64,000 nucleotides of DNA. Origin: Streptomyces sp. NBC_00582. Lineage in GTDB: Bacteria > Actinomycetota > Actinomycetes > Streptomycetales > Streptomycetaceae. The position numbers were made by a program, and so were the translations under genes. Below, one piece after another: positions 1 through 64,000 of the stretch. Where the stretch lies: NCBI RefSeq assembly GCF_036345155.1, contig NZ_CP107772.1, forward strand, positions 7,812,001 to 7,876,000, given 5' to 3'. Every line of letters begins with the position of its first letter. Within the stretch, counting starts at the first letter, position 1. Below the pieces are notes generated by a model. The model was not told the origin of the DNA, did not search any database, and saw nothing but the letters and a program-made list of their open reading frames with translations.

Positions 1-1
1 C

Positions 2-346
2 GGCCTCGGCGACGGAACCCCCGACGGCATCGAGGGCAAGCACATCTCCATGGCCGCCCGCCAGGGCGACCCGGTCGCCGTCGACTCCTACCGCGAGCTG
101 GCCCGCTGGGCCGGCGCCGGCCTCGCCGACCTGGCCTCCCTCTTCGACCCCTCCGCCTTCATCGTCGGCGGCGGTCTCTCCGACGAGGGCGAACTGGTCC
201 TCGACCCGATCCGCAAGTCCTACAAGCGCTGGCTTGTGGGCGGCAACTGGCGCCCGGTGGCCGACGTGATCGCGGCCCAGCTCGGCAACAAGGCGGGCCT
301 GGTGGGAGCGGCGGACCTGGCGAGAGAGCCCGACCCCATCATGTGA
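2..346 (+). CDS. glkA: Glucokinase, ROK family (3' part only)
   Basis: This is the C-terminal ~114 residues of a ROK-family sugar kinase; the start lies before the window. The part visible includes the family's C-terminal run with the segment DPSAFIVGGGLSDEGE and the closing KAGLVGAADLA, both typical of actinobacterial glucokinases. The enzyme phosphorylates glucose with ATP in the cytoplasm, and in Streptomyces GlkA is also needed for glucose repression. The stop is TGA at 344-346, followed by a palindromic repeat. Assignment rests on these motifs and on the neighbours, which match the S. coelicolor glkA locus. The ATP-binding and ROK signature motifs are outside the window and cannot be checked. 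Confidence 0.9.
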   Translation, partial: GLGDGTPDGIEGKHISMAARQGDPVAVDSYRELARWAGAGLADLASLFDPSAFIVGGGLSDEGELVLDPIRKSYKRWLVGGNWRPVADVIAAQLGNKAGLVGAADLAREPDPIM

Positions 347-365
347 CGTTCACCGGGCCGGCCTC

Positions 366-428
366 GGGGCGCGGGGAACTGCGCGACAAGCCACGCAAAC
401 CGGCGGTCGCGCACAACCCGCGCGCCCC
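366..428. repeat. Streptomyces interspersed palindromic repeat, copy 1
   Basis: An imperfect long hairpin. The outer arm GGGGCGCGGG (366-375) pairs with CCCGCGCGCCCC (417-428), and the inner arm GCGCGAC (381-387) pairs with GTCGCGC (406-412). The core GGCGCGGGGAACTGCGCGAC recurs, inverted, near 46302-46329. I recognise it as a repeat scattered through many Streptomyces intergenic regions. Here it sits just after the glucokinase stop and could serve as a terminator. Confidence 0.7.
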
Positions 429-454
429 ACCCCGTCGGGCGTACATTGATCCAC

Positions 455-1213
455 ATGCCGCCGCTCCCGAATCCCGGTACCGAGCCCGACGGTTCGGCCG
501 TCATCAGGGTCCTGAGCTACAACATCCGCTCGATGCGCGACGACACCGACGCCCTGGCCCGAGTCATCACCGCCTGCGCCCCCGACCTGGTCCTGATCCA
601 GGAAGCCCCGATCTTCTTCCGCTGGCGCAAGAAACTCGCCCGCCTGGCCGCGGCCACCGACCTGGTGATCCTCACCGGCGGTGGCACGGCGGCCGGCCCG
701 GCGGTCCTGTGCACCCTGCGCGCCACCGTCGAACGCACCGAGGACGTCCTCCTCCCCCTCACCCCCGGCCACCACCGCCGCGGCCTCGCGACCGCCGTCG
801 TCCGCTTCGCGGGTGCCCGCCTCGGTGTGATCAGCTGCCACCTCAGCCTCCACCGGGGCGAGCGTCACGACCAGGCGGGCATGCTCCTCGACCGGTTGGC
901 CGGCCTGGGCGTGGAGCACGCCGTCGCGGGCGGCGACATCAACGAGAGGCCGGACGGCCCCGCCTTCACCCGCCTGTCCAGCACCCTGCGGGACTGCCGC
1001 GCCGCCGCCCCCTGGGGCACCGAGCACACCTTCCCCTCCGCCGCCCCCGACCGCCGTATCGACGGCGTCTTCGCGACCAAGGGCGTCGACGTCCTGGGCT
1101 GCGGAGTCCCCCTCGGCCTCCCCGGCGTCACCGAGAACGACCTGAGGGCGGCCACGGACCACCTGCCCGTCCTGGCCGCCCTCCGCATCCCGGCCGCCGG
1201 CAAGGTGTATTGA
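455..1213 (+). CDS. Endonuclease/exonuclease/phosphatase family protein
   Basis: A ~252-residue single-domain protein of the EEP superfamily (DNase I / AP endonuclease 1 fold). The fold's landmarks occur in order: SYNIRSM near the N-terminus (Asn), LIQEAP (metal-binding Glu), a HLSLHRG stretch, GGDINERPDG (Asp/Asn of the active site) and TDHLPVLA near the C-terminus (catalytic Asp-His). The substrate cannot be told from sequence; nucleic acid or a phosphoester lipid head group are both possible. There is no signal peptide. I chose ATG 455; an in-frame TTG at 446 would add three residues. No clear ribosome binding site is visible before either. Confidence 0.8.
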   Translation: MPPLPNPGTEPDGSAVIRVLSYNIRSMRDDTDALARVITACAPDLVLIQEAPIFFRWRKKLARLAAATDLVILTGGGTAAGPAVLCTLRATVERTEDVLLPLTPGHHRRGLATAVVRFAGARLGVISCHLSLHRGERHDQAGMLLDRLAGLGVEHAVAGGDINERPDGPAFTRLSSTLRDCRAAAPWGTEHTFPSAAPDRRIDGVFATKGVDVLGCGVPLGLPGVTENDLRAATDHLPVLAALRIPAAGKVY

Positions 1214-1229
1214 TCACGAGCGACAGGCC

Positions 1230-1892
1230 CTAGACGACCGCCCCCCGGCCGGGATCCTGGTCGTCCTCGTCGTCCGGCCGCATCCGCACCACCAGCGTGG
1301 CGAAACCGCCGAGGAAGCCGCCGACGCAGACCGTCGTCAGCCACCACGTCATCTCCCAGCCCAGCAGCACCGCCAGCAACAGCAGCAGCGGCCCGCCGAT
1401 CACCCCGAGCCAGGCGAACTTCGCCGTGGCGTCGGCGGCCGGCAGCGGAGGGGGCTCCGGCGGCACGAAGTGCCCCTCGTCGTCCTCGTCGAAGTCCTCC
1501 TCGTCGGGCTCCGGCGCGGCGTGGTCACGCGGGCCGACACCGGGCGCGAACGCGATGGAGCTGCCGAGCGGCTTGGCCGGTTTCGGCTCCTGATCGTCCC
1601 CCGAGCCACGAGGTTCGCCCTCGCCCGTCTCACTCGTCTCGTTCGCGTCGTTCGTCTCGTTGGTCCGGGACTCCAGCAGCGCCAGGTCCTCGATGGACTT
1701 GAACGGCTTGGCCCCCGGCGGGTCCGGCGGCTCCTCCCCGTACCCCGCGACGATCGCCGCCCACGCGGCCTCCTCGTCGAAGGGCACGTTCTGCTCCTCC
1801 GGCTCCCGGCCCCGACGGGCCTCCAGGCCGTCCAGGCCCTCCCGCTCCTCCCGGTTCTCCCGGTCCTCGCGGTCGGAGTCGTGCTCAGCCAC
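1230..1892 (-). CDS. Conserved actinobacterial membrane protein, acidic N-terminus
   Basis: A ~220-residue protein I do not assign to a named family. The first two thirds are highly charged and acidic, rich in Glu, Asp and Arg and probably unstructured. Near the C-terminus two hydrophobic stretches (LGVIGGPLLLLLAVLLGW and WWLTTVCVGGFLGGFATLVV) form a membrane hairpin, followed by an acidic tail. The GTG start at 1892 overlaps the lipase stop by 8 bp, so the pair is one transcription unit and likely translationally coupled. A role near the membrane together with the lipase is only inference. Confidence 0.75.
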   Translation of the reverse strand: MAEHDSDREDRENREEREGLDGLEARRGREPEEQNVPFDEEAAWAAIVAGYGEEPPDPPGAKPFKSIEDLALLESRTNETNDANETSETGEGEPRGSGDDQEPKPAKPLGSSIAFAPGVGPRDHAAPEPDEEDFDEDDEGHFVPPEPPPLPAADATAKFAWLGVIGGPLLLLLAVLLGWEMTWWLTTVCVGGFLGGFATLVVRMRPDDEDDQDPGRGAVV

Positions 1893-2664
1893 CTACGGCC
1901 GTCCCTTCCTTGCCGACACTGGGCGCGATCCGGGCGATGAACGCGTAGCTCTCCTCGAAGATCCGGTCCGCATCGTGGTCCAACGTTGCCACGTGGTAGC
2001 TCTGTTCCAGGAGGATCTCGGTCACGTCCGTGGACGACACCCGGCTCAGCACCCGGGCCGAGTCGGCCGCCGGCACGACATGGTCCTGGACGCTGCGCAG
2101 CAGCAGCAGCGGCTGTGTGACCTGCGGAAGCTCCCCGTCGATCTGCCGCAGCAGCACCCGCAGGGCGTGCGCCGACCGCAGCGGCACCCGTTCGTACCCC
2201 GTCTCGACGATCCCCTCCTTCGCGATGTCGCTGGCGATGCCCTTCGCCGACCGCACGAAGTGGTGGGCCACCGGCAGGGCGTACGCCGACAGCCCGTGCA
2301 CCTTGTTCGCCGGATTGACCACGATCACGCCCTCGACGCCCGCGCCGTGCTTCGCGGCCAGCCGCAGCGCCAGGGCGCCGCCCATGGACAGCCCCGCCAC
2401 GAACACCCGGGAGCACCGCTCGCGCAGGGCGCGCAGCTCGCGGTCCACCTCCGCGTACCAGTCGGGGCCGTCGGTGAGGACCATGTCCTCCCAGCGCGTG
2501 CCGTGCCCCGGCAGCAGGGGGACGGAGACGGTGAAGCCCTGACCGGCCAGATACCGGGCCCAGGGGCGCAGCGACTGCGGGGAACCGGTGAAGCCGTGGC
2601 AGAGGAGGACCCCGACCTCCCCGCCCTCATGGCGGTACGGCTCGGCTCCAGGAAGGACCGGCAC
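1885..2664 (-). CDS. Alpha/beta hydrolase, monoacylglycerol lipase / carboxylesterase type
   Basis: A 259-residue cytoplasmic alpha/beta hydrolase. The oxyanion HGFTG motif is at residues 23-27, the nucleophile elbow GLSMGG places Ser93, the acid is probably Asp194 (SVQDHVV) and the base His224 (SYHVATLD). The spacing matches carboxylesterase Est30 and bacterial monoacylglycerol lipases, which cleave short- to medium-chain esters. The GTG start at 2664 is preceded by AGGAGA. It is divergent from the plsC-like acyltransferase and heads a two-gene unit with the membrane protein. The physiological ester is unknown. Confidence 0.85.
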   Translation of the reverse strand: MPVLPGAEPYRHEGGEVGVLLCHGFTGSPQSLRPWARYLAGQGFTVSVPLLPGHGTRWEDMVLTDGPDWYAEVDRELRALRERCSRVFVAGLSMGGALALRLAAKHGAGVEGVIVVNPANKVHGLSAYALPVAHHFVRSAKGIASDIAKEGIVETGYERVPLRSAHALRVLLRQIDGELPQVTQPLLLLRSVQDHVVPAADSARVLSRVSSTDVTEILLEQSYHVATLDHDADRIFEESYAFIARIAPSVGKEGTAVGG

Positions 2665-2807
2665 CTTCGGTCTCCTGTCTTCGTCTGTTCTTCACGAGAG
2701 GGACGTGAGGTTCACGGTACGCGACCCCACTGACACCGACCAGGGCCGTCGGAGCCTTTGCCGCCGCTCCGGGTTAAGGTCTGAGAACACATACAGGAGG
2801 CACTGGG

Positions 2808-3581
2808 TTGTTGTACGGCGCGATGAAGGTCGCTATCGGGGGGCCGCTGAAGGTCACCTTCAGGCCCTGGGTGGAAGGCCTCGAGAACATTCCCGCCGAG
2901 GGCCCCGCGATCCTGGCGAGCAACCATCTGTCCTTCTCGGACTCGTTCTTCCTGCCCGCGGTCCTGGACCGCAAGGTCACGTTCATCGCGAAGGCCGAGT
3001 ACTTCACCACGCCCGGCCTCAAGGGCAGGCTCACGGCGGCCTTCTTCAAGGGCGTCGGTCAGCTCCCGGTGGACCGCTCCGGTGCGCGTGGTGCGGGGGA
3101 GGCCGCGATCAAGAGCGGCATAGACGTGCTGGAGCGCGGTGAGCTGTTCGGGATCTACCCCGAGGGCACCCGCTCGCCCGACGGCCGCCTCTACCGCGGC
3201 AAGCCGGGCGGCCTCGCGCGCGTGGCGCTCGCCACCGGCGCGCCCGTCATCCCCGTCGCGATGATCGACACGGAGAAGATCCAGCCGCCGGGCAAGGTGA
3301 TGCCCAAGGTGATGCGGCCCGGCATCCGGATCGGCGAGCCCCTGGACTTCAGCCGCTACCAGGGCATGGACCACGACCGTTTCGTGCTGCGGGCGCTGAC
3401 GGACGAGGTCATGTACGAGATCATGAAGCTCTCCGGCCAGGAGTACGTCGACATCTACGCGACCGCCGCCAAGCGGCAGATCGCGGAGGCGGCCAAGGCC
3501 GACAGGGAAGCGGAGAAGGCCGCGAGGGCGGCGCTCGCGCAGGCCGAGAAGGACCAGGCCAAGAAGGAACAAGAGCAGTAG
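2808..3581 (+). CDS. plsC: 1-acyl-sn-glycerol-3-phosphate acyltransferase-like protein
   Basis: A PlsC-family acyltransferase of ~257 residues. Motif I is NHLSFSD (the HX4D catalytic pair), motif III is the phosphate-binding YPEGTRSPDG, and motif IV is around APVIPVAMI. The family moves an acyl group from acyl-CoA or acyl-ACP to lysophosphatidate or a related lysolipid at the inner membrane face. The C-terminus is a charged Ala/Lys/Glu helix. The start is TTG 2808, set by AGGAGG at 2795-2800; a second TTG follows directly. The exact lipid substrate is unproven, since actinobacteria carry several PlsC paralogues. Confidence 0.85.
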   Translation: MLYGAMKVAIGGPLKVTFRPWVEGLENIPAEGPAILASNHLSFSDSFFLPAVLDRKVTFIAKAEYFTTPGLKGRLTAAFFKGVGQLPVDRSGARGAGEAAIKSGIDVLERGELFGIYPEGTRSPDGRLYRGKPGGLARVALATGAPVIPVAMIDTEKIQPPGKVMPKVMRPGIRIGEPLDFSRYQGMDHDRFVLRALTDEVMYEIMKLSGQEYVDIYATAAKRQIAEAAKADREAEKAARAALAQAEKDQAKKEQEQ

Positions 3582-3629
3582 CGGAACACGTGCGGCAGGG
3601 GACGCTCCGGGGGCGGGGGGACTGGACGG

Positions 3630-4856
3630 ATGGCCAGGCGCGAGAGAGTCATGAGGATGTCGGTCGAGCTGCCGCTGTGGCGCGCGCTCTCCGGCTACCG
3701 GGTCCTGACGATGCTGTACGCGGTCGGCCTGTTCGCCACCGCCTACGACGACTACGACCGTCCCGGTGTCGCCGTCGCCTACTTCGCCGTCCTGTTCGTG
3801 TGGACGCTCGCGACCCTGCCCCGGGTGCAGAACGCGGCGGCCTGCACCAAGCGCTTCCTCACCGTCGATATCGCGGTCGCGCTCACCGGCATCGTGCTGA
3901 CCCCGTTCGTCGTCAGCGACCAGCACATCCAGGACGGCGGGCCCACCCTGCCGTCGATCTGGACGGCCGGCTCGGTCCTCGCCTTCGCCATCAAGGGCGG
4001 CTGGCGCTGGGCCGCGTTCGCCTCCACACCGGTCGCCGTCGCCAACCTGATCGAGCGCGGTCACCCGGCCCGCGACACCGTCCACAACGTGATCCTCGTC
4101 TGGGTCGCCTCGATCGCCATCGGCTACGTCGTCGAGGTCGCCCGCGCCTCCGAGCGCACCCTGGCCCGCGCCCTGGAGATCGAGGCCGCGACCCGGGAAC
4201 GGGAGCGGCTCGCCCGGGACATCCACGACAGCGTGCTCCAGGTGCTGGCCATGGTGCAGCGGCGCGGCGCGGTCATCGGCGGCGAGGCGGCCGAGCTCGG
4301 TCGGATGGCCGGCGAGCAGGAGGTCGCGCTGCGCACCCTGGTCTCCGGCGGGCTCGTCCCGGTCTCCCGGGTGTCGGAGGACCTGGCCGAGGGGGCCGTC
4401 GTCCGCCTGGTCGAGGATCCCGAGGGGCCCGAGGAGAGCGACGGCCCGGTCGATCTGCGCGCCCTGCTCGCGCCGTACGCCGCCGCCCGGGTCAGCCTCG
4501 CCGAGCCGGGGGCGCCGGTGCCGCTGGAGCCGGCCGCCGCCCGGGAGCTGGCCGCCGCGGTGGGCGCCGCCCTCGACAACGTACGCCGGCACGCGGGCGA
4601 GGAGGCCCGCGCCTGGATCCTCGTCGAGGACGAGCCCGACGAGGTGATCGTCACCGTCCGGGACGACGGGCCCGGCATCCCCGAGGGGCGGCTCGCGCAG
4701 GCCGAGGGCGAGGGGCGGCTCGGGGTCGCCCAGTCGATCCGGGGCCGGCTGCGCGATCTCGGCGGGCGCGCCGAGCTGATCTCGACGCCCGGACAGGGCA
4801 CCGAAGTGGAGTTGACCGTGCCGAAGGCCGTGGCGGGGAAGGACAGCAGGCGATGA
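3630..4856 (+). CDS. macS: Two-component sensor histidine kinase, MacS-like
   Basis: A 408-residue sensor kinase. The N-terminal ~150 residues hold several hydrophobic segments (a membrane sensor domain), followed by the dimerisation helix with the phospho-acceptor in ARDIHDSVLQ, an N-box around ALDNVRRHAG and a G-box DDGPGIPEG, that is the HisKA_3 / NarL-type layout. Its stop overlaps the response regulator start (ATGA at 4853-4856), so the two are coupled. Position beside pfkA and the acyltransferase matches S. coelicolor SCO2121/SCO2120, reported as MacRS, which controls morphogenetic membrane protein genes. The start could also be ATG 3651. Orthology rests on remembered gene order. Confidence 0.85.
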   Translation: MARRERVMRMSVELPLWRALSGYRVLTMLYAVGLFATAYDDYDRPGVAVAYFAVLFVWTLATLPRVQNAAACTKRFLTVDIAVALTGIVLTPFVVSDQHIQDGGPTLPSIWTAGSVLAFAIKGGWRWAAFASTPVAVANLIERGHPARDTVHNVILVWVASIAIGYVVEVARASERTLARALEIEAATRERERLARDIHDSVLQVLAMVQRRGAVIGGEAAELGRMAGEQEVALRTLVSGGLVPVSRVSEDLAEGAVVRLVEDPEGPEESDGPVDLRALLAPYAAARVSLAEPGAPVPLEPAAARELAAAVGAALDNVRRHAGEEARAWILVEDEPDEVIVTVRDDGPGIPEGRLAQAEGEGRLGVAQSIRGRLRDLGGRAELISTPGQGTEVELTVPKAVAGKDSRR

Positions 4857-5515
4857 GCATCAAGGTCATGGTGGTCGACGACCATCCGATGTGGCGCGAC
4901 GCGGTCGCCCGCGATCTGGCCGAGTCCGGCTTCGACGTGGTCGCGACCGCGGGCGACGGCGAGCAGGCGGTGCGCCGCGCCCGGGCCGCCGTACCGGATG
5001 TGCTCGTCCTCGATCTGAACCTGCCGGCCAAGCCCGGTGTGCAGGTGTGCAAGGAGGTCGTCGCCGCGAACCCGGCGCTGCGGGTCCTGGTGCTCTCGGC
5101 GAGCGGTGAGCACGCCGACGTCCTGGAGGCGGTGAAGTCCGGGGCGACCGGCTATCTGCTGAAGTCGGCGTCCACGGAGGAACTGCTGGACGCGGTGCGC
5201 CGCACCGCCGTCGGCGACCCGGTGTTCACGCCCGGACTCGCCGGACTGGTCCTCGGCGAGTACCGCCGGCTGGCCTCCGACCCCGGGCCGGCCTCGGGTC
5301 CCGACGAGCCGGACGCGCCGCGGCTGACCGACCGGGAGACCGAGGTGCTGCGGCTGGTCGCCAAGGGGCTGAGCTACAAGCAGATCGCCGAGCGCCTCGT
5401 CATCTCCCACCGCACGGTCCAGAACCACGTCCAGAACACCCTCGGCAAGCTCCAGCTGCACAACCGGGTGGAGCTCGTCCGGTACGCGATCGAGCGGGGT
5501 CTCGACGACGAGTGA
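4853..5515 (+). CDS. macR: Response regulator, NarL/LuxR family, MacR-like
   Basis: A 220-residue response regulator. The receiver domain has the acidic pair at VVDDHP, the phosphorylatable Asp in VLVLDLNLP and the conserved Lys in GYLLKSAS. The C-terminus is a LuxR-type helix-turn-helix (LTDRETEVLRLVAKGLSYKQ). ATG 4853 overlaps the kinase stop by 4 bp, so kinase and regulator are made together. MacR of S. coelicolor is reported to bind a 16-bp dyad TGAGTAC-N2-GTACTCA; a close match lies in this window at 24272-24287. Confidence 0.87.
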   Translation: MSIKVMVVDDHPMWRDAVARDLAESGFDVVATAGDGEQAVRRARAAVPDVLVLDLNLPAKPGVQVCKEVVAANPALRVLVLSASGEHADVLEAVKSGATGYLLKSASTEELLDAVRRTAVGDPVFTPGLAGLVLGEYRRLASDPGPASGPDEPDAPRLTDRETEVLRLVAKGLSYKQIAERLVISHRTVQNHVQNTLGKLQLHNRVELVRYAIERGLDDE

Positions 5516-5528
5516 GCCCCGCAGGACA

Positions 5529-5543
5529 CTGACTCTTCGTCAG
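5529..5543. promoter_or_regulatory. Dyad CTGAC-N5-GTCAG upstream of pfkA
   Basis: CTGACTCTTCGTCAG is a dyad with 5-bp arms, 35 bp before the pfkA start. A closely similar 15-bp perfect palindrome, CTGACGAATCGTCAG, occurs at 18082-18096 before another gene. It looks like an operator or part of the promoter; the protein that would bind it is not known to me. Confidence 0.4.
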
Positions 5544-5577
5544 GCAGCCACCGGCTTGCGGCGAAGGGAACCGTTCC

Positions 5578-6602
5578 ATGCGCGTCGGAGTACTGACCGG
5601 AGGCGGTGACTGCCCCGGGCTGAACGCCGTCATCCGGGCCGTCGTCCGTAAAGGGGTCCAGGAGTACGGGCACGAGTTCGTCGGCTTCCGGGACGGCTGG
5701 CGCGGGCCTCTGGAGGGGAGGTCGGTCCGTCTCGGCATCCCGGCCGTGCGCGGCATCCTGCCCCGGGGCGGCACCGTCCTCGGCTCCTCCCGCACCAATC
5801 CGCTGAAGGAGGAGGACGGCATCCGGCGGATCAAGGACACCCTCGCCCGGATGGGGATCGGGGCCCTGATCACCATCGGCGGCGAGGACACCCTCGGCGT
5901 CGCCGCCAAGCTCTCCGGCGAGTACGGCGTCCCCTGCGTCGGCGTCCCCAAGACCATCGACAACGACCTCTCGGCCACCGACTACACCTTCGGCTTCGAC
6001 ACCGCCGTGGGCATCGCCACCGAGGCGATCGACCGGCTGCACACCACCGCCGAGTCCCATATGCGGGTGCTCGTGGTCGAGGTGATGGGCCGCCACGCGG
6101 GCTGGATCGCCCTGCACTCGGGCCTCGCCGGCGGCGCGAACGTCATCCTCATCCCCGAGCAGCCCTTCGACGTCGAGCAGGTGTGCGCCTGGGTGACCTC
6201 CCGTTTCCGGGCCTCGTACGCGCCGATCGTGGTCGTCGCCGAGGGGGCCCTGCCCAAGGACGGCGACCTGGTCCTCAAGGACGGCTCGCTGGACTCCTTC
6301 GGACACGTCCGGCTCTCCGGCGTCGGCGAGTGGCTCGCGAAGGAGATCGAGCGGCGCACCGGCAAGGAGGCCCGCACCACCGTCCTCGGGCACGTCCAGC
6401 GCGGCGGCACCCCCAGCGCCTTCGACCGCTGGCTCGCCACCCGCTTCGGGCTGCACGCCGTCGACGCCGTCCACGAGGGCGGCTTCGGCACGATGGTCGC
6501 CCTGCGCGGCACGGACATCGTCCGCGTACCGCTCGCGGAGGCGACGGCCCGGCTGAAGACCGTCGATCCGGCGCTGTACGCGGAGGTGGGCGTGTTCTTC
6601 GG

Positions 6603-6606
<4 letters not shown>
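5578..6606 (+). CDS. pfkA: 6-phosphofructokinase with pyrophosphate-type signature
   Basis: A 342-residue group A phosphofructokinase that makes fructose 1,6-bisphosphate in glycolysis. Visible motifs are TGGGDCPGLNA (phosphate loop), the catalytic KTIDNDLSATDYTFGFDTA segment and MGRHAGW. In the nucleotide pocket residues 101-104 read GGED where ATP enzymes have GGDG, and Lys125 stands where E. coli has Gly124. Asp104 plus Lys is the classical mark of PPi-dependent enzymes, as in Amycolatopsis methanolica. Streptomyces encode several PFK paralogues; this locus corresponds to pfkA1 (SCO2119). Phosphoryl donor is therefore uncertain. Its TAG stop shares CTAG with the convergent anthranilate synthase stop. 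Confidence 0.92.
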
Positions 6607-10051
<3,445 letters not shown>

Positions 10052-10068
10052 CCATCGGTAAGTGCTGT

Positions 10069-10101
10069 GGGGCGCGGATCACATACGATCCGCGCCCCTT
10101 T
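10069..10101 (+). terminator. Intrinsic terminator after DAHP synthase
   Basis: GGGGCGCGGATC (10069-10080) pairs perfectly with GATCCGCGCCCC (10087-10098) around a 6-nt loop, followed by TTT, 18 bp after the DAHP synthase stop. Confidence 0.85.
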
Positions 10102-10128
10102 GCACTGTTGCCCGCCGGGTGTGCCGGG

Positions 10129-10147
10129 TAAGGTTAGGTTAGCCTTA
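10129..10147. promoter_or_regulatory. Iron box (DmdR/IdeR-type operator) upstream of bfd
   Basis: TAAGGTTAGGTTAGCCTTA is a 19-bp imperfect dyad close to the IdeR/DmdR1 consensus TTAGGTTAGGCTAACCTAA. It ends 27 bp before the bfd start and would overlap the promoter. Iron-loaded DmdR would be expected to bind here and repress bfd when iron is sufficient, which suits a ferredoxin that helps release stored iron. Confidence 0.8.
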
Positions 10148-10173
10148 TCGATCTCGGCGGGAGGTGAATCCGC

Positions 10174-10428
10174 GTGTACGTCTGCAGCTGCTTCGGAGTG
10201 ACTGAAGCGCAGGTCCAGCAGCACGCGGAGAACGGAGCCTGCACCCCTCGCCAGATAGCCTCCGCCTGCAAGGCGGGCACCGACTGCGGTTCCTGCGTCC
10301 GCCGGATCCAGGCGATCCTCGGCCGCGGCGCCTGCCCGCGCCGTGAGCCGGCCGACCGGGGCCGCCCCGTCCTCTCCGACCTGGAACGCCTCGGCTCGGA
10401 CCTGGACCGGCTCGACGAGGCGGCCTAG
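10174..10428 (+). CDS. bfd: Bacterioferritin-associated ferredoxin
   Basis: An 84-residue BFD-type [2Fe-2S] protein. The four cluster ligands are C4 and C6 (VCSCFGVTE) and the CxxC in GTDCGSCVRRI, with the helical segment between them. Bfd passes electrons to bacterioferritin so that ferric iron in the core is reduced and released. The GTG start at 10174 follows GGGAGGTG. The gene has an iron box in its promoter and is convergent with bfr; the two TAG stops share the bases CTAG at 10425-10428. The C-terminal ~25 residues beyond the domain are Arg/Asp-rich. Confidence 0.9.
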   Translation: MYVCSCFGVTEAQVQQHAENGACTPRQIASACKAGTDCGSCVRRIQAILGRGACPRREPADRGRPVLSDLERLGSDLDRLDEAA

Positions 10429-10904
10429 CTCTCGGGCTGCTCGATGAGCTGGGCGATGTAGAGGGCCTCACCGAGCTTCTCCACCAGCTCGAGCTGGGTG
10501 TCGAGATAGTCGATGTGGTGCTCCTCGTCGGCGAGGATGTCCTCGAAGATGTTCGCCGAGGTGATGTCGCCCTTCTCCCGCATCACCTTGATGCCGCGCT
10601 TGAGGCGGTCGATCGCCTCCACCTCGATCTGCCGGTCGGCCTCGAACATCTCCCTGACGCTCTGGCCCACCCGCACATGGAACAGCCGCTGGTAGTTCGG
10701 CAGCCCCTCCAGGAACAGGATCCGGTCGGTGAGCACCTCCGCGTGCTTCATCTCGTCGAAGGACTCGTGCCGCGTGTACTTCGCGAGCTTCGTCCAGCCG
10801 AAGTTCTCCTGCATCTTGGCGTGGAGGAAGTACTGGTTGATCGCGGTGAGCTCACCGGTGAGCTGCTCGTTCAGGAACTCGATGACCTCGGGGTCGCCCT
10901 GCAT
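10425..10904 (-). CDS. bfr: Bacterioferritin
   Basis: A 159-residue ferritin-like iron store. The ferroxidase residues are present: Glu18 region (QLTGELTAINQYF), E51 and H54 in DEMKHAE, a central Glu in EVEAIDRL, and E127/H130 in ADEEHHIDYL. The Met in DEMKHAE that binds haem between subunits in E. coli Bfr is also kept. ATG 10904 is set by AAGGAG 8 nt upstream. It is convergent with bfd. No clear iron box is seen before bfr itself, but an operator-like repeat at 10980-11013 lies between it and the divergent molybdoenzyme gene. Confidence 0.95.
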   Translation of the reverse strand: MQGDPEVIEFLNEQLTGELTAINQYFLHAKMQENFGWTKLAKYTRHESFDEMKHAEVLTDRILFLEGLPNYQRLFHVRVGQSVREMFEADRQIEVEAIDRLKRGIKVMREKGDITSANIFEDILADEEHHIDYLDTQLELVEKLGEALYIAQLIEQPES

Positions 10905-10979
10905 CGCAGAGGCTCCTTCCACGTGGGGAGTCGGGGAGGTTGCCGCCGCATGATGTCACCGGGGGGAAAGATCGTCCAG

Positions 10980-11013
10980 TAAGTGCGTACTTAGTAAGTT
11001 AGTGCACACTTAG
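10980..11013. promoter_or_regulatory. Clustered dyads, probable operator, between bfr and molybdoenzyme gene
   Basis: Two similar palindromic units abut: TAAGTGCGTACTTA (10980-10993) and TTAGTGCACACTTA (11000-11012 region), with ACTTA-G-TAAGT (10989-10999) spanning the join. Such spaced TAAGT/ACTTA half-sites are typical of dimeric winged-helix repressors. It could control either divergent gene. The binding protein is unknown. Confidence 0.5.
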
Positions 11014-11079
11014 TCGGTGTTGCCCGATTCAGGACATGGCCGGTCATGTGCACTGTGTCGGGTCTGTCAGGATGGAGAC

Positions 11080-11712
11080 ATGGGTCAGCCGGTGGAGCGC
11101 GAATCTGCACAAGCGGCACCGTCCGAGCTTCCGCCGGGACAGCGGCTGCAGCGGGGCTGGCCGGTCACGCACTACGGCCCGGTCCCCAAGTTCCGGCCCG
11201 AGCGCTGGGAGTTCCGGGTCTTCGGCGCCACCGCCGACGGCGAGAAGCGCTGCTGGAACCACGAGGAGTTCACCGCCCTCCCGTACACCACCGTCGTGGC
11301 CGATCTGCACTGCGTGACGAAGTTCAGCATGCTCGGCGCCGAGTGGGGCGGGGTCCCGGCCCGTACCGTCCTGGAGAGCGCCCCGCCCGCCGCCGACGTC
11401 ACCCATGTGATGGTGTGGGCGGAGTACGGCTTCAGCTCCAACCTGCGCCTGGCGGACTTCGCCTCCGAGCGCACGATCTTCGCCACCCACAAGGACGGCG
11501 AGCTCCTCACCGCCGAGCACGGCTTCCCGGTCCGTCTCGTCGTGCCCCACCTCTACGCCTGGAAGGGCCCCAAATGGGTCCGCGGCGTCGAGTACATGAC
11601 CGCCGACCGCCGCGGCTTCTGGGAGGAGCGCGGCTACCACAACATCGGCGACCCCTGGAAGGAGCAGCGCTACTCCTACCAGGAGGAGCCCGGGGACGGC
11701 CCCGAACTCTGA
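11080..11712 (+). CDS. Molybdopterin-dependent oxidoreductase, sulfite oxidase fold
   Basis: A 210-residue protein with a single oxidoreductase molybdopterin-binding domain of the sulfite oxidase / MsrP superfamily. The Mo-ligating cysteine is in VADLHCVTKFSMLG, followed by the conserved W-G-G and a RLVVPHLYAWKGPKWV segment, both typical of the fold. It lacks a Tat signal and the C-terminal dimerisation domain of true sulfite oxidases, so it is probably cytoplasmic. The substrate is unknown. ATG 11080 is preceded by GGATGGAG. Clustered dyads lie upstream. Confidence 0.82.
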   Translation: MGQPVERESAQAAPSELPPGQRLQRGWPVTHYGPVPKFRPERWEFRVFGATADGEKRCWNHEEFTALPYTTVVADLHCVTKFSMLGAEWGGVPARTVLESAPPAADVTHVMVWAEYGFSSNLRLADFASERTIFATHKDGELLTAEHGFPVRLVVPHLYAWKGPKWVRGVEYMTADRRGFWEERGYHNIGDPWKEQRYSYQEEPGDGPEL

Positions 11713-11725
11713 CGGGCTCCGAGGC

Positions 11726-12211
11726 TCAGTGGTGGTACTGGTGCACCACCGCGTGACCCTTGCCGCGGCCGATCATCCACTTGTTGACCGGCACGGTGAC
11801 CACGAAGGCGATGACCAGCGAGATCGCCAGTGACGCCCAGAACAGGGCGTCGGCCAGTTCCGCGTCCATCGCGTCGGGCCAGAGCACGATCACCCCGTTG
11901 TCGATCAGCTCCATCACCGCGATCGACAGCGTGTCCGCGGCCAGCGCCACCCGCAGTGCCGCCCGGAAGCCGAGGCCGGCCTTCAGTACCCCGCGCAGGG
12001 TCAACGAGTAGCCGAAGAAGAAGGCCAGGACGATCGCCAGGATGGTCGTCGACAGATTCCCCCAGCCGAGCGCGGTGCCGACGACCATGCCGAGCACCTC
12101 GCCGATGGCGCAGCCGGTCAGACAGTGCAGGGTGGCCTGCGCGGCCATGGCCCAGGTCGCGGCGGGTGCCGCGGTGTGGTGGACGTGCGCGGTGTGCGTC
12201 TCGTGCTCCAT
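11726..12211 (-). CDS. DUF4396 membrane protein, His-rich N-terminus
   Basis: A 161-residue integral membrane protein with about four hydrophobic helices. The N-terminus is rich in His (HETHTAHVHH) and the C-terminus also ends in HQYHH, suggesting metal binding. The core (ATLHCLTGCAIGEVLGMVVG, and ELIDNGVIVLWPDAMDA) matches DUF4396. I chose ATG 12211; a TTG at 12223 is in frame. A CsoR-like copper operator lies 55 bp upstream, so I infer a role in copper or persulfide homeostasis, possibly transport. The Cys pair in LHCLTGC could bind metal. It is convergent with the molybdoenzyme. Confidence 0.75.
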   Translation of the reverse strand: MEHETHTAHVHHTAAPAATWAMAAQATLHCLTGCAIGEVLGMVVGTALGWGNLSTTILAIVLAFFFGYSLTLRGVLKAGLGFRAALRVALAADTLSIAVMELIDNGVIVLWPDAMDAELADALFWASLAISLVIAFVVTVPVNKWMIGRGKGHAVVHQYHH

Positions 12212-12265
12212 GGGTGCCCCCAATGCCGGATGACGGTTCCTGTGTCGCTCGCCTCCACCAACCGT

Positions 12266-12282
12266 ATACCCCCCAGGGGTAT
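12266..12282. promoter_or_regulatory. CsoR-like operator
   Basis: ATACCCC-CCA-GGGGTAT, a perfect 7-bp inverted repeat with a 3-bp centre. It agrees closely with CsoR-family operators (ATACCCCC...GGGGTAT type), which control copper export genes. It stands just before the DUF4396 gene on the minus strand. Confidence 0.7.
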
Positions 12283-12327
12283 TCCAGAACGTCCTGAACG
12301 CCTCGCGTCCTGAACGCGCCGGGCGTC

Positions 12328-13218
12328 CTACGCGTCCCGGAGTTTCTTCAGCCGCTCCACGTCCGCCGCATGGCCCTCCTTGCCGCCGGGCGTCTCGATG
12401 ATCAGCGGTACGCCCTCCGTCGCCGGGTGGGTCATCAGCGCCCGGAACGGATCCTCGCCGATGTGCCCAAAGCCGATGTTCTCGTGCCGGTCCTTGTGCG
12501 CGCCGACCACGTCCTTGGAGTCATTGGCGTGGATCAGCCTCAGCCGGCCCTCGCCGACGGTGTCCACCAGCAGATCGAGGGTGTCGTGCATCCCGGAGGG
12601 CCCGGTCAGGTCGTGCCCCGCGGCGAACACATGACAGGTGTCGAGACACACCCCGAGCTTCGGATGGGCGTCCAGCGCCTCGAAGTACGGCCCGAAGTCC
12701 CAGGTCCGGGAGCAGAGCGAGGAACCCTGCCCGGCGGTGGACTCCAGCAGCAGGAACGGGTCGTCGTCGTGGGTCAGTTCGTCCAGCAGCGGCAGCAGAT
12801 GCTCCCGTACCTGCTTCAACGCCACCGACCGCTCCCGCCCGCCCGTCGCGCTCCCCGTGTGGACGACCACCCCGAGCGCCCCGATCGCCCGCCCCCGGCG
12901 CAGCGAGTGCCGCAGCGACTCCACCGACCGCTCCACCGTCGCCTCGGTGTGCGACCCGAAGTTGATCAGATACGGCGCGTGCACGTACGCCGGGATCGAC
13001 TCCGCCGCGCAGGCCGCCCGGAACGCCTCGTCCTGGGCCGGGTTGCCGGGCGGGGTGGCCCAGCCGCGCGGGTTGGCGACGAACACCTGGACCGTCTCGG
13101 CCTTGAGGTCGTGGGCGTACGACACGCCCACGGAGTGCAGTCCGCCGGCCACGGGGACATGGCCGCCGACGGGGTTGCGGGAGGGGAAGGGCGCCGCTGG
13201 GCGGGGTGGCTGACTCAC
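12328..13218 (-). CDS. nfo: Deoxyribonuclease IV (AP endonuclease)
   Basis: A 296-residue endonuclease IV family (AP endonuclease 2) TIM-barrel enzyme that nicks DNA 5' to abasic sites in base excision repair. The trinuclear Zn ligands can be seen in order: HAPYLIN, VVHTGS, LLEST, VCLDTCHVFAAG, LIHANDSK, DRHENIGFGHIG and the final IETPGG Glu. The N-terminal ~20 residues (Pro/Arg-rich) precede the barrel; translation may start later, but the next methionine is far inside. Stands alone between the DUF4396 gene and the PASTA kinase. Confidence 0.9.
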   Translation of the reverse strand: MSQPPRPAAPFPSRNPVGGHVPVAGGLHSVGVSYAHDLKAETVQVFVANPRGWATPPGNPAQDEAFRAACAAESIPAYVHAPYLINFGSHTEATVERSVESLRHSLRRGRAIGALGVVVHTGSATGGRERSVALKQVREHLLPLLDELTHDDDPFLLLESTAGQGSSLCSRTWDFGPYFEALDAHPKLGVCLDTCHVFAAGHDLTGPSGMHDTLDLLVDTVGEGRLRLIHANDSKDVVGAHKDRHENIGFGHIGEDPFRALMTHPATEGVPLIIETPGGKEGHAADVERLKKLRDA

Positions 13219-13259
13219 CCGTTCAGGGTGTCATGCCCGAGCGGGAGCCCCGCCGCCGG

Positions 13260-15203
13260 TCACCGGATGGTGATCGTGATCGTCGCCCCCTTCGGGGCGG
13301 TCTTCCCGCCCTTCACCGACTGCTTCTTCACCGTGTCGCCGAACAGCCCGAGCAGTCCGCGGTCCTCCTCGACCTGGAAACCGGCCTGTTCGAGCGCGGT
13401 CTTGGCGTCGTCGACGCTGTCCCCGACCACGTCCGGGACCTCCACCATCTCCGGGCCCTTGGACAGCGTCAGCGTCACCGTGTCCCCGTCGGCGGCCTGG
13501 CTGTCCGCCTCCGGGGTCTGTGCCGCGACCTGGCCCTTGTCGAACTCGGAGGTGACCTGCTCGGCGGAGACCTCCACCGTCAGCCCGGCCCCCTCCAACT
13601 CGGCCCTGGCGTCGTCGAGGTCCTCACCGGTGACGTCCGGGACGTCGATCGCGCTGCCCTTGCTGACGACGATCGCGACCGCCGAGCCCGCGCGCCGCTC
13701 CGCACCCGCGTCGGGGGAGGTGCTGATCACGAAGCCCTTGATCACGTCGTCGCTGAACTCCTCGGTGACCTGTCCCGGCTCCAGCCCGTCCGACGTCAGC
13801 AGGCCCTTGGCCTTGTCCAGCCGGGACCCCGTCACATCCGGCACCTTCACCGTCTGCGGGCCGTCGGAGACGGTGAGCGTCACCGAGTCGTGCTTGCGGA
13901 TGCGGGCGCCCGGCTCCGGGTCCGTGCTGATCACGGTGCCGCGCTTGACGGTGTCGCTGTAGGAGTGCTTGACCGCACCCACCTCGAGCCCGGCGGACTT
14001 GAGCCGCTGCTCGGCCTTCGCCTGCGCCTGCGTCAGCACCGCCGGCACCTTGGTGAACTGGCCGGAGTTGATGTACCAGACACCGGTGCCCACCCCGATC
14101 ACCAGCAGCACGGCCGTGACCAGGGCGAGCAGCCCGCGCCGGGGCCGCGCGCCGCGCCTTCGCGGCGGCAGGGGCGGGGGACTCTGGAACCGGGAGGTCC
14201 GGTGGACGGAGCCCCCGTCCCCACCGAACCCGTCCTCCTCGTTGACCGGCAGCGGCCGGGGCACGGTCAGCGAGCGCGGGATGACGCTCGTACGGTCCTC
14301 GGCGTTGTCGTGGGCGGCGGACACGGCCTGCGGCGGCAGGGCGTCCAACTGCTCCTCGCTCAGCCCGGCGCGGGCGTCCCGCACCTGGCCGAGCAGCGCG
14401 ACCGCGTCGTGCGGCCGGACGGCCGGGGTACGGGCGGTGGCCGAGGCGACCAGCTCGTCCAGCGCGAACGCCAGCCCCGGGACCTCGGCGGAGGGGGGCG
14501 GGACGTCCTCGTGGAGGTGCTTGTAGAGCACGATCGCGGGGGAGTCGCCGTCGTGCGGCTTCTCACCGGTGAGCATCTCGTAGAGCACGACGCCGCACGC
14601 GTACACGTCGACCCGGGGGTCGGCCGCACCGGGCGTCTCGATCTGCTCGGGCGCCAGATAGGCGACGGTCCCGAGCACGGCCCCCGTGGTACTGGTCACG
14701 GTGTCCACGGACCGCACGAGCCCGAAGTCCGCGACCTTGACGCGCCCGTCGTCCCCTATCAACACGTTCTCGGGCTTCATGTCCCGGTGCACGAACCCGG
14801 CCCGGTGCGCGGCGCCGAGCGCGGCGAGCACCGGCTCCAGGATGTCGAGCGCGGCCCTCGGCTGCAGCGCCCCGCGGTCGCGCAGCACGTCACGCAGGGT
14901 GCAGCCCGCGATGTACTCCATCGCCAGGTACACGTACGACCCGTCCGCACCCTGATCGAAGACCTGCACGACATTGGGGTGCGCGAGCCGCGCGACGGAC
15001 TTCGCCTCCCGGATGAACCGCTCGACGAACGACCCGTCGGCGGCGAGTGCCGGGTGCATCACCTTGAGCGCGAGCACACGGTCGAGGCGGGTGTCCACGG
15101 CCCGGTAGACCGTGGCCATCCCGCCCACGGCGATCCGCGCGTCGATGCGATACCGCCCGTCGAGCACCTGCCCGACCAGAGGGTCCTGAAGGGTCGTGTC
15201 CAC
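13260..15203 (-). CDS. Membrane Ser/Thr protein kinase with four PASTA domains
   Basis: A 647-residue Hanks-type kinase. The kinase domain spans ~18-280 with the ATP Lys47 (LALKVMH), catalytic HRDMKPEN (Asp141), DFG at 159-161 and an activation loop rich in Ser/Thr. A Pro-rich juxtamembrane region leads to one membrane helix (LLALVTAVLLVIGVGTGVWY), then four extracellular PASTA repeats that in relatives bind muropeptides. A Rv2175c-like protein, the known substrate of mycobacterial PknL, is encoded at 19502-19867, and DAHP synthase is nearby as in Mycobacterium, so this is probably the PknL-type kinase. The start is GTG 15203. It may equal an S. coelicolor Pka kinase, but I am not certain which. 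Confidence 0.92.
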   Translation of the reverse strand: MDTTLQDPLVGQVLDGRYRIDARIAVGGMATVYRAVDTRLDRVLALKVMHPALAADGSFVERFIREAKSVARLAHPNVVQVFDQGADGSYVYLAMEYIAGCTLRDVLRDRGALQPRAALDILEPVLAALGAAHRAGFVHRDMKPENVLIGDDGRVKVADFGLVRSVDTVTSTTGAVLGTVAYLAPEQIETPGAADPRVDVYACGVVLYEMLTGEKPHDGDSPAIVLYKHLHEDVPPPSAEVPGLAFALDELVASATARTPAVRPHDAVALLGQVRDARAGLSEEQLDALPPQAVSAAHDNAEDRTSVIPRSLTVPRPLPVNEEDGFGGDGGSVHRTSRFQSPPPLPPRRRGARPRRGLLALVTAVLLVIGVGTGVWYINSGQFTKVPAVLTQAQAKAEQRLKSAGLEVGAVKHSYSDTVKRGTVISTDPEPGARIRKHDSVTLTVSDGPQTVKVPDVTGSRLDKAKGLLTSDGLEPGQVTEEFSDDVIKGFVISTSPDAGAERRAGSAVAIVVSKGSAIDVPDVTGEDLDDARAELEGAGLTVEVSAEQVTSEFDKGQVAAQTPEADSQAADGDTVTLTLSKGPEMVEVPDVVGDSVDDAKTALEQAGFQVEEDRGLLGLFGDTVKKQSVKGGKTAPKGATITITIR

Positions 15204-15362
15204 GCAGCGAGTCTACGAGCCACGACCGACACCCCACCCCCTCCCACCCATTCGGAGCACGACTGCAGCCGACCTGTGACGCGCCCCACCGGGGAAGCCG
15301 GGGGAGCCCGCCCGCGACGGGTGGCCGCCGGCGGTGGGAGAGGAGGGGGAGGGGAGCGGCGG

Positions 15363-16359
<997 letters not shown>

Positions 16360-16363
<4 letters not shown>

Positions 16364-17526
16364 ACGAGCTGCTCCGTGGGGACGGCGGCGCCGAAGCGCC
16401 GGGGGGTGAAGGGGCGGGCCTCGTCGGGGAGTTCACCGGTGGCCAGGGCATGGGCCAGGGCGTCGCCGGTGACCGGCGTCAGCAGCACCCCGTTGCGGTA
16501 GTGCCCGGTGGCCAGCAGCAGCCCGTCCAGCGCGGTCGGCCCGAGCAGCGGCGCGTTGTCGGGCGAGCCGGGCCGCAGTCCCGCGCGGGTCTCCGTGAGC
16601 GGCAGTTCCGTGATCCCGGGCACCAGTTCGTGCGCGTCGCGCAGCAGCTCGTACACGCCGCCCGCCGTCACCGCCGTGTCCCAGCCCAGTTCCTCGCTGG
16701 TGGCGCCCACGACCAGCTCGCCGTTCTCCCGCGGCACCAGATACACCTGGCTGCCGCGCACGACGGCCCGCACGGTACGGCTGAGGAACGGCGCGTACGC
16801 GGGCGGCACCGTCAGCCGCAGCACCTGCCCCTTCACCGGCCGCACCGGCGGCAGCACCTCCTCCGGCACCCCCGCCAGCCGCCCGCTGAGGCTCCCCGCC
16901 GCGAGCACCACCTGCCCCGCCCCCAGCGCCGTACCGTCAGCCGTGACGACCCCCGCCGCCCGCCCGCCCACGACGGACAGCCGCTCGGCCCACGCCCGGT
17001 GCAGCACCACCCCCGCCCGCTCGCAGGCCACGACCAGCGCGTCGGCCAGCCGCCGGGGGTCGATCTGGTGGTCACCGTCCACCCGCAGCCCGCCCCGCAC
17101 CCCCGGCGCGAGCATCGGCTCCAGCCGCCGGCACTCCCGCCCGGTCAGCCACTCCGACTCCAGCCCCGACTGCGTCTGCAGCGCGTGCAGTTCCCGCAGA
17201 TGGGCGCGGTCGTCGGCGTCCAGCGCCACCGCGAGCGTGCCGCACCGGCGGTAGCCGAGGTCCCGCCCGGTGGCCTCCGTCAGCTCGGCCGCGAAGTCCG
17301 GATAACGGCGGGCCGAGGCCAGGTTGAGCCCCAGCAGGGTCTGCTCGCCGTGGTGCAGTTCGGTGACGGCGGCCAGCATCCCGGCCGCCACCCGCGCGGC
17401 CCCGCCGCCCGGCTCGGGGTCCACCACCGTGACGGCGAACCCGCGTTGCGCGGCCCGCCACGCCGTGACCAGCCCGATGATCCCGCCCCCCACGACGAGG
17501 ACGTCGGGTGTACGTGTACGCGACAT
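16360..17526 (-). CDS. thiO: Glycine oxidase ThiO
   Basis: A 388-residue DAO-family flavoenzyme. The FAD-binding VLVVGGGIIGLVTAWRAAQRG is at residues 9-29, followed by the second Glu/Asp motif in VTVVDPEPGG, a conserved GGLRVDGDHQIDPRRL and a C-terminal LLLATGHYRNGVLLTP segment. In aerobic bacteria ThiO oxidises glycine to dehydroglycine for thiazole formation. The start is ATG 17526, directly after a TPP riboswitch. It heads the thiO-thiS-thiG unit. Confidence 0.92.
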
Positions 17527-17534
17527 GGGCGTCC

Positions 17535-17630
17535 AGCCCCTCCCTTCGCCGGCATGACCCGGATCAGGTTCGTACGGTCGGAGGCCGGCCAGCCTCCCTC
17601 TCAGCCCGGTGCGTCCGGGCTCCCGCGAGT
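17535..17630 (-). promoter_or_regulatory. TPP riboswitch (THI element)
   Basis: Read on the minus strand, the conserved parts of the THI element occur in order: GGGCTGAGAGG (around 17597-17608), GAACCTGATCCGGGTCATG and CCGGCGAAGGGA (17540-17551), with closing stem GGAGCCCGG at the 5' side. It ends about ten bases before the thiO start and its 3' part holds the ribosome binding region, so thiamine pyrophosphate probably blocks translation of thiO. Confidence 0.93.
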
Positions 17631-17730
17631 GCTCTACGTTGGCCACACCCTAGCCCGTGCCTCCGCGCCCCTGTAAAGAGAGCCTCCCGCCTCTGACGGG
17701 AGCCTCCCGCCCATTAGGAGCCCCCTCCCC

Positions 17731-18081
17731 ATGCCCCGCTCGCTCGACGGCCTCGTCCTCGCCCCCGTCGCCGACCAGGCCCCGGGCCAGGTCGGCACCC
17801 GCACCCGCTTCACGTACCACGAGCAGGACGGGGTGATCTGGGCGGACTACGGGGGCGGCGACGTCGTACGCGGCCACCTCGTGGGTACCCGTGAGGGGGA
17901 CCGGCTCGACTTCCGGTACGTCCAGCTCAAGCAGGACGGGACGACCTCCTCGGGGCACTGCGTCTCGACGGTCGTCGCCCTGGAGGACGGTCGGGTGCGG
18001 CTGGCGGAGACCTGGAACTGGGAGTCGCAGGAGGGCAGCGGCACGAGCGTTGTGGAGCAGGTCACGGAGCACGACCGCTGA
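17731..18081 (+). CDS. Small hypothetical protein, lipocalin-like
   Basis: A 116-residue soluble protein, probably all beta: alternating hydrophobic strands with VRGHLVGTREGDRLDFRYVQL and a closing ETWNWESQEGSGTSVVEQV. It has no signal peptide or known catalytic motif. Similar small Streptomyces proteins are sometimes labelled N-acetylglutamate synthase, which I see no support for. ATG 17731 follows AGGAG ten bases upstream. Function unknown. Confidence 0.7.
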   Translation: MPRSLDGLVLAPVADQAPGQVGTRTRFTYHEQDGVIWADYGGGDVVRGHLVGTREGDRLDFRYVQLKQDGTTSSGHCVSTVVALEDGRVRLAETWNWESQEGSGTSVVEQVTEHDR

Positions 18082-18096
18082 CTGACGAATCGTCAG
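18082..18096. promoter_or_regulatory. Perfect palindrome CTGACGAATCGTCAG in promoter of ferredoxin reductase gene
   Basis: A 15-bp perfect odd palindrome, 17 bp before the start of the flavoprotein gene and overlapping the end of the promoter region (TATGGT at about 18103). The partner copy before pfkA at 5529-5543 shares CTGAC-N5-GTCAG. Probably an operator. Confidence 0.45.
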
Positions 18097-18113
18097 GTGT
18101 CTATGGTGATCAG

Positions 18114-19361
18114 GTGAGCGAGCAGAGACGGGAACGGCAAGAGGACAGGCCGGCGACGCGGCGCGTGGTCGTCGTCGGCGCGGGCATGGCCGGGGTGCAG
18201 ACCGCGGTGGCCCTGCGCGAACAGGGCTTCGACGGCACCCTGACCCTGATCGGCGCGGAGCCCCATCAGCCCTACGACCGGCCTCCGCTCTCCAAGGCCG
18301 TCCTGCTCGGCAAGGCCGAGGGCTCCGCCTTCGACGTCGACTTCGACGGCCTGGGCATCGACCTGCTGCTCGGCCGCGAGGTCCTCGGCCTGCGTCCGGC
18401 CGACCACGAGGTGGACACCGAGGCCGGGCCCGTCCCCTACGACGTCCTCGTCCTCGCCACCGGCGCCGAACCGATCCGGCTGCCGGGCGCCGACGGTGTG
18501 CCCGGCGTCCATCTGCTGCGCACCCTCGACGACGCCGAACGACTGCGGCCCGTCCTCGCCCGCCGGCACGACATCGTGGTCGTCGGCGCCGGCTGGATCG
18601 GCGCCGAGTTCGCCACCGCCGCCCGCGAGGCCGACTGCGCGGTCACCGTCGTGGAGGCCGCCGACCGGCCCCTCGCCGGTGCCCTACCGGCCGAGGTCGC
18701 CGCCCCGATGACCTCCTGGTACGCCGACAGCGGCACCGACCTGCGCACCCACGCGCGCGTGGCCCGTGTCGAACCCGGCGCGGTCGTCCTCGACGACGGC
18801 TCCCGGCTGCCCGCGGACGCCGTCGTGGTCGGCATCGGCGCCCGCCCCGCCACCGCCTGGCTGACCGGCTCCGGCATCGAGCTGGGCCCCCACCACGAGG
18901 TCCTGGCCGACGCCCATCTGCGCGCCTCCCTCCCGGACGTGTACGCGGTCGGCGACTGCGCGTCCTTCCCCTCGGCGCGCTACGGCGAACGCCTCCTCGT
19001 CCACCACTGGGACAACGCCCTCCAGGGCCCGCGCACGGTCGCCGCGAACATCATCGGCGCCGCCACGGACGAGCCCCCGGTGGTCTACGACCCGGTCCCC
19101 TACTTCTGGTCCGAACAGTTCGGCCGCTTCGTCCAGTACGCCGGCCACCACACCACGGCCGACCGCATGATCTGGCGCGGCGACCCGACGGGCCCGGCCT
19201 GGAGCGTGTGCTGGCTGCGTGACGACCACCTGATCGCCCTCCTGGCGGTGGGCCGCCCCCGGGACCTGGCCCAGGGCAGACGCCTGATCGAATCAGCCAC
19301 CCGCATGGACGCGACGGCATTGGCGGACCCGGGCCGCCCCTTGAAGAGCGCGACTGCCTGA
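18114..19361 (+). CDS. FAD-dependent oxidoreductase, ferredoxin/rubredoxin reductase type
   Basis: A 415-residue BphA4/ferredoxin-reductase-like flavoprotein. FAD motif VVVVGAGMAGVQTAVALRE at the N-terminus, NAD motif IVVVGAGWIGAEFATAA in the middle, the conserved YAVGDCASFPSARYG and a C-terminal reductase domain starting FWSEQFGRFVQYAG. It would pass electrons from NAD(P)H to a ferredoxin, for example for P450s. No ferredoxin gene is adjacent. The start is GTG 18114 with no good ribosome binding site; TATGGT ending 6 bp upstream suggests a leaderless message. Confidence 0.87.
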   Translation: MSEQRRERQEDRPATRRVVVVGAGMAGVQTAVALREQGFDGTLTLIGAEPHQPYDRPPLSKAVLLGKAEGSAFDVDFDGLGIDLLLGREVLGLRPADHEVDTEAGPVPYDVLVLATGAEPIRLPGADGVPGVHLLRTLDDAERLRPVLARRHDIVVVGAGWIGAEFATAAREADCAVTVVEAADRPLAGALPAEVAAPMTSWYADSGTDLRTHARVARVEPGAVVLDDGSRLPADAVVVGIGARPATAWLTGSGIELGPHHEVLADAHLRASLPDVYAVGDCASFPSARYGERLLVHHWDNALQGPRTVAANIIGAATDEPPVVYDPVPYFWSEQFGRFVQYAGHHTTADRMIWRGDPTGPAWSVCWLRDDHLIALLAVGRPRDLAQGRRLIESATRMDATALADPGRPLKSATA

Positions 19362-19383
19362 CCTACGCGAGGGGTGACCCCCA

Positions 19384-19440
19384 GGGGCGCGGGGCTGTGA
19401 CACGTGCGGCTCCGCCGCGTGGGCGCGATCGTCCCCCACG
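19384..19440. repeat. Streptomyces interspersed palindromic repeat, variant copy 2
   Basis: GGGGCGCGGGGCTGTG begins a 57-bp element with an inner hairpin (GTGCGGC-TCC-GCCGCGT) and a closing GGGCGCGAT. It resembles the longer variant of the interspersed repeat seen at 366-428 and 46302-46329. It lies between the flavoprotein stop and the Rv2175c-like gene. Confidence 0.55.
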
Positions 19441-19501
19441 ACGCCGCACCCGACCGCACACCCATCGCGGCCCACCCGCACATGCGCCTACCCTTGACCC
19501 C

Positions 19502-19867
19502 GTGACCGAGATTGACGCAAAGACCGATGCTCTCGTCCCCGCCTGGCTGACCGTGCCCGACATCGCCGAGATGCTCGATGTCGACGTGATCCGTGTCCGG
19601 CAGCTGATCAAGGAGGGCCAGCTCATCGCCGTACGCCGTGGTGAGAACCGCGCGCTGCACGTCCCCGCCGCCTTCATCGACGGCGACAAGGTCGTCAAGG
19701 GCCTGTCCGGGACCCTGACGCTCCTGCGGGACGACGGCTTCACGGACGAAGAGATGCTGGAGTGGCTCTTCACGCCCGACGACAGCCTGCCCGGCACCCC
19801 CGCACAGGCCCTCAGCGAGAATCGCGGCACGGAGGTGAAGCGCCGCGCCCAGGCGCTCGCCGTCTGA
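19502..19867 (+). CDS. Rv2175c-like DNA-binding protein
   Basis: A 121-residue protein with a winged helix-turn-helix of the MerR/excisionase kind ([31 protein letters not shown]) followed by the C-terminal domain [41 protein letters not shown]. It lines up along its length with Mycobacterium Rv2175c, a DNA-binding protein phosphorylated by the kinase PknL. A PASTA kinase is encoded 4.3 kb away on the other strand. GTG 19502 is the start that fits the domain. Several Thr residues near the N-terminus could be kinase targets; this is inference. Confidence 0.85.
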
Positions 19868-19899
19868 GGCAGCCAGTACCGACACCACGGGGGACATCG

Positions 19900-20547
19900 A
19901 TGACCGACACCGCTCGCGCACGCCTGGCCGACGCCCGGCTCTATCTCTGCACGGACGCCCGCACCCGCCAGGGCGACCTCCCGGAGTTCCTGGACGCGGT
20001 CCTCGCGGCCGGTGTCGACATCGTGCAACTGCGGGACAAGGGCATGGAGGCCGCCGAGGAACTGGAGCACCTGGCGGTGTTCGCCGAGGCCTGCGCCCGG
20101 CACGGCCGGCTCCTCGCGGTCAACGACCGGGCAGATGTCGCCCACGCGGCCCGGGCCGGCGTCCTCCACCTGGGCCAGGGCGACCTGCCGGTGCCCGCGG
20201 CCCGCGCGATCCTCGGCGACGACGTCCTCGTCGGCCGCTCCACCCACTCCGAGGCGGAGGCGGAGGCCGCCGCGGCCCAGGAGGGCGTGGACTACTTCTG
20301 CACCGGCCCCTGCTGGCCCACCCCCACCAAGCCCGGCCGGTCCGCCCCGGGCCTCGGCCTGGTCCGGCACACCGCCGCCCTCGGCACCGACCGCCCGTGG
20401 TTCGCGATCGGCGGCATCGACCTCGGCAACCTCGACGAGGTGCTGGAGGCGGGCGCCCGGCGGGTCGTGGTCGTCCGGGCGATCACCGAGGCGGAGGATC
20501 CGGGCGCGGCGGCGGCGGAGTTCACCAAGCGGCTCCGCCAGCCGTAG
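19900..20547 (+). CDS. thiE: Thiamine-phosphate synthase
   Basis: A 215-residue TIM-barrel enzyme joining hydroxymethylpyrimidine diphosphate to thiazole phosphate. Motifs are [57 protein letters not shown] and FAIGGI. The usual G-P-V-F-x-T is here G-P-C-W-P-T. ATG 19900 is preceded by GGGGGAC. It is 32 bp after the Rv2175c-like gene, probably in one unit with it and apart from thiOSG. No separate TPP riboswitch is visible upstream. Confidence 0.92.
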
Positions 20548-20552
20548 GCGTC

Positions 20553-20665
20553 CGCCCGGACGCCTGCCCCGATGGCTGCCCCTGCCCTGATGTCTGCCCG
20601 GCCGGCTGCCCCGATGTCTGCCCGGAAGTCTGTCCGGATGTCTGTCCAATGGGTGGACAACAGGC
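20553..20665. repeat. Degenerate short repeats between thiE and metF
   Basis: About 100 bp of imperfect tandem units built on GATGTCTGCCCGG and GATGGCTGCCCC, followed by TGTCCA-N5-TGGACA (20643-20659), a perfect 6-bp dyad. The units drift in length, so no coding periodicity is evident. They lie in the metF upstream region. Confidence 0.5.
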
Positions 20666-20721
20666 CGACAATTCGGGCAAATATCCGGCATCCGGTTGGG
20701 TGACCGTCGCCCCCTGGTTAA

Positions 20722-21654
<933 letters not shown>

Positions 21655-21710
21655 ACCGGTCGCATCCAGATACGACACACTGCGTAGCGGCCACTGGGAG
21701 AGGGGCGTAC

Positions 21711-22715
21711 ATGGGCTGGACGGTCCTCTACATCGCGTTCGGCATCGTCGCGCTGTGGCTGCTCGGCGAGGTGCTGCTGCAGTACAAGGCGCGCCTGCGC
21801 TGGCGACTGCTGGCGTTCATGGGCTTCCTCGGTGTCGTGCTCGGTGTGCTGATCCCGTCGGTGATCGTCATCGGGCTGGGCGCGGCCGCCTTCGCGGTCG
21901 GCCAGACGTACGTCACGCTGTCGTTCCGCCGTGGCTTCGCCGAGGGCTGGGCCGTGCGCCGCGGCGACGGCGAGGGACCGCTCCCCAAGGGCCTGGGCAG
22001 GGGCCGCCGCACCAAGGGCGACGCGCAGGACCCGGGCCTTGAGGGCACCGGCCCCGAGACCGGCCGCCTCCCCGGCTACGGCGACGAGGAGTCCTTCGGC
22101 GACGCCCTGAGCTACGGCCAGGACATGGCCTCCCACGCCGCCAAGGACGCGTACGGCGACGACGACTACGACCGCGACGACGTCTTCACCCCGGCCGCCC
22201 GCCCCGCCCAGCCCACCGAGGCCACCGTCTACTCGCCGCAGCCCATGCCCGACGACACCAGCTCCTACGGCATATACAGCGACTCCGCCTACGCGGAGGC
22301 CGGCGGCCAGCCCCAGGACCAGTACGCGACGGCCGCCCAGGGCGCCGACCAGACGGCCTACGGCTACGACGGCTACTCCGGGTACGACCAGCAGCAGTAC
22401 GGCTACGACACCACCGGCGAGCAGCAGTACGCCGCCTACTCCGACCCGTACATCGGCACCCAGACCTACGGCGGCGGCACCTACGACGGCGGCTACGGCC
22501 AGCAGCAGTACGGGCAGCAGGGCTACGGCCAGGACCAGTACGGCACCGGCGGCCACGGGGAGACCCCGGCGGGCGGGGTCTGGGTCCCGCAGCAGCGCAA
22601 CACCGACGACCCGTTCGGCGGTGAACTCCCGCCCGAGCAGCAGCAGTACCCGTACCAGGGCGACGGCCAGCAGGGGCAGGGCAACGGGTACGACGGCCAG
22701 CAGTACCGCTTCTGA
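21711..22715 (+). CDS. Membrane protein with long Tyr/Gln/Gly-rich disordered tail
   Basis: A 334-residue protein of unknown function. Residues 1-~75 contain two or three membrane helices (LYIAFGIVALWLLGEVLL, LLAFMGFLGVVLGVLIPSVIVIGLGAAAFAVG). The remaining ~250 residues are soluble and low-complexity, first acidic with basic patches, then dominated by Tyr, Gln, Gly and Asp in units such as GYDQQQYGYD and YGQQQYGQQGYGQ. The composition resembles prion-like domains that form condensates; this is inference. The conserved membrane part indicates a real gene, 56 bp downstream of metF. Confidence 0.75.
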   Translation: MGWTVLYIAFGIVALWLLGEVLLQYKARLRWRLLAFMGFLGVVLGVLIPSVIVIGLGAAAFAVGQTYVTLSFRRGFAEGWAVRRGDGEGPLPKGLGRGRRTKGDAQDPGLEGTGPETGRLPGYGDEESFGDALSYGQDMASHAAKDAYGDDDYDRDDVFTPAARPAQPTEATVYSPQPMPDDTSSYGIYSDSAYAEAGGQPQDQYATAAQGADQTAYGYDGYSGYDQQQYGYDTTGEQQYAAYSDPYIGTQTYGGGTYDGGYGQQQYGQQGYGQDQYGTGGHGETPAGGVWVPQQRNTDDPFGGELPPEQQQYPYQGDGQQGQGNGYDGQQYRF

Positions 22716-22718
22716 GCC

Positions 22719-24191
22719 TCACTGCGAGCCGCGGAACTCCGGTCCCTCCACGATCAGTCCGGCCACCAGCGCGCCCGACATGCCCGCGTGGGGGAGCCCG
22801 CCGCCCGGGTGCGACCAGCCTCCGGCGGTGAACAGCCCTTGCAGACCGGTCGAGTTCGCCGGGTGCAGCATCCGGCCCCCGGCCGCCGCCAGCGCGGGTG
22901 CCGGGACGGCGCCTCCCCGGACGCCCGTCTCCGCCGCGATGTCGGCGGGGGTACGGACCTCCCGCCACAGCACACGGTCGCGCAACCCCGGCACGGCCCG
23001 CTCCGCGGCGGACAGCAGCGCCTCCACGTGTTCCTCGTGCGTCTCCGCCCCCGCGGGCACCGCCGCACCGAGCGTCACCGCCTCGTGGTCGCCGTCGGGC
23101 ACCAGCGCCGGGTCGCCGGGCCGCAGCACCGTGACCGTCGGACGCGCCGGCACCGCCGGTGCCGTACCGAACAGGCTCTCCAGCTCGCCCTCGCGGTCCG
23201 TGGTGTGCACCACCGTCCGGTGCGCGGTCCCCTCCGGCCGGGCGCCGCGCAGCGCCAGCAGCACGGTCACCCGGCTGGGCAGGCCCCGCTGGGGCTCGAC
23301 CTCGCCCTCGCCCCGCACGGGCAGCCCCGCCGTGCTGCCGGGCGCGACCACGAAGTCGGCGTCCACCGGCGTGCCGTCGGCGAGCTCCACACCCGTCGCG
23401 CGGCCGTCCTTCTCCAGCACCCGGGTGACCTCGGCGCCGAAGACGAACTCGACCCGGCGGGCCACGCACCGCTCGTACACCGCGCGGGCCAGCTCCCGCA
23501 GACCCCCGCGTACGTACCACATGCCGAAGGCGTGCTCCATGTACGGCAGCACCGCCGCGCTCGCGGGGGCGAGGCGGGGATCCAGCCCGTACGCGAGCGC
23601 GTATCCGTCGAGCAGGGCGGCCAGCCGGGGGTCGCGCAGCTCCCAGGCGCCGACCTCGGCGAGGGTGCCCGCCCTGCGGGTGCGCAGCAGGCGCTTGTGG
23701 GGCACCGCGGGGTAGGGCTCGCGGTCGGCCAGCACCCGCCAGTTCGGCCACAGGGGCTCCTCCAGGAGCGGGCGGCGGGTGCGGTCCCAGGCCTCACGGG
23801 CGCGGACCAGGAAGTCGCCCCAGCGCAGCCCCGCGCCCGACCCGAGCGCCTCGTCCAGGGCGGAGACGACCCCCGCGCGCGAGGCGTTCGGCAGGGACAC
23901 CTCGGTGCCGTCGGCGAACACGTGCCGGGCCGACGGGTCGACCTGGACCAGCTCGACACAGGCCTCCAGCGGCTCCTTGCCGGTCTTGACGAAGAGGTCC
24001 CGGTAGACCGCGGGCAGGGGCAGCAGCCCCGGCCCGGTGTCGAAACCGAAGCCGTCCCGCTCGAAGCGGCGCACCGCTCCGCCGTACGTCTCCGTACGCT
24101 CGTACACCGCCACCCGGTGGCCCGCGACGGCCAGCCGGGCGGCGGTCGCCATCGCGCCCAGCCCGGCGCCGATCACCGCAATCCGTGCCAT
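22719..24191 (-). CDS. FAD-dependent oxidoreductase, phytoene desaturase / CrtI-like
   Basis: A ~490-residue flavoprotein of the amine oxidase / carotenoid desaturase clan. The FAD dinucleotide motif (IAVIGAGLGAMATAARLAVAGHRVAVYER) begins at residue 3, followed by GGAVRRFERDGFGFDTGPGLL typical of CrtI proteins, and the C-terminal FAD-contact region GLFTAGGWSHPGGGLPHAGMSGALVA. No phytoene synthase or other carotenoid gene is nearby, so the substrate is open. I chose ATG 24191 since the fold begins there; GTG 24215 is in frame. A MacR-like box lies ~80 bp upstream. Confidence 0.83.
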   Translation of the reverse strand: MARIAVIGAGLGAMATAARLAVAGHRVAVYERTETYGGAVRRFERDGFGFDTGPGLLPLPAVYRDLFVKTGKEPLEACVELVQVDPSARHVFADGTEVSLPNASRAGVVSALDEALGSGAGLRWGDFLVRAREAWDRTRRPLLEEPLWPNWRVLADREPYPAVPHKRLLRTRRAGTLAEVGAWELRDPRLAALLDGYALAYGLDPRLAPASAAVLPYMEHAFGMWYVRGGLRELARAVYERCVARRVEFVFGAEVTRVLEKDGRATGVELADGTPVDADFVVAPGSTAGLPVRGEGEVEPQRGLPSRVTVLLALRGARPEGTAHRTVVHTTDREGELESLFGTAPAVPARPTVTVLRPGDPALVPDGDHEAVTLGAAVPAGAETHEEHVEALLSAAERAVPGLRDRVLWREVRTPADIAAETGVRGGAVPAPALAAAGGRMLHPANSTGLQGLFTAGGWSHPGGGLPHAGMSGALVAGLIVEGPEFRGSQ

Positions 24192-24271
24192 GCCGGCGAC
24201 TTTATCCGCCGCCACCGACAGTCACCGTGCCGGCCCGCGCCGGAGCGGTTCCGAGGTTGAGCACACAGCCC

Positions 24272-24287
24272 TGAGTACGCGTACCTA
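24272..24287. promoter_or_regulatory. MacR-like binding site
   Basis: TGAGTAC-GC-GTACCTA agrees with the reported MacR dyad TGAGTAC-N2-GTACTCA at all but two of the specified positions. A further TGAGTAC half-site follows at 24298. It lies about 80 bp before the CrtI-like gene on the minus strand, and the MacRS-like system itself is in this window. Confidence 0.5.
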
Positions 24288-24498
24288 GAGGGTGAGTTGA
24301 GTACGCGCGCGGATGGGGGCGGGCCTGCGCGAACGCGAGAGTGGAGACACGGAAAAGGGGCGCGGCTCCGGCACCGGCGACACGGGGCGCCGGAACGGAG
24401 CGGCCCTCGCTCCGCTCCTTCCGCCGGCACGATCGGCGGGAGCGAGCCACGGGGGAGACCCGGGGAACGACCGCACGGGGGAAGCACGGGCGAACAAC

Positions 24499-24524
24499 GG
24501 GGGAGGGAAACGGGGGAACGGGGG
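24499..24524 (+). other. Putative G-quadruplex tract
   Basis: Four G-runs of 5, 3, 5 and 5 bases separated by loops A, AAAC and AAC. This fits the canonical G-quadruplex pattern. It sits ~90 bp beyond the stop of the convergently read TetR gene. Confidence 0.45.
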
Positions 24525-24612
24525 AGCACGAGGAAGCGCCGGTTCGAGGTGGCCCGCGGGGGACGCGGCCACCGCGGACCGGCGCCTCTGTGTCCGCTTC
24601 CGTTCCCCGCCG

Positions 24613-25239
24613 TCAGCGGGGGCCGCTCACCCGCCCCTGCAGCAGCCGGGACAGCGCCGAGTGGACGTCGTCCAGAGAGCGCTGCGGCTGGAAGGCCTGC
24701 CAGTCCAGAGCGGCCACCAGGACCATCCCGACCAGCGCGGACGCGGTGAGCTGCACATCGATCTCGTCGCTGAACTCGCCGTTGTCGACGCCCTCGCGCA
24801 GCACACCCTCCACGACGGCGACCGCCTGCTCGCGCACCACCATCAGCGTGGACTGCCAGGTCCGGTTGGTGCGCCACAGCTCGGCCACGTAGAGCTGGGT
24901 GAAGGACGGGTACCGCTCGATGAAGACGAGGCCCGCGCGGACCATCGCGTCCAGGGCGTCGACCTTGCTGCCGCCCCGGTGCTCGGTGTCCTCGGCCGCC
25001 TGACGCAGGGAGGCGGTGAGCAGGCCCACGCCGTGCCGCAGCAGTTCCTCGAAGAGGACCGACTTGCTCGCGAAGTTGTAGTAGACGGTGCCCTTCGCGA
25101 CGCCGGCCCGCTCGGCGATCTCGTCCACGGTGGTGGCGGAGAAGCCCTGTTCGGCGATGAGCGTGACGGCCGCCTCGTAGAGCTTCTGCCGGGTGGCCTC
25201 GCGGCGGGTGCGGCCGCCCGACGTGGTGCTGCTTTCCAT
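24613..25239 (-). CDS. TetR family transcriptional regulator
   Basis: A 208-residue regulator. The N-terminal helix-turn-helix is TRQKLYEAAVTLIAEQGFSATTVDEIAERAGVAKGTVYYNFASKSVLFEELL, the standard TetR form; the C-terminal ~140 residues form the ligand and dimerisation domain. It is the last gene of the ABC ATPase / YhgE-Pip / TetR unit, and a strong palindrome stands before the first gene at 28121-28148, so it probably represses its own operon until an exported compound binds. The start is ATG 25239; an in-frame GTG lies 15 bp upstream. Confidence 0.88.
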   Translation of the reverse strand: MESSTTSGGRTRREATRQKLYEAAVTLIAEQGFSATTVDEIAERAGVAKGTVYYNFASKSVLFEELLRHGVGLLTASLRQAAEDTEHRGGSKVDALDAMVRAGLVFIERYPSFTQLYVAELWRTNRTWQSTLMVVREQAVAVVEGVLREGVDNGEFSDEIDVQLTASALVGMVLVAALDWQAFQPQRSLDDVHSALSRLLQGRVSGPR

Positions 25240-25283
25240 GGTCCCGATTGTCACAGGAACCCGACCTCCCGTACGCCGGATCT

Positions 25284-27368
25284 TCACAGGCTCAGTTCGG
25301 GGTGCAGCCGGTCCAGGGTCCACACCTGGCGGCGGCGGGCCGACAGGGCGGTCAGCGCCAGCGCCCCCGCGGTGAAGAGGACGAGCACCCCGCACGCGTT
25401 CCACACCGGTTGCAGTCCGCCGCCCGTGATCAGCCTGCGCAGCGCCTCCACGACGTAACTCATCGGCAGCCAGGGGTGAAGGGCGTTGAAGAATCCGGGG
25501 CTGGTCTGCACCGGGTAGGTGCCGCCCGCCGAGGTGAGCTGGAGCATCAGCAGCGCCAGCACGAGGATCCGGCCCGCCGCGCCGAAGCGCGCGTTCAGCC
25601 ACTGCACGAGGGCCGCGAAACACGCCGTGACGAGGAACAGGAAGCCCACCGTCCCGGCCGCGTGGGCCATCTCCAGGCCGATCGCCCAGTGCAGCACCGC
25701 CATCAGCGCCGTCGTCTGGAGCACCCCGACGGCGACCACCGGCAGCCAGCCCGCCAGCGCGATCCGCCAGGCCGAGGCGCCCACGGCGAGCGCGCGCCGG
25801 TTCATCGGCGGGATCAGCATGTACGCCACCATCGCGCCCACCCACAGCGACAGCGGGATGAAGTACGGCGCGAAACCGGTGCCGTAGTTCGCCGCCTTGT
25901 GCAGGTCCTGCGCGGCGAGCCGCACGGGGTCGGCCATCACGGCCGTCCGCGTGTCGCGCTCCCGCTCGTCGTAGTCGGGGATCCGCGCGGCACCGTCGTG
26001 CAGCCCGTCGGCGAGCTGCCCTGAGCCGTCGGAGAGCTTGTACATGCCACCGCTGAGGTCCTCGGCGCCGGTCTTGAGCCGGCCGACGCCCTGGTCCAGG
26101 CTGCCCGCACCGGTGGTGGCGGTGCCGAGGCCGGTGTGCAGCTTGCGCGCTCCCTCGGCGACCTTCCCGGCGCCCGTGTTGAGGGCGTTGATCCGGGTGA
26201 CCGCGTCGTCGAGGTCCTCGGAGAGGTGCGGGGCCCGGTCGGCGAGCGCCCGGGCCTGCTCCTGGAGCGTGCCGAGGTGGGCGCGCATGGTCCTCAGGTC
26301 GCCGTCCTGGTCGGCGATCAGCGTGTTGAGGTCGTCCGCGATCGTGGCTACCTCGGCGGCGGTGTCCCGTGCCTTCTTCAGGTCCGCGCAGGCGGGGTCG
26401 GGCAGCACCGGGTTCTCGCAACGCGCCCGGTACACGGCGGCGAGCGCGTCCGAGGCGGTGTGCGCGCCCTTCGCGGCGGTCGGCGCGGCCTTCACCAGCG
26501 TGTCGAGGTGGGCCTCGACCGCCTGGGCGGAGTCCGCGACCAGCCGGGCGGTGTCGCCGATGGTCTTCTCGTTGTCCTTCAGGAACGGCCCCACCTTGCC
26601 CGCGACCCCGTTGACCCGGTCGGCGAGCTCCTGTGTGCCGTCGGCGACCTGCCGGGTGCCGTCCGCCAGGTCGCCGGAGCCCGAGTCGAGCTTCCGCAGG
26701 CCCGTGGCCAGCGAGCCGCTGCCCTTCTTGGCCGCCGACAGGCCGTCCGCGAGATCCTTGGAGCCCTTCTCGGCCTTGCCGATGCCGCCCTTGAGGTCGT
26801 CGGCGCCGTCGGCCGCCTCGGCGGTCGCGCCGTGGATGTCGGAGAACGACACGAAGATCTTGTCCAGGAAGGAGCGCGAGGCCTTCGTGGACGCGGCCGT
26901 GCGGACCTCGCTGAAGACGGTCCGGGAGATCTGCCCGACGATGTAGTTGTTCGCGTCGTTCGTCCGCACCTGGAGGGCGCCGGTCTCCGGCGTGTCGCCC
27001 GCGCTGGAGGCGATCCGCGCGCTGAGGTCCTCCGGCATGGTCAGGGACAGGTAGTACGTCCCGTCCTCCACGCCCGCGCGTGCCTGCTCGGCGCTCACCT
27101 CGTGCCAGTCGAACACCTCGCTGTCACGCAGCCCCTTGGTGATGTCGTCGCCGGCGGTGATCCGTTTCCCGTCGGCGGTCGCCCCCCTGTCGTCGTTCAC
27201 CAGCGCCACGGGGATCCGGTCGAGCCGGCCGTACGGGTCCCAGAAGGACCACAGGTACAGCGCGCCGTACAGCAGGGGCAGCAGCAACAGCGCCACCAGC
27301 GCGGCCCGCGGCAGTTTCCCCCTGCCGAAGCGGCGCAGCTCAAGCGCGGCCAGTCTCGGCGAGCGCAT
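25284..27368 (-). CDS. YhgE/Pip family membrane protein, ABC-2 permease-like
   Basis: A ~694-residue membrane protein. One N-terminal helix (ALVALLLLPLLYGALYLWSF) is followed by the YhgE/Pip N-terminal domain (IPVALVNDDRGAT) and a long extracytoplasmic region with repeated Gly/Asp heptads (DLADGTRQVADGTQELADRV), then five or six C-terminal helices of ABC-2 permease type. Relatives are phage-infection protein Pip and the ESX/T7SS-linked YhgE/YueB. ATG 27368 overlaps the ATPase gene by 29 bp, so the two are coupled. It likely forms an exporter with the ATPase. Confidence 0.85.
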   Translation of the reverse strand: MRSPRLAALELRRFGRGKLPRAALVALLLLPLLYGALYLWSFWDPYGRLDRIPVALVNDDRGATADGKRITAGDDITKGLRDSEVFDWHEVSAEQARAGVEDGTYYLSLTMPEDLSARIASSAGDTPETGALQVRTNDANNYIVGQISRTVFSEVRTAASTKASRSFLDKIFVSFSDIHGATAEAADGADDLKGGIGKAEKGSKDLADGLSAAKKGSGSLATGLRKLDSGSGDLADGTRQVADGTQELADRVNGVAGKVGPFLKDNEKTIGDTARLVADSAQAVEAHLDTLVKAAPTAAKGAHTASDALAAVYRARCENPVLPDPACADLKKARDTAAEVATIADDLNTLIADQDGDLRTMRAHLGTLQEQARALADRAPHLSEDLDDAVTRINALNTGAGKVAEGARKLHTGLGTATTGAGSLDQGVGRLKTGAEDLSGGMYKLSDGSGQLADGLHDGAARIPDYDERERDTRTAVMADPVRLAAQDLHKAANYGTGFAPYFIPLSLWVGAMVAYMLIPPMNRRALAVGASAWRIALAGWLPVVAVGVLQTTALMAVLHWAIGLEMAHAAGTVGFLFLVTACFAALVQWLNARFGAAGRILVLALLMLQLTSAGGTYPVQTSPGFFNALHPWLPMSYVVEALRRLITGGGLQPVWNACGVLVLFTAGALALTALSARRRQVWTLDRLHPELSL

Positions 27369-28107
27369 CGGCCTTCTCCTCCGTCTCGTCGTCCGTCTTG
27401 GCGTCCGTCTTTTCGTCGTCACGCGTGCGCGTGCACACCTTCGCGGTGCCTTCCGGCGCCTCGGCGCACACCGCCAGGACCGTGGTCCCGGACGCGGCGA
27501 TCGACCTCAACAGGTCCCAGACCTCGGCGCGTTCGGCCTCGGACAGCTTCAGGTCGGTGTCGTCGACGCCGAGCAGCGCCGGCCGTCCGACGAGCGCGAG
27601 GGCCACCGACAGCCGCAGTGCCTCGATCCGCTCCAGATCGCGTACGGCGGTCCGCGCGCCCTTGGGCAGGGCCGCGCGGTCGAGGCCGGCCGCGCCCAGC
27701 GCGGTGTCGATCCTGAGCCCGGTCTCCGTCGCCCGCTGTGCGCGCGGGCGCAGCAGCTCCCGTACGGAGGTGCCGAAGCGCCGCTGCAGCAGCGCCCGTT
27801 CGCGCAGATGCTCGCCGACGGTCAGCGCCGGGTCGAGGTCGGTGACGCCGGCGACATGCGCGAGCGCGCTGATCCGGCGCACGGCGGCCGACTGCTTCGG
27901 CAGCCGTGCCGTGCCCACGGTGGCCGTCCCCGCGGTCACCTTCATCCGGCCGGTGAGCGCGAGCAGCAGGCTCGTGCGGCCGGAGCCGGACGGTCCCTCG
28001 ATCGCGAGCAGCGAGCCGGGTTCCGCGTCGAGGTCCACGCCCCGGAAGGCCCAACCCCGGGGGCCCTTGAGGCCGAGGCCCTCGGCTGTGATGCGGATGC
28101 CGCCCAC
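27340..28107 (-). CDS. ABC-type ATP-binding protein with degenerate catalytic motifs
   Basis: A 255-residue ABC ATPase-like subunit. The Walker A loop reads GPSGSGRTS at residues 38-46, with Arg44 in place of the usual Lys. No LSGGQ signature is seen (the region reads LERIEALRLSVALAL) and the Walker B segment ends LLGVDDTD, lacking the catalytic Glu. This suggests weak or altered ATP hydrolysis. The C-terminal 30 residues are a charged Asp/Lys/Glu tail. GTG 28107 follows GGGGGGA. It is the first gene of a unit with the YhgE/Pip protein and a TetR repressor. Confidence 0.82.
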   Translation of the reverse strand: MGGIRITAEGLGLKGPRGWAFRGVDLDAEPGSLLAIEGPSGSGRTSLLLALTGRMKVTAGTATVGTARLPKQSAAVRRISALAHVAGVTDLDPALTVGEHLRERALLQRRFGTSVRELLRPRAQRATETGLRIDTALGAAGLDRAALPKGARTAVRDLERIEALRLSVALALVGRPALLGVDDTDLKLSEAERAEVWDLLRSIAASGTTVLAVCAEAPEGTAKVCTRTRDDEKTDAKTDDETEEKADALAETGRA

Positions 28108-28120
28108 AGTCCCCCCTGAC

Positions 28121-28148
28121 TTTTTGAACTGACTGGTCAGTGCAAAAA
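28121..28148. promoter_or_regulatory. TetR-type operator of the ABC/Pip/TetR unit
   Basis: A 28-bp dyad: the inner arms ACTGAC and GTCAGT flank TG, one unpaired base follows on each side, and the outer arms TTTTTG and CAAAAA match perfectly. It ends 14 bp before the ATPase GTG start, in the promoter of the unit whose last gene encodes a TetR regulator. Autoregulation is the simplest reading. Confidence 0.75.
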
Positions 28149-28275
28149 CTAACCCGAACTTTCGATCGAAGCAAAAGCCCAGGTCAGAACGGATTGTCAG
28201 TGGCATACCTCACGATGGGCACATACGGCACCACCGGACAGGGAGTGCCGTGACACCGACGACAGGAGGTTCGTC

Positions 28276-28839
28276 ATGGCCAGCTACCACGCAGCCGCCG
28301 CCCACCGGCGCCGCGCCACCGGCCCTGCCCCCTCACTGACCGGCCCGGCGAGCGACGTGCACCCCGTGCTGCGCCGGACGACGGCCCCGCCCGCCGCACT
28401 CGACCTGCTCGCCCAGGCCCGCGCCGGCCTGGAGGAGGCGGCCGTCCTCGAAACTGCCAACGAGCGCTACGCCACGGCCCATCTCGCCGCCCTGCGCACC
28501 GCCGCGGCCGTCCTCGCCGCGCGCGGCCGGCCCGACCCCTCGCCCCGTAAGCGGGCGCGCATCCGGAGCGCCTGGGAAGTGCTCCCCGAGATCGCGCCCG
28601 AACTCACCGAGTGGAGCGCGCTGTTCGCCTCCGGTGCCCGGCGCCGCGCCCGGGCCGAGGCGGGCATCCAGGGCGCGGCCAGCCGCCGGGACGCCGACGA
28701 CCTGATACGCGACGTGGCGATGTTCGTCCGCCTCGTCGAGCGCATGCTGGTCCTCCAGCCGGTCCTGCCCCAGCCCCGCCAGGACGGGGACGACCCGGAC
28801 GGCGGCGGAAGGGGGCGGGCGATGCCGGACGCCGGCTGA
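28276..28839 (+). CDS. SAV_6107-type HEPN domain protein
   Basis: A 187-residue helical protein matching the Streptomyces SAV_6107 family of HEPN-like proteins. Recognisable parts are LLAQARAGLEEAA, ERYATAHLAALRTAAAVLAARGRP, SAWEVLPEIAPELTEWSALFASGARRRARAEAG and DADDLIRDVAMFVRLVERML. The last 25 residues are Gly/Asp-rich. It has a single R-x4-H (R64-H69), but this lies in the first helix rather than where HEPN RNases keep it, so nuclease activity is doubtful. ATG 28276 follows AGGAGG. No antitoxin-like partner is adjacent. Confidence 0.8.
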   Translation: MASYHAAAAHRRRATGPAPSLTGPASDVHPVLRRTTAPPAALDLLAQARAGLEEAAVLETANERYATAHLAALRTAAAVLAARGRPDPSPRKRARIRSAWEVLPEIAPELTEWSALFASGARRRARAEAGIQGAASRRDADDLIRDVAMFVRLVERMLVLQPVLPQPRQDGDDPDGGGRGRAMPDAG

Positions 28840-29370
28840 GCGGCGCCGGGCCGGGCGAAGCCCGAGGGCGGCTTCCGGGCCGGGGCGAACCCCGAGGACG
28901 GCTTCCGGGCCGGGCGAACCCCGAGAGGTGCCCGCAGCGCCGCCCGGGCCCCGGTGACCGGTGACCTCGGGTCGCTTCGGGCGCCGGCGATCGGTGGCCC
29001 GGGGGCACCCGTGCGTGCCGCTGATCCGTGGCCCCGGGGCCGGCCGGGCCCGCCCGCTGATCCGTGGTTCAGGGGCCAGCCGGGCCCGCCGCTGATCCCT
29101 GGTCCCGGGCCGCCCGTGCGCTGCTGTCCGTGGCACCGGGGCCACCCGTGCGTGTCGCTGATCCGTGGTCCCGGGGCCGCCCGGGCGCTGTTGGGCCGGG
29201 GGCTGCGGATGCCCGGGGCGGGGTGCCCGGTCAAGGTCTCGGAGGCAATAGGGTGGAAGGCGCCTGAAGCCTCTCCTCCGCGCGGCCGCACTCCGGTCGG
29301 ACCGGTCCGGGGAGGCAGCCCGTTCGCTCCGCCGCGCAAGAGGCGGTGCCGCGCCGAGGAGTCAACTGCC
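28840..29370. other. Gene-free region with two blocks of tandem repeats
   Basis: About 530 bp between the HEPN gene and the methyltransferase. It carries three ~33-bp copies of CGGGCCGGGGCGAACCCCGAG-like units (28850-28925) and six ~34-bp units (28987-29190). The remainder (29190-29370) is the methyltransferase promoter region. I see no gene. Confidence 0.65.
28987..29190. repeat. Six-copy ~34-bp intergenic tandem repeat
   Basis: Units start near 28987, 29020, 29056, 29091, 29123 and 29157. Each opens with GCTGATCCGTGG or a near variant and continues with a GC-rich CCCCGGGGCC stretch. Unit length varies from 32 to 36 bp, so a coding role is unlikely. Confidence 0.75.
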
Positions 29371-30195
29371 GTGCCGGACCCCATGCGCCCGCCCGTCTCC
29401 CACCACCACCCCCACACGACCTCGCTGCGCGCCGACCACCGCCCCCGCGCCGCCCTCCGCACCGCCGTGGTCTGGGAGGTCCTGCAGGACGCCCTGGAGC
29501 GGCGGGTCAAGGCCACCGGCCGCGAGGTGCTGGACGTCCTCGACACCGGCGGCGGCAGCGGCAACTTCGCGGTGCCCGTCGCCCGCCTCGGCCACCGGGT
29601 CACCGTCGTCGACCCCAGCCCCAACGCGCTGTTCGCGCTGGAGCGGCGCGCCGCCGAGGCCGGCGTGGCCGACCGGGTGCGCGGCGTCCAGGGCGACGCC
29701 CACGGCCTCTTCGACGTGGTCGAGCGCGGCGGCTACGACGCCGTCCTGTGCCACGGCGTCCTGGAGTACGTCGACGACCCCGCCGAGGGCGTCCGCAACA
29801 CCGTGGCCGCCCTGCGCTCCGAGGGCGTCCTCAGCCTGCTCGCGGCCGGCCTCGGCGGAGCCGTCCTCGCGCGGGCCCTCGCCGGTCACTTCAAGGAGGC
29901 CCGGCAGGCCCTCACCGACCCGGACGGCCGCTGGGGCAGCGGCGACCCCGTGCCCCGCCGCTTCACCGCCGAGCAGCTCACCGACCTCGTGGCGGGCGCG
30001 GGCCTCGGCGTCACCGCGGTGCACGGCGTGCGGGTCTTCGCCGACCTCGTCCCCGGCGTCCTCGTGGACACCGAGCCCGGCGCCCTCGACGCCCTCCTCA
30101 GGCTCGAGGAGGCCGCCGCCGAACTCCCCGCCTTCCACTCCGTGGCCACCCAGCTCCATGTGCTCGGTGAGACGCGGGGGAGCGAGGAGGCCTGA
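29371..30195 (+). CDS. Class I SAM-dependent methyltransferase
   Basis: A 274-residue Rossmann-fold methyltransferase. Motif I is VLDVLDTGGGSGNFAVPVARLGH, motif II VTVVDPSPNALFALERR, and the motif IV region VLCHGVLEYVDDP; the C-terminal half contains a substrate-binding part. The pattern is that of the CmoM/UbiE-like group, where tRNA, quinone or small-molecule substrates occur; which applies here cannot be said. GTG 29371 follows GAGGAG by 9 nt; ATG 29383 is an alternative. The N-terminus has a His-rich stretch (SHHHPHTT). Confidence 0.83.
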   Translation: MPDPMRPPVSHHHPHTTSLRADHRPRAALRTAVVWEVLQDALERRVKATGREVLDVLDTGGGSGNFAVPVARLGHRVTVVDPSPNALFALERRAAEAGVADRVRGVQGDAHGLFDVVERGGYDAVLCHGVLEYVDDPAEGVRNTVAALRSEGVLSLLAAGLGGAVLARALAGHFKEARQALTDPDGRWGSGDPVPRRFTAEQLTDLVAGAGLGVTAVHGVRVFADLVPGVLVDTEPGALDALLRLEEAAAELPAFHSVATQLHVLGETRGSEEA

Positions 30196-30470
30196 GCGCT
30201 CCCGGACCCCGCCCGCTGATCAGGGGCTTGGCGGCACATGGAGTACGCCACAGGCCCCCCGTTCGGGCGCTGTGCGCCGTATGATCGAGGGAGACCGCCC
30301 GGCATGACGGGTCGGCCGCTGGGGAATGGAAGCCTCAGCGAGCCGGGACGCCCATGGCGGGCTCCGGTTGGCCAATTGGCGTAGAGGGGCGGGTTTCACG
30401 GGGGCGAATCCCTGCCTATCCTGAAGGGACCCCCGAGTCGCCCCGGCGACTGCACGATGAGGAGGACTCC

Positions 30471-30863
30471 GTGCCGCTCTCGGAGCACGAGCAGCGCATG
30501 CTCGAGCAGATGGAGCGAGCGCTGTACGCCGAAGATCCCAAGTTCGCGTCGGCGCTCGAGGGAAGCGGGCTGCGTACGTACACCCGGCGGCGGGTCTACC
30601 AGGCGGTCGCGGGCTTCCTCGTGGGTATCGCGCTCCTCATGGCGGGAATGGTCGCCAAGCAGGTGTGGCTCAGTGTGGTGGGCTTCCTCGTCATGCTGGG
30701 CTGTGCGGTGCTCGCCGTCACCGGCTGGCGCAAGGCCCCCAAGCCGGGCGAACGCCCCGCGGGCGGCCACCACACACGCGGCCAGGGACGGCAGAAGCGC
30801 TCGCTGATGGACCGGATCGAGCAGCGCTGGCAGCGCCGCCGAGACGAGCAGGGCGGTCACTGA
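30471..30863 (+). CDS. DUF3040 membrane protein
   Basis: A 130-residue protein of the actinobacterial DUF3040 family. The N-terminus LSEHEQRMLEQMERALYAEDPKFASAL is the family hallmark, followed by two membrane helices (AVAGFLVGIALLMAGMVA, LSVVGFLVMLGCAVLAVTGW) and a basic C-terminal tail. Its place just before the dcw region is conserved in actinobacteria, which hints at an envelope role, but no function is established. GTG 30471 follows GGAGG. Confidence 0.87.
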   Translation: MPLSEHEQRMLEQMERALYAEDPKFASALEGSGLRTYTRRRVYQAVAGFLVGIALLMAGMVAKQVWLSVVGFLVMLGCAVLAVTGWRKAPKPGERPAGGHHTRGQGRQKRSLMDRIEQRWQRRRDEQGGH

Positions 30864-30885
30864 CCGGCCTCACCCCGAGCAACGC

Positions 30886-30922
30886 TGAGGGGGTGACCAC
30901 CCACCGGGTGGTCACCCCCTCA
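30886..30922. terminator. Bidirectional terminator
   Basis: GAGGGGGTGACCACCC (30887-30902) pairs perfectly over 16 bp with 30906-30921 around a 3-nt loop; one more T-A pair closes it. It lies between the convergent DUF3040 and TgpA-like gene stops and can serve both. Confidence 0.85.
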
Positions 30923-30944
30923 AGCTTGCTCCGGGCCCATCGCC

Positions 30945-33458
30945 CTACCCGCTCTGCCGGCCGGGACGGCGGTGCAGGCTCGCCAACCGGGTCGCCAGCC
31001 GCGTGGCACGGGCCGCCCAGGACGCCTTGAGGGCCGTCCAGCGGTCGGCGAGGTCCCAGACCGCCCGCATGGCCGAGCGGGGTGCCACGACCGCCCGTAC
31101 CCGCGTGGTCCAGCCGACGCGCGCACGCAGCGCCCCCCGCACCTGGCGGACGTCCTCGGACAGCCCGGCCTCGGCCCGCGGGCGCGGAGAGAACAGCACC
31201 TGCTCCACGGCACCCGCCACCCGGTGCACCGAACCGGCCGCCGCCCCTTCCAGCTCCCCGATCCGTACGATCCGCGCCGCCGCCCGCCGGGGAGTCAGGG
31301 CGTCGTCCGGCTCGATGCCGTAGTCCCAGGCCGTGTCGACGAGCTCGCGCCAGACCGCCAGCACATACGCCACCGCGGCCTCGGCCACCTCCTGCGGCGG
31401 CTCGTCCAGCAGCACCGCCGAACCGGCGTACTGCGTCGCGAGCCCGTCCGTGCCGCCGGCCCCGGGCCGCGCACCGACCGACGCGGCCGCCGCGTGCCGG
31501 GCCGACGCCAGCCGCACCGAGCGCCGCCGCAGCCGCCACAGCATCGGCAGCATCGGCAGGGTCAGCCCCAGGGCGCCCAGCAGGATCCAGCCGGCCTTCA
31601 CATACAGCGGGGTGCCCTGGTCGCTCTGCTGCGCGTCGTCCAGCGGCAGCGCCGCACCGCAGCCGTCGAGCTTCTTGTCCTGCGCCGAGCAGGACGCGCT
31701 CGTCGACGGCGCGGCCGACGGGGCCGCCTCCGCGGACTCGGAGGACCGCGGCAGATCAGGGGTGTTCGTGTCCGAGGTGTCCGGCACCGTGTACGAAGGC
31801 GTCGTACCGCGGGTCGGGGTCGGCTCGAAGCGGGTCCAGCCCACACCCTCGAAGTACAGCTCGGGCCAGGCGTGGGCGTCCTTCAGGCTCACCGCCACCG
31901 ACCCGTCCGCCTGCGGGGAACCCGGCGCGAAGCCCACCGCGACCCGGGCCGGTATGCCGAGCGTGCGGGCCATGGCCGCCATCGCGAAGGAGAAGTGGAC
32001 GCAGAAGCCCTGCTTGTCCCGCAGGAAGCGGGCGATCGCGTCGGGTCCCGAGCCGACCTCCACGTCCGTGTCGTACTCGAAGCCGCCCGTCACCGCGAAG
32101 TAGTCCTGGAGCGCCACCGCCTTCGCGTAGTCGCTCGTCGTGCCCTTGGTGATCTCCTTGGCCTCGCGGGCCACCACCTTCGGCAGCGAGCCCGGCACCT
32201 TGGTGTACTCGTTGCGGATCGAGCTCGGTGCCTCGGGCGCCGCCTCGAGCTGCCGCGCCGTCGGCTGCACGTCGAGGCTCGTCACGTCGTACGTCTTGCC
32301 GCTGGTCTTCTGGCCGTGGTCGCCGACGAGGGTCATACCGACCGGTTCGTACCGCCAGTTGCCCTTGATCTTCACGCTGCTCGGCGGATACGGCATCGGC
32401 AGCCAGTCCTGGGCGTAGCCCTCGGCGGCCGAGATCCGGGTGGAGATCACCGCGCGCTTGACGTCGGGCCCCAGTCCGGTGGGCGTCGGGAACCCGTCCG
32501 GGACGGCGACGATGTGGCGCTTGGCCGGCTTCCACGTGGTGCCGTCGAACTCGTCCAGGGACACGATCCGCAGGTACATGTCCGACAGGTCACTGGCGTT
32601 GGTGTTGAGCGTGAGGACCGTGCGGTCCTCGTTCACGTTCAGGCTGTCGCGCAGCCCCACCACGGGGTTGATCGCGGAGACCGTGCCTCCGCCGCCGTTG
32701 CCCGAGCCCACGCCCCTCCCGGCGCCGGCCAGCAGTCCGCCCTGGATCGCCGGCAGCGGCAGCAGCGGCACCACCAGGGCCACGCCCAGCGCGGCCATGC
32801 CGATGCGCCGCCCGGTGCGCACCGGGGCCACCGCCCCCGGCTGTCCGCCCGGGGAGCGCGGGGCGCCCGCGAAGACCCGGCCCCACTGGGAGAGCCGCTC
32901 ACGGCCCTCGGTCAGCAGCAGCATCAGATAGCCGGCCGCGGCGACCAGGAACCACACCCAGTCGCCCGAACCGGTGGAGAGCCCGGCGGCCACCGAGTAC
33001 AGCGCGAGCAGCGGCAGACCGGCCGGAGCGGCGTTGCGGTAGGTCACCGCGAGGGTGTCCACCGCCAGGCCGATCACCAGCACACCGCCGACCGTCATCA
33101 GCCGGATGCCGTCGGTCAGCGGGGCGGGGATCGCGTACTGCCCGACGTCCTCGGCGCCCGCCCGGAACAGGTCCCCGAAGTGCCCGAGGGCCTGCGGGCC
33201 GGGGAGCAGCCCGAACAGGGCCTGCTCCCGCGCGAAGACCAGGGTGAGCAGCAGCAGGGAGACCAGCGCCTGGGCGGCCACCGTCAGCGGCCGGGCCAGC
33301 GGGACCCGGCGCGCGGCCGCGCCCACCCCGGACTGGATCGCCAGCAGCGCGGCCGCCTGGAGGATCCAGGTGCCCGGATCGATCAGGGGCAGCAGGGCGC
33401 ACGACGCCATCAGCGTGGCCGCCGCCGAGCACAGCGTCAGCCGAGCCCGTCCGCTCAT
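30945..33458 (-). CDS. TgpA-type transmembrane transglutaminase-like protein
   Basis: An 837-residue membrane enzyme. The N-terminal ~230 residues hold several membrane helices (DUF3488/TgpA N-terminal), followed by an extracytoplasmic transglutaminase-like domain with catalytic Cys in QGFCVHFSFAMAAMARTLGIPARVAVG, His in KDAHAWPELYFEGVGW and a following Asp/Glu region, then another helix (AGWILLGALGLTLPMLPML) and a C-terminal DUF4129-like domain. The target protein is unknown. ATG 33458 overlaps the DUF58 stop (ATGA), making a MoxR-DUF58-TgpA unit that usually acts on the envelope. Confidence 0.9.
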   Translation of the reverse strand: MSGRARLTLCSAAATLMASCALLPLIDPGTWILQAAALLAIQSGVGAAARRVPLARPLTVAAQALVSLLLLTLVFAREQALFGLLPGPQALGHFGDLFRAGAEDVGQYAIPAPLTDGIRLMTVGGVLVIGLAVDTLAVTYRNAAPAGLPLLALYSVAAGLSTGSGDWVWFLVAAAGYLMLLLTEGRERLSQWGRVFAGAPRSPGGQPGAVAPVRTGRRIGMAALGVALVVPLLPLPAIQGGLLAGAGRGVGSGNGGGGTVSAINPVVGLRDSLNVNEDRTVLTLNTNASDLSDMYLRIVSLDEFDGTTWKPAKRHIVAVPDGFPTPTGLGPDVKRAVISTRISAAEGYAQDWLPMPYPPSSVKIKGNWRYEPVGMTLVGDHGQKTSGKTYDVTSLDVQPTARQLEAAPEAPSSIRNEYTKVPGSLPKVVAREAKEITKGTTSDYAKAVALQDYFAVTGGFEYDTDVEVGSGPDAIARFLRDKQGFCVHFSFAMAAMARTLGIPARVAVGFAPGSPQADGSVAVSLKDAHAWPELYFEGVGWTRFEPTPTRGTTPSYTVPDTSDTNTPDLPRSSESAEAAPSAAPSTSASCSAQDKKLDGCGAALPLDDAQQSDQGTPLYVKAGWILLGALGLTLPMLPMLWRLRRRSVRLASARHAAAASVGARPGAGGTDGLATQYAGSAVLLDEPPQEVAEAAVAYVLAVWRELVDTAWDYGIEPDDALTPRRAAARIVRIGELEGAAAGSVHRVAGAVEQVLFSPRPRAEAGLSEDVRQVRGALRARVGWTTRVRAVVAPRSAMRAVWDLADRWTALKASWAARATRLATRLASLHRRPGRQSG

Positions 33459-34836
33459 GATCCCGCCTCCCCCGCACGCGTCCCGCCCGCCGTCACGACG
33501 CCCGCCCGCTCGCGGTCCGCCTGACGCCACAGCTCGTTCAGCGAGGTGCCGCGCGGCACGCTCAGGACGGTCCAGCCCGCCTCGCGCAGCAACCGCAGCC
33601 GCTCCTCCTGCCTGTTCATCGGATGAGCCATGCCGTTCGGTTCACGCCCCCAGGTGTCGCTGTCCAGCAGGAAGGCGACCGCGCCTCCGCTGCGCTGACG
33701 CATCTTCGCGGCGATCGCCGCCTGTTCCTCGTCGATGTCGCCGAAGAACGCCACCAGCAGCCCCTCGTTGCCGCTGCGCAGCACGTCGTAGGCGCGGGAC
33801 AGGCTCGCGCCGTCGGAGTGGTCGACGACGGCGAGGGTGTCCATCATCAGCCCGGCCGCGTCCGCGGACTCCTGGCTGGCCCCGGCGAAGCCCTCGGCGC
33901 CCTCGCCGGGCACCGAGGTGCCGGTGTCCGTCAGCAGCCGTACCGAGAAGCCCCGCTCCAGCATGTGCACCAGCACGGACGCGGCGCCCGAGACCGCCCA
34001 TTCGAAGGCGGAGTCGGGGCCGGCGCCGGCGTAGGCCCCGTCCCGGGTGTCCAGGAGCACCGTGCAGCGGGCCCGCTGGGGCTGCTCCTCGCGGCGCACC
34101 ATCAGCTCGCCGTAGCGGGCGGTCGAACGCCAGTGCACCCGGCGCAGGTCGTCTCCGTAGCGGTAGCCGCGCGGGATCACGTCGTCCTCGCCGGCCAGCG
34201 CCAGCGAGCGCTGCCGTCCGTCGCCGTACCCCTTGGCCTCGCCGCTCAGCCGCACCGGCGGCAGCGCCTCCACCTTGGGGATCACCGTCAGCGTGTCGTA
34301 CGTCGAGAAGGACCGGGTCAGTTCGCACATGCCGAACGGGTCGCTCAGCCGCAGCTGGAGCGGGCCGAGCGGATAGCGGCCGCGCAGATCCGAGCGGACC
34401 CGGTACGACACCTCGCGCCGGCCGCCCGCCTCCACCCGGTCCAGGACGAACCGGGGGCGCGGGCCGAGGACGTAGGGCACCTTGTCCTGGAGCATCAGCA
34501 GGCCGGTGGGCAGCCGGGAGACGTTGTCCATCCGCAGGTGGACGCGGGCCTCGCTGCCGGCCGGCACACGCGCGGGGGCCAGCCGCCGGCTGCCGGCGAC
34601 CCGGTAGCGGGTGCGGTAGACGACGGCCGCGCAGATCAGCGGCAGCGCGGCCAGCAGCAGCCCGACCCGCAGCAGGTTGGGCTGCCCGAGCACATAGGCG
34701 CAGACCGCGGCGGCGACGCCGGCCGCCAGGAAGGAGCGCCCGCGGGTGGTCAGACCGGCCAGGGCGGTCCGGGCGCCGCTCCGGTCGGCTCCGGCTCCCT
34801 GGGGCTGTCCGGGCTGCCCGGTCCCCCCGGTGGTCA

Positions 34837-34837
<1 letters not shown>
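33455..34837 (-). CDS. DUF58 domain protein (MoxR-associated, vWA-like)
   Basis: A 460-residue protein. Two membrane helices lie near residues 35-75, then a beta-rich region, then the DUF58 core with the diagnostic PRGYRYGDDLRRVHWRSTARYGELMVRREE, and a vWA-like C-terminal half (CTVLLDTRDGAY). DUF58 proteins pair with MoxR AAA ATPases as chaperone or metal-insertion systems. The start at 34837 overlaps the MoxR stop by one base and the stop overlaps the transglutaminase start, so the three are coupled. Confidence 0.9.
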
Positions 34838-35874
<1,037 letters not shown>

Positions 35875-36122
35875 CCGGCCCTCCTCGGCCCTTACATTCC
35901 TCCGGGCCGACGCTCTTCACCGCGGACCGGCCCACCCCGAATCACGTGCGCCACCCGTGAAATGTTCGGCGGGCGTCACAAACGCATTCTTGCTGCCGTT
36001 ACCGATTCGTGTCACTCGCCTGTGGACAACTGCCCGCGATATGTCGGTTCTATGGCCTTTTGGGTGCCACGCGGAGAGAAATCAACAGCCAATCGACAGC
36101 GAACACGCAACGGTGCGAGCGC

Positions 36123-36668
36123 TCAGGCGGGGTCGATCTCGCGCAGCAGACCCGTCTTCACGTCGAACACGAACCCGCGGACGTCGTCGGCGTGCAGCAG
36201 GAACGGAGAGGTCCGCACCCGCTGCATGGACTGCCGCACGTCCTGGTCCACGTCCCGGAACGCCTCCACGGCCCAGGCCGGACGCTGGCCGACCTCCATC
36301 TCCAGGTCGGTGCGGAAGTCCTCGGTGATCGCCTCCAGGCCGCAGCCCGTGTGGTGGATCAGCACGATGCTGCGCGTGCCGAGCTTGCGCTGGCTGATGG
36401 TGAGCGAACGGATCACGTCGTCGGTGACCACACCGCCCGCGTTGCGGATCGTGTGACAGTCGCCCAGCTCCAGGCCGAGCGCCGCGTGCAGGTCGAGACG
36501 GGCGTCCATGCAGGCCACGATCGCCACGTGCAGGACGGGCCGGGCGTCCATGCCCGGATCGGTGAAGGCGGCGGCGTACCGCTCGTTCGCGTCGACGAGA
36601 CGGTCGGTCACCGTGCCGCCGCGTATGGCGCCTTCGGACTCTGTGGGTACGGATGCGGAAGTCGTCAT
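36123..36668 (-). CDS. Beta-carbonic anhydrase
   Basis: A ~181-residue beta-class carbonic anhydrase interconverting CO2 and bicarbonate in the cytoplasm. The Zn ligands are in ACMDARLD (Cys with the Asp-Arg dyad) and HHTGCG (His and Cys). The family is short in actinobacteria, matching this length. I chose ATG 36668; ATG 36674 is in frame and neither has a clear ribosome binding site. A perfect dyad ACCTCAC-GTTT-GTGAGGT lies upstream at 36733-36750 and may bind a regulator. Confidence 0.88.
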   Translation of the reverse strand: MTTSASVPTESEGAIRGGTVTDRLVDANERYAAAFTDPGMDARPVLHVAIVACMDARLDLHAALGLELGDCHTIRNAGGVVTDDVIRSLTISQRKLGTRSIVLIHHTGCGLEAITEDFRTDLEMEVGQRPAWAVEAFRDVDQDVRQSMQRVRTSPFLLHADDVRGFVFDVKTGLLREIDPA

Positions 36669-36732
36669 AACCATGACGGTACTGGTCACAGGCATCGCGG
36701 TCCTGTTGTGAGAAGGGAAAAAGAGCGTCATC

Positions 36733-36750
36733 ACCTCACGTTTGTGAGGT
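36733..36750. promoter_or_regulatory. Perfect dyad upstream of carbonic anhydrase
   Basis: ACCTCAC-GTTT-GTGAGGT: 7-bp perfect arms with a 4-bp centre, about 65 bp before the carbonic anhydrase start. An operator or a small hairpin; the regulator is unknown. Confidence 0.4.
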
Positions 36751-36845
36751 AAGCCACAGGGGTGAGGCTGGATCGCCCGACCGGGTGATTTCCACCGCTC
36801 CACCGCTTCACGGCCGCGCCCGGCCGCCACGCGCAGGCCGGTTGA

Positions 36846-36873
36846 TTGACCGCGCGACACCGTGGACTAAAGT
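36846..36873 (+). promoter_or_regulatory. Probable promoter of the dcw cluster
   Basis: TTGACC (36846-36851), a 16-bp spacer and TAAAGT (36868-36873) resemble the HrdB/sigma-70 consensus. It would start a ~140-nt leader before rsmH. Confidence 0.5.
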
Positions 36874-37016
36874 GACGCGAAGCGGGAGGCGGCGGTCTCG
36901 ACGGCGATCTCCCCGCTGGACTGACTTCCCCGCGTGCCGCGGCAGGCCTTCCCCACACGAGAGGGCGGGGACCGGCGGTGCGTGTTTCCCGCCGGATCTG
37001 AGAGGGCCCAGAGTCA

Positions 37017-38018
37017 ATGGGGCGCGAAGCGCATTCGAATGAGGGTGGTGGCGGGCGAGGGGTGGGACAAAGCCGACACGTCCCGGTGATGCTCCAGCGG
37101 TGCCTGGACCTGCTGGCCCCCGCCCTGCAGCGGCCCGGAGCGGTCGTCGTCGACTGCACCCTCGGCCTCGGCGGCCACAGCGAGGCCCTGCTCACGCGGT
37201 TCCCCGAGGTCCGGCTCGTCGCCCTCGACCGCGACAAGGAGGCCCTGCGGCTCTCCGGCGAGCGGCTCGCCCCCTTCGGTGAGCGCGCCACCCTCGTGCA
37301 CGCGGTCTACGACGAGCTCCCCGACGTACTCGACCGGCTCGGCCTCCCGCACGTCCAGGGCGTCCTGTTCGACCTCGGCGTGTCGTCCATGCAGCTCGAC
37401 GAGGCCGACCGCGGCTTCGCCTACGCCCAGGACGCCCCGCTCGACATGCGCATGGACCAGACGACCGGCATCAGCGCCGCCGACGTCCTCAACACCTACC
37501 CGCCCGGCGAGCTGGTGCGGATCCTGCGCGCCTACGGCGAGGAGAAGCAGGCCAAGCGGATCGTCTCCGCGATCGTCCGCGAGCGCGACAAGGAGCCCTT
37601 CACCAACAGCGCCCGCCTCGTCGAACTGATCCGCGGCGCCCTGCCGCAGGCCGCCATGCGCACCGGCGGCAACCCGGCCAAGCGCACCTTCCAGGCCCTG
37701 CGCATCGAGGTCAACGGCGAGCTGTCGGTGCTGGAGCGGGCGATCCCGGCCGCCGTCGAGGCGATCGGCGTGGGGGGACGGATCGCCGTACTGTCGTACC
37801 ACTCCCTGGAGGACCGGCTGGTCAAGCAGGTGTTCGCGGCCGGCGCCGCCACCACCGCGCCACCCGGACTGCCCGTCGTCCCCGAGCGCTACCAGCCCCG
37901 GCTCAAGCTGCTGACCCGCGGTGCCGAACTTCCCACCGAGGAAGAGGTCGCCGAGAACCGGCGCGCGGCCCCGGCCCGGCTGCGCGGGGTCGAACGCATC
38001 AGGGAGTCCATCGAATGA
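37017..38018 (+). CDS. rsmH: 16S rRNA (cytosine-1402 N4) methyltransferase
   Basis: A 333-residue RsmH/MraW enzyme methylating C1402 of 16S rRNA. The protein shows [13 protein letters not shown], the SAM motif [48 protein letters not shown] and [15 protein letters not shown], all hallmarks of the family. It is the first gene of the dcw cluster; mraZ is missing. The ~20 residues before the conserved domain are Gly-rich; a later start is possible. Confidence 0.95.
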
Positions 38019-38064
38019 GGGCGCGGCGGGCGAAGGTCGGAACACCGGACTCGGGGGAGGGCGA

Positions 38065-38628
38065 GTGAGCGGGAAACCCGAACTCAAGGGGAGGGCCGCC
38101 CGGCTCGCCCGACTGTTCCCCGCAGGACCGCGCCAGGCGGCCCGCACCCCCTTCGTCCTCCTCGTCGTCCTCCTCCTCGGCGGCGGCCTCATCGGGCTGC
38201 TCGTGCTGAACTCCGCGCTCAGCGAGGGCTCGTTCAAGATGGACGACCTCCAGAAGGACACCAAGAACCTCACCGACGAGGAACAGGCGCTCCAGCGCGA
38301 CATCGACTCCTACTCCGCCCCGGACGCCCTCCAGCGCCGCGCCCGTGAACTCGGCATGGTTCCCGGCGGCGACCCCGCCTTCCTGGACCCGGACGGCAGC
38401 GTCAAGGGCGTCCCCTCGGCCGCGGCCCAGCAGTCCGCGCAGGGCGCCGCCGACGTCGTACGGCCGCCCGAGGCGATGACGCTCTCCCAGACGATCGCGT
38501 CGCCCTCGTCGCAACCGTCGCCGCAGCCGTCGGCGTCGTCGCAGTCGGCGGCCCTTCCCGGCGGCGCTCCCGCGCGGAGCGCGGCGCCGGCTCCGACCGC
38601 AGCCCTTCCCACGACCCCCGGCAGGTGA
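38065..38628 (+). CDS. ftsL: Cell division protein FtsL-like
   Basis: A 187-residue bitopic protein between rsmH and ftsI, the usual ftsL site. A basic cytoplasmic N-terminus is followed by one membrane helix (PFVLLVVLLLGGGLIGLLVLN) and a coiled-coil stretch (LQKDTKNLTDEEQALQRDIDSYSAPDALQRRARELGMVP), then a Ser/Pro/Ala-rich tail. FtsL binds DivIC/FtsB and helps recruit FtsI and FtsW. Sequence is weakly conserved, so identity rests on topology and position. GTG 38065 follows GGGGGAGGG. Confidence 0.87.
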   Translation: MSGKPELKGRAARLARLFPAGPRQAARTPFVLLVVLLLGGGLIGLLVLNSALSEGSFKMDDLQKDTKNLTDEEQALQRDIDSYSAPDALQRRARELGMVPGGDPAFLDPDGSVKGVPSAAAQQSAQGAADVVRPPEAMTLSQTIASPSSQPSPQPSASSQSAALPGGAPARSAAPAPTAALPTTPGR

Positions 38629-40598
38629 CGGAAGTGACCGACAGGGAACCGCCCCGCCGCCGGGTGCCCGGCCCCGCCCGGCCCTCCCGCCCCGCCTCCG
38701 CCCGGCGGCGGCCGGGCCCCGGCGCCCGCCCGGCCCGCCGTCCGGCCACCCCGCGCCCCCCGGCCCCGCGCTCCATCCGGCTCGGCAGCCCCCGCCCCCG
38801 GCTGCGCATGGTCGGTCTCGCCCTGACCCTGGTGATGGCCGCCTTCGTCGTCCGCCTCCTCCAGGTCCAGGCCGTCGACGCCAGTACCTACGCGGCCAAG
38901 GCCGACCGCAACCGTTACGTCGGCCAGGTCCTGGCCGCCGAGCGCGGCGAGATCACCGACCGCAGCGGGATCGCCCTCGCCAGCAGCGAGGACGCGTACG
39001 ACATCACCGCCGACCCCACGATGTTCAACCGCGAGAACCTGAAGATCGACGACGGCCCCGAGCAGGCCGCCGCGCTGCTCGCGCCGATCCTCGGCCAGGA
39101 GCAGTCCACGCTCGTCAGGAAGCTGCGGCCCGCGGACACCACCTCGCAGTACGCGCTGCTCGCCGTCCGGCAGACCCCGGCGGTCTGGAAGCAGATCAAG
39201 GACCTGAGGTCCGCCCTCGTGGCCAAGGCGAGCTCGGACGCCACCACCGTCAACGTCCTGGCCGGCCTGTTCGCCGTCCCCAGCAGCAAGCGCGTGTACC
39301 CCAACGGCGACCTCGCCGCCTCCGTGCTGGGCTGGGTCAACGCCGAGGGCAAGGGCGGCGGCGGCATCGAGCAGGAGCTGAACGGGACCCTGGCCGGCAA
39401 GGACGGCAAGATCCGCTACGCCCAGTCCGGCGGCCGTCTCGTGCCCACCGCCGGCGGCGCGACCGAGACCCCGGCCGTGCCCGGCTCCGACGTCGAGCTG
39501 ACGATCGACCGGGACATCCAGTGGGCCGCCCAGAACGCCATCACCGAGCAGGTCGCGGCGTCCAAGGCGGACCGCGGCTACGTCGTCGTCCAGGACACCC
39601 GCACCGGCGAGATCCTCGCCATGGCCAACTCGCCCGGCTTCGACCCCAACGACCTCACCACGGCGAACCCCGACGCCCTCGGCAACGCCGCTCTCCAGGA
39701 CGCCTACGAGCCCGGCTCCACGGCCAAGATCATGTCGATGGCGGCCGTCCTCGAGGAGAACGTGGCCACCCCGCTCACTCATGTCGTCGTCCCGAACCGG
39801 CTGCACCGCGGCGACCGGCTCTTCAAGGACGACATCGACCACGAGACGTGGAACCTCACGCTCAACGGCGTGCTCGCCAAGTCCAGCAACATCGGCACGA
39901 TCCTGGCCACCGGCCAGCTCGGCAAGACCCAGGCCGAGTCGAACCGCGTCCTTTACTCCTACCTCCGCAAGTTCGGCCTGGGCAGCTACAGCGGCCTCGA
40001 CTTCCCGGGCGAGACCAAGGGCATCCTCGCCCCGCCGGACGACTGGTCGACCTCGCAGCAGTACACGATCCCTTTCGGACAGGGCGTGTCCCTCAACGCG
40101 CTCCAGGCCGCCTCCGTCTACTCGACGATCGCCAACGGCGGCGTACGGATCGAGCCGACCCTGGTGCGCGGCACCCAGGGCCCCGACGGCCGCTTCACCC
40201 CCGCCTCCGCACCCAAGAAGAACAGGGTCGTCAGCGAGAAGACGGCGAAGAGCCTCGCCCAGATGCTGGAGTCGGTCGTGGACGACCAGGAGGGCACCGG
40301 CACCAAGGCGCGTATCCCCGGCTACCGCGTCGCGGGCAAGACCGGCACCGCGAACCGCGTGGATCCGGCCACCGGCAAGTACAAGGGATACACCTCCTCC
40401 TTCGCCGGATTCGCCCCCGCCGACAAGCCCCGGATCACTGTCTACTGCGCCATTCAGAACGCCACCCAGGGCAGCTACTTCGGCGGCCAGATCTGCGGAC
40501 CGGTGTTCAAGCAGGTCATGGAGTTCGCCCTGAAGACCCTCCAGATCCCGCCCACCGGGGCGAAGGCCGCCAAGCTGCCCGTCACCTTCACCCCCTGA
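38625..40598 (+). CDS. ftsI: Septal transpeptidase FtsI (PBP3)
   Basis: A 657-residue class B penicillin-binding protein. A long Arg/Pro-rich cytoplasmic tail (residues 1-62) precedes the membrane anchor (MVGLALTLVMAAFVVRLLQ), a dimerisation domain, and the transpeptidase with STAK at 365-368, SSN at 420-422 and KTG at 572-574. It cross-links septal peptidoglycan with FtsW. GTG 38625 overlaps the ftsL stop (GTGA); GTG 38634 is an alternative. Confidence 0.95.
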   Translation: MTEVTDREPPRRRVPGPARPSRPASARRRPGPGARPARRPATPRPPAPRSIRLGSPRPRLRMVGLALTLVMAAFVVRLLQVQAVDASTYAAKADRNRYVGQVLAAERGEITDRSGIALASSEDAYDITADPTMFNRENLKIDDGPEQAAALLAPILGQEQSTLVRKLRPADTTSQYALLAVRQTPAVWKQIKDLRSALVAKASSDATTVNVLAGLFAVPSSKRVYPNGDLAASVLGWVNAEGKGGGGIEQELNGTLAGKDGKIRYAQSGGRLVPTAGGATETPAVPGSDVELTIDRDIQWAAQNAITEQVAASKADRGYVVVQDTRTGEILAMANSPGFDPNDLTTANPDALGNAALQDAYEPGSTAKIMSMAAVLEENVATPLTHVVVPNRLHRGDRLFKDDIDHETWNLTLNGVLAKSSNIGTILATGQLGKTQAESNRVLYSYLRKFGLGSYSGLDFPGETKGILAPPDDWSTSQQYTIPFGQGVSLNALQAASVYSTIANGGVRIEPTLVRGTQGPDGRFTPASAPKKNRVVSEKTAKSLAQMLESVVDDQEGTGTKARIPGYRVAGKTGTANRVDPATGKYKGYTSSFAGFAPADKPRITVYCAIQNATQGSYFGGQICGPVFKQVMEFALKTLQIPPTGAKAAKLPVTFTP

Positions 40599-40658
40599 CC
40601 CCCGCCCGCCCGGCCCCGACCACCGCTGTTCAGCGCCGAACCAGCCAGGAACCGACCC

Positions 40659-42314
40659 GTGACCATGATCACTCCCGACCCCGGGAAACCGGGGTCCCCC
40701 GCCTCCTCGCTTCGCCCGCAGGCGGGTGCGCCCGGTACGCTCACCGCCGTGCCACACGCTGATCAGTCCCAAACCACCCAGAAGGGCGCTTCCGTGACAT
40801 ATCCGGGGCCGCCCAGGCCGGTCCAGGTCTCCGCCACACCCCTCGCGGAGCTCGCCGTCCAACTGGGTGCCCCCGCCGCGCGGAGCGAGGCGGCCGTCAC
40901 GGGCATCACCCACGACTCGCGCGCCGTCCGCCCCGGCGACCTGTACGCCGCCCTCCCGGGCGCCCGGCTGCACGGCGCCGACTTCGTCACCCAGGCCGCC
41001 GGCCTCGGCGCGGTCGCCGTGCTCACCGACCCGACCGGCGCCGAGCGCGCCGCCGCGACCGGACTGCCGGTCCTGGTCGTGGACGACCCCCGCGCGCGGA
41101 TGGGCGAACTGGCGGCCACGATCTACGGCCGTCCGGGCCGGGACCTGCTCCAGATCGGCATCACCGGCACCTCGGGCAAGACCACCACCGCCTACCTGGT
41201 GGAGGGCGGCCTCAAGCACCTCCGGTCCACCGGGCTGATCGGCACGGTCGAGATGCGCATCGGCGAGGAGCGCATCAAGTCCGAGCGCACCACCCCGGAG
41301 GCCACCGATCTGCAGGCCCTGTTCGCCGTCATGCGCGAGCGCGGCGTCGAGGCGGTCGCCATGGAGGTCTCCAGCCACGCGCTCGTCCTCGGCCGGGTCG
41401 ACGGCTGCGTCTTCGACATCGCCGTCTTCACCAACCTCAGCCCGGAACACATGGAGTTCCACTCCGACATGGAGGACTACTTCCGGGCCAAGGCGCAGCT
41501 TTTCACCCTGAAACGCAGCAAACTCGGGGTGGTCAACCTCGACGACGAGTACGGCCGCCGGCTGGTCCGCGAGGCCGAGGTCCCGGTCGTCACCTTCTCC
41601 GCCGAGGGCCACCCCGACGCCGACTGGCGCGCCAGCGAGGTCCACATCGGCCCGATGGACTCGACGTTCACCGCCGTCGGCCCGGACGGGGTGCGGATCG
41701 CCGCCAAGGCGCCGCTGCCCGGTCCGTTCAACGTGGCCAACACCCTCGCCGCGATCGCCGCCCTCGCCGCCGCGGGACTCGACCCGCAGACCGCCGCCGA
41801 CGGCGTCGCCGCCGTACCGGGCGTGCCGGGCCGCCTGGAGCGCGTGGACGTCGGCCAGCCCTATCTCGCGGTCGTCGACTACGCCCACAAGACGGACGCC
41901 GTCGAGTCGGTGCTCAAGGCGCTGCGCAAGGTCACCAAGGGCCGGCTGCACGTCGTCCTCGGCTGCGGCGGCGACCGGGACCGCACCAAGCGCGCCCCGA
42001 TGGGCGCCGCCGCGGCACGGCTCGCCGACACCGCCGTACTGACCTCCGACAACCCCCGCTCCGAGGACCCCCTCGCGATCCTCGCGACCATGCTCGAAGG
42101 CGCCGCCTCCGTGCCCGCGCACGAGCGCGGCCAGGTGCTCCTGTTCGAGGACCGGGCCGCCGCGATCGCCGCCGCCGTCGCCCGCGCGCACGCCGGGGAC
42201 ACCGTGCTGGTCGCGGGCAAGGGCCATGAGCAGGGCCAGGACATCGCCGGAGTGGTCCGTCCGTTCGACGACCGCCAGGTGCTTCGCGAAGCTATCCAGC
42301 AGACCCAGGGATGA
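40659..42314 (+). CDS. murE: UDP-MurNAc-Ala-Glu : diaminopimelate ligase
   Basis: A 551-residue Mur ligase adding diaminopimelate to the peptidoglycan precursor. The P-loop is GITGTSGKTTT, the Mur-type His and Lys regions follow, and the DAP-recognition motif reads SDNPRSEDP. DNPR is usually tied to meso-DAP, whereas Streptomyces walls contain LL-DAP; the same motif is kept in other actinomycetes. GTG 40659 has CAGGA 8 nt upstream and gives a ~50-residue disordered extension before the core; a later start near 40795 would also fit. Confidence 0.95.
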   Translation: MTMITPDPGKPGSPASSLRPQAGAPGTLTAVPHADQSQTTQKGASVTYPGPPRPVQVSATPLAELAVQLGAPAARSEAAVTGITHDSRAVRPGDLYAALPGARLHGADFVTQAAGLGAVAVLTDPTGAERAAATGLPVLVVDDPRARMGELAATIYGRPGRDLLQIGITGTSGKTTTAYLVEGGLKHLRSTGLIGTVEMRIGEERIKSERTTPEATDLQALFAVMRERGVEAVAMEVSSHALVLGRVDGCVFDIAVFTNLSPEHMEFHSDMEDYFRAKAQLFTLKRSKLGVVNLDDEYGRRLVREAEVPVVTFSAEGHPDADWRASEVHIGPMDSTFTAVGPDGVRIAAKAPLPGPFNVANTLAAIAALAAAGLDPQTAADGVAAVPGVPGRLERVDVGQPYLAVVDYAHKTDAVESVLKALRKVTKGRLHVVLGCGGDRDRTKRAPMGAAAARLADTAVLTSDNPRSEDPLAILATMLEGAASVPAHERGQVLLFEDRAAAIAAAVARAHAGDTVLVAGKGHEQGQDIAGVVRPFDDRQVLREAIQQTQG

Positions 42315-42318
42315 ACTT

Positions 42319-43734
42319 GTGATCGCCCTCTCCCTCGCCGAGATCGCAGCAGTCGTCGGCGGGCAGACCTACGACATACCGGATCCGTCCGTGGAAGTCA
42401 CCGGGCCCGTCGTCCGGGACTCCCGCGAGGTGGAGCCCGGCAGCCTCTTCGTCGCCTTCGTCGGCGAACGCGTCGACGGCCACGACTACGCGGCCGCGGT
42501 CGTCGAGGCGGGCGCGGCGGCCGTACTGGCCTCGCGCCCGGTCGGCGTGCCCGCGATCGTCGTGGACGACGTCCAGGCCGCCCTCGGCGCCCTCGCCCGG
42601 CACGTCGTGCACAAGCTCGGCACGACGCTCGTCGCGCTCACCGGCTCGGCCGGCAAGACCAGCACCAAGGACCTCATCGCCCAGGTGCTCCGGCGCAAGG
42701 CGCCGACCGTCTTCACCCCCGGTTCCCTCAACAACGAGATCGGGCTGCCGCTGACCGCGCTGTCCGCCACCGAGGAAACCCGGTTCCTGGTCCTGGAGAT
42801 GGGTGCCCGCGGGCTCGGACACATCCGCTACCTCACGGATCTGACGCCCCCGAGGGTCGGCCTCGTCCTCAACGTCGGCACCGCCCACATCGGCGAGTTC
42901 GGCGGCCGCGAACAGATCGCACAGGCAAAGGGCGAGTTGGTCGAGAGCCTTCCCGCGGCGAGCGACGGCGGTGTCGCGATCCTCAACGCCGACGACCCGT
43001 TGGTCCGGGCCATGTCCTCCCGTACGAAGGCGAAGGTGGTCCTTTTCGGAGAGTCCGGCGAAGCGGACGTACGGGCCGAGAACGTACGACTCACGGACAG
43101 CGGACAGCCCTCCTTCAGCCTTCACACACCCTCCGGGTGCAGCGATGTGACCATGCGCCTGTACGGTGAGCACCACGTGTCGAACGCGCTCGCCGCGGCC
43201 GCCGTCGCCCATGAGCTGGGCATGTCCGTAACAGAGATCGCCACCGCGCTCTCCGAGGCGGGCTCCCTCTCCCGCTGGCGGATGGAGGTCACCGAGCGCC
43301 CGGACGGCGTGACGATCGTCAACGACGCCTACAACGCGAACCCCGAGTCCATGCGAGTCGCTCTGCGCGCGCTGGCGGCCATGGGCAAGGGGCGGCGGAC
43401 CTGGGCGGTGCTCGGCAAGATGGCCGAGCTCGGGGACGAGGCGCTCGCCGAGCACGACGCGGTCGGGCGGCTCGCCGTCCGGCTCAACGTCAGCAAGCTC
43501 GTCGCGGTCGGGGGCAGGGAAGCCGCCTGGCTGCAACTGGGCGCATATAACGAGGGTTCGTGGGGTGAGGAGTCGGTGCACGTGTCCGACGCACAGGCGG
43601 CGGTCGACCTGTTGCGCAGCGAGCTGCGCCCGGGGGACGTCGTACTCGTGAAGGCGTCCCGTTCGGTCGGCCTCGAGAGCGTCGCGCAGGCGCTGCTCGC
43701 GACCGGTGCCGAGGGTGAGGTTTCCGCCCGATGA
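42319..43734 (+). CDS. murF: UDP-MurNAc-tripeptide : D-Ala-D-Ala ligase
   Basis: A 471-residue Mur ligase that completes the pentapeptide precursor in the cytoplasm. The P-loop is ALTGSAGKTSTK; the family segments DSREVEPGSLFVAFVGERVDGHDY and NDAYNANPESMRVALRAL are present. GTG 42319 lies 4 bp beyond the murE stop with AGGGA before it. Its stop overlaps the mraY start (ATGATGA). Confidence 0.95.
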   Translation: MIALSLAEIAAVVGGQTYDIPDPSVEVTGPVVRDSREVEPGSLFVAFVGERVDGHDYAAAVVEAGAAAVLASRPVGVPAIVVDDVQAALGALARHVVHKLGTTLVALTGSAGKTSTKDLIAQVLRRKAPTVFTPGSLNNEIGLPLTALSATEETRFLVLEMGARGLGHIRYLTDLTPPRVGLVLNVGTAHIGEFGGREQIAQAKGELVESLPAASDGGVAILNADDPLVRAMSSRTKAKVVLFGESGEADVRAENVRLTDSGQPSFSLHTPSGCSDVTMRLYGEHHVSNALAAAAVAHELGMSVTEIATALSEAGSLSRWRMEVTERPDGVTIVNDAYNANPESMRVALRALAAMGKGRRTWAVLGKMAELGDEALAEHDAVGRLAVRLNVSKLVAVGGREAAWLQLGAYNEGSWGEESVHVSDAQAAVDLLRSELRPGDVVLVKASRSVGLESVAQALLATGAEGEVSAR

Positions 43735-44804
43735 TGAAGCAGATCCTGTTCGCGGGTGTCATTGGCCTCTTCCTGACGCTGATCGGCACACCGCTGCTGA
43801 TCAAGCTGCTGGCGCGCAAGGGCTACGGCCAGTACATCCGCGACGACGGTCCGCGGGAGCACGCCAGCAAGCGCGGTACGCCGACCATGGGCGGTATCGC
43901 GTTCATACTGGCGACGGTCGCGGCGTACTTCCTGTCCAAGGTGATCACCGGCAAGCCGCCGACCTTCTCCGGTCTGCTGGTCCTCGGCCTCATGTGCGGC
44001 ATGGGCCTGGTCGGCTTCCTGGACGACTACATCAAGATCGTCAAGCGGCGGTCCCTGGGTCTGCGGGCCAAGGCGAAGATGGCCGGCCAGCTGATCGTCG
44101 GTATCGCCTTCGCGGTGCTGTCGCTGCAGTTCGCGGACTCCCGCGGCAACACCCCGGCCTCCACCAAGCTGTCGTTCATCACGGACTTCGGCTGGACGAT
44201 CGGCCCCGTGCTGTTCGTCGTCTGGGCGCTGTTCATGATTCTCGCGATGTCCAACGGCGTGAACCTGACCGACGGTCTGGACGGTCTCGCCACCGGCGCC
44301 TCCGTGCTGGTCTTCGGCGCCTACACGTTCATCGGCGTCTGGCAGTACCAGGAGTCCTGCGCCAACGGCGAGACCCTGACCAACCCCAACGCCTGCTACG
44401 AGGTGCGCGACCCGCTCGACCTCGCGGTCGTCTCCGCCGCGCTGATGGGTGCCTGCCTGGGCTTCCTGTGGTGGAACACCTCTCCGGCCAAGATCTTCAT
44501 GGGCGACACCGGTTCGCTGGCGCTCGGCGGTGTGCTCACGGGCCTCGCCATCTGCTCCCGCACCGAGCTGCTGGTCGCCATCATGGGCGGTCTGTTCGTC
44601 CTCATCACCATGTCGGTGGTCATCCAGGTCGGCTCCTTCCGGCTGACCGGCAAGCGCGTCTTCCGGATGGCGCCGCTCCAGCACCACTTCGAACTCAAGG
44701 GCTGGTCCGAGGTCCTGGTCGTGGTCCGATTCTGGATCATTCAGGGCATCTGTGTGATCGTCGGACTGGGTCTCTTCTACGCGGGATGGGCAGCAGACAA
44801 GTGA
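43731..44804 (+). CDS. mraY: Phospho-MurNAc-pentapeptide translocase
   Basis: A 357-residue polytopic membrane enzyme that links the pentapeptide precursor to undecaprenyl phosphate, making lipid I. Ten hydrophobic segments are recognisable. Active-site landmarks are GFLDDYIK, NGVNLTDGLDGLATG, FMGDTGSLALGG and APLQHHFELKGWSE. ATG 43731 overlaps the murF stop. Confidence 0.96.
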   Translation: MMKQILFAGVIGLFLTLIGTPLLIKLLARKGYGQYIRDDGPREHASKRGTPTMGGIAFILATVAAYFLSKVITGKPPTFSGLLVLGLMCGMGLVGFLDDYIKIVKRRSLGLRAKAKMAGQLIVGIAFAVLSLQFADSRGNTPASTKLSFITDFGWTIGPVLFVVWALFMILAMSNGVNLTDGLDGLATGASVLVFGAYTFIGVWQYQESCANGETLTNPNACYEVRDPLDLAVVSAALMGACLGFLWWNTSPAKIFMGDTGSLALGGVLTGLAICSRTELLVAIMGGLFVLITMSVVIQVGSFRLTGKRVFRMAPLQHHFELKGWSEVLVVVRFWIIQGICVIVGLGLFYAGWAADK

Positions 44805-46216
44805 CCTCCTCGGTGTCCCCGGACTTCACGGGCAAGCACGTCACCGTCGCCGGGCTCGGCGTCTCCGGTGTCCCGGCGGCCAAGGTGCTGCACGCGCGCG
44901 GGGCGATCGTCACCGTCGTCAACGACGGCGACGACGCACGCGCGCGTGAGCAGGCCGCCGAGCTGGAGGCGCTGGGCGTCACCGTGCGCCTCGGCGACGG
45001 CGCGACCCTGCCCGAGGGCACCGAACTCGTCGTCACCGCGCCGGGCTGGAAGCCCGACAAGCCGCTCTTCGCGGCGGCGGCCGAGGCCGGGGTGGAGATC
45101 TGGGGCGACGTCGAACTCGCCTGGCGCCTCAGGGGCCCCGAGGCCGCCCCCTGGCTGTGTGTCACCGGCACCAACGGCAAGACGACCACCACCCAGATGC
45201 TGGCCTCCATCCTGAAGGCGGCCGGCCTGCGCACCGCGGCCGTCGGCAACATCGGCGTCTCCCTGCTCGACGCGGTCCTCGGCGACGAGGAGTACGACGT
45301 CCTGGCGGTGGAGCTGTCCAGCTACCAACTCCACTGGGCGCCCTCCCTGCGCGCGCACTCGGCGACGGTGCTGAACCTCGCCCCCGACCACCTCGACTGG
45401 CACGGCTCGATGGAGGCCTACGCGCACGACAAGGGCCGCGTCTACGAGGGCAATCGCGTCGCCTGCGTCTACAACGTCGCCGACAAGGCCACCGAGGACC
45501 TGGTGCGCGAGGCGGACGTCGAGGAGGGCTGCCGGGCCATCGGCTTCACCCTCGGCGCCCCGGCGCCGTCCCAACTCGGCGTGATCGACGGCATCCTGGT
45601 CGACCGCGCGTTCGTCGAGAACCGGCAGAAGAACGCCCAGGAACTCGCCGAGGTCTCCGACGTCACCCCGCCGGCCCCGCACAACATCGCCAACGCCCTT
45701 GCCGCGGCGGCCCTCGCCCGCGCCTTCGGCGTGCCTCCCAGGGCCGTACGGGACGGTCTGCGGGCCTTCACCCCGGACGCCCACCGCATCGCCCACGTGG
45801 CCGACGTGGACGGCGTCTCGTACATCGACGACTCCAAGGCGACCAACACCCACGCGGCGGAAGCCTCGTTGGCGGCGTACGAGTCGATCGTGTGGATCGC
45901 GGGAGGGCTCGCCAAGGGCGCGACCTTCGACGAACTCGTCGCCAAGTCGGCACCGCGGCTGCGGGGCGTCGTCCTCATCGGCGCCGACCGCGCGCTGATC
46001 CGTGAAGCCCTCGCGCGACACGCCCCGGAGGTACCCGTCGTCGACCTCGACCGGACCGACACTGGGGCGATGCTCGCGGCGGTCCAGGAGGCCCGGCGCC
46101 TCGCCCGCGCGGGAGACACGGTGCTGCTCGCCCCGGCCTGCGCCTCCATGGACATGTTCGTCAACTACAACCAGCGCGGGGACGCGTTCGCTGAGGCGGT
46201 GCGTGAACTCGCCTGA
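44786..46216 (+). CDS. murD: UDP-MurNAc-Ala : D-glutamate ligase
   Basis: A ~476-residue Mur ligase adding D-glutamate. The N-terminal Rossmann part VTVAGLGVSGVPAAKVL is followed by the P-loop CVTGTNGKTTT, the LSSYQLHW motif and YIDDSKATNTHAAEASL, all diagnostic. ATG 44786 gives an 18-bp overlap with mraY; GTG 44801 overlapping the mraY stop as GTGA is nearly as likely. The gap to ftsW contains an interspersed repeat. Confidence 0.95.
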   Translation: MGSRQVTSSVSPDFTGKHVTVAGLGVSGVPAAKVLHARGAIVTVVNDGDDARAREQAAELEALGVTVRLGDGATLPEGTELVVTAPGWKPDKPLFAAAAEAGVEIWGDVELAWRLRGPEAAPWLCVTGTNGKTTTTQMLASILKAAGLRTAAVGNIGVSLLDAVLGDEEYDVLAVELSSYQLHWAPSLRAHSATVLNLAPDHLDWHGSMEAYAHDKGRVYEGNRVACVYNVADKATEDLVREADVEEGCRAIGFTLGAPAPSQLGVIDGILVDRAFVENRQKNAQELAEVSDVTPPAPHNIANALAAAALARAFGVPPRAVRDGLRAFTPDAHRIAHVADVDGVSYIDDSKATNTHAAEASLAAYESIVWIAGGLAKGATFDELVAKSAPRLRGVVLIGADRALIREALARHAPEVPVVDLDRTDTGAMLAAVQEARRLARAGDTVLLAPACASMDMFVNYNQRGDAFAEAVRELA

Positions 46217-46301
46217 GGGCGGGTCTTGGCCGTGACGGTTGCTCCAGGAGCCTTGGAGGTGCCGGTGACTGACGTTGTGTCGTTCGGCTGCGGGTCGTGG
46301 G

Positions 46302-46329
46302 GGCTGGTCGCGCAGTTCCCCGCGCCCCT
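46302..46329. repeat. Streptomyces interspersed repeat, copy 3, inside the dcw cluster
   Basis: GGTCGCGCAGTTCCCCGCGC followed by CCCTG: the reverse complement of the core at 366-387. It sits in the 151-bp gap between murD and ftsW, an unusual place for a scattered repeat. Confidence 0.65.
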
Positions 46330-46367
46330 GAGTGGGCTGCGGTCGCGCATGTTGCAGGGGAGCCGTC

Positions 46368-47732
46368 GTGCCCACTAGCCGCACCGGTCGGCCGCCCGTT
46401 CAGCGGGCTGTCCGCCGACCTCCCGCCGCGCGTCCGTCCCGGGACAACCCCGTCCTGCGGGCCTACACGCGTGCGCGCAAGGCCTGGGACCGGCCGCTCA
46501 CGGCCTACTACGTGATCCTCGGCGGCAGTCTGCTGATCACCGTGCTCGGGCTGGTGATGGTGTACTCCGCCTCGCAGATCACCGCGCTGCAGATGTCGCT
46601 GCCCGGGTCGTTCTTCTTCCGCAAGCAGTTCCTGGCCGCCTCCATCGGGGCCGTGCTGCTGCTGGTCGCCTCCCGGATGCCGGTCAAGCTGCACCGGGCG
46701 CTGGCCTACCCGATCCTCGCCGGAGCCGTCTTCATGATGGCCCTGGTGCAGGTGCCCGGGATAGGAATGGCGGTCAACGGCAACCAGAACTGGATCTCGC
46801 TCGGCGGCTCCTTCCAGATCCAGCCCAGCGAGTTCGGCAAGCTCGCCCTGGTGCTGTGGGGCGCCGACCTGCTCGCCCGCAAGCAGGACAAGAAGCTGCT
46901 CACCCAGTGGAAGCACATGCTGGTGCCGCTGGTGCCGGTCGCCTTCATGCTGCTCGGGCTGATCATGCTCGGCGGCGACATGGGGACCGCGATCATCCTC
47001 ACCGCGATCCTGTTCGGGCTGCTGTGGCTCGCCGGGGCGCCCACCCGGCTGTTCGTCGGGGTGCTCTCGATCGCCGCCGCGATCGGGTTCGTCCTGATCA
47101 AGACCAGCCCGAACCGGATGGCCCGCCTGGCCTGCATCGGCGCCACCGAGCCCAGGTCCGGGGCCGCCGACTGCTGGCAGGCCGTGCACGGGATCTACGC
47201 CCTCGCCTCCGGTGGGATCTTCGGCTCAGGACTCGGGGCAAGTGTGGAGAAATGGGGCCAACTGCCCGAAGCCCACACCGACTTCATCTTCGCCGTCACC
47301 GGTGAGGAACTGGGTCTCGCGGGGACGCTGTCGGTACTCGCCCTGTTCGCGGCTCTAGGCTATGCGGGTATCCGCGTGGCCGGACGCACGGAGGACCCCT
47401 TCGTCAGGTACGCCGCGGGAGGTGTGACCACCTGGATCACCGCGCAAGCCGTGATCAACATCGGTGCGGTGCTCGGTCTGCTGCCGATCGCCGGCGTCCC
47501 CCTCCCGCTGTTCTCCTACGGAGGATCCGCCCTGCTGCCGACCATGTTCGCGATCGGGCTGCTGATCGCCTTCGCACGTGACGATCCCGCTGCGCGGGCG
47601 GCGCTTGCGATGCGGCAACCCCGCTTTGGTAGAAAGCGGGGGGCCGGGGGTTCCGCGGTGAAACGGGAACCCCGGAGATGGAACACGATGCGACGGCGTG
47701 CCTCGGCGGCGCGTCCGTCCGGAGAGCGGTGA
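46368..47732 (+). CDS. ftsW: Septal peptidoglycan polymerase FtsW (SEDS)
   Basis: A 454-residue SEDS glycosyltransferase with ten membrane helices after a basic cytoplasmic N-terminus. Family marks are VMVYSASQITA, GIGMAVNGNQNWISLGGSFQIQPSEFGKLAL (with the catalytic Asp/Glu region), GGDMGTAIIL, and EAHTDFIFAVTGEELGLAG followed by PLPLFSYGGSALL. With FtsI it builds the division septum. GTG 46368 follows CAGGGGAG. A GACAC (WhiA-type) motif on the minus strand is upstream at 46277-46281. Confidence 0.95.
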   Translation: MPTSRTGRPPVQRAVRRPPAARPSRDNPVLRAYTRARKAWDRPLTAYYVILGGSLLITVLGLVMVYSASQITALQMSLPGSFFFRKQFLAASIGAVLLLVASRMPVKLHRALAYPILAGAVFMMALVQVPGIGMAVNGNQNWISLGGSFQIQPSEFGKLALVLWGADLLARKQDKKLLTQWKHMLVPLVPVAFMLLGLIMLGGDMGTAIILTAILFGLLWLAGAPTRLFVGVLSIAAAIGFVLIKTSPNRMARLACIGATEPRSGAADCWQAVHGIYALASGGIFGSGLGASVEKWGQLPEAHTDFIFAVTGEELGLAGTLSVLALFAALGYAGIRVAGRTEDPFVRYAAGGVTTWITAQAVINIGAVLGLLPIAGVPLPLFSYGGSALLPTMFAIGLLIAFARDDPAARAALAMRQPRFGRKRGAGGSAVKREPRRWNTMRRRASAARPSGER

Positions 47733-47738
47733 ATTTCG

Positions 47739-48836
47739 GTGCATGTCGTACTCGCTGGTGGGGGGACCGCCGGCCACATCGAGCCCGCGCTCGCCCTCGC
47801 GGACGCCCTGCGCAGGCAGGACCCCACCGTGGGGATCACGGCCCTGGGCACCGAGCGCGGTCTGGAGACCACACTCGTTCCGCAGCGGGGCTACGAGCTC
47901 GCGCTGATCCCGGCCGTACCGCTGCCGCGCAAGCCCACCCCCGAGCTGATCACCGTCCCGGGCCGGCTGCGCGGCACGATCAAGGCCGCCGAGCAGATCC
48001 TGGAGCGCACCAAGGCCGACGCCGTCGTCGGCTTCGGCGGTTACGTGGCCCTGCCCGGCTACCTCGCCGCCAAGCGCCTCGGGGTGCCGATCGTGGTCCA
48101 CGAGGCCAACGCCCGGCCCGGCCTCGCCAACAAGATCGGCTCCCGGTACGCCGCCCGCGTCGCCGTCTCCACGCCCGACAGCAAGCTGCGCGACGCCCGC
48201 TACATCGGCATCCCGCTGCGGCGCTCCATCGCCACCCTGGACCGCGCCGCGGCCCGCCCCGAGGCCCGCCACATGTTCGGCCTCGACCCCAACCTGCCGA
48301 CCCTGCTCGTCTCGGGTGGCTCGCAGGGCGCCCGCCGGCTCAACGAGGTCGTCCAGCAGGTCGCGCCCTGGCTCCAGCAGGCCGGCATCCAGATCCTGCA
48401 CGCGGTCGGCCCGAAGAACGAACTGCCGCATGTCCAGCAGATGCCGGGAATGCCCCCCTACATCCCGGTACCGTACCTGGACCGGATGGACCTCGCGTAC
48501 GCCGCGGCCGACATGATGCTCTGCCGCGCGGGCGCGATGACCGTCGCCGAACTCTCCGCCGTGGGACTCCCGGCCGCCTACGTCCCGCTGCCCATCGGCA
48601 ACGGCGAACAGCGGCTGAACGCCCAGCCGGTGGTCAAGGCGGGCGGCGGACTCCTCGTCGACGACGCGGAACTCACCCCCGAGTGGGTCCGGGAGTCCGT
48701 CCTGCCGGTGCTCGCCGACCCGCACCGGCTGTACGAGATGTCCCGCGCCGCCAGCGAGTTCGGCCGCCGGGACGCCGACGACCTGCTCGTCGGCATGGTG
48801 TACGAGGCGATCGCGGCGAGTCGCGCCCAGCGATAG
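47739..48836 (+). CDS. murG: Lipid II synthase (MurG glycosyltransferase)
   Basis: A 365-residue GT-B enzyme adding GlcNAc to lipid I at the inner membrane face. N-terminal VVLAGGGTAGHIEPALALADALR, VVGFGGYVALPGYLAA, HEANARPGLANK and C-terminal SGGSQGARRLN, DMMLCRAGAMTVAELSAVGLPAAYVPLPIG are diagnostic. GTG 47739 stands 6 bp after the ftsW stop. In many bacteria murC follows; here the next gene is ftsQ. Confidence 0.96.
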   Translation: MHVVLAGGGTAGHIEPALALADALRRQDPTVGITALGTERGLETTLVPQRGYELALIPAVPLPRKPTPELITVPGRLRGTIKAAEQILERTKADAVVGFGGYVALPGYLAAKRLGVPIVVHEANARPGLANKIGSRYAARVAVSTPDSKLRDARYIGIPLRRSIATLDRAAARPEARHMFGLDPNLPTLLVSGGSQGARRLNEVVQQVAPWLQQAGIQILHAVGPKNELPHVQQMPGMPPYIPVPYLDRMDLAYAAADMMLCRAGAMTVAELSAVGLPAAYVPLPIGNGEQRLNAQPVVKAGGGLLVDDAELTPEWVRESVLPVLADPHRLYEMSRAASEFGRRDADDLLVGMVYEAIAASRAQR

Positions 48837-48871
48837 GCGCCGCATTCCATGTGAGCGAAAGGGTAGGGAGC

Positions 48872-49678
48872 GTGGCCGGATCCGCCACCGTCGAGCGCGG
48901 TGCACGCCAGGAGGAGCCGTCCGGCCCGCCCCTCGTCCGAAGGCTGGGCGGCCCGCGCCGAGTTCGTATGATCATCGCCCTCGGGCTCGCCGTGCTCCTC
49001 CTCGGCGCGGGCACGGTCTGGGTGTTGTACGGCTCCTCGTGGACCAAGGTCGAGCACGTCTCGGTGTCCGGCACGGACGTCCTGACGCCCGACCAGGTGC
49101 GCGAGGCCGCCGCCGTACCGGTCGGATCGCCGCTCGTCTCCGTCGACACCAAGGCGATCGAGGCCCGTCTGCGCACGAGGCTGCCCCGCATCGACACGGT
49201 CGACGTGATGCGTTCCTGGCCCCATGGAATCGGCCTGAAAGTGACCGAGCGGCAGCCTGTTCTGCTCGTCGGAAAAGGGTCGAACTTCGTGGAAGTGGAC
49301 GACAAAGGCGTCCGTTTCGCCACGATTTCTCAGGCATTGAAGAACGTGCCGCTCCTCGAATTGGCCCTCTCCGGGTCGGGTTCGGGCGGGTCGGGCGCCG
49401 CGAGCCTGCGCCGCTTCGGCGAGGACCGTCTGGTGCGCGAGGCGGTGAGGGTCGCCGGCGACATTCCGGACGCCGTCGCCCAGAAGACCCGCGCCCTCAA
49501 GGTCCGTTCCTACGACGACATCTCGCTGGAGCTGACGGACGGCCGCACGGTCGCCTGGGGAAGTGCCGAGAAGGGCGCCCTGAAGGCGCGTACGCTCGGT
49601 GCTCTCATGAAAGCCTCCCCGGGCGCGCGGCACTTCGACGTCAGCGCTCCCACGGCCCCCGCGTCATCAGGGAGTTGA
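48872..49678 (+). CDS. ftsQ: Cell division protein FtsQ (DivIB)
   Basis: A 268-residue bitopic protein. The cytoplasmic N-terminus has Arg-rich patches, the membrane helix is MIIALGLAVLLLGAGTVWVLYG, followed by the POTRA domain (VEHVSVSGTDVLTPDQVREAA) and the FtsQ beta domain (LPRIDTVDVMRSWPHGIGLKVTERQP). It helps assemble the FtsQ-FtsL-FtsB complex. I chose GTG 48872 because it matches the start of S. coelicolor FtsQ as I recall it; GTG 48851 is in frame. Confidence 0.93.
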   Translation: MAGSATVERGARQEEPSGPPLVRRLGGPRRVRMIIALGLAVLLLGAGTVWVLYGSSWTKVEHVSVSGTDVLTPDQVREAAAVPVGSPLVSVDTKAIEARLRTRLPRIDTVDVMRSWPHGIGLKVTERQPVLLVGKGSNFVEVDDKGVRFATISQALKNVPLLELALSGSGSGGSGAASLRRFGEDRLVREAVRVAGDIPDAVAQKTRALKVRSYDDISLELTDGRTVAWGSAEKGALKARTLGALMKASPGARHFDVSAPTAPASSGS

Positions 49679-49955
49679 CGCACATCGGCGCAGGCCAGCA
49701 CCCTGGTTGGGCAGCGACACGGCTGATCACATAGGGTGAAAAGAAAAACGGGAGGTTCGGCGTGTTCGTTGAACGGGCGCCACTTGTCGACTTAGTGTCC
49801 TGTTCAGAAGACTCCAAGGAACAGACACACTGGTAACCCTAAACTTCAGCGTTAGGGTTCGGGTCGGCGAAACGGACCGTCCCATTCGGCATCAGTCGTC
49901 GGATCGCACCACCTGCGAGGCGGCGACACGTAACTCGAGGCGAGAGGCCTTCGAC
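49679..49955 (+). promoter_or_regulatory. ftsZ promoter region
   Basis: A 277-bp gap before ftsZ. S. coelicolor carries several ftsZ promoters here, one specific to sporulation. Visible signals are CTGTTC/GAACAG dyad arms (49800-49824), a GACAC motif (49824-49828) like WhiA sites, and a perfect 8-bp inverted repeat AACCCTAA / TTAGGGTT (49835-49842, 49852-49859) that would form a hairpin in the leader or bind a protein. The -10 elements cannot be fixed with certainty. Confidence 0.7.
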
Positions 49956-51152
49956 GTGGCAGCACCGCAGAACTACCTCGCAGTCATCAAAGTCATCGGT
50001 GTCGGCGGCGGTGGTGTCAATGCCATCAACCGGATGATCGAGGTCGGTCTCAAGGGCGTCGAGTTCATCGCCATCAACACCGACGCGCAGGCGCTGTTGA
50101 TGAGCGACGCCGACGTCAAGCTCGACGTCGGCCGCGAACTGACCCGCGGACTCGGCGCCGGCGCCAACCCGGCCGTCGGCCGCAAGGCCGCCGAGGACCA
50201 CCGCGAGGAGATCGAGGAGGTCCTCAAGGGGGCCGACATGGTCTTCGTGACGGCCGGTGAAGGCGGCGGCACCGGCACCGGCGGCGCGCCCGTCGTGGCC
50301 AACATCGCCCGCTCCCTGGGCGCCCTCACCATCGGCGTGGTCACCCGCCCGTTCACCTTCGAGGGACGGCGCCGGGCCAACCAGGCGGAGGACGGCATCG
50401 CCGAACTCCGCGAAGAGGTCGACACCCTCATCGTCATCCCCAACGACCGGCTGCTGTCCATCTCGGACCGCCAGGTCTCGGTCCTGGACGCCTTCAAGTC
50501 GGCCGACCAGGTCCTGCTCTCCGGTGTCCAGGGCATCACCGACCTCATCACCACCCCCGGCCTCATCAACCTCGACTTCGCCGACGTCAAGTCGGTCATG
50601 TCCGAGGCCGGCTCGGCGCTCATGGGCATCGGCTCCGCCCGCGGCGACGACCGCGCGGTGGCCGCCGCCGAGATGGCGATCTCCTCGCCGCTCCTCGAGG
50701 CCTCCATCGACGGCGCCCGGGGCGTGCTGCTCTCCATCTCCGGCGGCTCCGACCTCGGCCTGTTCGAGATCAACGAGGCCGCCCAGCTGGTCAGCGAGGC
50801 CGCCCACCCCGAGGCCAACATCATCTTCGGCGCGGTCATCGACGACGCGCTCGGCGACGAGGTCCGGGTCACCGTCATCGCGGCCGGCTTCGACGGCGGC
50901 CAGCCCCCCGCCCGCCGGGACAACGTCCTCGGCTCGGCCACGGCCTCCTCCCGCCGTGAGGAGCCCGCTCCGGTACGGCAGCCGGACAGCCGCCCGTCCT
51001 TCGGCTCGCTCGGCAGCGTCACGCCGAAGGAGGAGCCGGAGCCGGCCCCCGAGCCGGTGGCCGAGATCCCGGTCGCCCCGCCGGTCCCGCCGTCGCGGAC
51101 CTACTCCGACAGCGCCGCCGAGGAGCTGGACGTGCCGGACTTCCTGAAGTGA
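49956..51152 (+). CDS. ftsZ: Cell division GTPase FtsZ
   Basis: A 398-residue tubulin homologue that polymerises into the Z ring; in Streptomyces it makes sporulation ladders. The nucleotide loop is [15 protein letters not shown], the synergy region is [11 protein letters not shown], and the C-terminal peptide that binds partners such as SepF is DVPDFLK. A variable Glu/Pro-rich linker (~315-390) joins them. The start is GTG 49956 after GAGAGG. Confidence 0.98.
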
Positions 51153-51877
51153 TAGGACGGCGCGGACACGTGAGCGGCGCGCACTTCGCCTTCACCGACC
51201 GGTGGGGCGGGGTGAGCGCCGCTCCGTATGAGGAGCTCAACCTCGGCGGAGCGGTCGGCGACGACTCCGCGGCCGTCCTCACCAACCGGGAACTGGCCGC
51301 CAAGTCCCTGGGGCTGGATCCTGGAGACGTGGTCTGGATGAACCAGGTGCACGGCGCCGACGTCGCGGTCGTCGACGGACCCTGGGGCGACGAGCCGGTG
51401 CCGCGCGTCGACGCGATCGTCACCGCGCGGCGCGGGCTCGCCCTCGCCGTCCTCACCGCCGACTGCACCCCCGTTCTGCTCGCCGACCCGGTCGCCGGGG
51501 TCGCCGCCGCGGCCCACGCGGGCCGGCCCGGCATGGTCGCCGGGGTCGTCCCCGCCGCCGTACGGGCCATGGTGGAACTCGGCGCCGAGCCGTCCCGGAT
51601 CGTCGTCCGCACCGGACCCGCCGTCTGCGGCCGGTGCTACGAGGTGCCCGAGGAGATGCGCGCCGAGGTCGCGGGCGTCGAGCCGGCGGCGTACGCCGAG
51701 ACGAGCTGGGGCACGCCGGCGGTCGACGTGACCGCGGGGGTGCACGCGCAGCTCGACCGGCTCGGGGTACGCGACCGGGAGCAGTCGCCGGTGTGCACCC
51801 GGGAGTCGCAGGACCACTTCTCGTACCGCCGCGACCGCTCCACGGGGCGACTCGCGGGATATGTCTGGCTGGACTGA
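51149..51877 (+). CDS. pgeF: PgeF/YlmD-type multicopper oxidase-fold purine nucleosidase-family protein
   Basis: A ~242-residue protein of the YlmD/YfiH (Laccase-domain) family, which in other bacteria are purine nucleoside phosphorylases or peptidoglycan-editing factors. Metal-ligand residues occur as in the family: [21 protein letters not shown], and [15 protein letters not shown] 51149 overlaps the ftsZ stop (GTGA); GTG 51170 is as plausible, since it follows AGGACGG. It lies between ftsZ and the YggS-like gene, the normal ylm order. Confidence 0.87.
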
Positions 51878-52602
51878 TGGGCATGACGGACCGTAAGGAC
51901 GAACTCGCCGTAAACCTGGCGAAGGTGGAGGAGCGCATCGCCCGCGCGTGCGCGGCCGCCGGTCGTGCGCGGGAGGACGTGACCCTGATCGTGGTCACCA
52001 AGACCTACCCGGCCGACGACGTGCGGATCCTCGCCGACCTCGGGGTGCGGCACGTCGCCGAGAACAAGGACCAGGACGCCGCGCCCAAGGCCGCGACTTG
52101 CTCGGACCTGTCGCTTTCCTGGCACTTCGTCGGACAGTTGCAGACCAACAAGGTGCGATCCGTGGTCGGTTACGCGGACTTCGTGCAGTCCGTGGACCGT
52201 TCCCGGCTGGTGACCGCGCTGTCGAAGGAGGCGGTGCGCGCCGGGCGGGAGGTCGGATGCCTGATCCAGGTCGCCCTCGACGCGGGGGAGAGCGGACGGG
52301 GGGAGCGGGGCGGCGTGTCGCCCGACGGGATCGAGGAGTTGGCGGGTCTGGTGGCCGACGCGCCGGGACTGGGACTCGCCGGACTGATGACCGTCGCACC
52401 TCTGACCGGGGAGTACGCCGGTCGCCAACGGGCCGCCTTCGAGCGGTTGATGGATTTGTCGACTGACCTGCGCCGAGCCCATCCGGCTGCGAACATGGTC
52501 TCCGCAGGGATGAGTGCGGACCTCGAGGATGCCGTGGCTGCGGGGGCGACACATGTGCGCGTCGGCACTGCGGTACTCGGAGTCCGCCCCAGGCTCGGGT
52601 AA
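51877..52602 (+). CDS. YggS family PLP-binding protein
   Basis: A 241-residue alanine-racemase-fold PLP protein of the YggS/YlmE/PLPBP family. The PLP Lys is in [11 protein letters not shown], with further family segments [28 protein letters not shown] and [25 protein letters not shown]. The usual EN-Y-V-Q-E reads ENKDQDA. It handles PLP homeostasis. ATG 51877 overlaps the previous stop by one base. Confidence 0.92.
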
Positions 52603-52730
52603 CGTCGCCAGGAAGTCGGACCACAGCAGAAAATATGGTCATTACCGCCGGTAGGCGGGCACAAGGGCCACGTGGATCGCGGGACTTGGCAGTCGAAAGC
52701 CGATCCACCACAGAGCGGAGGACTCAGAGC

Positions 52731-53372
52731 ATGGCCGGCGCGATGCGCAAGATGGCGGTCTACCTCGGCCTCGTGGAGGACGATGGGTACGACGGCCGGG
52801 GATTCGACCCCGATGACGACTTCGAACCCGAGCTCGACCCGGAACCTGAGCGGGATCACCGGCGACACGAGCCGTCCCACCAGTCACACGGCGCACACCA
52901 GTCCCAAAGGGACGAAGAGGTGCGAATCGTGCAGCCGCCCGCTCCGCGCGAGCCGGTGGCCCGATCTTCTGCGCTCGCCGCGGAATCCGGGCGTCCGGCG
53001 CGCATCGCGCCCGTGGCATCCATCACACAAGAACGTCAGTCCCTGGAGAAGAACGCACCGGTGATCATGCCCAAGGTCGTGTCGGAACGAGAGCCGTACC
53101 GGATCACCACGCTCCACCCCCGGACCTACAACGAGGCCCGTACCATCGGGGAACACTTCCGTGAGGGCACCCCGGTGATCATGAATCTGACTGAGATGGA
53201 TGACACAGACGCGAAGCGACTTGTCGACTTTGCGGCCGGTTTGGTGTTTGGTCTTCACGGCAGCATCGAGCGGGTGACCCAGAAGGTGTTCCTGTTGTCT
53301 CCTGCTAACGTCGATGTCACGGCGGAGGACAAGGCCCGCATCGCAGAGGGCGGGTTCTTCAACCAGAGCTGA
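52731..53372 (+). CDS. sepF: Cell division protein SepF
   Basis: A 213-residue SepF. The N-terminal amphipathic helix ([14 protein letters not shown]) binds membrane; an acidic, then Arg/His/Gln-rich linker (~20-120) follows; the C-terminal SepF domain shows [58 protein letters not shown]. It anchors FtsZ to the membrane, replacing the absent FtsA. ATG 52731 follows GGAGG. Confidence 0.95.
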
Positions 53373-53411
53373 GACACAAGACCGGACACAGGGGAGAGGG
53401 AAGCACCGAAC

Positions 53412-53699
53412 ATGAGCGTGGTTCTGCAGGTGATCTACGTCGTGCTGATGGTCTTCCTGATCGTGCTCATCTTCCGATTGGTCATGGATTACGTCTTTCA
53501 GTTCGCCCGCTCATGGCAACCCGGCAAGGCGATGGTGGTCGTTCTCGAGGCCACCTACACTGTCACCGATCCACCGCTCAAGCTTCTGCGGCGAGTCATC
53601 CCGCCGTTGCGTCTCGGGGGCGTGGCACTCGACCTGTCCTTCTTCGTATTGATGATCATCGTCTACATCCTGATCACACTCACCCAGGCCGGGATGTGA
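53412..53699 (+). CDS. YggT/YlmG family membrane protein
   Basis: A 95-residue protein of the YggT/YlmG family. Two membrane segments (VIYVVLMVFLIVLIFRLVMDYVF and LDLSFFVLMIIVYILITLTQ) surround a loop containing TDPPLKLLRRVIPPLRLGG, the family motif. It is associated with division or nucleoid arrangement in other bacteria, but the mechanism is unknown. It is between sepF and divIVA, as usual. Confidence 0.92.
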   Translation: MSVVLQVIYVVLMVFLIVLIFRLVMDYVFQFARSWQPGKAMVVVLEATYTVTDPPLKLLRRVIPPLRLGGVALDLSFFVLMIIVYILITLTQAGM

Positions 53700-53754
53700 G
53701 CGATGTGAGAGATACGGTCCTGCCGAATGCCGACGACTACGTTGAGGTGAAGAG

Positions 53755-55047
53755 ATGCCGTTGACCCCCGAGGACGTGCGGAACAAGCAGTTCACGACCG
53801 TCCGCCTCCGAGAAGGCTATGACGAGGACGAGGTCGATGCCTTCCTCGACGAGGTCGAAGCCGAACTGACGCGCCTGCTCCGCGAGAACGAGGACCTGCG
53901 CGCCAAACTGGCCGCGGCCACGCGCGCTGCTGCCCAGAACCAGCAGAACATGCGCAAGCCTCCGGAGCCGCAGGACCAGCAGGGCGGCATGCCTCAGCAG
54001 GGCGGTATGCAGCAGGGCGGTATGCAGCAGGGCGGCATGCAGGGTGGGATGCCGCAGGGCGGTATGCCCCAGCAGGGGATGCCGCAGCAGGGAATGCCTC
54101 AGCAGGGCATGCCCCAGCAGGGGATGCGAGGCCCCGGCGCCCCGGTGCCCGCCGGCATATCGGGCCCGCCGCAGCAGCAGATGGGTGGCCCCATGGGTGG
54201 CCCGCCCCAGCTGCCGAGCGGTGCCCCGCAGCTGCCCGCCGGCCCCGGCGGTCAGGGTGGTCCGCAGGGTCCCGGCCCGATGGGCCAGGGTCCGATGGGG
54301 CAGGGCCCCATGGGCGGTCCCATGGGTGGTCAGCCCCCGATGCCGCAGCAGATGGGTGGCCCGATGGGCGGCCCCATGGGCGGTCCGATGGGCGGCCCCG
54401 GTCAGGGCCCCGGTGGCGACAGCGCCGCCCGTGTCCTCTCGCTGGCCCAGCAGACCGCCGACCAGGCGATCGCCGAGGCCCGCTCCGAGGCCAACAAGAT
54501 CGTCGGCGAGGCGCGTTCTCGTGCCGAGGGTCTCGAGCGTGACGCCCGTGCCAAGGCCGACGCCCTGGAGCGGGACGCGCAGGAGAAGCACCGCGTCGCG
54601 ATGGGCTCCCTGGAGTCCGCCCGCGCCACGCTGGAGCGCAAGGTCGAGGACCTGCGCGGCTTCGAGCGCGAGTACCGGACGCGTCTGAAGTCGTACCTCG
54701 AGTCCCAGCTGCGTCAGCTGGAGACCCAGGCCGACGACTCCCTCGCGCCGCCGCGCACTCCGGCCGCCGCGTCCCTGCCGCCGTCCCCGGCGCCCTCCAT
54801 GGCTCCGGCAGGCGCCAGCGCCCCGTCCTACGGCTCCGGTGCTCCCGGCATGGGCTCGGGGATGGGTTCGGGCATGGGCTCGGGCATGGGTGCGCCCAGC
54901 CCCGCCGCGCCGTCCTACGGCGGGCAGCAGCAGATGTCCCCGGCCATGACTCAGCCGATGGCGCCGGTACGTCCGCAGGGTCCCTCCCCGATGGGCCAGG
55001 CTCCCTCGCCGATGCGTGGCTTCCTCATCGACGAGGACGACAACTGA
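53755..55047 (+). CDS. divIVA: Polarity protein DivIVA (Wag31)
   Basis: A 430-residue coiled-coil protein marking hyphal tips and directing apical growth, essential in Streptomyces. The N-terminal membrane-binding DivIVA domain ([34 protein letters not shown]) is followed by a Met/Gln/Gly-rich insert (~75-210) of short repeats such as GGMPQQ, then the long second coiled coil ([38 protein letters not shown]) and a Ser/Pro/Gly/Met tail. Sites of AfsK phosphorylation lie in the C-terminal part of orthologues. It ends in a strong terminator. Confidence 0.97.
53984..54128 (+). repeat. Short in-frame repeats in divIVA
   Basis: Ten or so 15- to 24-bp units encoding [11 protein letters not shown] and QGMPQ in tandem. 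They keep the reading frame, so copy number can vary between strains without loss of function. Confidence 0.8.
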
Positions 55048-55082
55048 CGGCCAGTAGTACGCCTTAGGCGTCGGCAGCGTTC

Positions 55083-55125
55083 AAAGGGCGGGCCCCGGAT
55101 TCCGATCCGGGGTCCCGCCCTTTTT
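55083..55125 (+). terminator. Intrinsic terminator of divIVA
   Basis: AAAGGGCGGG + CCCCGGAT (55083-55100) pairs with ATCCGGGG + CCCGCCCTTT (55105-55123), interrupted by one bulged T, with a 4-nt loop and a run of five T. Confidence 0.92.
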
Positions 55126-55191
55126 ACGCGTGTTGACGACGGTGCAGGTGGGGACGGTGCAACAGGCGGTACGGCAGAAGAGGCGGTACGA

Positions 55192-55227
55192 CAAAGGGCC
55201 CGGTCTCCAGGAGACCGGGCCCTTGTG
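55192..55227 (-). terminator. Intrinsic terminator of ileS
   Basis: AAGGGCCCGGTCTCC (55194-55208) pairs with GGAGACCGGGCCCTT (55210-55224); on the minus strand it is followed by TTGTC. It lies just after the ileS stop. Confidence 0.85.
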
Positions 55228-55235
55228 TGCCGTCC

Positions 55236-58200
55236 TTACGCCTTGCGCAGGCGGAACGTCAGCGTCAGGCCGTCGTCGGTGAACGGGGTGCCGTACCTCT
55301 CATCGGCCTCGCCGAAGGCGAAGTCGGTCGCCAGGACCTCGTCGGCGATCAGCGCGGAGTGGGCGGTCAGCGCGTCCACGGCGGCCGGGTCGGTCGCGGT
55401 CCAGCGCAGCGCGATGCGGTCGGCCACGTCCAGGCCGCTGTTCTTGCGGGCCTCCTGGATCAGCCGGATCGCGTCACGGGCGAGGCCCGCACGGCGCAGC
55501 TCCTCGGTGATCTCCAGGTCCAGCGCGACCGTGGCACCGGAGTCGGAGGCGACCGACCAGCCCTCGCGCGGGGTCTCGGTGATGATGACCTCGTCGGGGG
55601 CGAGGGCGACCGTCTCACCGTCGACCTCGACCGACGCCGTGCCCTCGCGCAGGGCGAGGGACAGCGCGGCCGCGTCCGCGTTCGCGACGGCCTTGGCCAC
55701 GTCCTGGACCCGCTTGCCGAACCGCTTGCCGAGGGCCCGGAAGTTCGCCTTGGCCGTGGTGTCGACCAGCGACCCGCCCACCTCGGAGAGCGAGGCGAGG
55801 GACTCGACGTTCAGCTCCTCGGTGATCTGCGTGTGCAGTTCCGGGGAGAGCCCGTCGAACCCGGCCGCGGCGACCAGGGCGCGGCTCAGCGGCTGGCGGG
55901 TCTTGACGCCCGACTCCGCGCGCGTGGCGCGGCCCAGCTCCACCAGACGACGGACCAGGACCATCTGCCGGGACAGCTCCGGGTCGATCGCGGAGAGGTC
56001 CGCCTCGGGCCAGGACGCGAGGTGCACGGACTCCGGGGCGCCCGGGGTGACCGGCACGACCAGGTCCTGCCAGACCCGCTCGGTGATGAACGGGGTCAGC
56101 GGGGCCATCAGCTTGGTGACCGTCTCCACGACCTCGTGCAGCGTGCGCAGCGCGGCCTTGTCGCCCTGCCAGAAGCGGCGGCGCGAGCGGCGGACGTACC
56201 AGTTGGACAGGTCGTCGACGAACGCCGAGAGCAGCTTGCCGGCCCGCTGGGTGTCGTACGCCTCCAAGGACTGCGTCACCTGGTCGGTGAGCGCGTGCAG
56301 CTCGGAGAGCAGCCAGCGGTCCAGCAGCGGGCGCTCGGCCGGGGCCGGGTCGGCCTCGCTGGGCGCCCACGCGGACGTACGGGCGTACAGGGCCTGGAAG
56401 GCGACCGTGTTCCAGTACGTGAGGAGCGTCTTGCGGACGACCTCCTGGATGGTGCCGTGGCCCACGCGACGGGCGGCCCAGGGGGAGCCGCCGGCCGCCA
56501 TGAACCAGCGGACCGCGTCGGCGCCGTGCTGGTCCATGAGCGGGATCGGCTGCAGGATGTTGCCCAGGTGCTTGGACATCTTGCGGCCGTCCTCGGCGAG
56601 GATGTGGCCGAGGCAGACGACGTTCTCGTACGAGGACTTGTCGAAGACCAGCGTGCCGACGGCCATCAGCGTGTAGAACCAGCCGCGGGTCTGGTCGATG
56701 GCCTCGGAGATGAACTGCGCCGGGTAGCGGGACTCGAACAGGTCCTTGTTCTTGTACGGGTAGCCCCACTGCGCGAACGGCATCGAACCCGAGTCGTACC
56801 AGGCGTCGATGACCTCGGGCACGCGCGTGGCCGTCCGTGCGCAGCCCTCCTGGGGGCAGGCGAAGGTGACGTCGTCGATGAACGGGCGGTGCGGGTCCAG
56901 CTCGGACTGGTCGCGGCCGGTCAGCTCGGACAGCTCCGCGCGGGAGCCCGCACAGGTGAGGTGGTCGTCCTCGCAGCGCCAGATCGGCAGCGGGGTGCCC
57001 CAGTAGCGGCTGCGGGAGAGCGCCCAGTCGATGTTGTTGTTCAGCCAGTCGCCGAAGCGGCCGTGCTTGACGGTGTCCGGGAACCAGTTGGTCTTCTCGT
57101 TCTCCTGGAGGAGACGGTCCTTGACCGCGGTGGTGCGGATGTACCAGGACGGCTGCGCGTAGTAGAGAAGCGCGGTGTGGCAGCGCCAGCAGTGCGGGTA
57201 GCTGTGCTCGTACGGGATGTGCCGGAACAGGAGGCCGCGCTGCTGGAGGTCCTCGGTGAGCCGTTCGTCCGCCTTCTTGAAGAAGACGCCGCCGACCAGC
57301 GGCACGGACTCCTCGAAGGTGCCGTCCGGGCGGACCGGGTTGACCACGGGCAGGCCGTAGGAGCGGCAGACCTTGAGGTCGTCCTCACCGAAGGCGGGGG
57401 ACTGGTGGACCAGACCGGTGCCGTCCTCGGTGGTGACGTACTCGGCGTTGACGACGTAATGCGCCTCGGCCGGGAACTCCACGAGCTCGAACGGACGTTG
57501 ATAGGTCCAGCGCTCCATTTCGGCGCCGGTGAAGGTCTGGCCGGTGGTCTCCCAGCCCTCACCGAGCGCCTTGGCCACGAGCGGCTCGGCGACGACGAGC
57601 TTCTCCCGGCCGTCGGTCGCGACGACGTAGGTGACCTCCGGGTGCGCGGCCACGGCCGTGTTGGAGACCAGGGTCCAGGGGGTCGTCGTCCAGACCAGGA
57701 GCGCGGCCTGGCCGGCGAGCGGACCGGAGGTGAGCGGGAAACGGACGTACACGGACGGGTCGACGACCGTCTCGTAGCCCTGGGCCAGCTCGTGGTCGGA
57801 CAGGCCGGTGCCGCAGCGGGGGCACCAGGGGGCGACGCGGTGGTCCTGGACCAGCAGGCCCTTGGTGAAGATCTCCTTCAGCGACCACCAGACCGACTCG
57901 ATGTACTCGGGGTCCATCGTGACGTACGCGTCGTCGAGGTCGACCCAGTAGCCCATGCGGGTCGTCAGCTCGGAGAAGGCGTCGGTGTGGCGCAGCACGG
58001 ACTCGCGGCACCGGGCGTTGAACTCGGCGATGCCGTACGCCTCGATGTCCTTCTTGCCGCTGAAGCCGAGCTCCTTCTCCACCGCGAGCTCCACGGGGAG
58101 GCCGTGGCAGTCCCAGCCGGCCTTGCGGGCCACGTGGTAGCCGCGCATGGTGCGGAAGCGGGGGAAGACGTCCTTGAAGACGCGTGCCTCGATGTGGTGG

Positions 58201-58373
58201 GCGCCGGGCATGCCGTTCGCCGTGGGCGGGCCCTCGTAGAACACCCATTCGGGGCGGCCCTCGGACTGCTCCAGGCTCTTGGCAAAGATCTTCTGCTCGC
58301 GCCAGAAGTCGAGCACGGCGTGCTCGAGGGCGGGCAGGTCGACCTGGGCGGGCACCTGGCGGTACTGCGTCAT
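55236..58373 (-). CDS. ileS: Isoleucyl-tRNA synthetase, IleRS2 type with altered signature motif
   Basis: A 1045-residue class I synthetase charging tRNA-Ile. It is of the long, eukaryote-like type. Where class I enzymes have H-x-G-H after PPTANG, residues 57-60 read G-A-H-H; the second signature is KMSKH (GRKMSKHLGN). The editing domain (TTPWTLVSNTAVAAHPEV) and the C-terminal anticodon-binding part are complete. G-x-H-H variants of IleRS2 have been reported to give extreme mupirocin resistance. ATG 58373 is set by GGAGG inside a T-box leader that can mask it. The gene is convergent with divIVA. Confidence 0.95.
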   Translation of the reverse strand: MTQYRQVPAQVDLPALEHAVLDFWREQKIFAKSLEQSEGRPEWVFYEGPPTANGMPGAHHIEARVFKDVFPRFRTMRGYHVARKAGWDCHGLPVELAVEKELGFSGKKDIEAYGIAEFNARCRESVLRHTDAFSELTTRMGYWVDLDDAYVTMDPEYIESVWWSLKEIFTKGLLVQDHRVAPWCPRCGTGLSDHELAQGYETVVDPSVYVRFPLTSGPLAGQAALLVWTTTPWTLVSNTAVAAHPEVTYVVATDGREKLVVAEPLVAKALGEGWETTGQTFTGAEMERWTYQRPFELVEFPAEAHYVVNAEYVTTEDGTGLVHQSPAFGEDDLKVCRSYGLPVVNPVRPDGTFEESVPLVGGVFFKKADERLTEDLQQRGLLFRHIPYEHSYPHCWRCHTALLYYAQPSWYIRTTAVKDRLLQENEKTNWFPDTVKHGRFGDWLNNNIDWALSRSRYWGTPLPIWRCEDDHLTCAGSRAELSELTGRDQSELDPHRPFIDDVTFACPQEGCARTATRVPEVIDAWYDSGSMPFAQWGYPYKNKDLFESRYPAQFISEAIDQTRGWFYTLMAVGTLVFDKSSYENVVCLGHILAEDGRKMSKHLGNILQPIPLMDQHGADAVRWFMAAGGSPWAARRVGHGTIQEVVRKTLLTYWNTVAFQALYARTSAWAPSEADPAPAERPLLDRWLLSELHALTDQVTQSLEAYDTQRAGKLLSAFVDDLSNWYVRRSRRRFWQGDKAALRTLHEVVETVTKLMAPLTPFITERVWQDLVVPVTPGAPESVHLASWPEADLSAIDPELSRQMVLVRRLVELGRATRAESGVKTRQPLSRALVAAAGFDGLSPELHTQITEELNVESLASLSEVGGSLVDTTAKANFRALGKRFGKRVQDVAKAVANADAAALSLALREGTASVEVDGETVALAPDEVIITETPREGWSVASDSGATVALDLEITEELRRAGLARDAIRLIQEARKNSGLDVADRIALRWTATDPAAVDALTAHSALIADEVLATDFAFGEADERYGTPFTDDGLTLTFRLRKA

Positions 58374-58690
58374 CGATCTTCCTCCGGCGGACGTACTGCC
58401 TTCCGTCGGAGGGACGAGAGCCTTCTTGCCTGTCTACGCCGTCTTCGGCGCGCTCCCGCGGTACCACCCTCCTTGGCCCTCCGGTGCGGCCTGCGCTCCG
58501 GTGAGCCCCCTCATTGGGGTCGCGATGCCGGTTCTACTCGCCGCTGTGTCGGTGCTGCGGCTTTCTTCCGACGGCTCCGGGGTGATCTTCGCGTCGCGCT
58601 CGCCCCCGGGCTTCCACCGTCCCCGGGTCGCTCTGGGCTGCGTACGCCGCTACTCGTCCCCATCCATGCTTTTCGCTCCGCCCAGTGTAC
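58374..58690 (-). promoter_or_regulatory. T-box riboswitch leader of ileS
   Basis: Read on the minus strand, the T-box sequence AGGGTGGTACCGCG lies at 58457-58470, the site that contacts the 3' end of uncharged tRNA. An AUC triplet in GAAGATCACC near 58583 is the likely Ile specifier. Close to the start codon, CCTCCGACGG (58403-58412) can pair over 9 of 10 positions with CCGCCGGAGG (58381-58390), which includes the ribosome binding site, so control is probably translational. TACACT at 58684-58689 may be the -10. Confidence 0.9.
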
Positions 58691-58985
58691 GGCGCCGCAC
58701 GGACAGCGGCCGACCGGTTTTCGGGGTCCCCGGGGGCCGGGCGCGGGTCGGGGCGGGGTGACCCGAATGGTGGCCCCGCAGCGGGGTACGCGTGTGCGGG
58801 TCCCGGGGCGGTCGGCCGGGCGGATTACCAGCCGGGGAGCTGGGCACAACGCAGGCAGGCCGATCGCGTGGCGTGCGCGAGGCGGGCGATTCGGGCGGTG
58901 TGCCCCGTTGCCGCCGCTCTCAAGTCGATTTATCGTCCCAGCACGATTCGCGCGCAAGATCACAATATGTGAAGGGGCCGCGGCC
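58691..58985. other. Upstream region of the TraR/DksA-type gene
   Basis: About 295 bp between the ileS leader and the TraR/DksA start. A weak sigma-70-like pair TTGCCG (58908-58913), 17 bp, TATCGT (58931-58936) is present. The last 60 bp are AT-richer than their surroundings. Nothing else is recognisable. Confidence 0.4.
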
Positions 58986-60833
58986 ATGGTGGCGAAGAAG
59001 ACCGCCGTACAGCAGCCGACGACCGGCAGGTCAGCGAAAACCTCCGGCGGCGCGGCCGAGAGCACCCACGGCGGAAGGAGCACGCGAGGGCGGACGGCGG
59101 CGCCGAAGACGGCGGCCGGGAAGGCGGCCGTCGAGAAGACGGCTGGGGAGAAGACGGCCGGTCGGAAGGGGGTCGGCGGGAAGGCGGGCGGCGCGAGGAC
59201 GGCTGTCGCGGCGGAGGTGAAGGCGGCCGGGGCGCGGGTGGCCGGCGAGAAGGTGGCCGGCGAGAAGGCGGCCGGGTCGAAGTCGGCCGGGGAGCACAGC
59301 CCTGCCAAGAAGGCCACGGGGGAAATGGCGGTGGGCAGGAAGACCGTCGCCAGGAAGGCGGCCGGTAAGAAGCCCGCCGGTACGCCGGCTGCCGATGAGA
59401 GACCCACTGGTGAGAAGCGCGCCGGCGGGAGGCCCACGGATGTGAGGACTGCTGATGAGAAGCCCGCCCGTGGAACGGCAACCGTTGGGAAAGACGCCGG
59501 TGAGGAGTCTGCCGGTGGAGCTGGCGCGGGTGGGAAGGCTGCCGGTGGGAAACCTGGCGGTGGGACGGGTGCGGGTGGGGAAGCCGCTGGTGGGAAGTCT
59601 GGCGGTGGAGCTGGCGCGGGTGGGAAACCTGGCGGTGGGACGGGTGCGGGTGGGGAAGCCGCTGGTGGGAAGTCTGGCGGTGGAGCTGGCGCGGGTGGGA
59701 AGTCTGGCGGTGGGGAGGGTAAGGGTGGGAAGGCTGCTGGTGAGACGCCTGGCGGTGGGACGGGTGCGGGTGGGGAAGCCGCTGGTGGGAAGTCTGGCGG
59801 TGGAGCTGGCGCGGGTGGGAAGTCTGGCGGTGGGGAGGGTAAGGGTGGGAAGGCTGCTGGTGAGACGCCTGGCGGTGGGACGGGTAGGGGTGGGAAGGCT
59901 GCCGATGGGAAGTCTGCCGGTGGGACGGGTGGTGCGGGTGGGAAGGCTGCCGGTGGGAAGGCCGGCGGTGGGACGGGTGGTGCGGGTGGGAAGGCTGCCG
60001 GTGGGAAGGCCGGTGGTGGGACGCGCGCGGGTGGGAAAGCTGCCGGGGAGGAGTCTGGCGGTGGTGGGAAGACCGCCGTCGAGAAGACCCCCGCTGTGAA
60101 GGAAGCCGTCGAGGAGGTGGCCGTCGGGGTGGGGGGCGGGGCCTCCGTGGCGGCCAAGAAAGCGGCCGGGAGGAAGACGGCCGCTCCCAGGGCGGCTGCC
60201 AAGAAGGCGGCCGGACGGAAGGCAGCCCCCCGTAAGGCGGCTGTCGTCGGCAAGGCCGCGGACGCCGAGGGCGTGGCCGCGGCGGGTGCGGGAAAGAAGA
60301 GCACGGCCAAGAAGGTGGGCGCGGCCACGGCCGCGGAGCAGACGGGAGCCACGACAGTGGTTGCGAAGAAGACTCCTGGCACGGCCACGGCGGCGAAGAC
60401 GGCCGTTCCCAAGGCACGCCTCGCCGCGGTGGAACCGGGCGAGCTGGCGGTGCGCCCCGGAGAAGAGCCCTGGACCGCGGAGGAGGTCGAGGAGGCGCGC
60501 GCCGAGCTGGAGTCCGAGCAGGAGCGGCTGCACACCGAGCTCGCCTCCTCGGAGACGGCCCTTGCGGGCCTGATGCGGGACTCCGGGGACGGCGCCGGCG
60601 ACGACCAGGCGGACACCGGCACCAAGAACATCACGCGCGAGCACGAACTGGCCCTGGCCGCCAACGCGCGCGAGATGCTGATCCAGACCGAGCACGCCCT
60701 GGAACGGCTGGACGCCGGCACGTACGGCCTGTGCGAGAACTGCGGCAAACCCATCGGCAAGGCCCGTATGCAGGCCTTCCCACGGGCCACGCTGTGCGTC
60801 GAGTGCAAGCAGAAACAAGAGCGCCGGTACTGA
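58986..60833 (+). CDS. TraR/DksA zinc-finger protein with long Lys/Ala/Gly repeat region
   Basis: A 615-residue protein. Its last ~120 residues form a TraR/DksA C4 zinc-finger protein: a coiled coil (TAEEVEEARAELESEQERLHTELASSE), then LERLDAGTYGLCENCGKPIGKARMQAFPRATLCVECKQKQERRY with four Cys. The N-terminal ~490 residues are low-complexity: Lys/Ala-rich like histone H1 (AAPRAAAKKAAGRKAAP), with a Gly-rich block (~190-365) built from units such as GGKSGGGAGAGG. That block contains an exact 120-bp tandem duplication. ATG 58986 follows AAGGGG. The Lys/Ala part could bind DNA; the role of the Gly block is unknown. Confidence 0.85.
   Translation: MVAKKTAVQQPTTGRSAKTSGGAAESTHGGRSTRGRTAAPKTAAGKAAVEKTAGEKTAGRKGVGGKAGGARTAVAAEVKAAGARVAGEKVAGEKAAGSKSAGEHSPAKKATGEMAVGRKTVARKAAGKKPAGTPAADERPTGEKRAGGRPTDVRTADEKPARGTATVGKDAGEESAGGAGAGGKAAGGKPGGGTGAGGEAAGGKSGGGAGAGGKPGGGTGAGGEAAGGKSGGGAGAGGKSGGGEGKGGKAAGETPGGGTGAGGEAAGGKSGGGAGAGGKSGGGEGKGGKAAGETPGGGTGRGGKAADGKSAGGTGGAGGKAAGGKAGGGTGGAGGKAAGGKAGGGTRAGGKAAGEESGGGGKTAVEKTPAVKEAVEEVAVGVGGGASVAAKKAAGRKTAAPRAAAKKAAGRKAAPRKAAVVGKAADAEGVAAAGAGKKSTAKKVGAATAAEQTGATTVVAKKTPGTATAAKTAVPKARLAAVEPGELAVRPGEEPWTAEEVEEARAELESEQERLHTELASSETALAGLMRDSGDGAGDDQADTGTKNITREHELALAANAREMLIQTEHALERLDAGTYGLCENCGKPIGKARMQAFPRATLCVECKQKQERRY
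59566..59880 (+). repeat. Exact tandem duplications in the TraR/DksA-type gene
   Basis: Bases 59641-59760 and 59761-59880 are identical, a perfect 120-bp tandem duplication (40 codons). The first 60 bases of that unit occur a third time without change at 59566-59625. The strand is G-rich (GGTGGG and GGCGGTGG runs). Perfect identity shows recent slippage or unequal recombination, or, less likely, an assembly effect. Confidence 0.92.
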
Positions 60834-60900
60834 TCGCGTGCCTGTGCGGGGGCGTGTCGTACCCTCGTCCTCAGTCAGGTACCTAGGTTGAGGGACTCAC

Positions 60901-61509
60901 GTGGCAGAGGCGGAGCGCATCATCGGTACGCCGGACATCCCAGAGGCGGCGGGAGCCGAGCCGGAGCAGTCGACCGGCCCGGGCCTCCCGGACGGGCAGG
61001 AGAGCACCGAGGCGCGGCCCAGGGGCAAGCGCCGGATCGCCGTGCTCTTCGCCGTCGCCACGTTCGCGTACGCGATCGACCTGGTCAGCAAGATGATCGT
61101 GGTCGCCCGGCTGGAGCACCACGCGCCGATCGAGATCGTCGGGGACTGGCTCAGGTTCGAGGCCATCCGCAACGCGGGCGCGGCCTTCGGCTTCGGCGAG
61201 GCCTTCACGATCATCTTCACGGTCATCGCGACGGCGGTGATCGTGGTGATCGCCCGGCTCGCCCGCAAGCTGTACAGCCTGCCCTGGGCGATCGCGCTGG
61301 GCCTGCTGCTGGGCGGCGCGCTGGGCAACCTCACCGACCGGATCTTCCGCTCGCCCGGCGTGTTCGAGGGCGCGGTCGTCGACTTCATCGCGCCGAAGCA
61401 CTTCGCGGTCTTCAACCTCGCCGACTCGGCGATCGTGTGCGGCGGCATCCTGATCGTGCTGCTGTCCTTCAAGGGGCTGGACCCGGACGGGACCGTCCAC
61501 AAGGACTGA
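60901..61509 (+). CDS. lspA: Lipoprotein signal peptidase
   Basis: A 202-residue membrane aspartic protease that cuts prolipoproteins. Four membrane helices follow a ~45-residue acidic, Pro-rich cytoplasmic N-terminus longer than in E. coli. The conserved residues are visible in [23 protein letters not shown] (first catalytic Asp) and VFNLADSAI (second Asp). The start is GTG 60901; GTACCTAGGTTG just upstream may contain the -10. Confidence 0.93.
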
Positions 61510-61585
61510 GCCCGCCCCCGGGGGTCGTCCGAGGTTGTCCACAGGCCCGTACGGGGCGGTCGGAGCCGTCCGGCATACTCGACGG

Positions 61586-62530
61586 GTGAGCACGATTCCC
61601 GAGATCCGTACCCTGCCCGTGCCGGACGGCCTGGAGGGCGAGCGCGTCGACGCCGCCATCTCCCGCATGTTCGGCTTCTCCCGCACGAAGGCCGCGGAGC
61701 TCGCCGCGGCGGGGAAGGTCTCGGTCGACGGCTCGGTGGTCGGCAAGTCCGAGCGGGTGCACGGCGGGGCCTGGCTCGAGGTCGAGATGCCCCAGGCGCC
61801 CGCGCCGGTGCAGATCGTCGCGGAGCCCGTCGAGGGCATGGAGATCGTGCACGACGACGACGACGTCGTCGTGATCGTCAAGCCGGTGGGCGTGGCCGCG
61901 CACCCGTCGCCCGGCTGGAGCGGCCCCACCGTGATCGGCGGGCTGGCCGCCGCCGGCTACCGGATCTCCACCTCCGGCGCCGCCGAGCGCCAGGGCATCG
62001 TGCACCGCCTCGACGTGGGGACGTCCGGCCTGATGGTGGTCGCCAAGTCCGAGCGGGCGTACACCTCGCTCAAGCGCCAGTTCAAGGAGCGCACGGTCGA
62101 CAAGCGCTACCACACGCTCGTCCAGGGCCACCCGGACCCGACCAGCGGCACCATCGACGCGCCCATCGGCCGGCACCCGCACCACGACTACAAGTGGGCG
62201 GTCACCGCCGAAGGCAAGCCCTCCGTCACGCACTACGACCTGATCGAGGCCTTCCGCGCGGCCTCCCTGCTGGACGTGAAGCTGGAGACCGGCCGCACCC
62301 ACCAGATCCGGGTGCACATGTCCGCCCACCGCCACCCCTGCGTCGGCGACCTGACGTACGGCGCCGACCCGACGCTCGCCAAGCGGCTGCGGCTGACCCG
62401 TCAGTGGCTGCACGCCGTACGGCTGGGCTTCGAGCACCCCGGTGACGGGCAGTGGGTGGAGTTCGCCAGCGACTACCCGGCCGACCTGCAGAAGGCCCTG
62501 GACCGGGTCCGCGAGGAGACCTACGGATGA
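61586..62530 (+). CDS. rluD: RluA/RluD family rRNA pseudouridine synthase
   Basis: A 314-residue pseudouridine synthase with an N-terminal S4 RNA-binding domain ([31 protein letters not shown]) and the catalytic core with the Asp in [16 protein letters not shown], followed by [10 protein letters not shown] and [21 protein letters not shown]. It probably modifies 23S rRNA helix 69 like RluD. GTG 61586 has no clear ribosome binding site; CATACT 7 bp upstream suggests a leaderless message. Its stop overlaps the GNAT gene start (ATGA). Confidence 0.9.
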
Positions 62531-63000
62531 GCGGCACGCCCGCGTACACGGTGCGCGTCGCCGAGGACCCGGCCGACCTGGAGGCGTGCTTCGCGGTGCG
62601 CAAGGAGGTCTTCGTCGGCGAGCAGGGCGTCCCGGAGGACCTGGAGTACGACGAGCACGACGCGGGTGCCGCGCATGTGCTGGCGGTCCGTGAGGACGGC
62701 GTACCGCTCGGGACGGGGCGGCTGCTGTTCGGCGCGGCCGCAGCGGGGCGCACCGGCGGCGACCCCGCGGTCGGCTCCCTCGGGCGGCTGGCCGTGGCCC
62801 GGGAGGCGCGGGGGCTCGGTGTCGGGGTGGCGCTCGTGCGGGCCATCGAGGAGGCGGCCCGCGCGCGGGGGTTGACGGCCGTCGACCTGCACGCGCAGAC
62901 CCAGGCCCTGGGTTTCTACGAACGGCTGGGGTACACGGCGTACGGCGCCGAGGAGCTGGAGGCGGGGATTCCGCACCGGTCCATGCGGCGTTCTCTCTAG
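62527..63000 (+). CDS. GNAT family N-acetyltransferase
   Basis: A 157-residue GNAT acetyltransferase of the ElaA-like / YjcF kind. The start [24 protein letters not shown] and the acetyl-CoA loop [29 protein letters not shown] are characteristic, and [11 protein letters not shown] closes the fold. The amine substrate is unknown. ATG 62527 overlaps the rluD stop by 4 bp. Confidence 0.9.
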
Positions 63001-63033
63001 CGACCGGTGGTGCGTGCGACGCTGGAGGTCGGG

Positions 63034-64000
63034 ATGCCCTTGATCGTCCAGTCGTCCGGAGCGCCGCCCGTGGATCAGTTGGCCCTGCTGTTCGTCCTGT
63101 TGCTCGGGGCCGTGGTGAGCGTCCCGGTCGGAGACCGGTTCGGGTTGCCCTCGCCGGTGCTGATGACCCTGCTCGGAATCGTCCTCGCGGTCGCCGACTT
63201 CGTGCCGAACGTCGACGTCCCGCCGGACCTGATCCTGCCCCTGGTGCTGCCGCCGCTGCTCTACGCGGCCGTACGGCGCACCTCGTGGCGGCAGTTCGCC
63301 GCCAACAAGCGGCCCATCTTCCTGCTCGCCGTGGCGCTGGTGTTCGTCACCACGGTCTGTGTGGCCGCCGTGGCCCACTCGGTGATCCCCGGGCTGCCGG
63401 TCGCCGCCGCCGTCGCGCTGGGAGCCCTCGTCGCGCCGCCCGACCCGGTGGCCGCGACCGCCGTCGCCGGACAGCTCGGGCTGCCGCGCCGGCTCGTCTC
63501 CATCCTGGAGGGCGAGGGCCTGTTCAACGACGTGACGGCCATCGTGCTCTACCACGTGGCGATCGCGGCCGCCGTCAGCGGGGAGTTCGTGCCCGGTGAG
63601 GCGGCCCTGGAGCTGGTGCTGTCCGCCGTGGTCGCGGTCGCCGTGGGCGTCGGGCTCGGCTGGGGCGCCAACCGTCTGCTCGACCTGCTCGGCGACGCGA
63701 CCCTGCAGATCGGGCTTACCCTGCTCGTGCCGTACGCCGCCTATGTGCTCGCCGAGGAACTGCACGGCTCCGGTGTGCTCGCGGTGCTGACCTGCGCGCT
63801 GTTCCTCGCGGAGTACGCCACCGACCCCGACGACGTGCTGACGCGGCTCGCCGGGCACGCCTTCTGGGACATCGTCGACACGCTGGTGACCGGCGTGGCG
63901 TTCGGGCTCATCGGGCTCGAACTGCACAACGCGATCCGTACGGCGTCCGGGCGCTGGGGCGAGATGCTCGGCTGGGCCGGGATCATCGCGGCCGTGGTGA
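63034..64000 (+). CDS. Na+/H+ antiporter, CPA1 family (5' part only)
   Basis: The first ~322 residues of a CPA1-type cation/proton antiporter; the gene runs off the window. About nine membrane segments are visible. The functional motifs are LGALVAPPDPVAATAVAGQLGLPRRLVSILEGEGLFNDVTAIVL, containing the conserved Asp-Pro and the Asn-Asp pair of the ion site. It exports Na+ (or K+) in exchange for protons. ATG 63034 is set by GGAGG at 63023-63027. Confidence 0.88.
   Translation, partial: MPLIVQSSGAPPVDQLALLFVLLLGAVVSVPVGDRFGLPSPVLMTLLGIVLAVADFVPNVDVPPDLILPLVLPPLLYAAVRRTSWRQFAANKRPIFLLAVALVFVTTVCVAAVAHSVIPGLPVAAAVALGALVAPPDPVAATAVAGQLGLPRRLVSILEGEGLFNDVTAIVLYHVAIAAAVSGEFVPGEAALELVLSAVVAVAVGVGLGWGANRLLDLLGDATLQIGLTLLVPYAAYVLAEELHGSGVLAVLTCALFLAEYATDPDDVLTRLAGHAFWDIVDTLVTGVAFGLIGLELHNAIRTASGRWGEMLGWAGIIAAVV

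Follow-up and report, generated by a model that had tools for sequence, protein, structure and literature searches.

The only full isoleucyl-tRNA synthetase (IleRS) gene found in the Streptomyces sp. NBC_00582 assembly encodes an IleRS2 that reads G-A-H-H where the class I signature H-x-G-H is expected. We are highly confident that this enzyme is the housekeeping IleRS2 of a Streptomyces and belongs to the published 'hyper-resistant' G/AxHH type; earlier work has already described the motif, its presence in the genus and its link to mupirocin tolerance.

The ileS locus

The features below lie in the window, by which we mean the whole 64,000-nucleotide stretch analysed.

55236..58373, minus strand: ileS, encoding an IleRS2 of 1045 amino acids (translation, TIGR00392, Pfam; the sole IleRS found in the genome)
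58205..58194, minus strand: swapped class I signature G-A-H-H, residues 57-60 (alignment and translation)
58182..58184, minus strand: Arg64, at +7 from motif position 1 (Arg in all 95 tree rows whose motif has a third-position His)
56582..56568, minus strand: second signature K-M-S-K-H, residues 598-602 (translation and alignment)
58675..58569, minus strand: probable T-box leader of ileS, tRNA-sensing (RF00230, below gathering score)
53755..55047, plus strand: DivIVA-like gene, a conserved neighbour and synteny marker (provisional name, from the sequence)
58986..60833, plus strand: TraR/DksA-like gene, a conserved neighbour (provisional name, probable start)
60901..62530, plus strand: lspA- and rluD-like genes, also conserved neighbours (provisional names, from the sequence)

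We take the neighbour of ileS on one side to be a DivIVA-like gene; on the other side we recognise a TraR/DksA-like gene and, beyond it, genes resembling lspA and rluD. The TraR/DksA-like gene (58986-60833) encodes a very long, repetitive N-terminal part rich in Lys, Ala and Gly. IleS scored 901.1 bits against TIGR00392 over residues 7-835 (curated cut-off 621.4) and contains the Pfam domains PF00133 (tRNA-synt_1), PF08264 (Anticodon_1) and PF19302 (DUF5915). A 1.2-kb search gave an RF00230 match at 58675..58569 (43.7 bits, E = 4.6e-8); because this score lies below the gathering threshold of 93, we grade the T-box leader upstream of ileS only as probable. Rfam at gathering threshold returned no match in 53000-64000. 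By our own reading, the T-box specifier would be AUC (Ile).

A swapped signature in an IleRS2

The first-pass annotation of this DNA had placed G-A-H-H at IleS residues 57-60 (58194..58205), in a column where HxGH is expected, and had proposed an alignment to characterised IleRS enzymes as a check. Translation and alignment bore this out. Solved IleRS chains aligned pairwise to window IleS with zero gaps through the first motif: ..NGLPHVGH.. of 1ile and 8c8v and ..NGLPGVHH.. of 8c8w fell on ..NGMPGAHH.., placing GAHH in the column of HVGH in 1ile and 8c8v and of GVHH in 8c8w, with no canonical H-x-G-H at the active-site motif. Because these three chains (1ile, 8c8v and 8c8w) align without a gap, a canonical H-x-G-H concealed nearby is ruled out. 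GAHH together with KMSKH was present in 121/121 proteins (window IleS and the 120 best of 7,999 scored homologues) and in all 56 same-genus genomes whose housekeeping ileS gene was read, so GAHH is neither chance nor a sequencing error. Against such identity and the gap-free alignments, it is hardly conceivable that the motif was misread, whether through a canonical H-x-G-H elsewhere or an error in the sequence.

The protein is an IleRS2, because it lacks the C-terminal Cys4 cluster and the Tyr and NK signatures of IleRS1 and lies apart from IleRS1 in the tree. The Cys4 zinc cluster (CxxC..CxxC) was absent from window IleS and from all 131 non-IleRS1 tree rows and present in 20/20 IleRS1 rows. 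Of the three published IleRS1 signatures (the Tyr of PPYANG, NK after the motif, and SSL), we compared the first two, and window IleS has PPTANG and Ala63-Arg64 in their place. The columns that probably correspond to Asn70 and Phe586 of PmIleRS1 read Ala63 and His590 (among IleRS1 rows, Asn in 20/20 and Phe in 19/20). The 20 IleRS1 rows formed one group apart in the tree (SH-aLRT 100). The HYPFE motif, an element cited for the eukaryote-like IleRS group in the available part of PMC4861432, was seen in HYGH-type rows and, within the swapped clade, in L041 and L142; window IleS reads GYPYK there.

GAHH has the Gly (or Ala) at position 1 and the His at position 3 that define G/AxHH. Its second residue is Ala, and the published list in the Fig. 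1 legend of PMC10485003, in the portion available and perhaps not exhaustive, gives Ile, Val, Leu, Met and Tyr at this place. Among the 91 main-clade rows of our tree, Thr (36) and Ala (17) were commonest, followed by Val (16), Ile (10) and others.

By sequence, the closest solved chains, at 891-905 bits, were those of Priestia megaterium IleRS2 (8c8u, 8c8v and, probably, 8c8w and 8c9d) and Thermus IleRS (1ile). The natural motif of both enzymes is HVGH and 8c8w reads GVHH, compared with GAHH in the window. MupA and MupB, which are IleRS2-like, matched window IleS at 774.8 and 746.8 bits, far below the curated cut-offs of 1900, and membership in either family was rejected.

A sole copy, typical of its genus

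Searches covering the entire assembly (11.1 Mb, two contigs), one at the protein level and one with the TIGR00392 family, each found one full IleRS and no second; the remaining matches were pieces far below cut-off, which were taken for ValRS and other class I synthetases. The first-pass annotation had predicted an unusually mupirocin-insensitive sole IleRS, provided that no second ileS existed elsewhere. 'Sole' stood, whereas 'unusual' did not, as GAHH was present in 56/56 genomes read from the genus. The nearest homologues of window IleS are likewise named from Streptomyces. GAHH is the normal form in Streptomyces, and the strain is typical in that respect. The best IleRS E-value was 0 in 198 of the 199 same-genus genomes searched; in the other, G079 (one contig, 78% complete), no IleRS match rose above ValRS level.

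Extra copies do occur in the genus. We sought them in 21 of the 199 same-genus genomes (20 with more than four matches, plus G079) and found a second, HYGH-type IleRS in two, G175 and G038. The extra copy of G175 (L173, L220, L222) reads HYGH/AMSKA and is flanked on one side by AMP-binding, GNAT and methyltransferase genes and on the other by genes of the pentose-phosphate pathway. Its motifs are those given for SbzA (HYGH and AMSKA; PMC12945691, as available), and the copy is of SbzA type, in a setting resembling the published sbz cluster (the SB-203208 cluster; PMC6331615, as available). The extra copy of G038 (L172, L219, L221) reads HYGH/KMSKS, lies about 4 kb from NRPS genes and is a possible self-resistance gene. 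A further genome, G152, has two equal-scoring IleRS copies, on contigs C71 and C72.

These copies lend substance to the thought that the window protein could itself belong to a gene cluster and serve biosynthesis or self-resistance, either as an SbzA-like enzyme or as an extra IleRS. However, the window gene is the sole IleRS found in its genome, is flanked by DivIVA and DksA-LspA-RluD, both conserved, and has a probable T-box leader, and we give that possibility next to no weight. Single copy and conserved neighbours together rule out an SbzA-like role: SbzA shares the IleRS fold, but has HYGH and AMSKA and, in the available parts of PMC6331615 and PMC12945691, is described in biosynthetic isoleucyl transfer.

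Published mupirocin data and a proposed mechanism

The first-pass annotation had linked a swapped GxHH in some IleRS2 enzymes to extreme mupirocin resistance, in agreement with what is available of PMC10485003 and PMC4861432. The former associates G/AxHH with a mupirocin Ki in the millimolar range and lists S. griseus IleRS2 among its carriers; in the text available, its authors found G/AxHH in no IleRS1. The latter, in its available part, gives 10 mM as the mupirocin Ki of S. griseus IleRS. This enzyme (SgIleRS) is among the closest described systems, being of the same genus and IleRS2 type and with the swapped motif, likened here from the available published description (PMC4861432, PMC10485003); the 10 mM value belongs to SgIleRS and not to the window enzyme. 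The IleRS2 of Deinococcus radiodurans also has the swapped motif, but as ALHH, with Ala at position 1, and in another lineage (PMC10485003, as available).

For other IleRS2 enzymes, the accessible text of PMC10485003 describes shifts in Ki that reach roughly 10^3-fold when the motif is exchanged. For DrIleRS2 (ALHH), the Ki of 6.6 mM fell 823-fold on change to HVGH; the reverse change in TtIleRS2 and PmIleRS2 raised Ki about 200-fold or more, at a cost in KM and kcat of up to 10-fold. The same source reports structures suggesting that catalysis relies on the third-position His in place of the first, and modelling in which this third His clashes with mupirocin.

By analogy with these relatives, we infer a mechanism and a millimolar Ki for the window enzyme. 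In the published account the motif helix is shifted in IleRS2, and for this reason the third-position His can do in catalysis what the first His does in H-x-G-H. It would also collide with mupirocin and thereby raise Ki to the millimolar range. If the window enzyme behaves like S. griseus IleRS, the strain should withstand very high mupirocin as far as this enzyme is concerned.

Distribution of the swapped motif in the phylum

We placed 151 rows, from 202 IleRS sequences of one phylum, in a quick tree with SH-aLRT support only; 43 Streptomyces near-copies and L136, L174, L175, L193, L195, L202, L218 and L220 were left out. The rows comprised a main swapped clade of 91 (90 GxHH and one GVHN), an HYGH clade of 36 (35 HYGH and one HFGN), 20 IleRS1 (11 HxGH and 9 HxGT) and a Gaiella-type clade of four (two GVHH and two AVHT). 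With ten rows lacking the PPxANG string excluded from the count, a single branch set each of the labels GxHH, HYGH and IleRS1 apart from the rest (SH-aLRT 99, 100 and 100). Alignment assigned these ten afterwards: the main clade received four (GxHH in three and GVHN in one), the HYGH clade two (HYGH, HFGN) and the Gaiella type four.

The first-pass annotation was correct in calling KMSKH non-standard, yet a fifth-place His is common within the swapped clade: the fifth residue of KMSKx was His in 53 of the 91 rows, Ser in 32, Arg in five and Asn in one. Because Ser stands there in 32/91 rows, KMSKH is not obligatory for the swap, and we rejected it as a necessary partner. Inside the GxHH clade, L144 (G233) combines GVHN with KMSKH, so the fourth motif position is also variable. 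Nine of the 20 IleRS1 rows (L197, L200, L201, L203, L205-L208 and L211), and also the fragment L218 (HVGT), read HxGT; in contrast, the available text of PMC10485003 describes H-x-G-H in all of its IleRS1.

The swap may be the deep lineage state of one IleRS2 branch, with mupirocin insensitivity as a by-product rather than the motif's reason, a reading to which we assign somewhat less than an even chance. The 91-row clade takes in numerous families, both within the class to which the window belongs and beyond it, and two genera changed state by whole-gene replacement rather than by motif editing (see below). However, the wider tree of PMC10485003 (as available) points to two or more gains of the swapped motif and to a single reversion. 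With the four Gaiella-type rows, a sister clade, included, two separate parts of our tree have a third-position His; this is in line with the two published acquisitions and leaves a single origin unproven.

Gene replacement in place and Arg64

Two genera contained both motif states. In genus g9, G522 and G659 read GTHH versus HYGH in G405 and G531; in genus g260, G650 reads GTHH versus HYGH in G708. We read gene order at these six ileS loci (L223-L228), a set that is separate from two further GTHH genomes of g9 (G641 and G668), and all six lie between DivIVA and DksA-LspA-RluD. In the RluD tree the six loci clustered according to genus (100/99 for both genera), and in the ileS tree according to motif. 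Because the locus is shared while RluD follows genus and ileS follows motif, the motif state in g9 and g260 was changed by whole-gene replacement in place. The ileS of G708 is in the opposite orientation, which suggests a separate replacement event. An HYGH-type query from g9 gave mostly Nocardioides, suggesting that f7, the family of both genera, is Nocardioidaceae.

Position 64 followed these groups. It is Arg in 91/91 main-clade and 4/4 Gaiella-type rows, Gly or Ser in 36/36 HYGH-clade rows and Lys in 20/20 IleRS1 rows. Arg is also found there in 1ile (Thermus) and 8c8v (P. megaterium IleRS2), chains of the two enzymes with a canonical motif that tolerated the laboratory swap. Arg64 may thus support the swapped motif, a lead and not proof, with relatedness of the rows as a confounder.

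Gaiella-type IleRS

The Gaiella-type enzyme was the only IleRS found in G307 (L194) and G368 (L192). A protein named from Gaiella occulta has the same sequence as L194, and the G307 enzyme scored 620.0 bits, just under the TIGR00392 cut-off of 621.4. We counted motif residues in the best 120 of 7,999 scored homologues (P0122-P0241). Position 1 was Ala in 90, Gly in 26 and Pro in four; position 3 was His and position 4 Thr in all 120; and the second motif was EMHGS in 103 and EMHSS in 17, with KMSK in none of these 120. A further full-length member outside the tree, L202 (G370), reads GVHT and EMHGS with Arg at +7. The sister rows L190 (G300) and L196 (G399) have GVHH with EMHYS or PMHKS instead of KMSKS. 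Our search of an open-licence literature library found no description of an IleRS with MHxS for KMSKS, or of a Gaiella IleRS.

A core column scan identified 12 columns in which Lys or Arg is nearly fixed in the Gaiella type and rare elsewhere. Two adjoin the motifs, at window positions His590 (Lys in 120) and Gly54 (Lys in 103, Arg in 17); in the four Gaiella-type tree rows the gains are incomplete, with Lys at 590 in three and at 54 in two. Judging by sequence, the gained Lys/Arg residues may lie in the active site.

Tentatively, these patterns would fit a position-3 His that is an old IleRS2 catalytic arrangement, enabled by the +7 Arg and not primarily an adaptation to mupirocin. The Gaiella type would then have gone further, with both KMSKS lysines gone and Lys/Arg gained beside the motifs; we regard this combined proposal as rather unlikely. 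As to what lets the swapped motif work in IleRS2, no simple mechanism emerged in the available text of PMC10485003, and the Arg64 pattern is a candidate answer to that question. Genera with GTHH and HYGH at one locus offer a natural comparison of motif versus antibiotic pressure. If the gained residues of the Gaiella type perform the catalytic function, both class I signatures would be replaceable by relocated residues in an essential enzyme.
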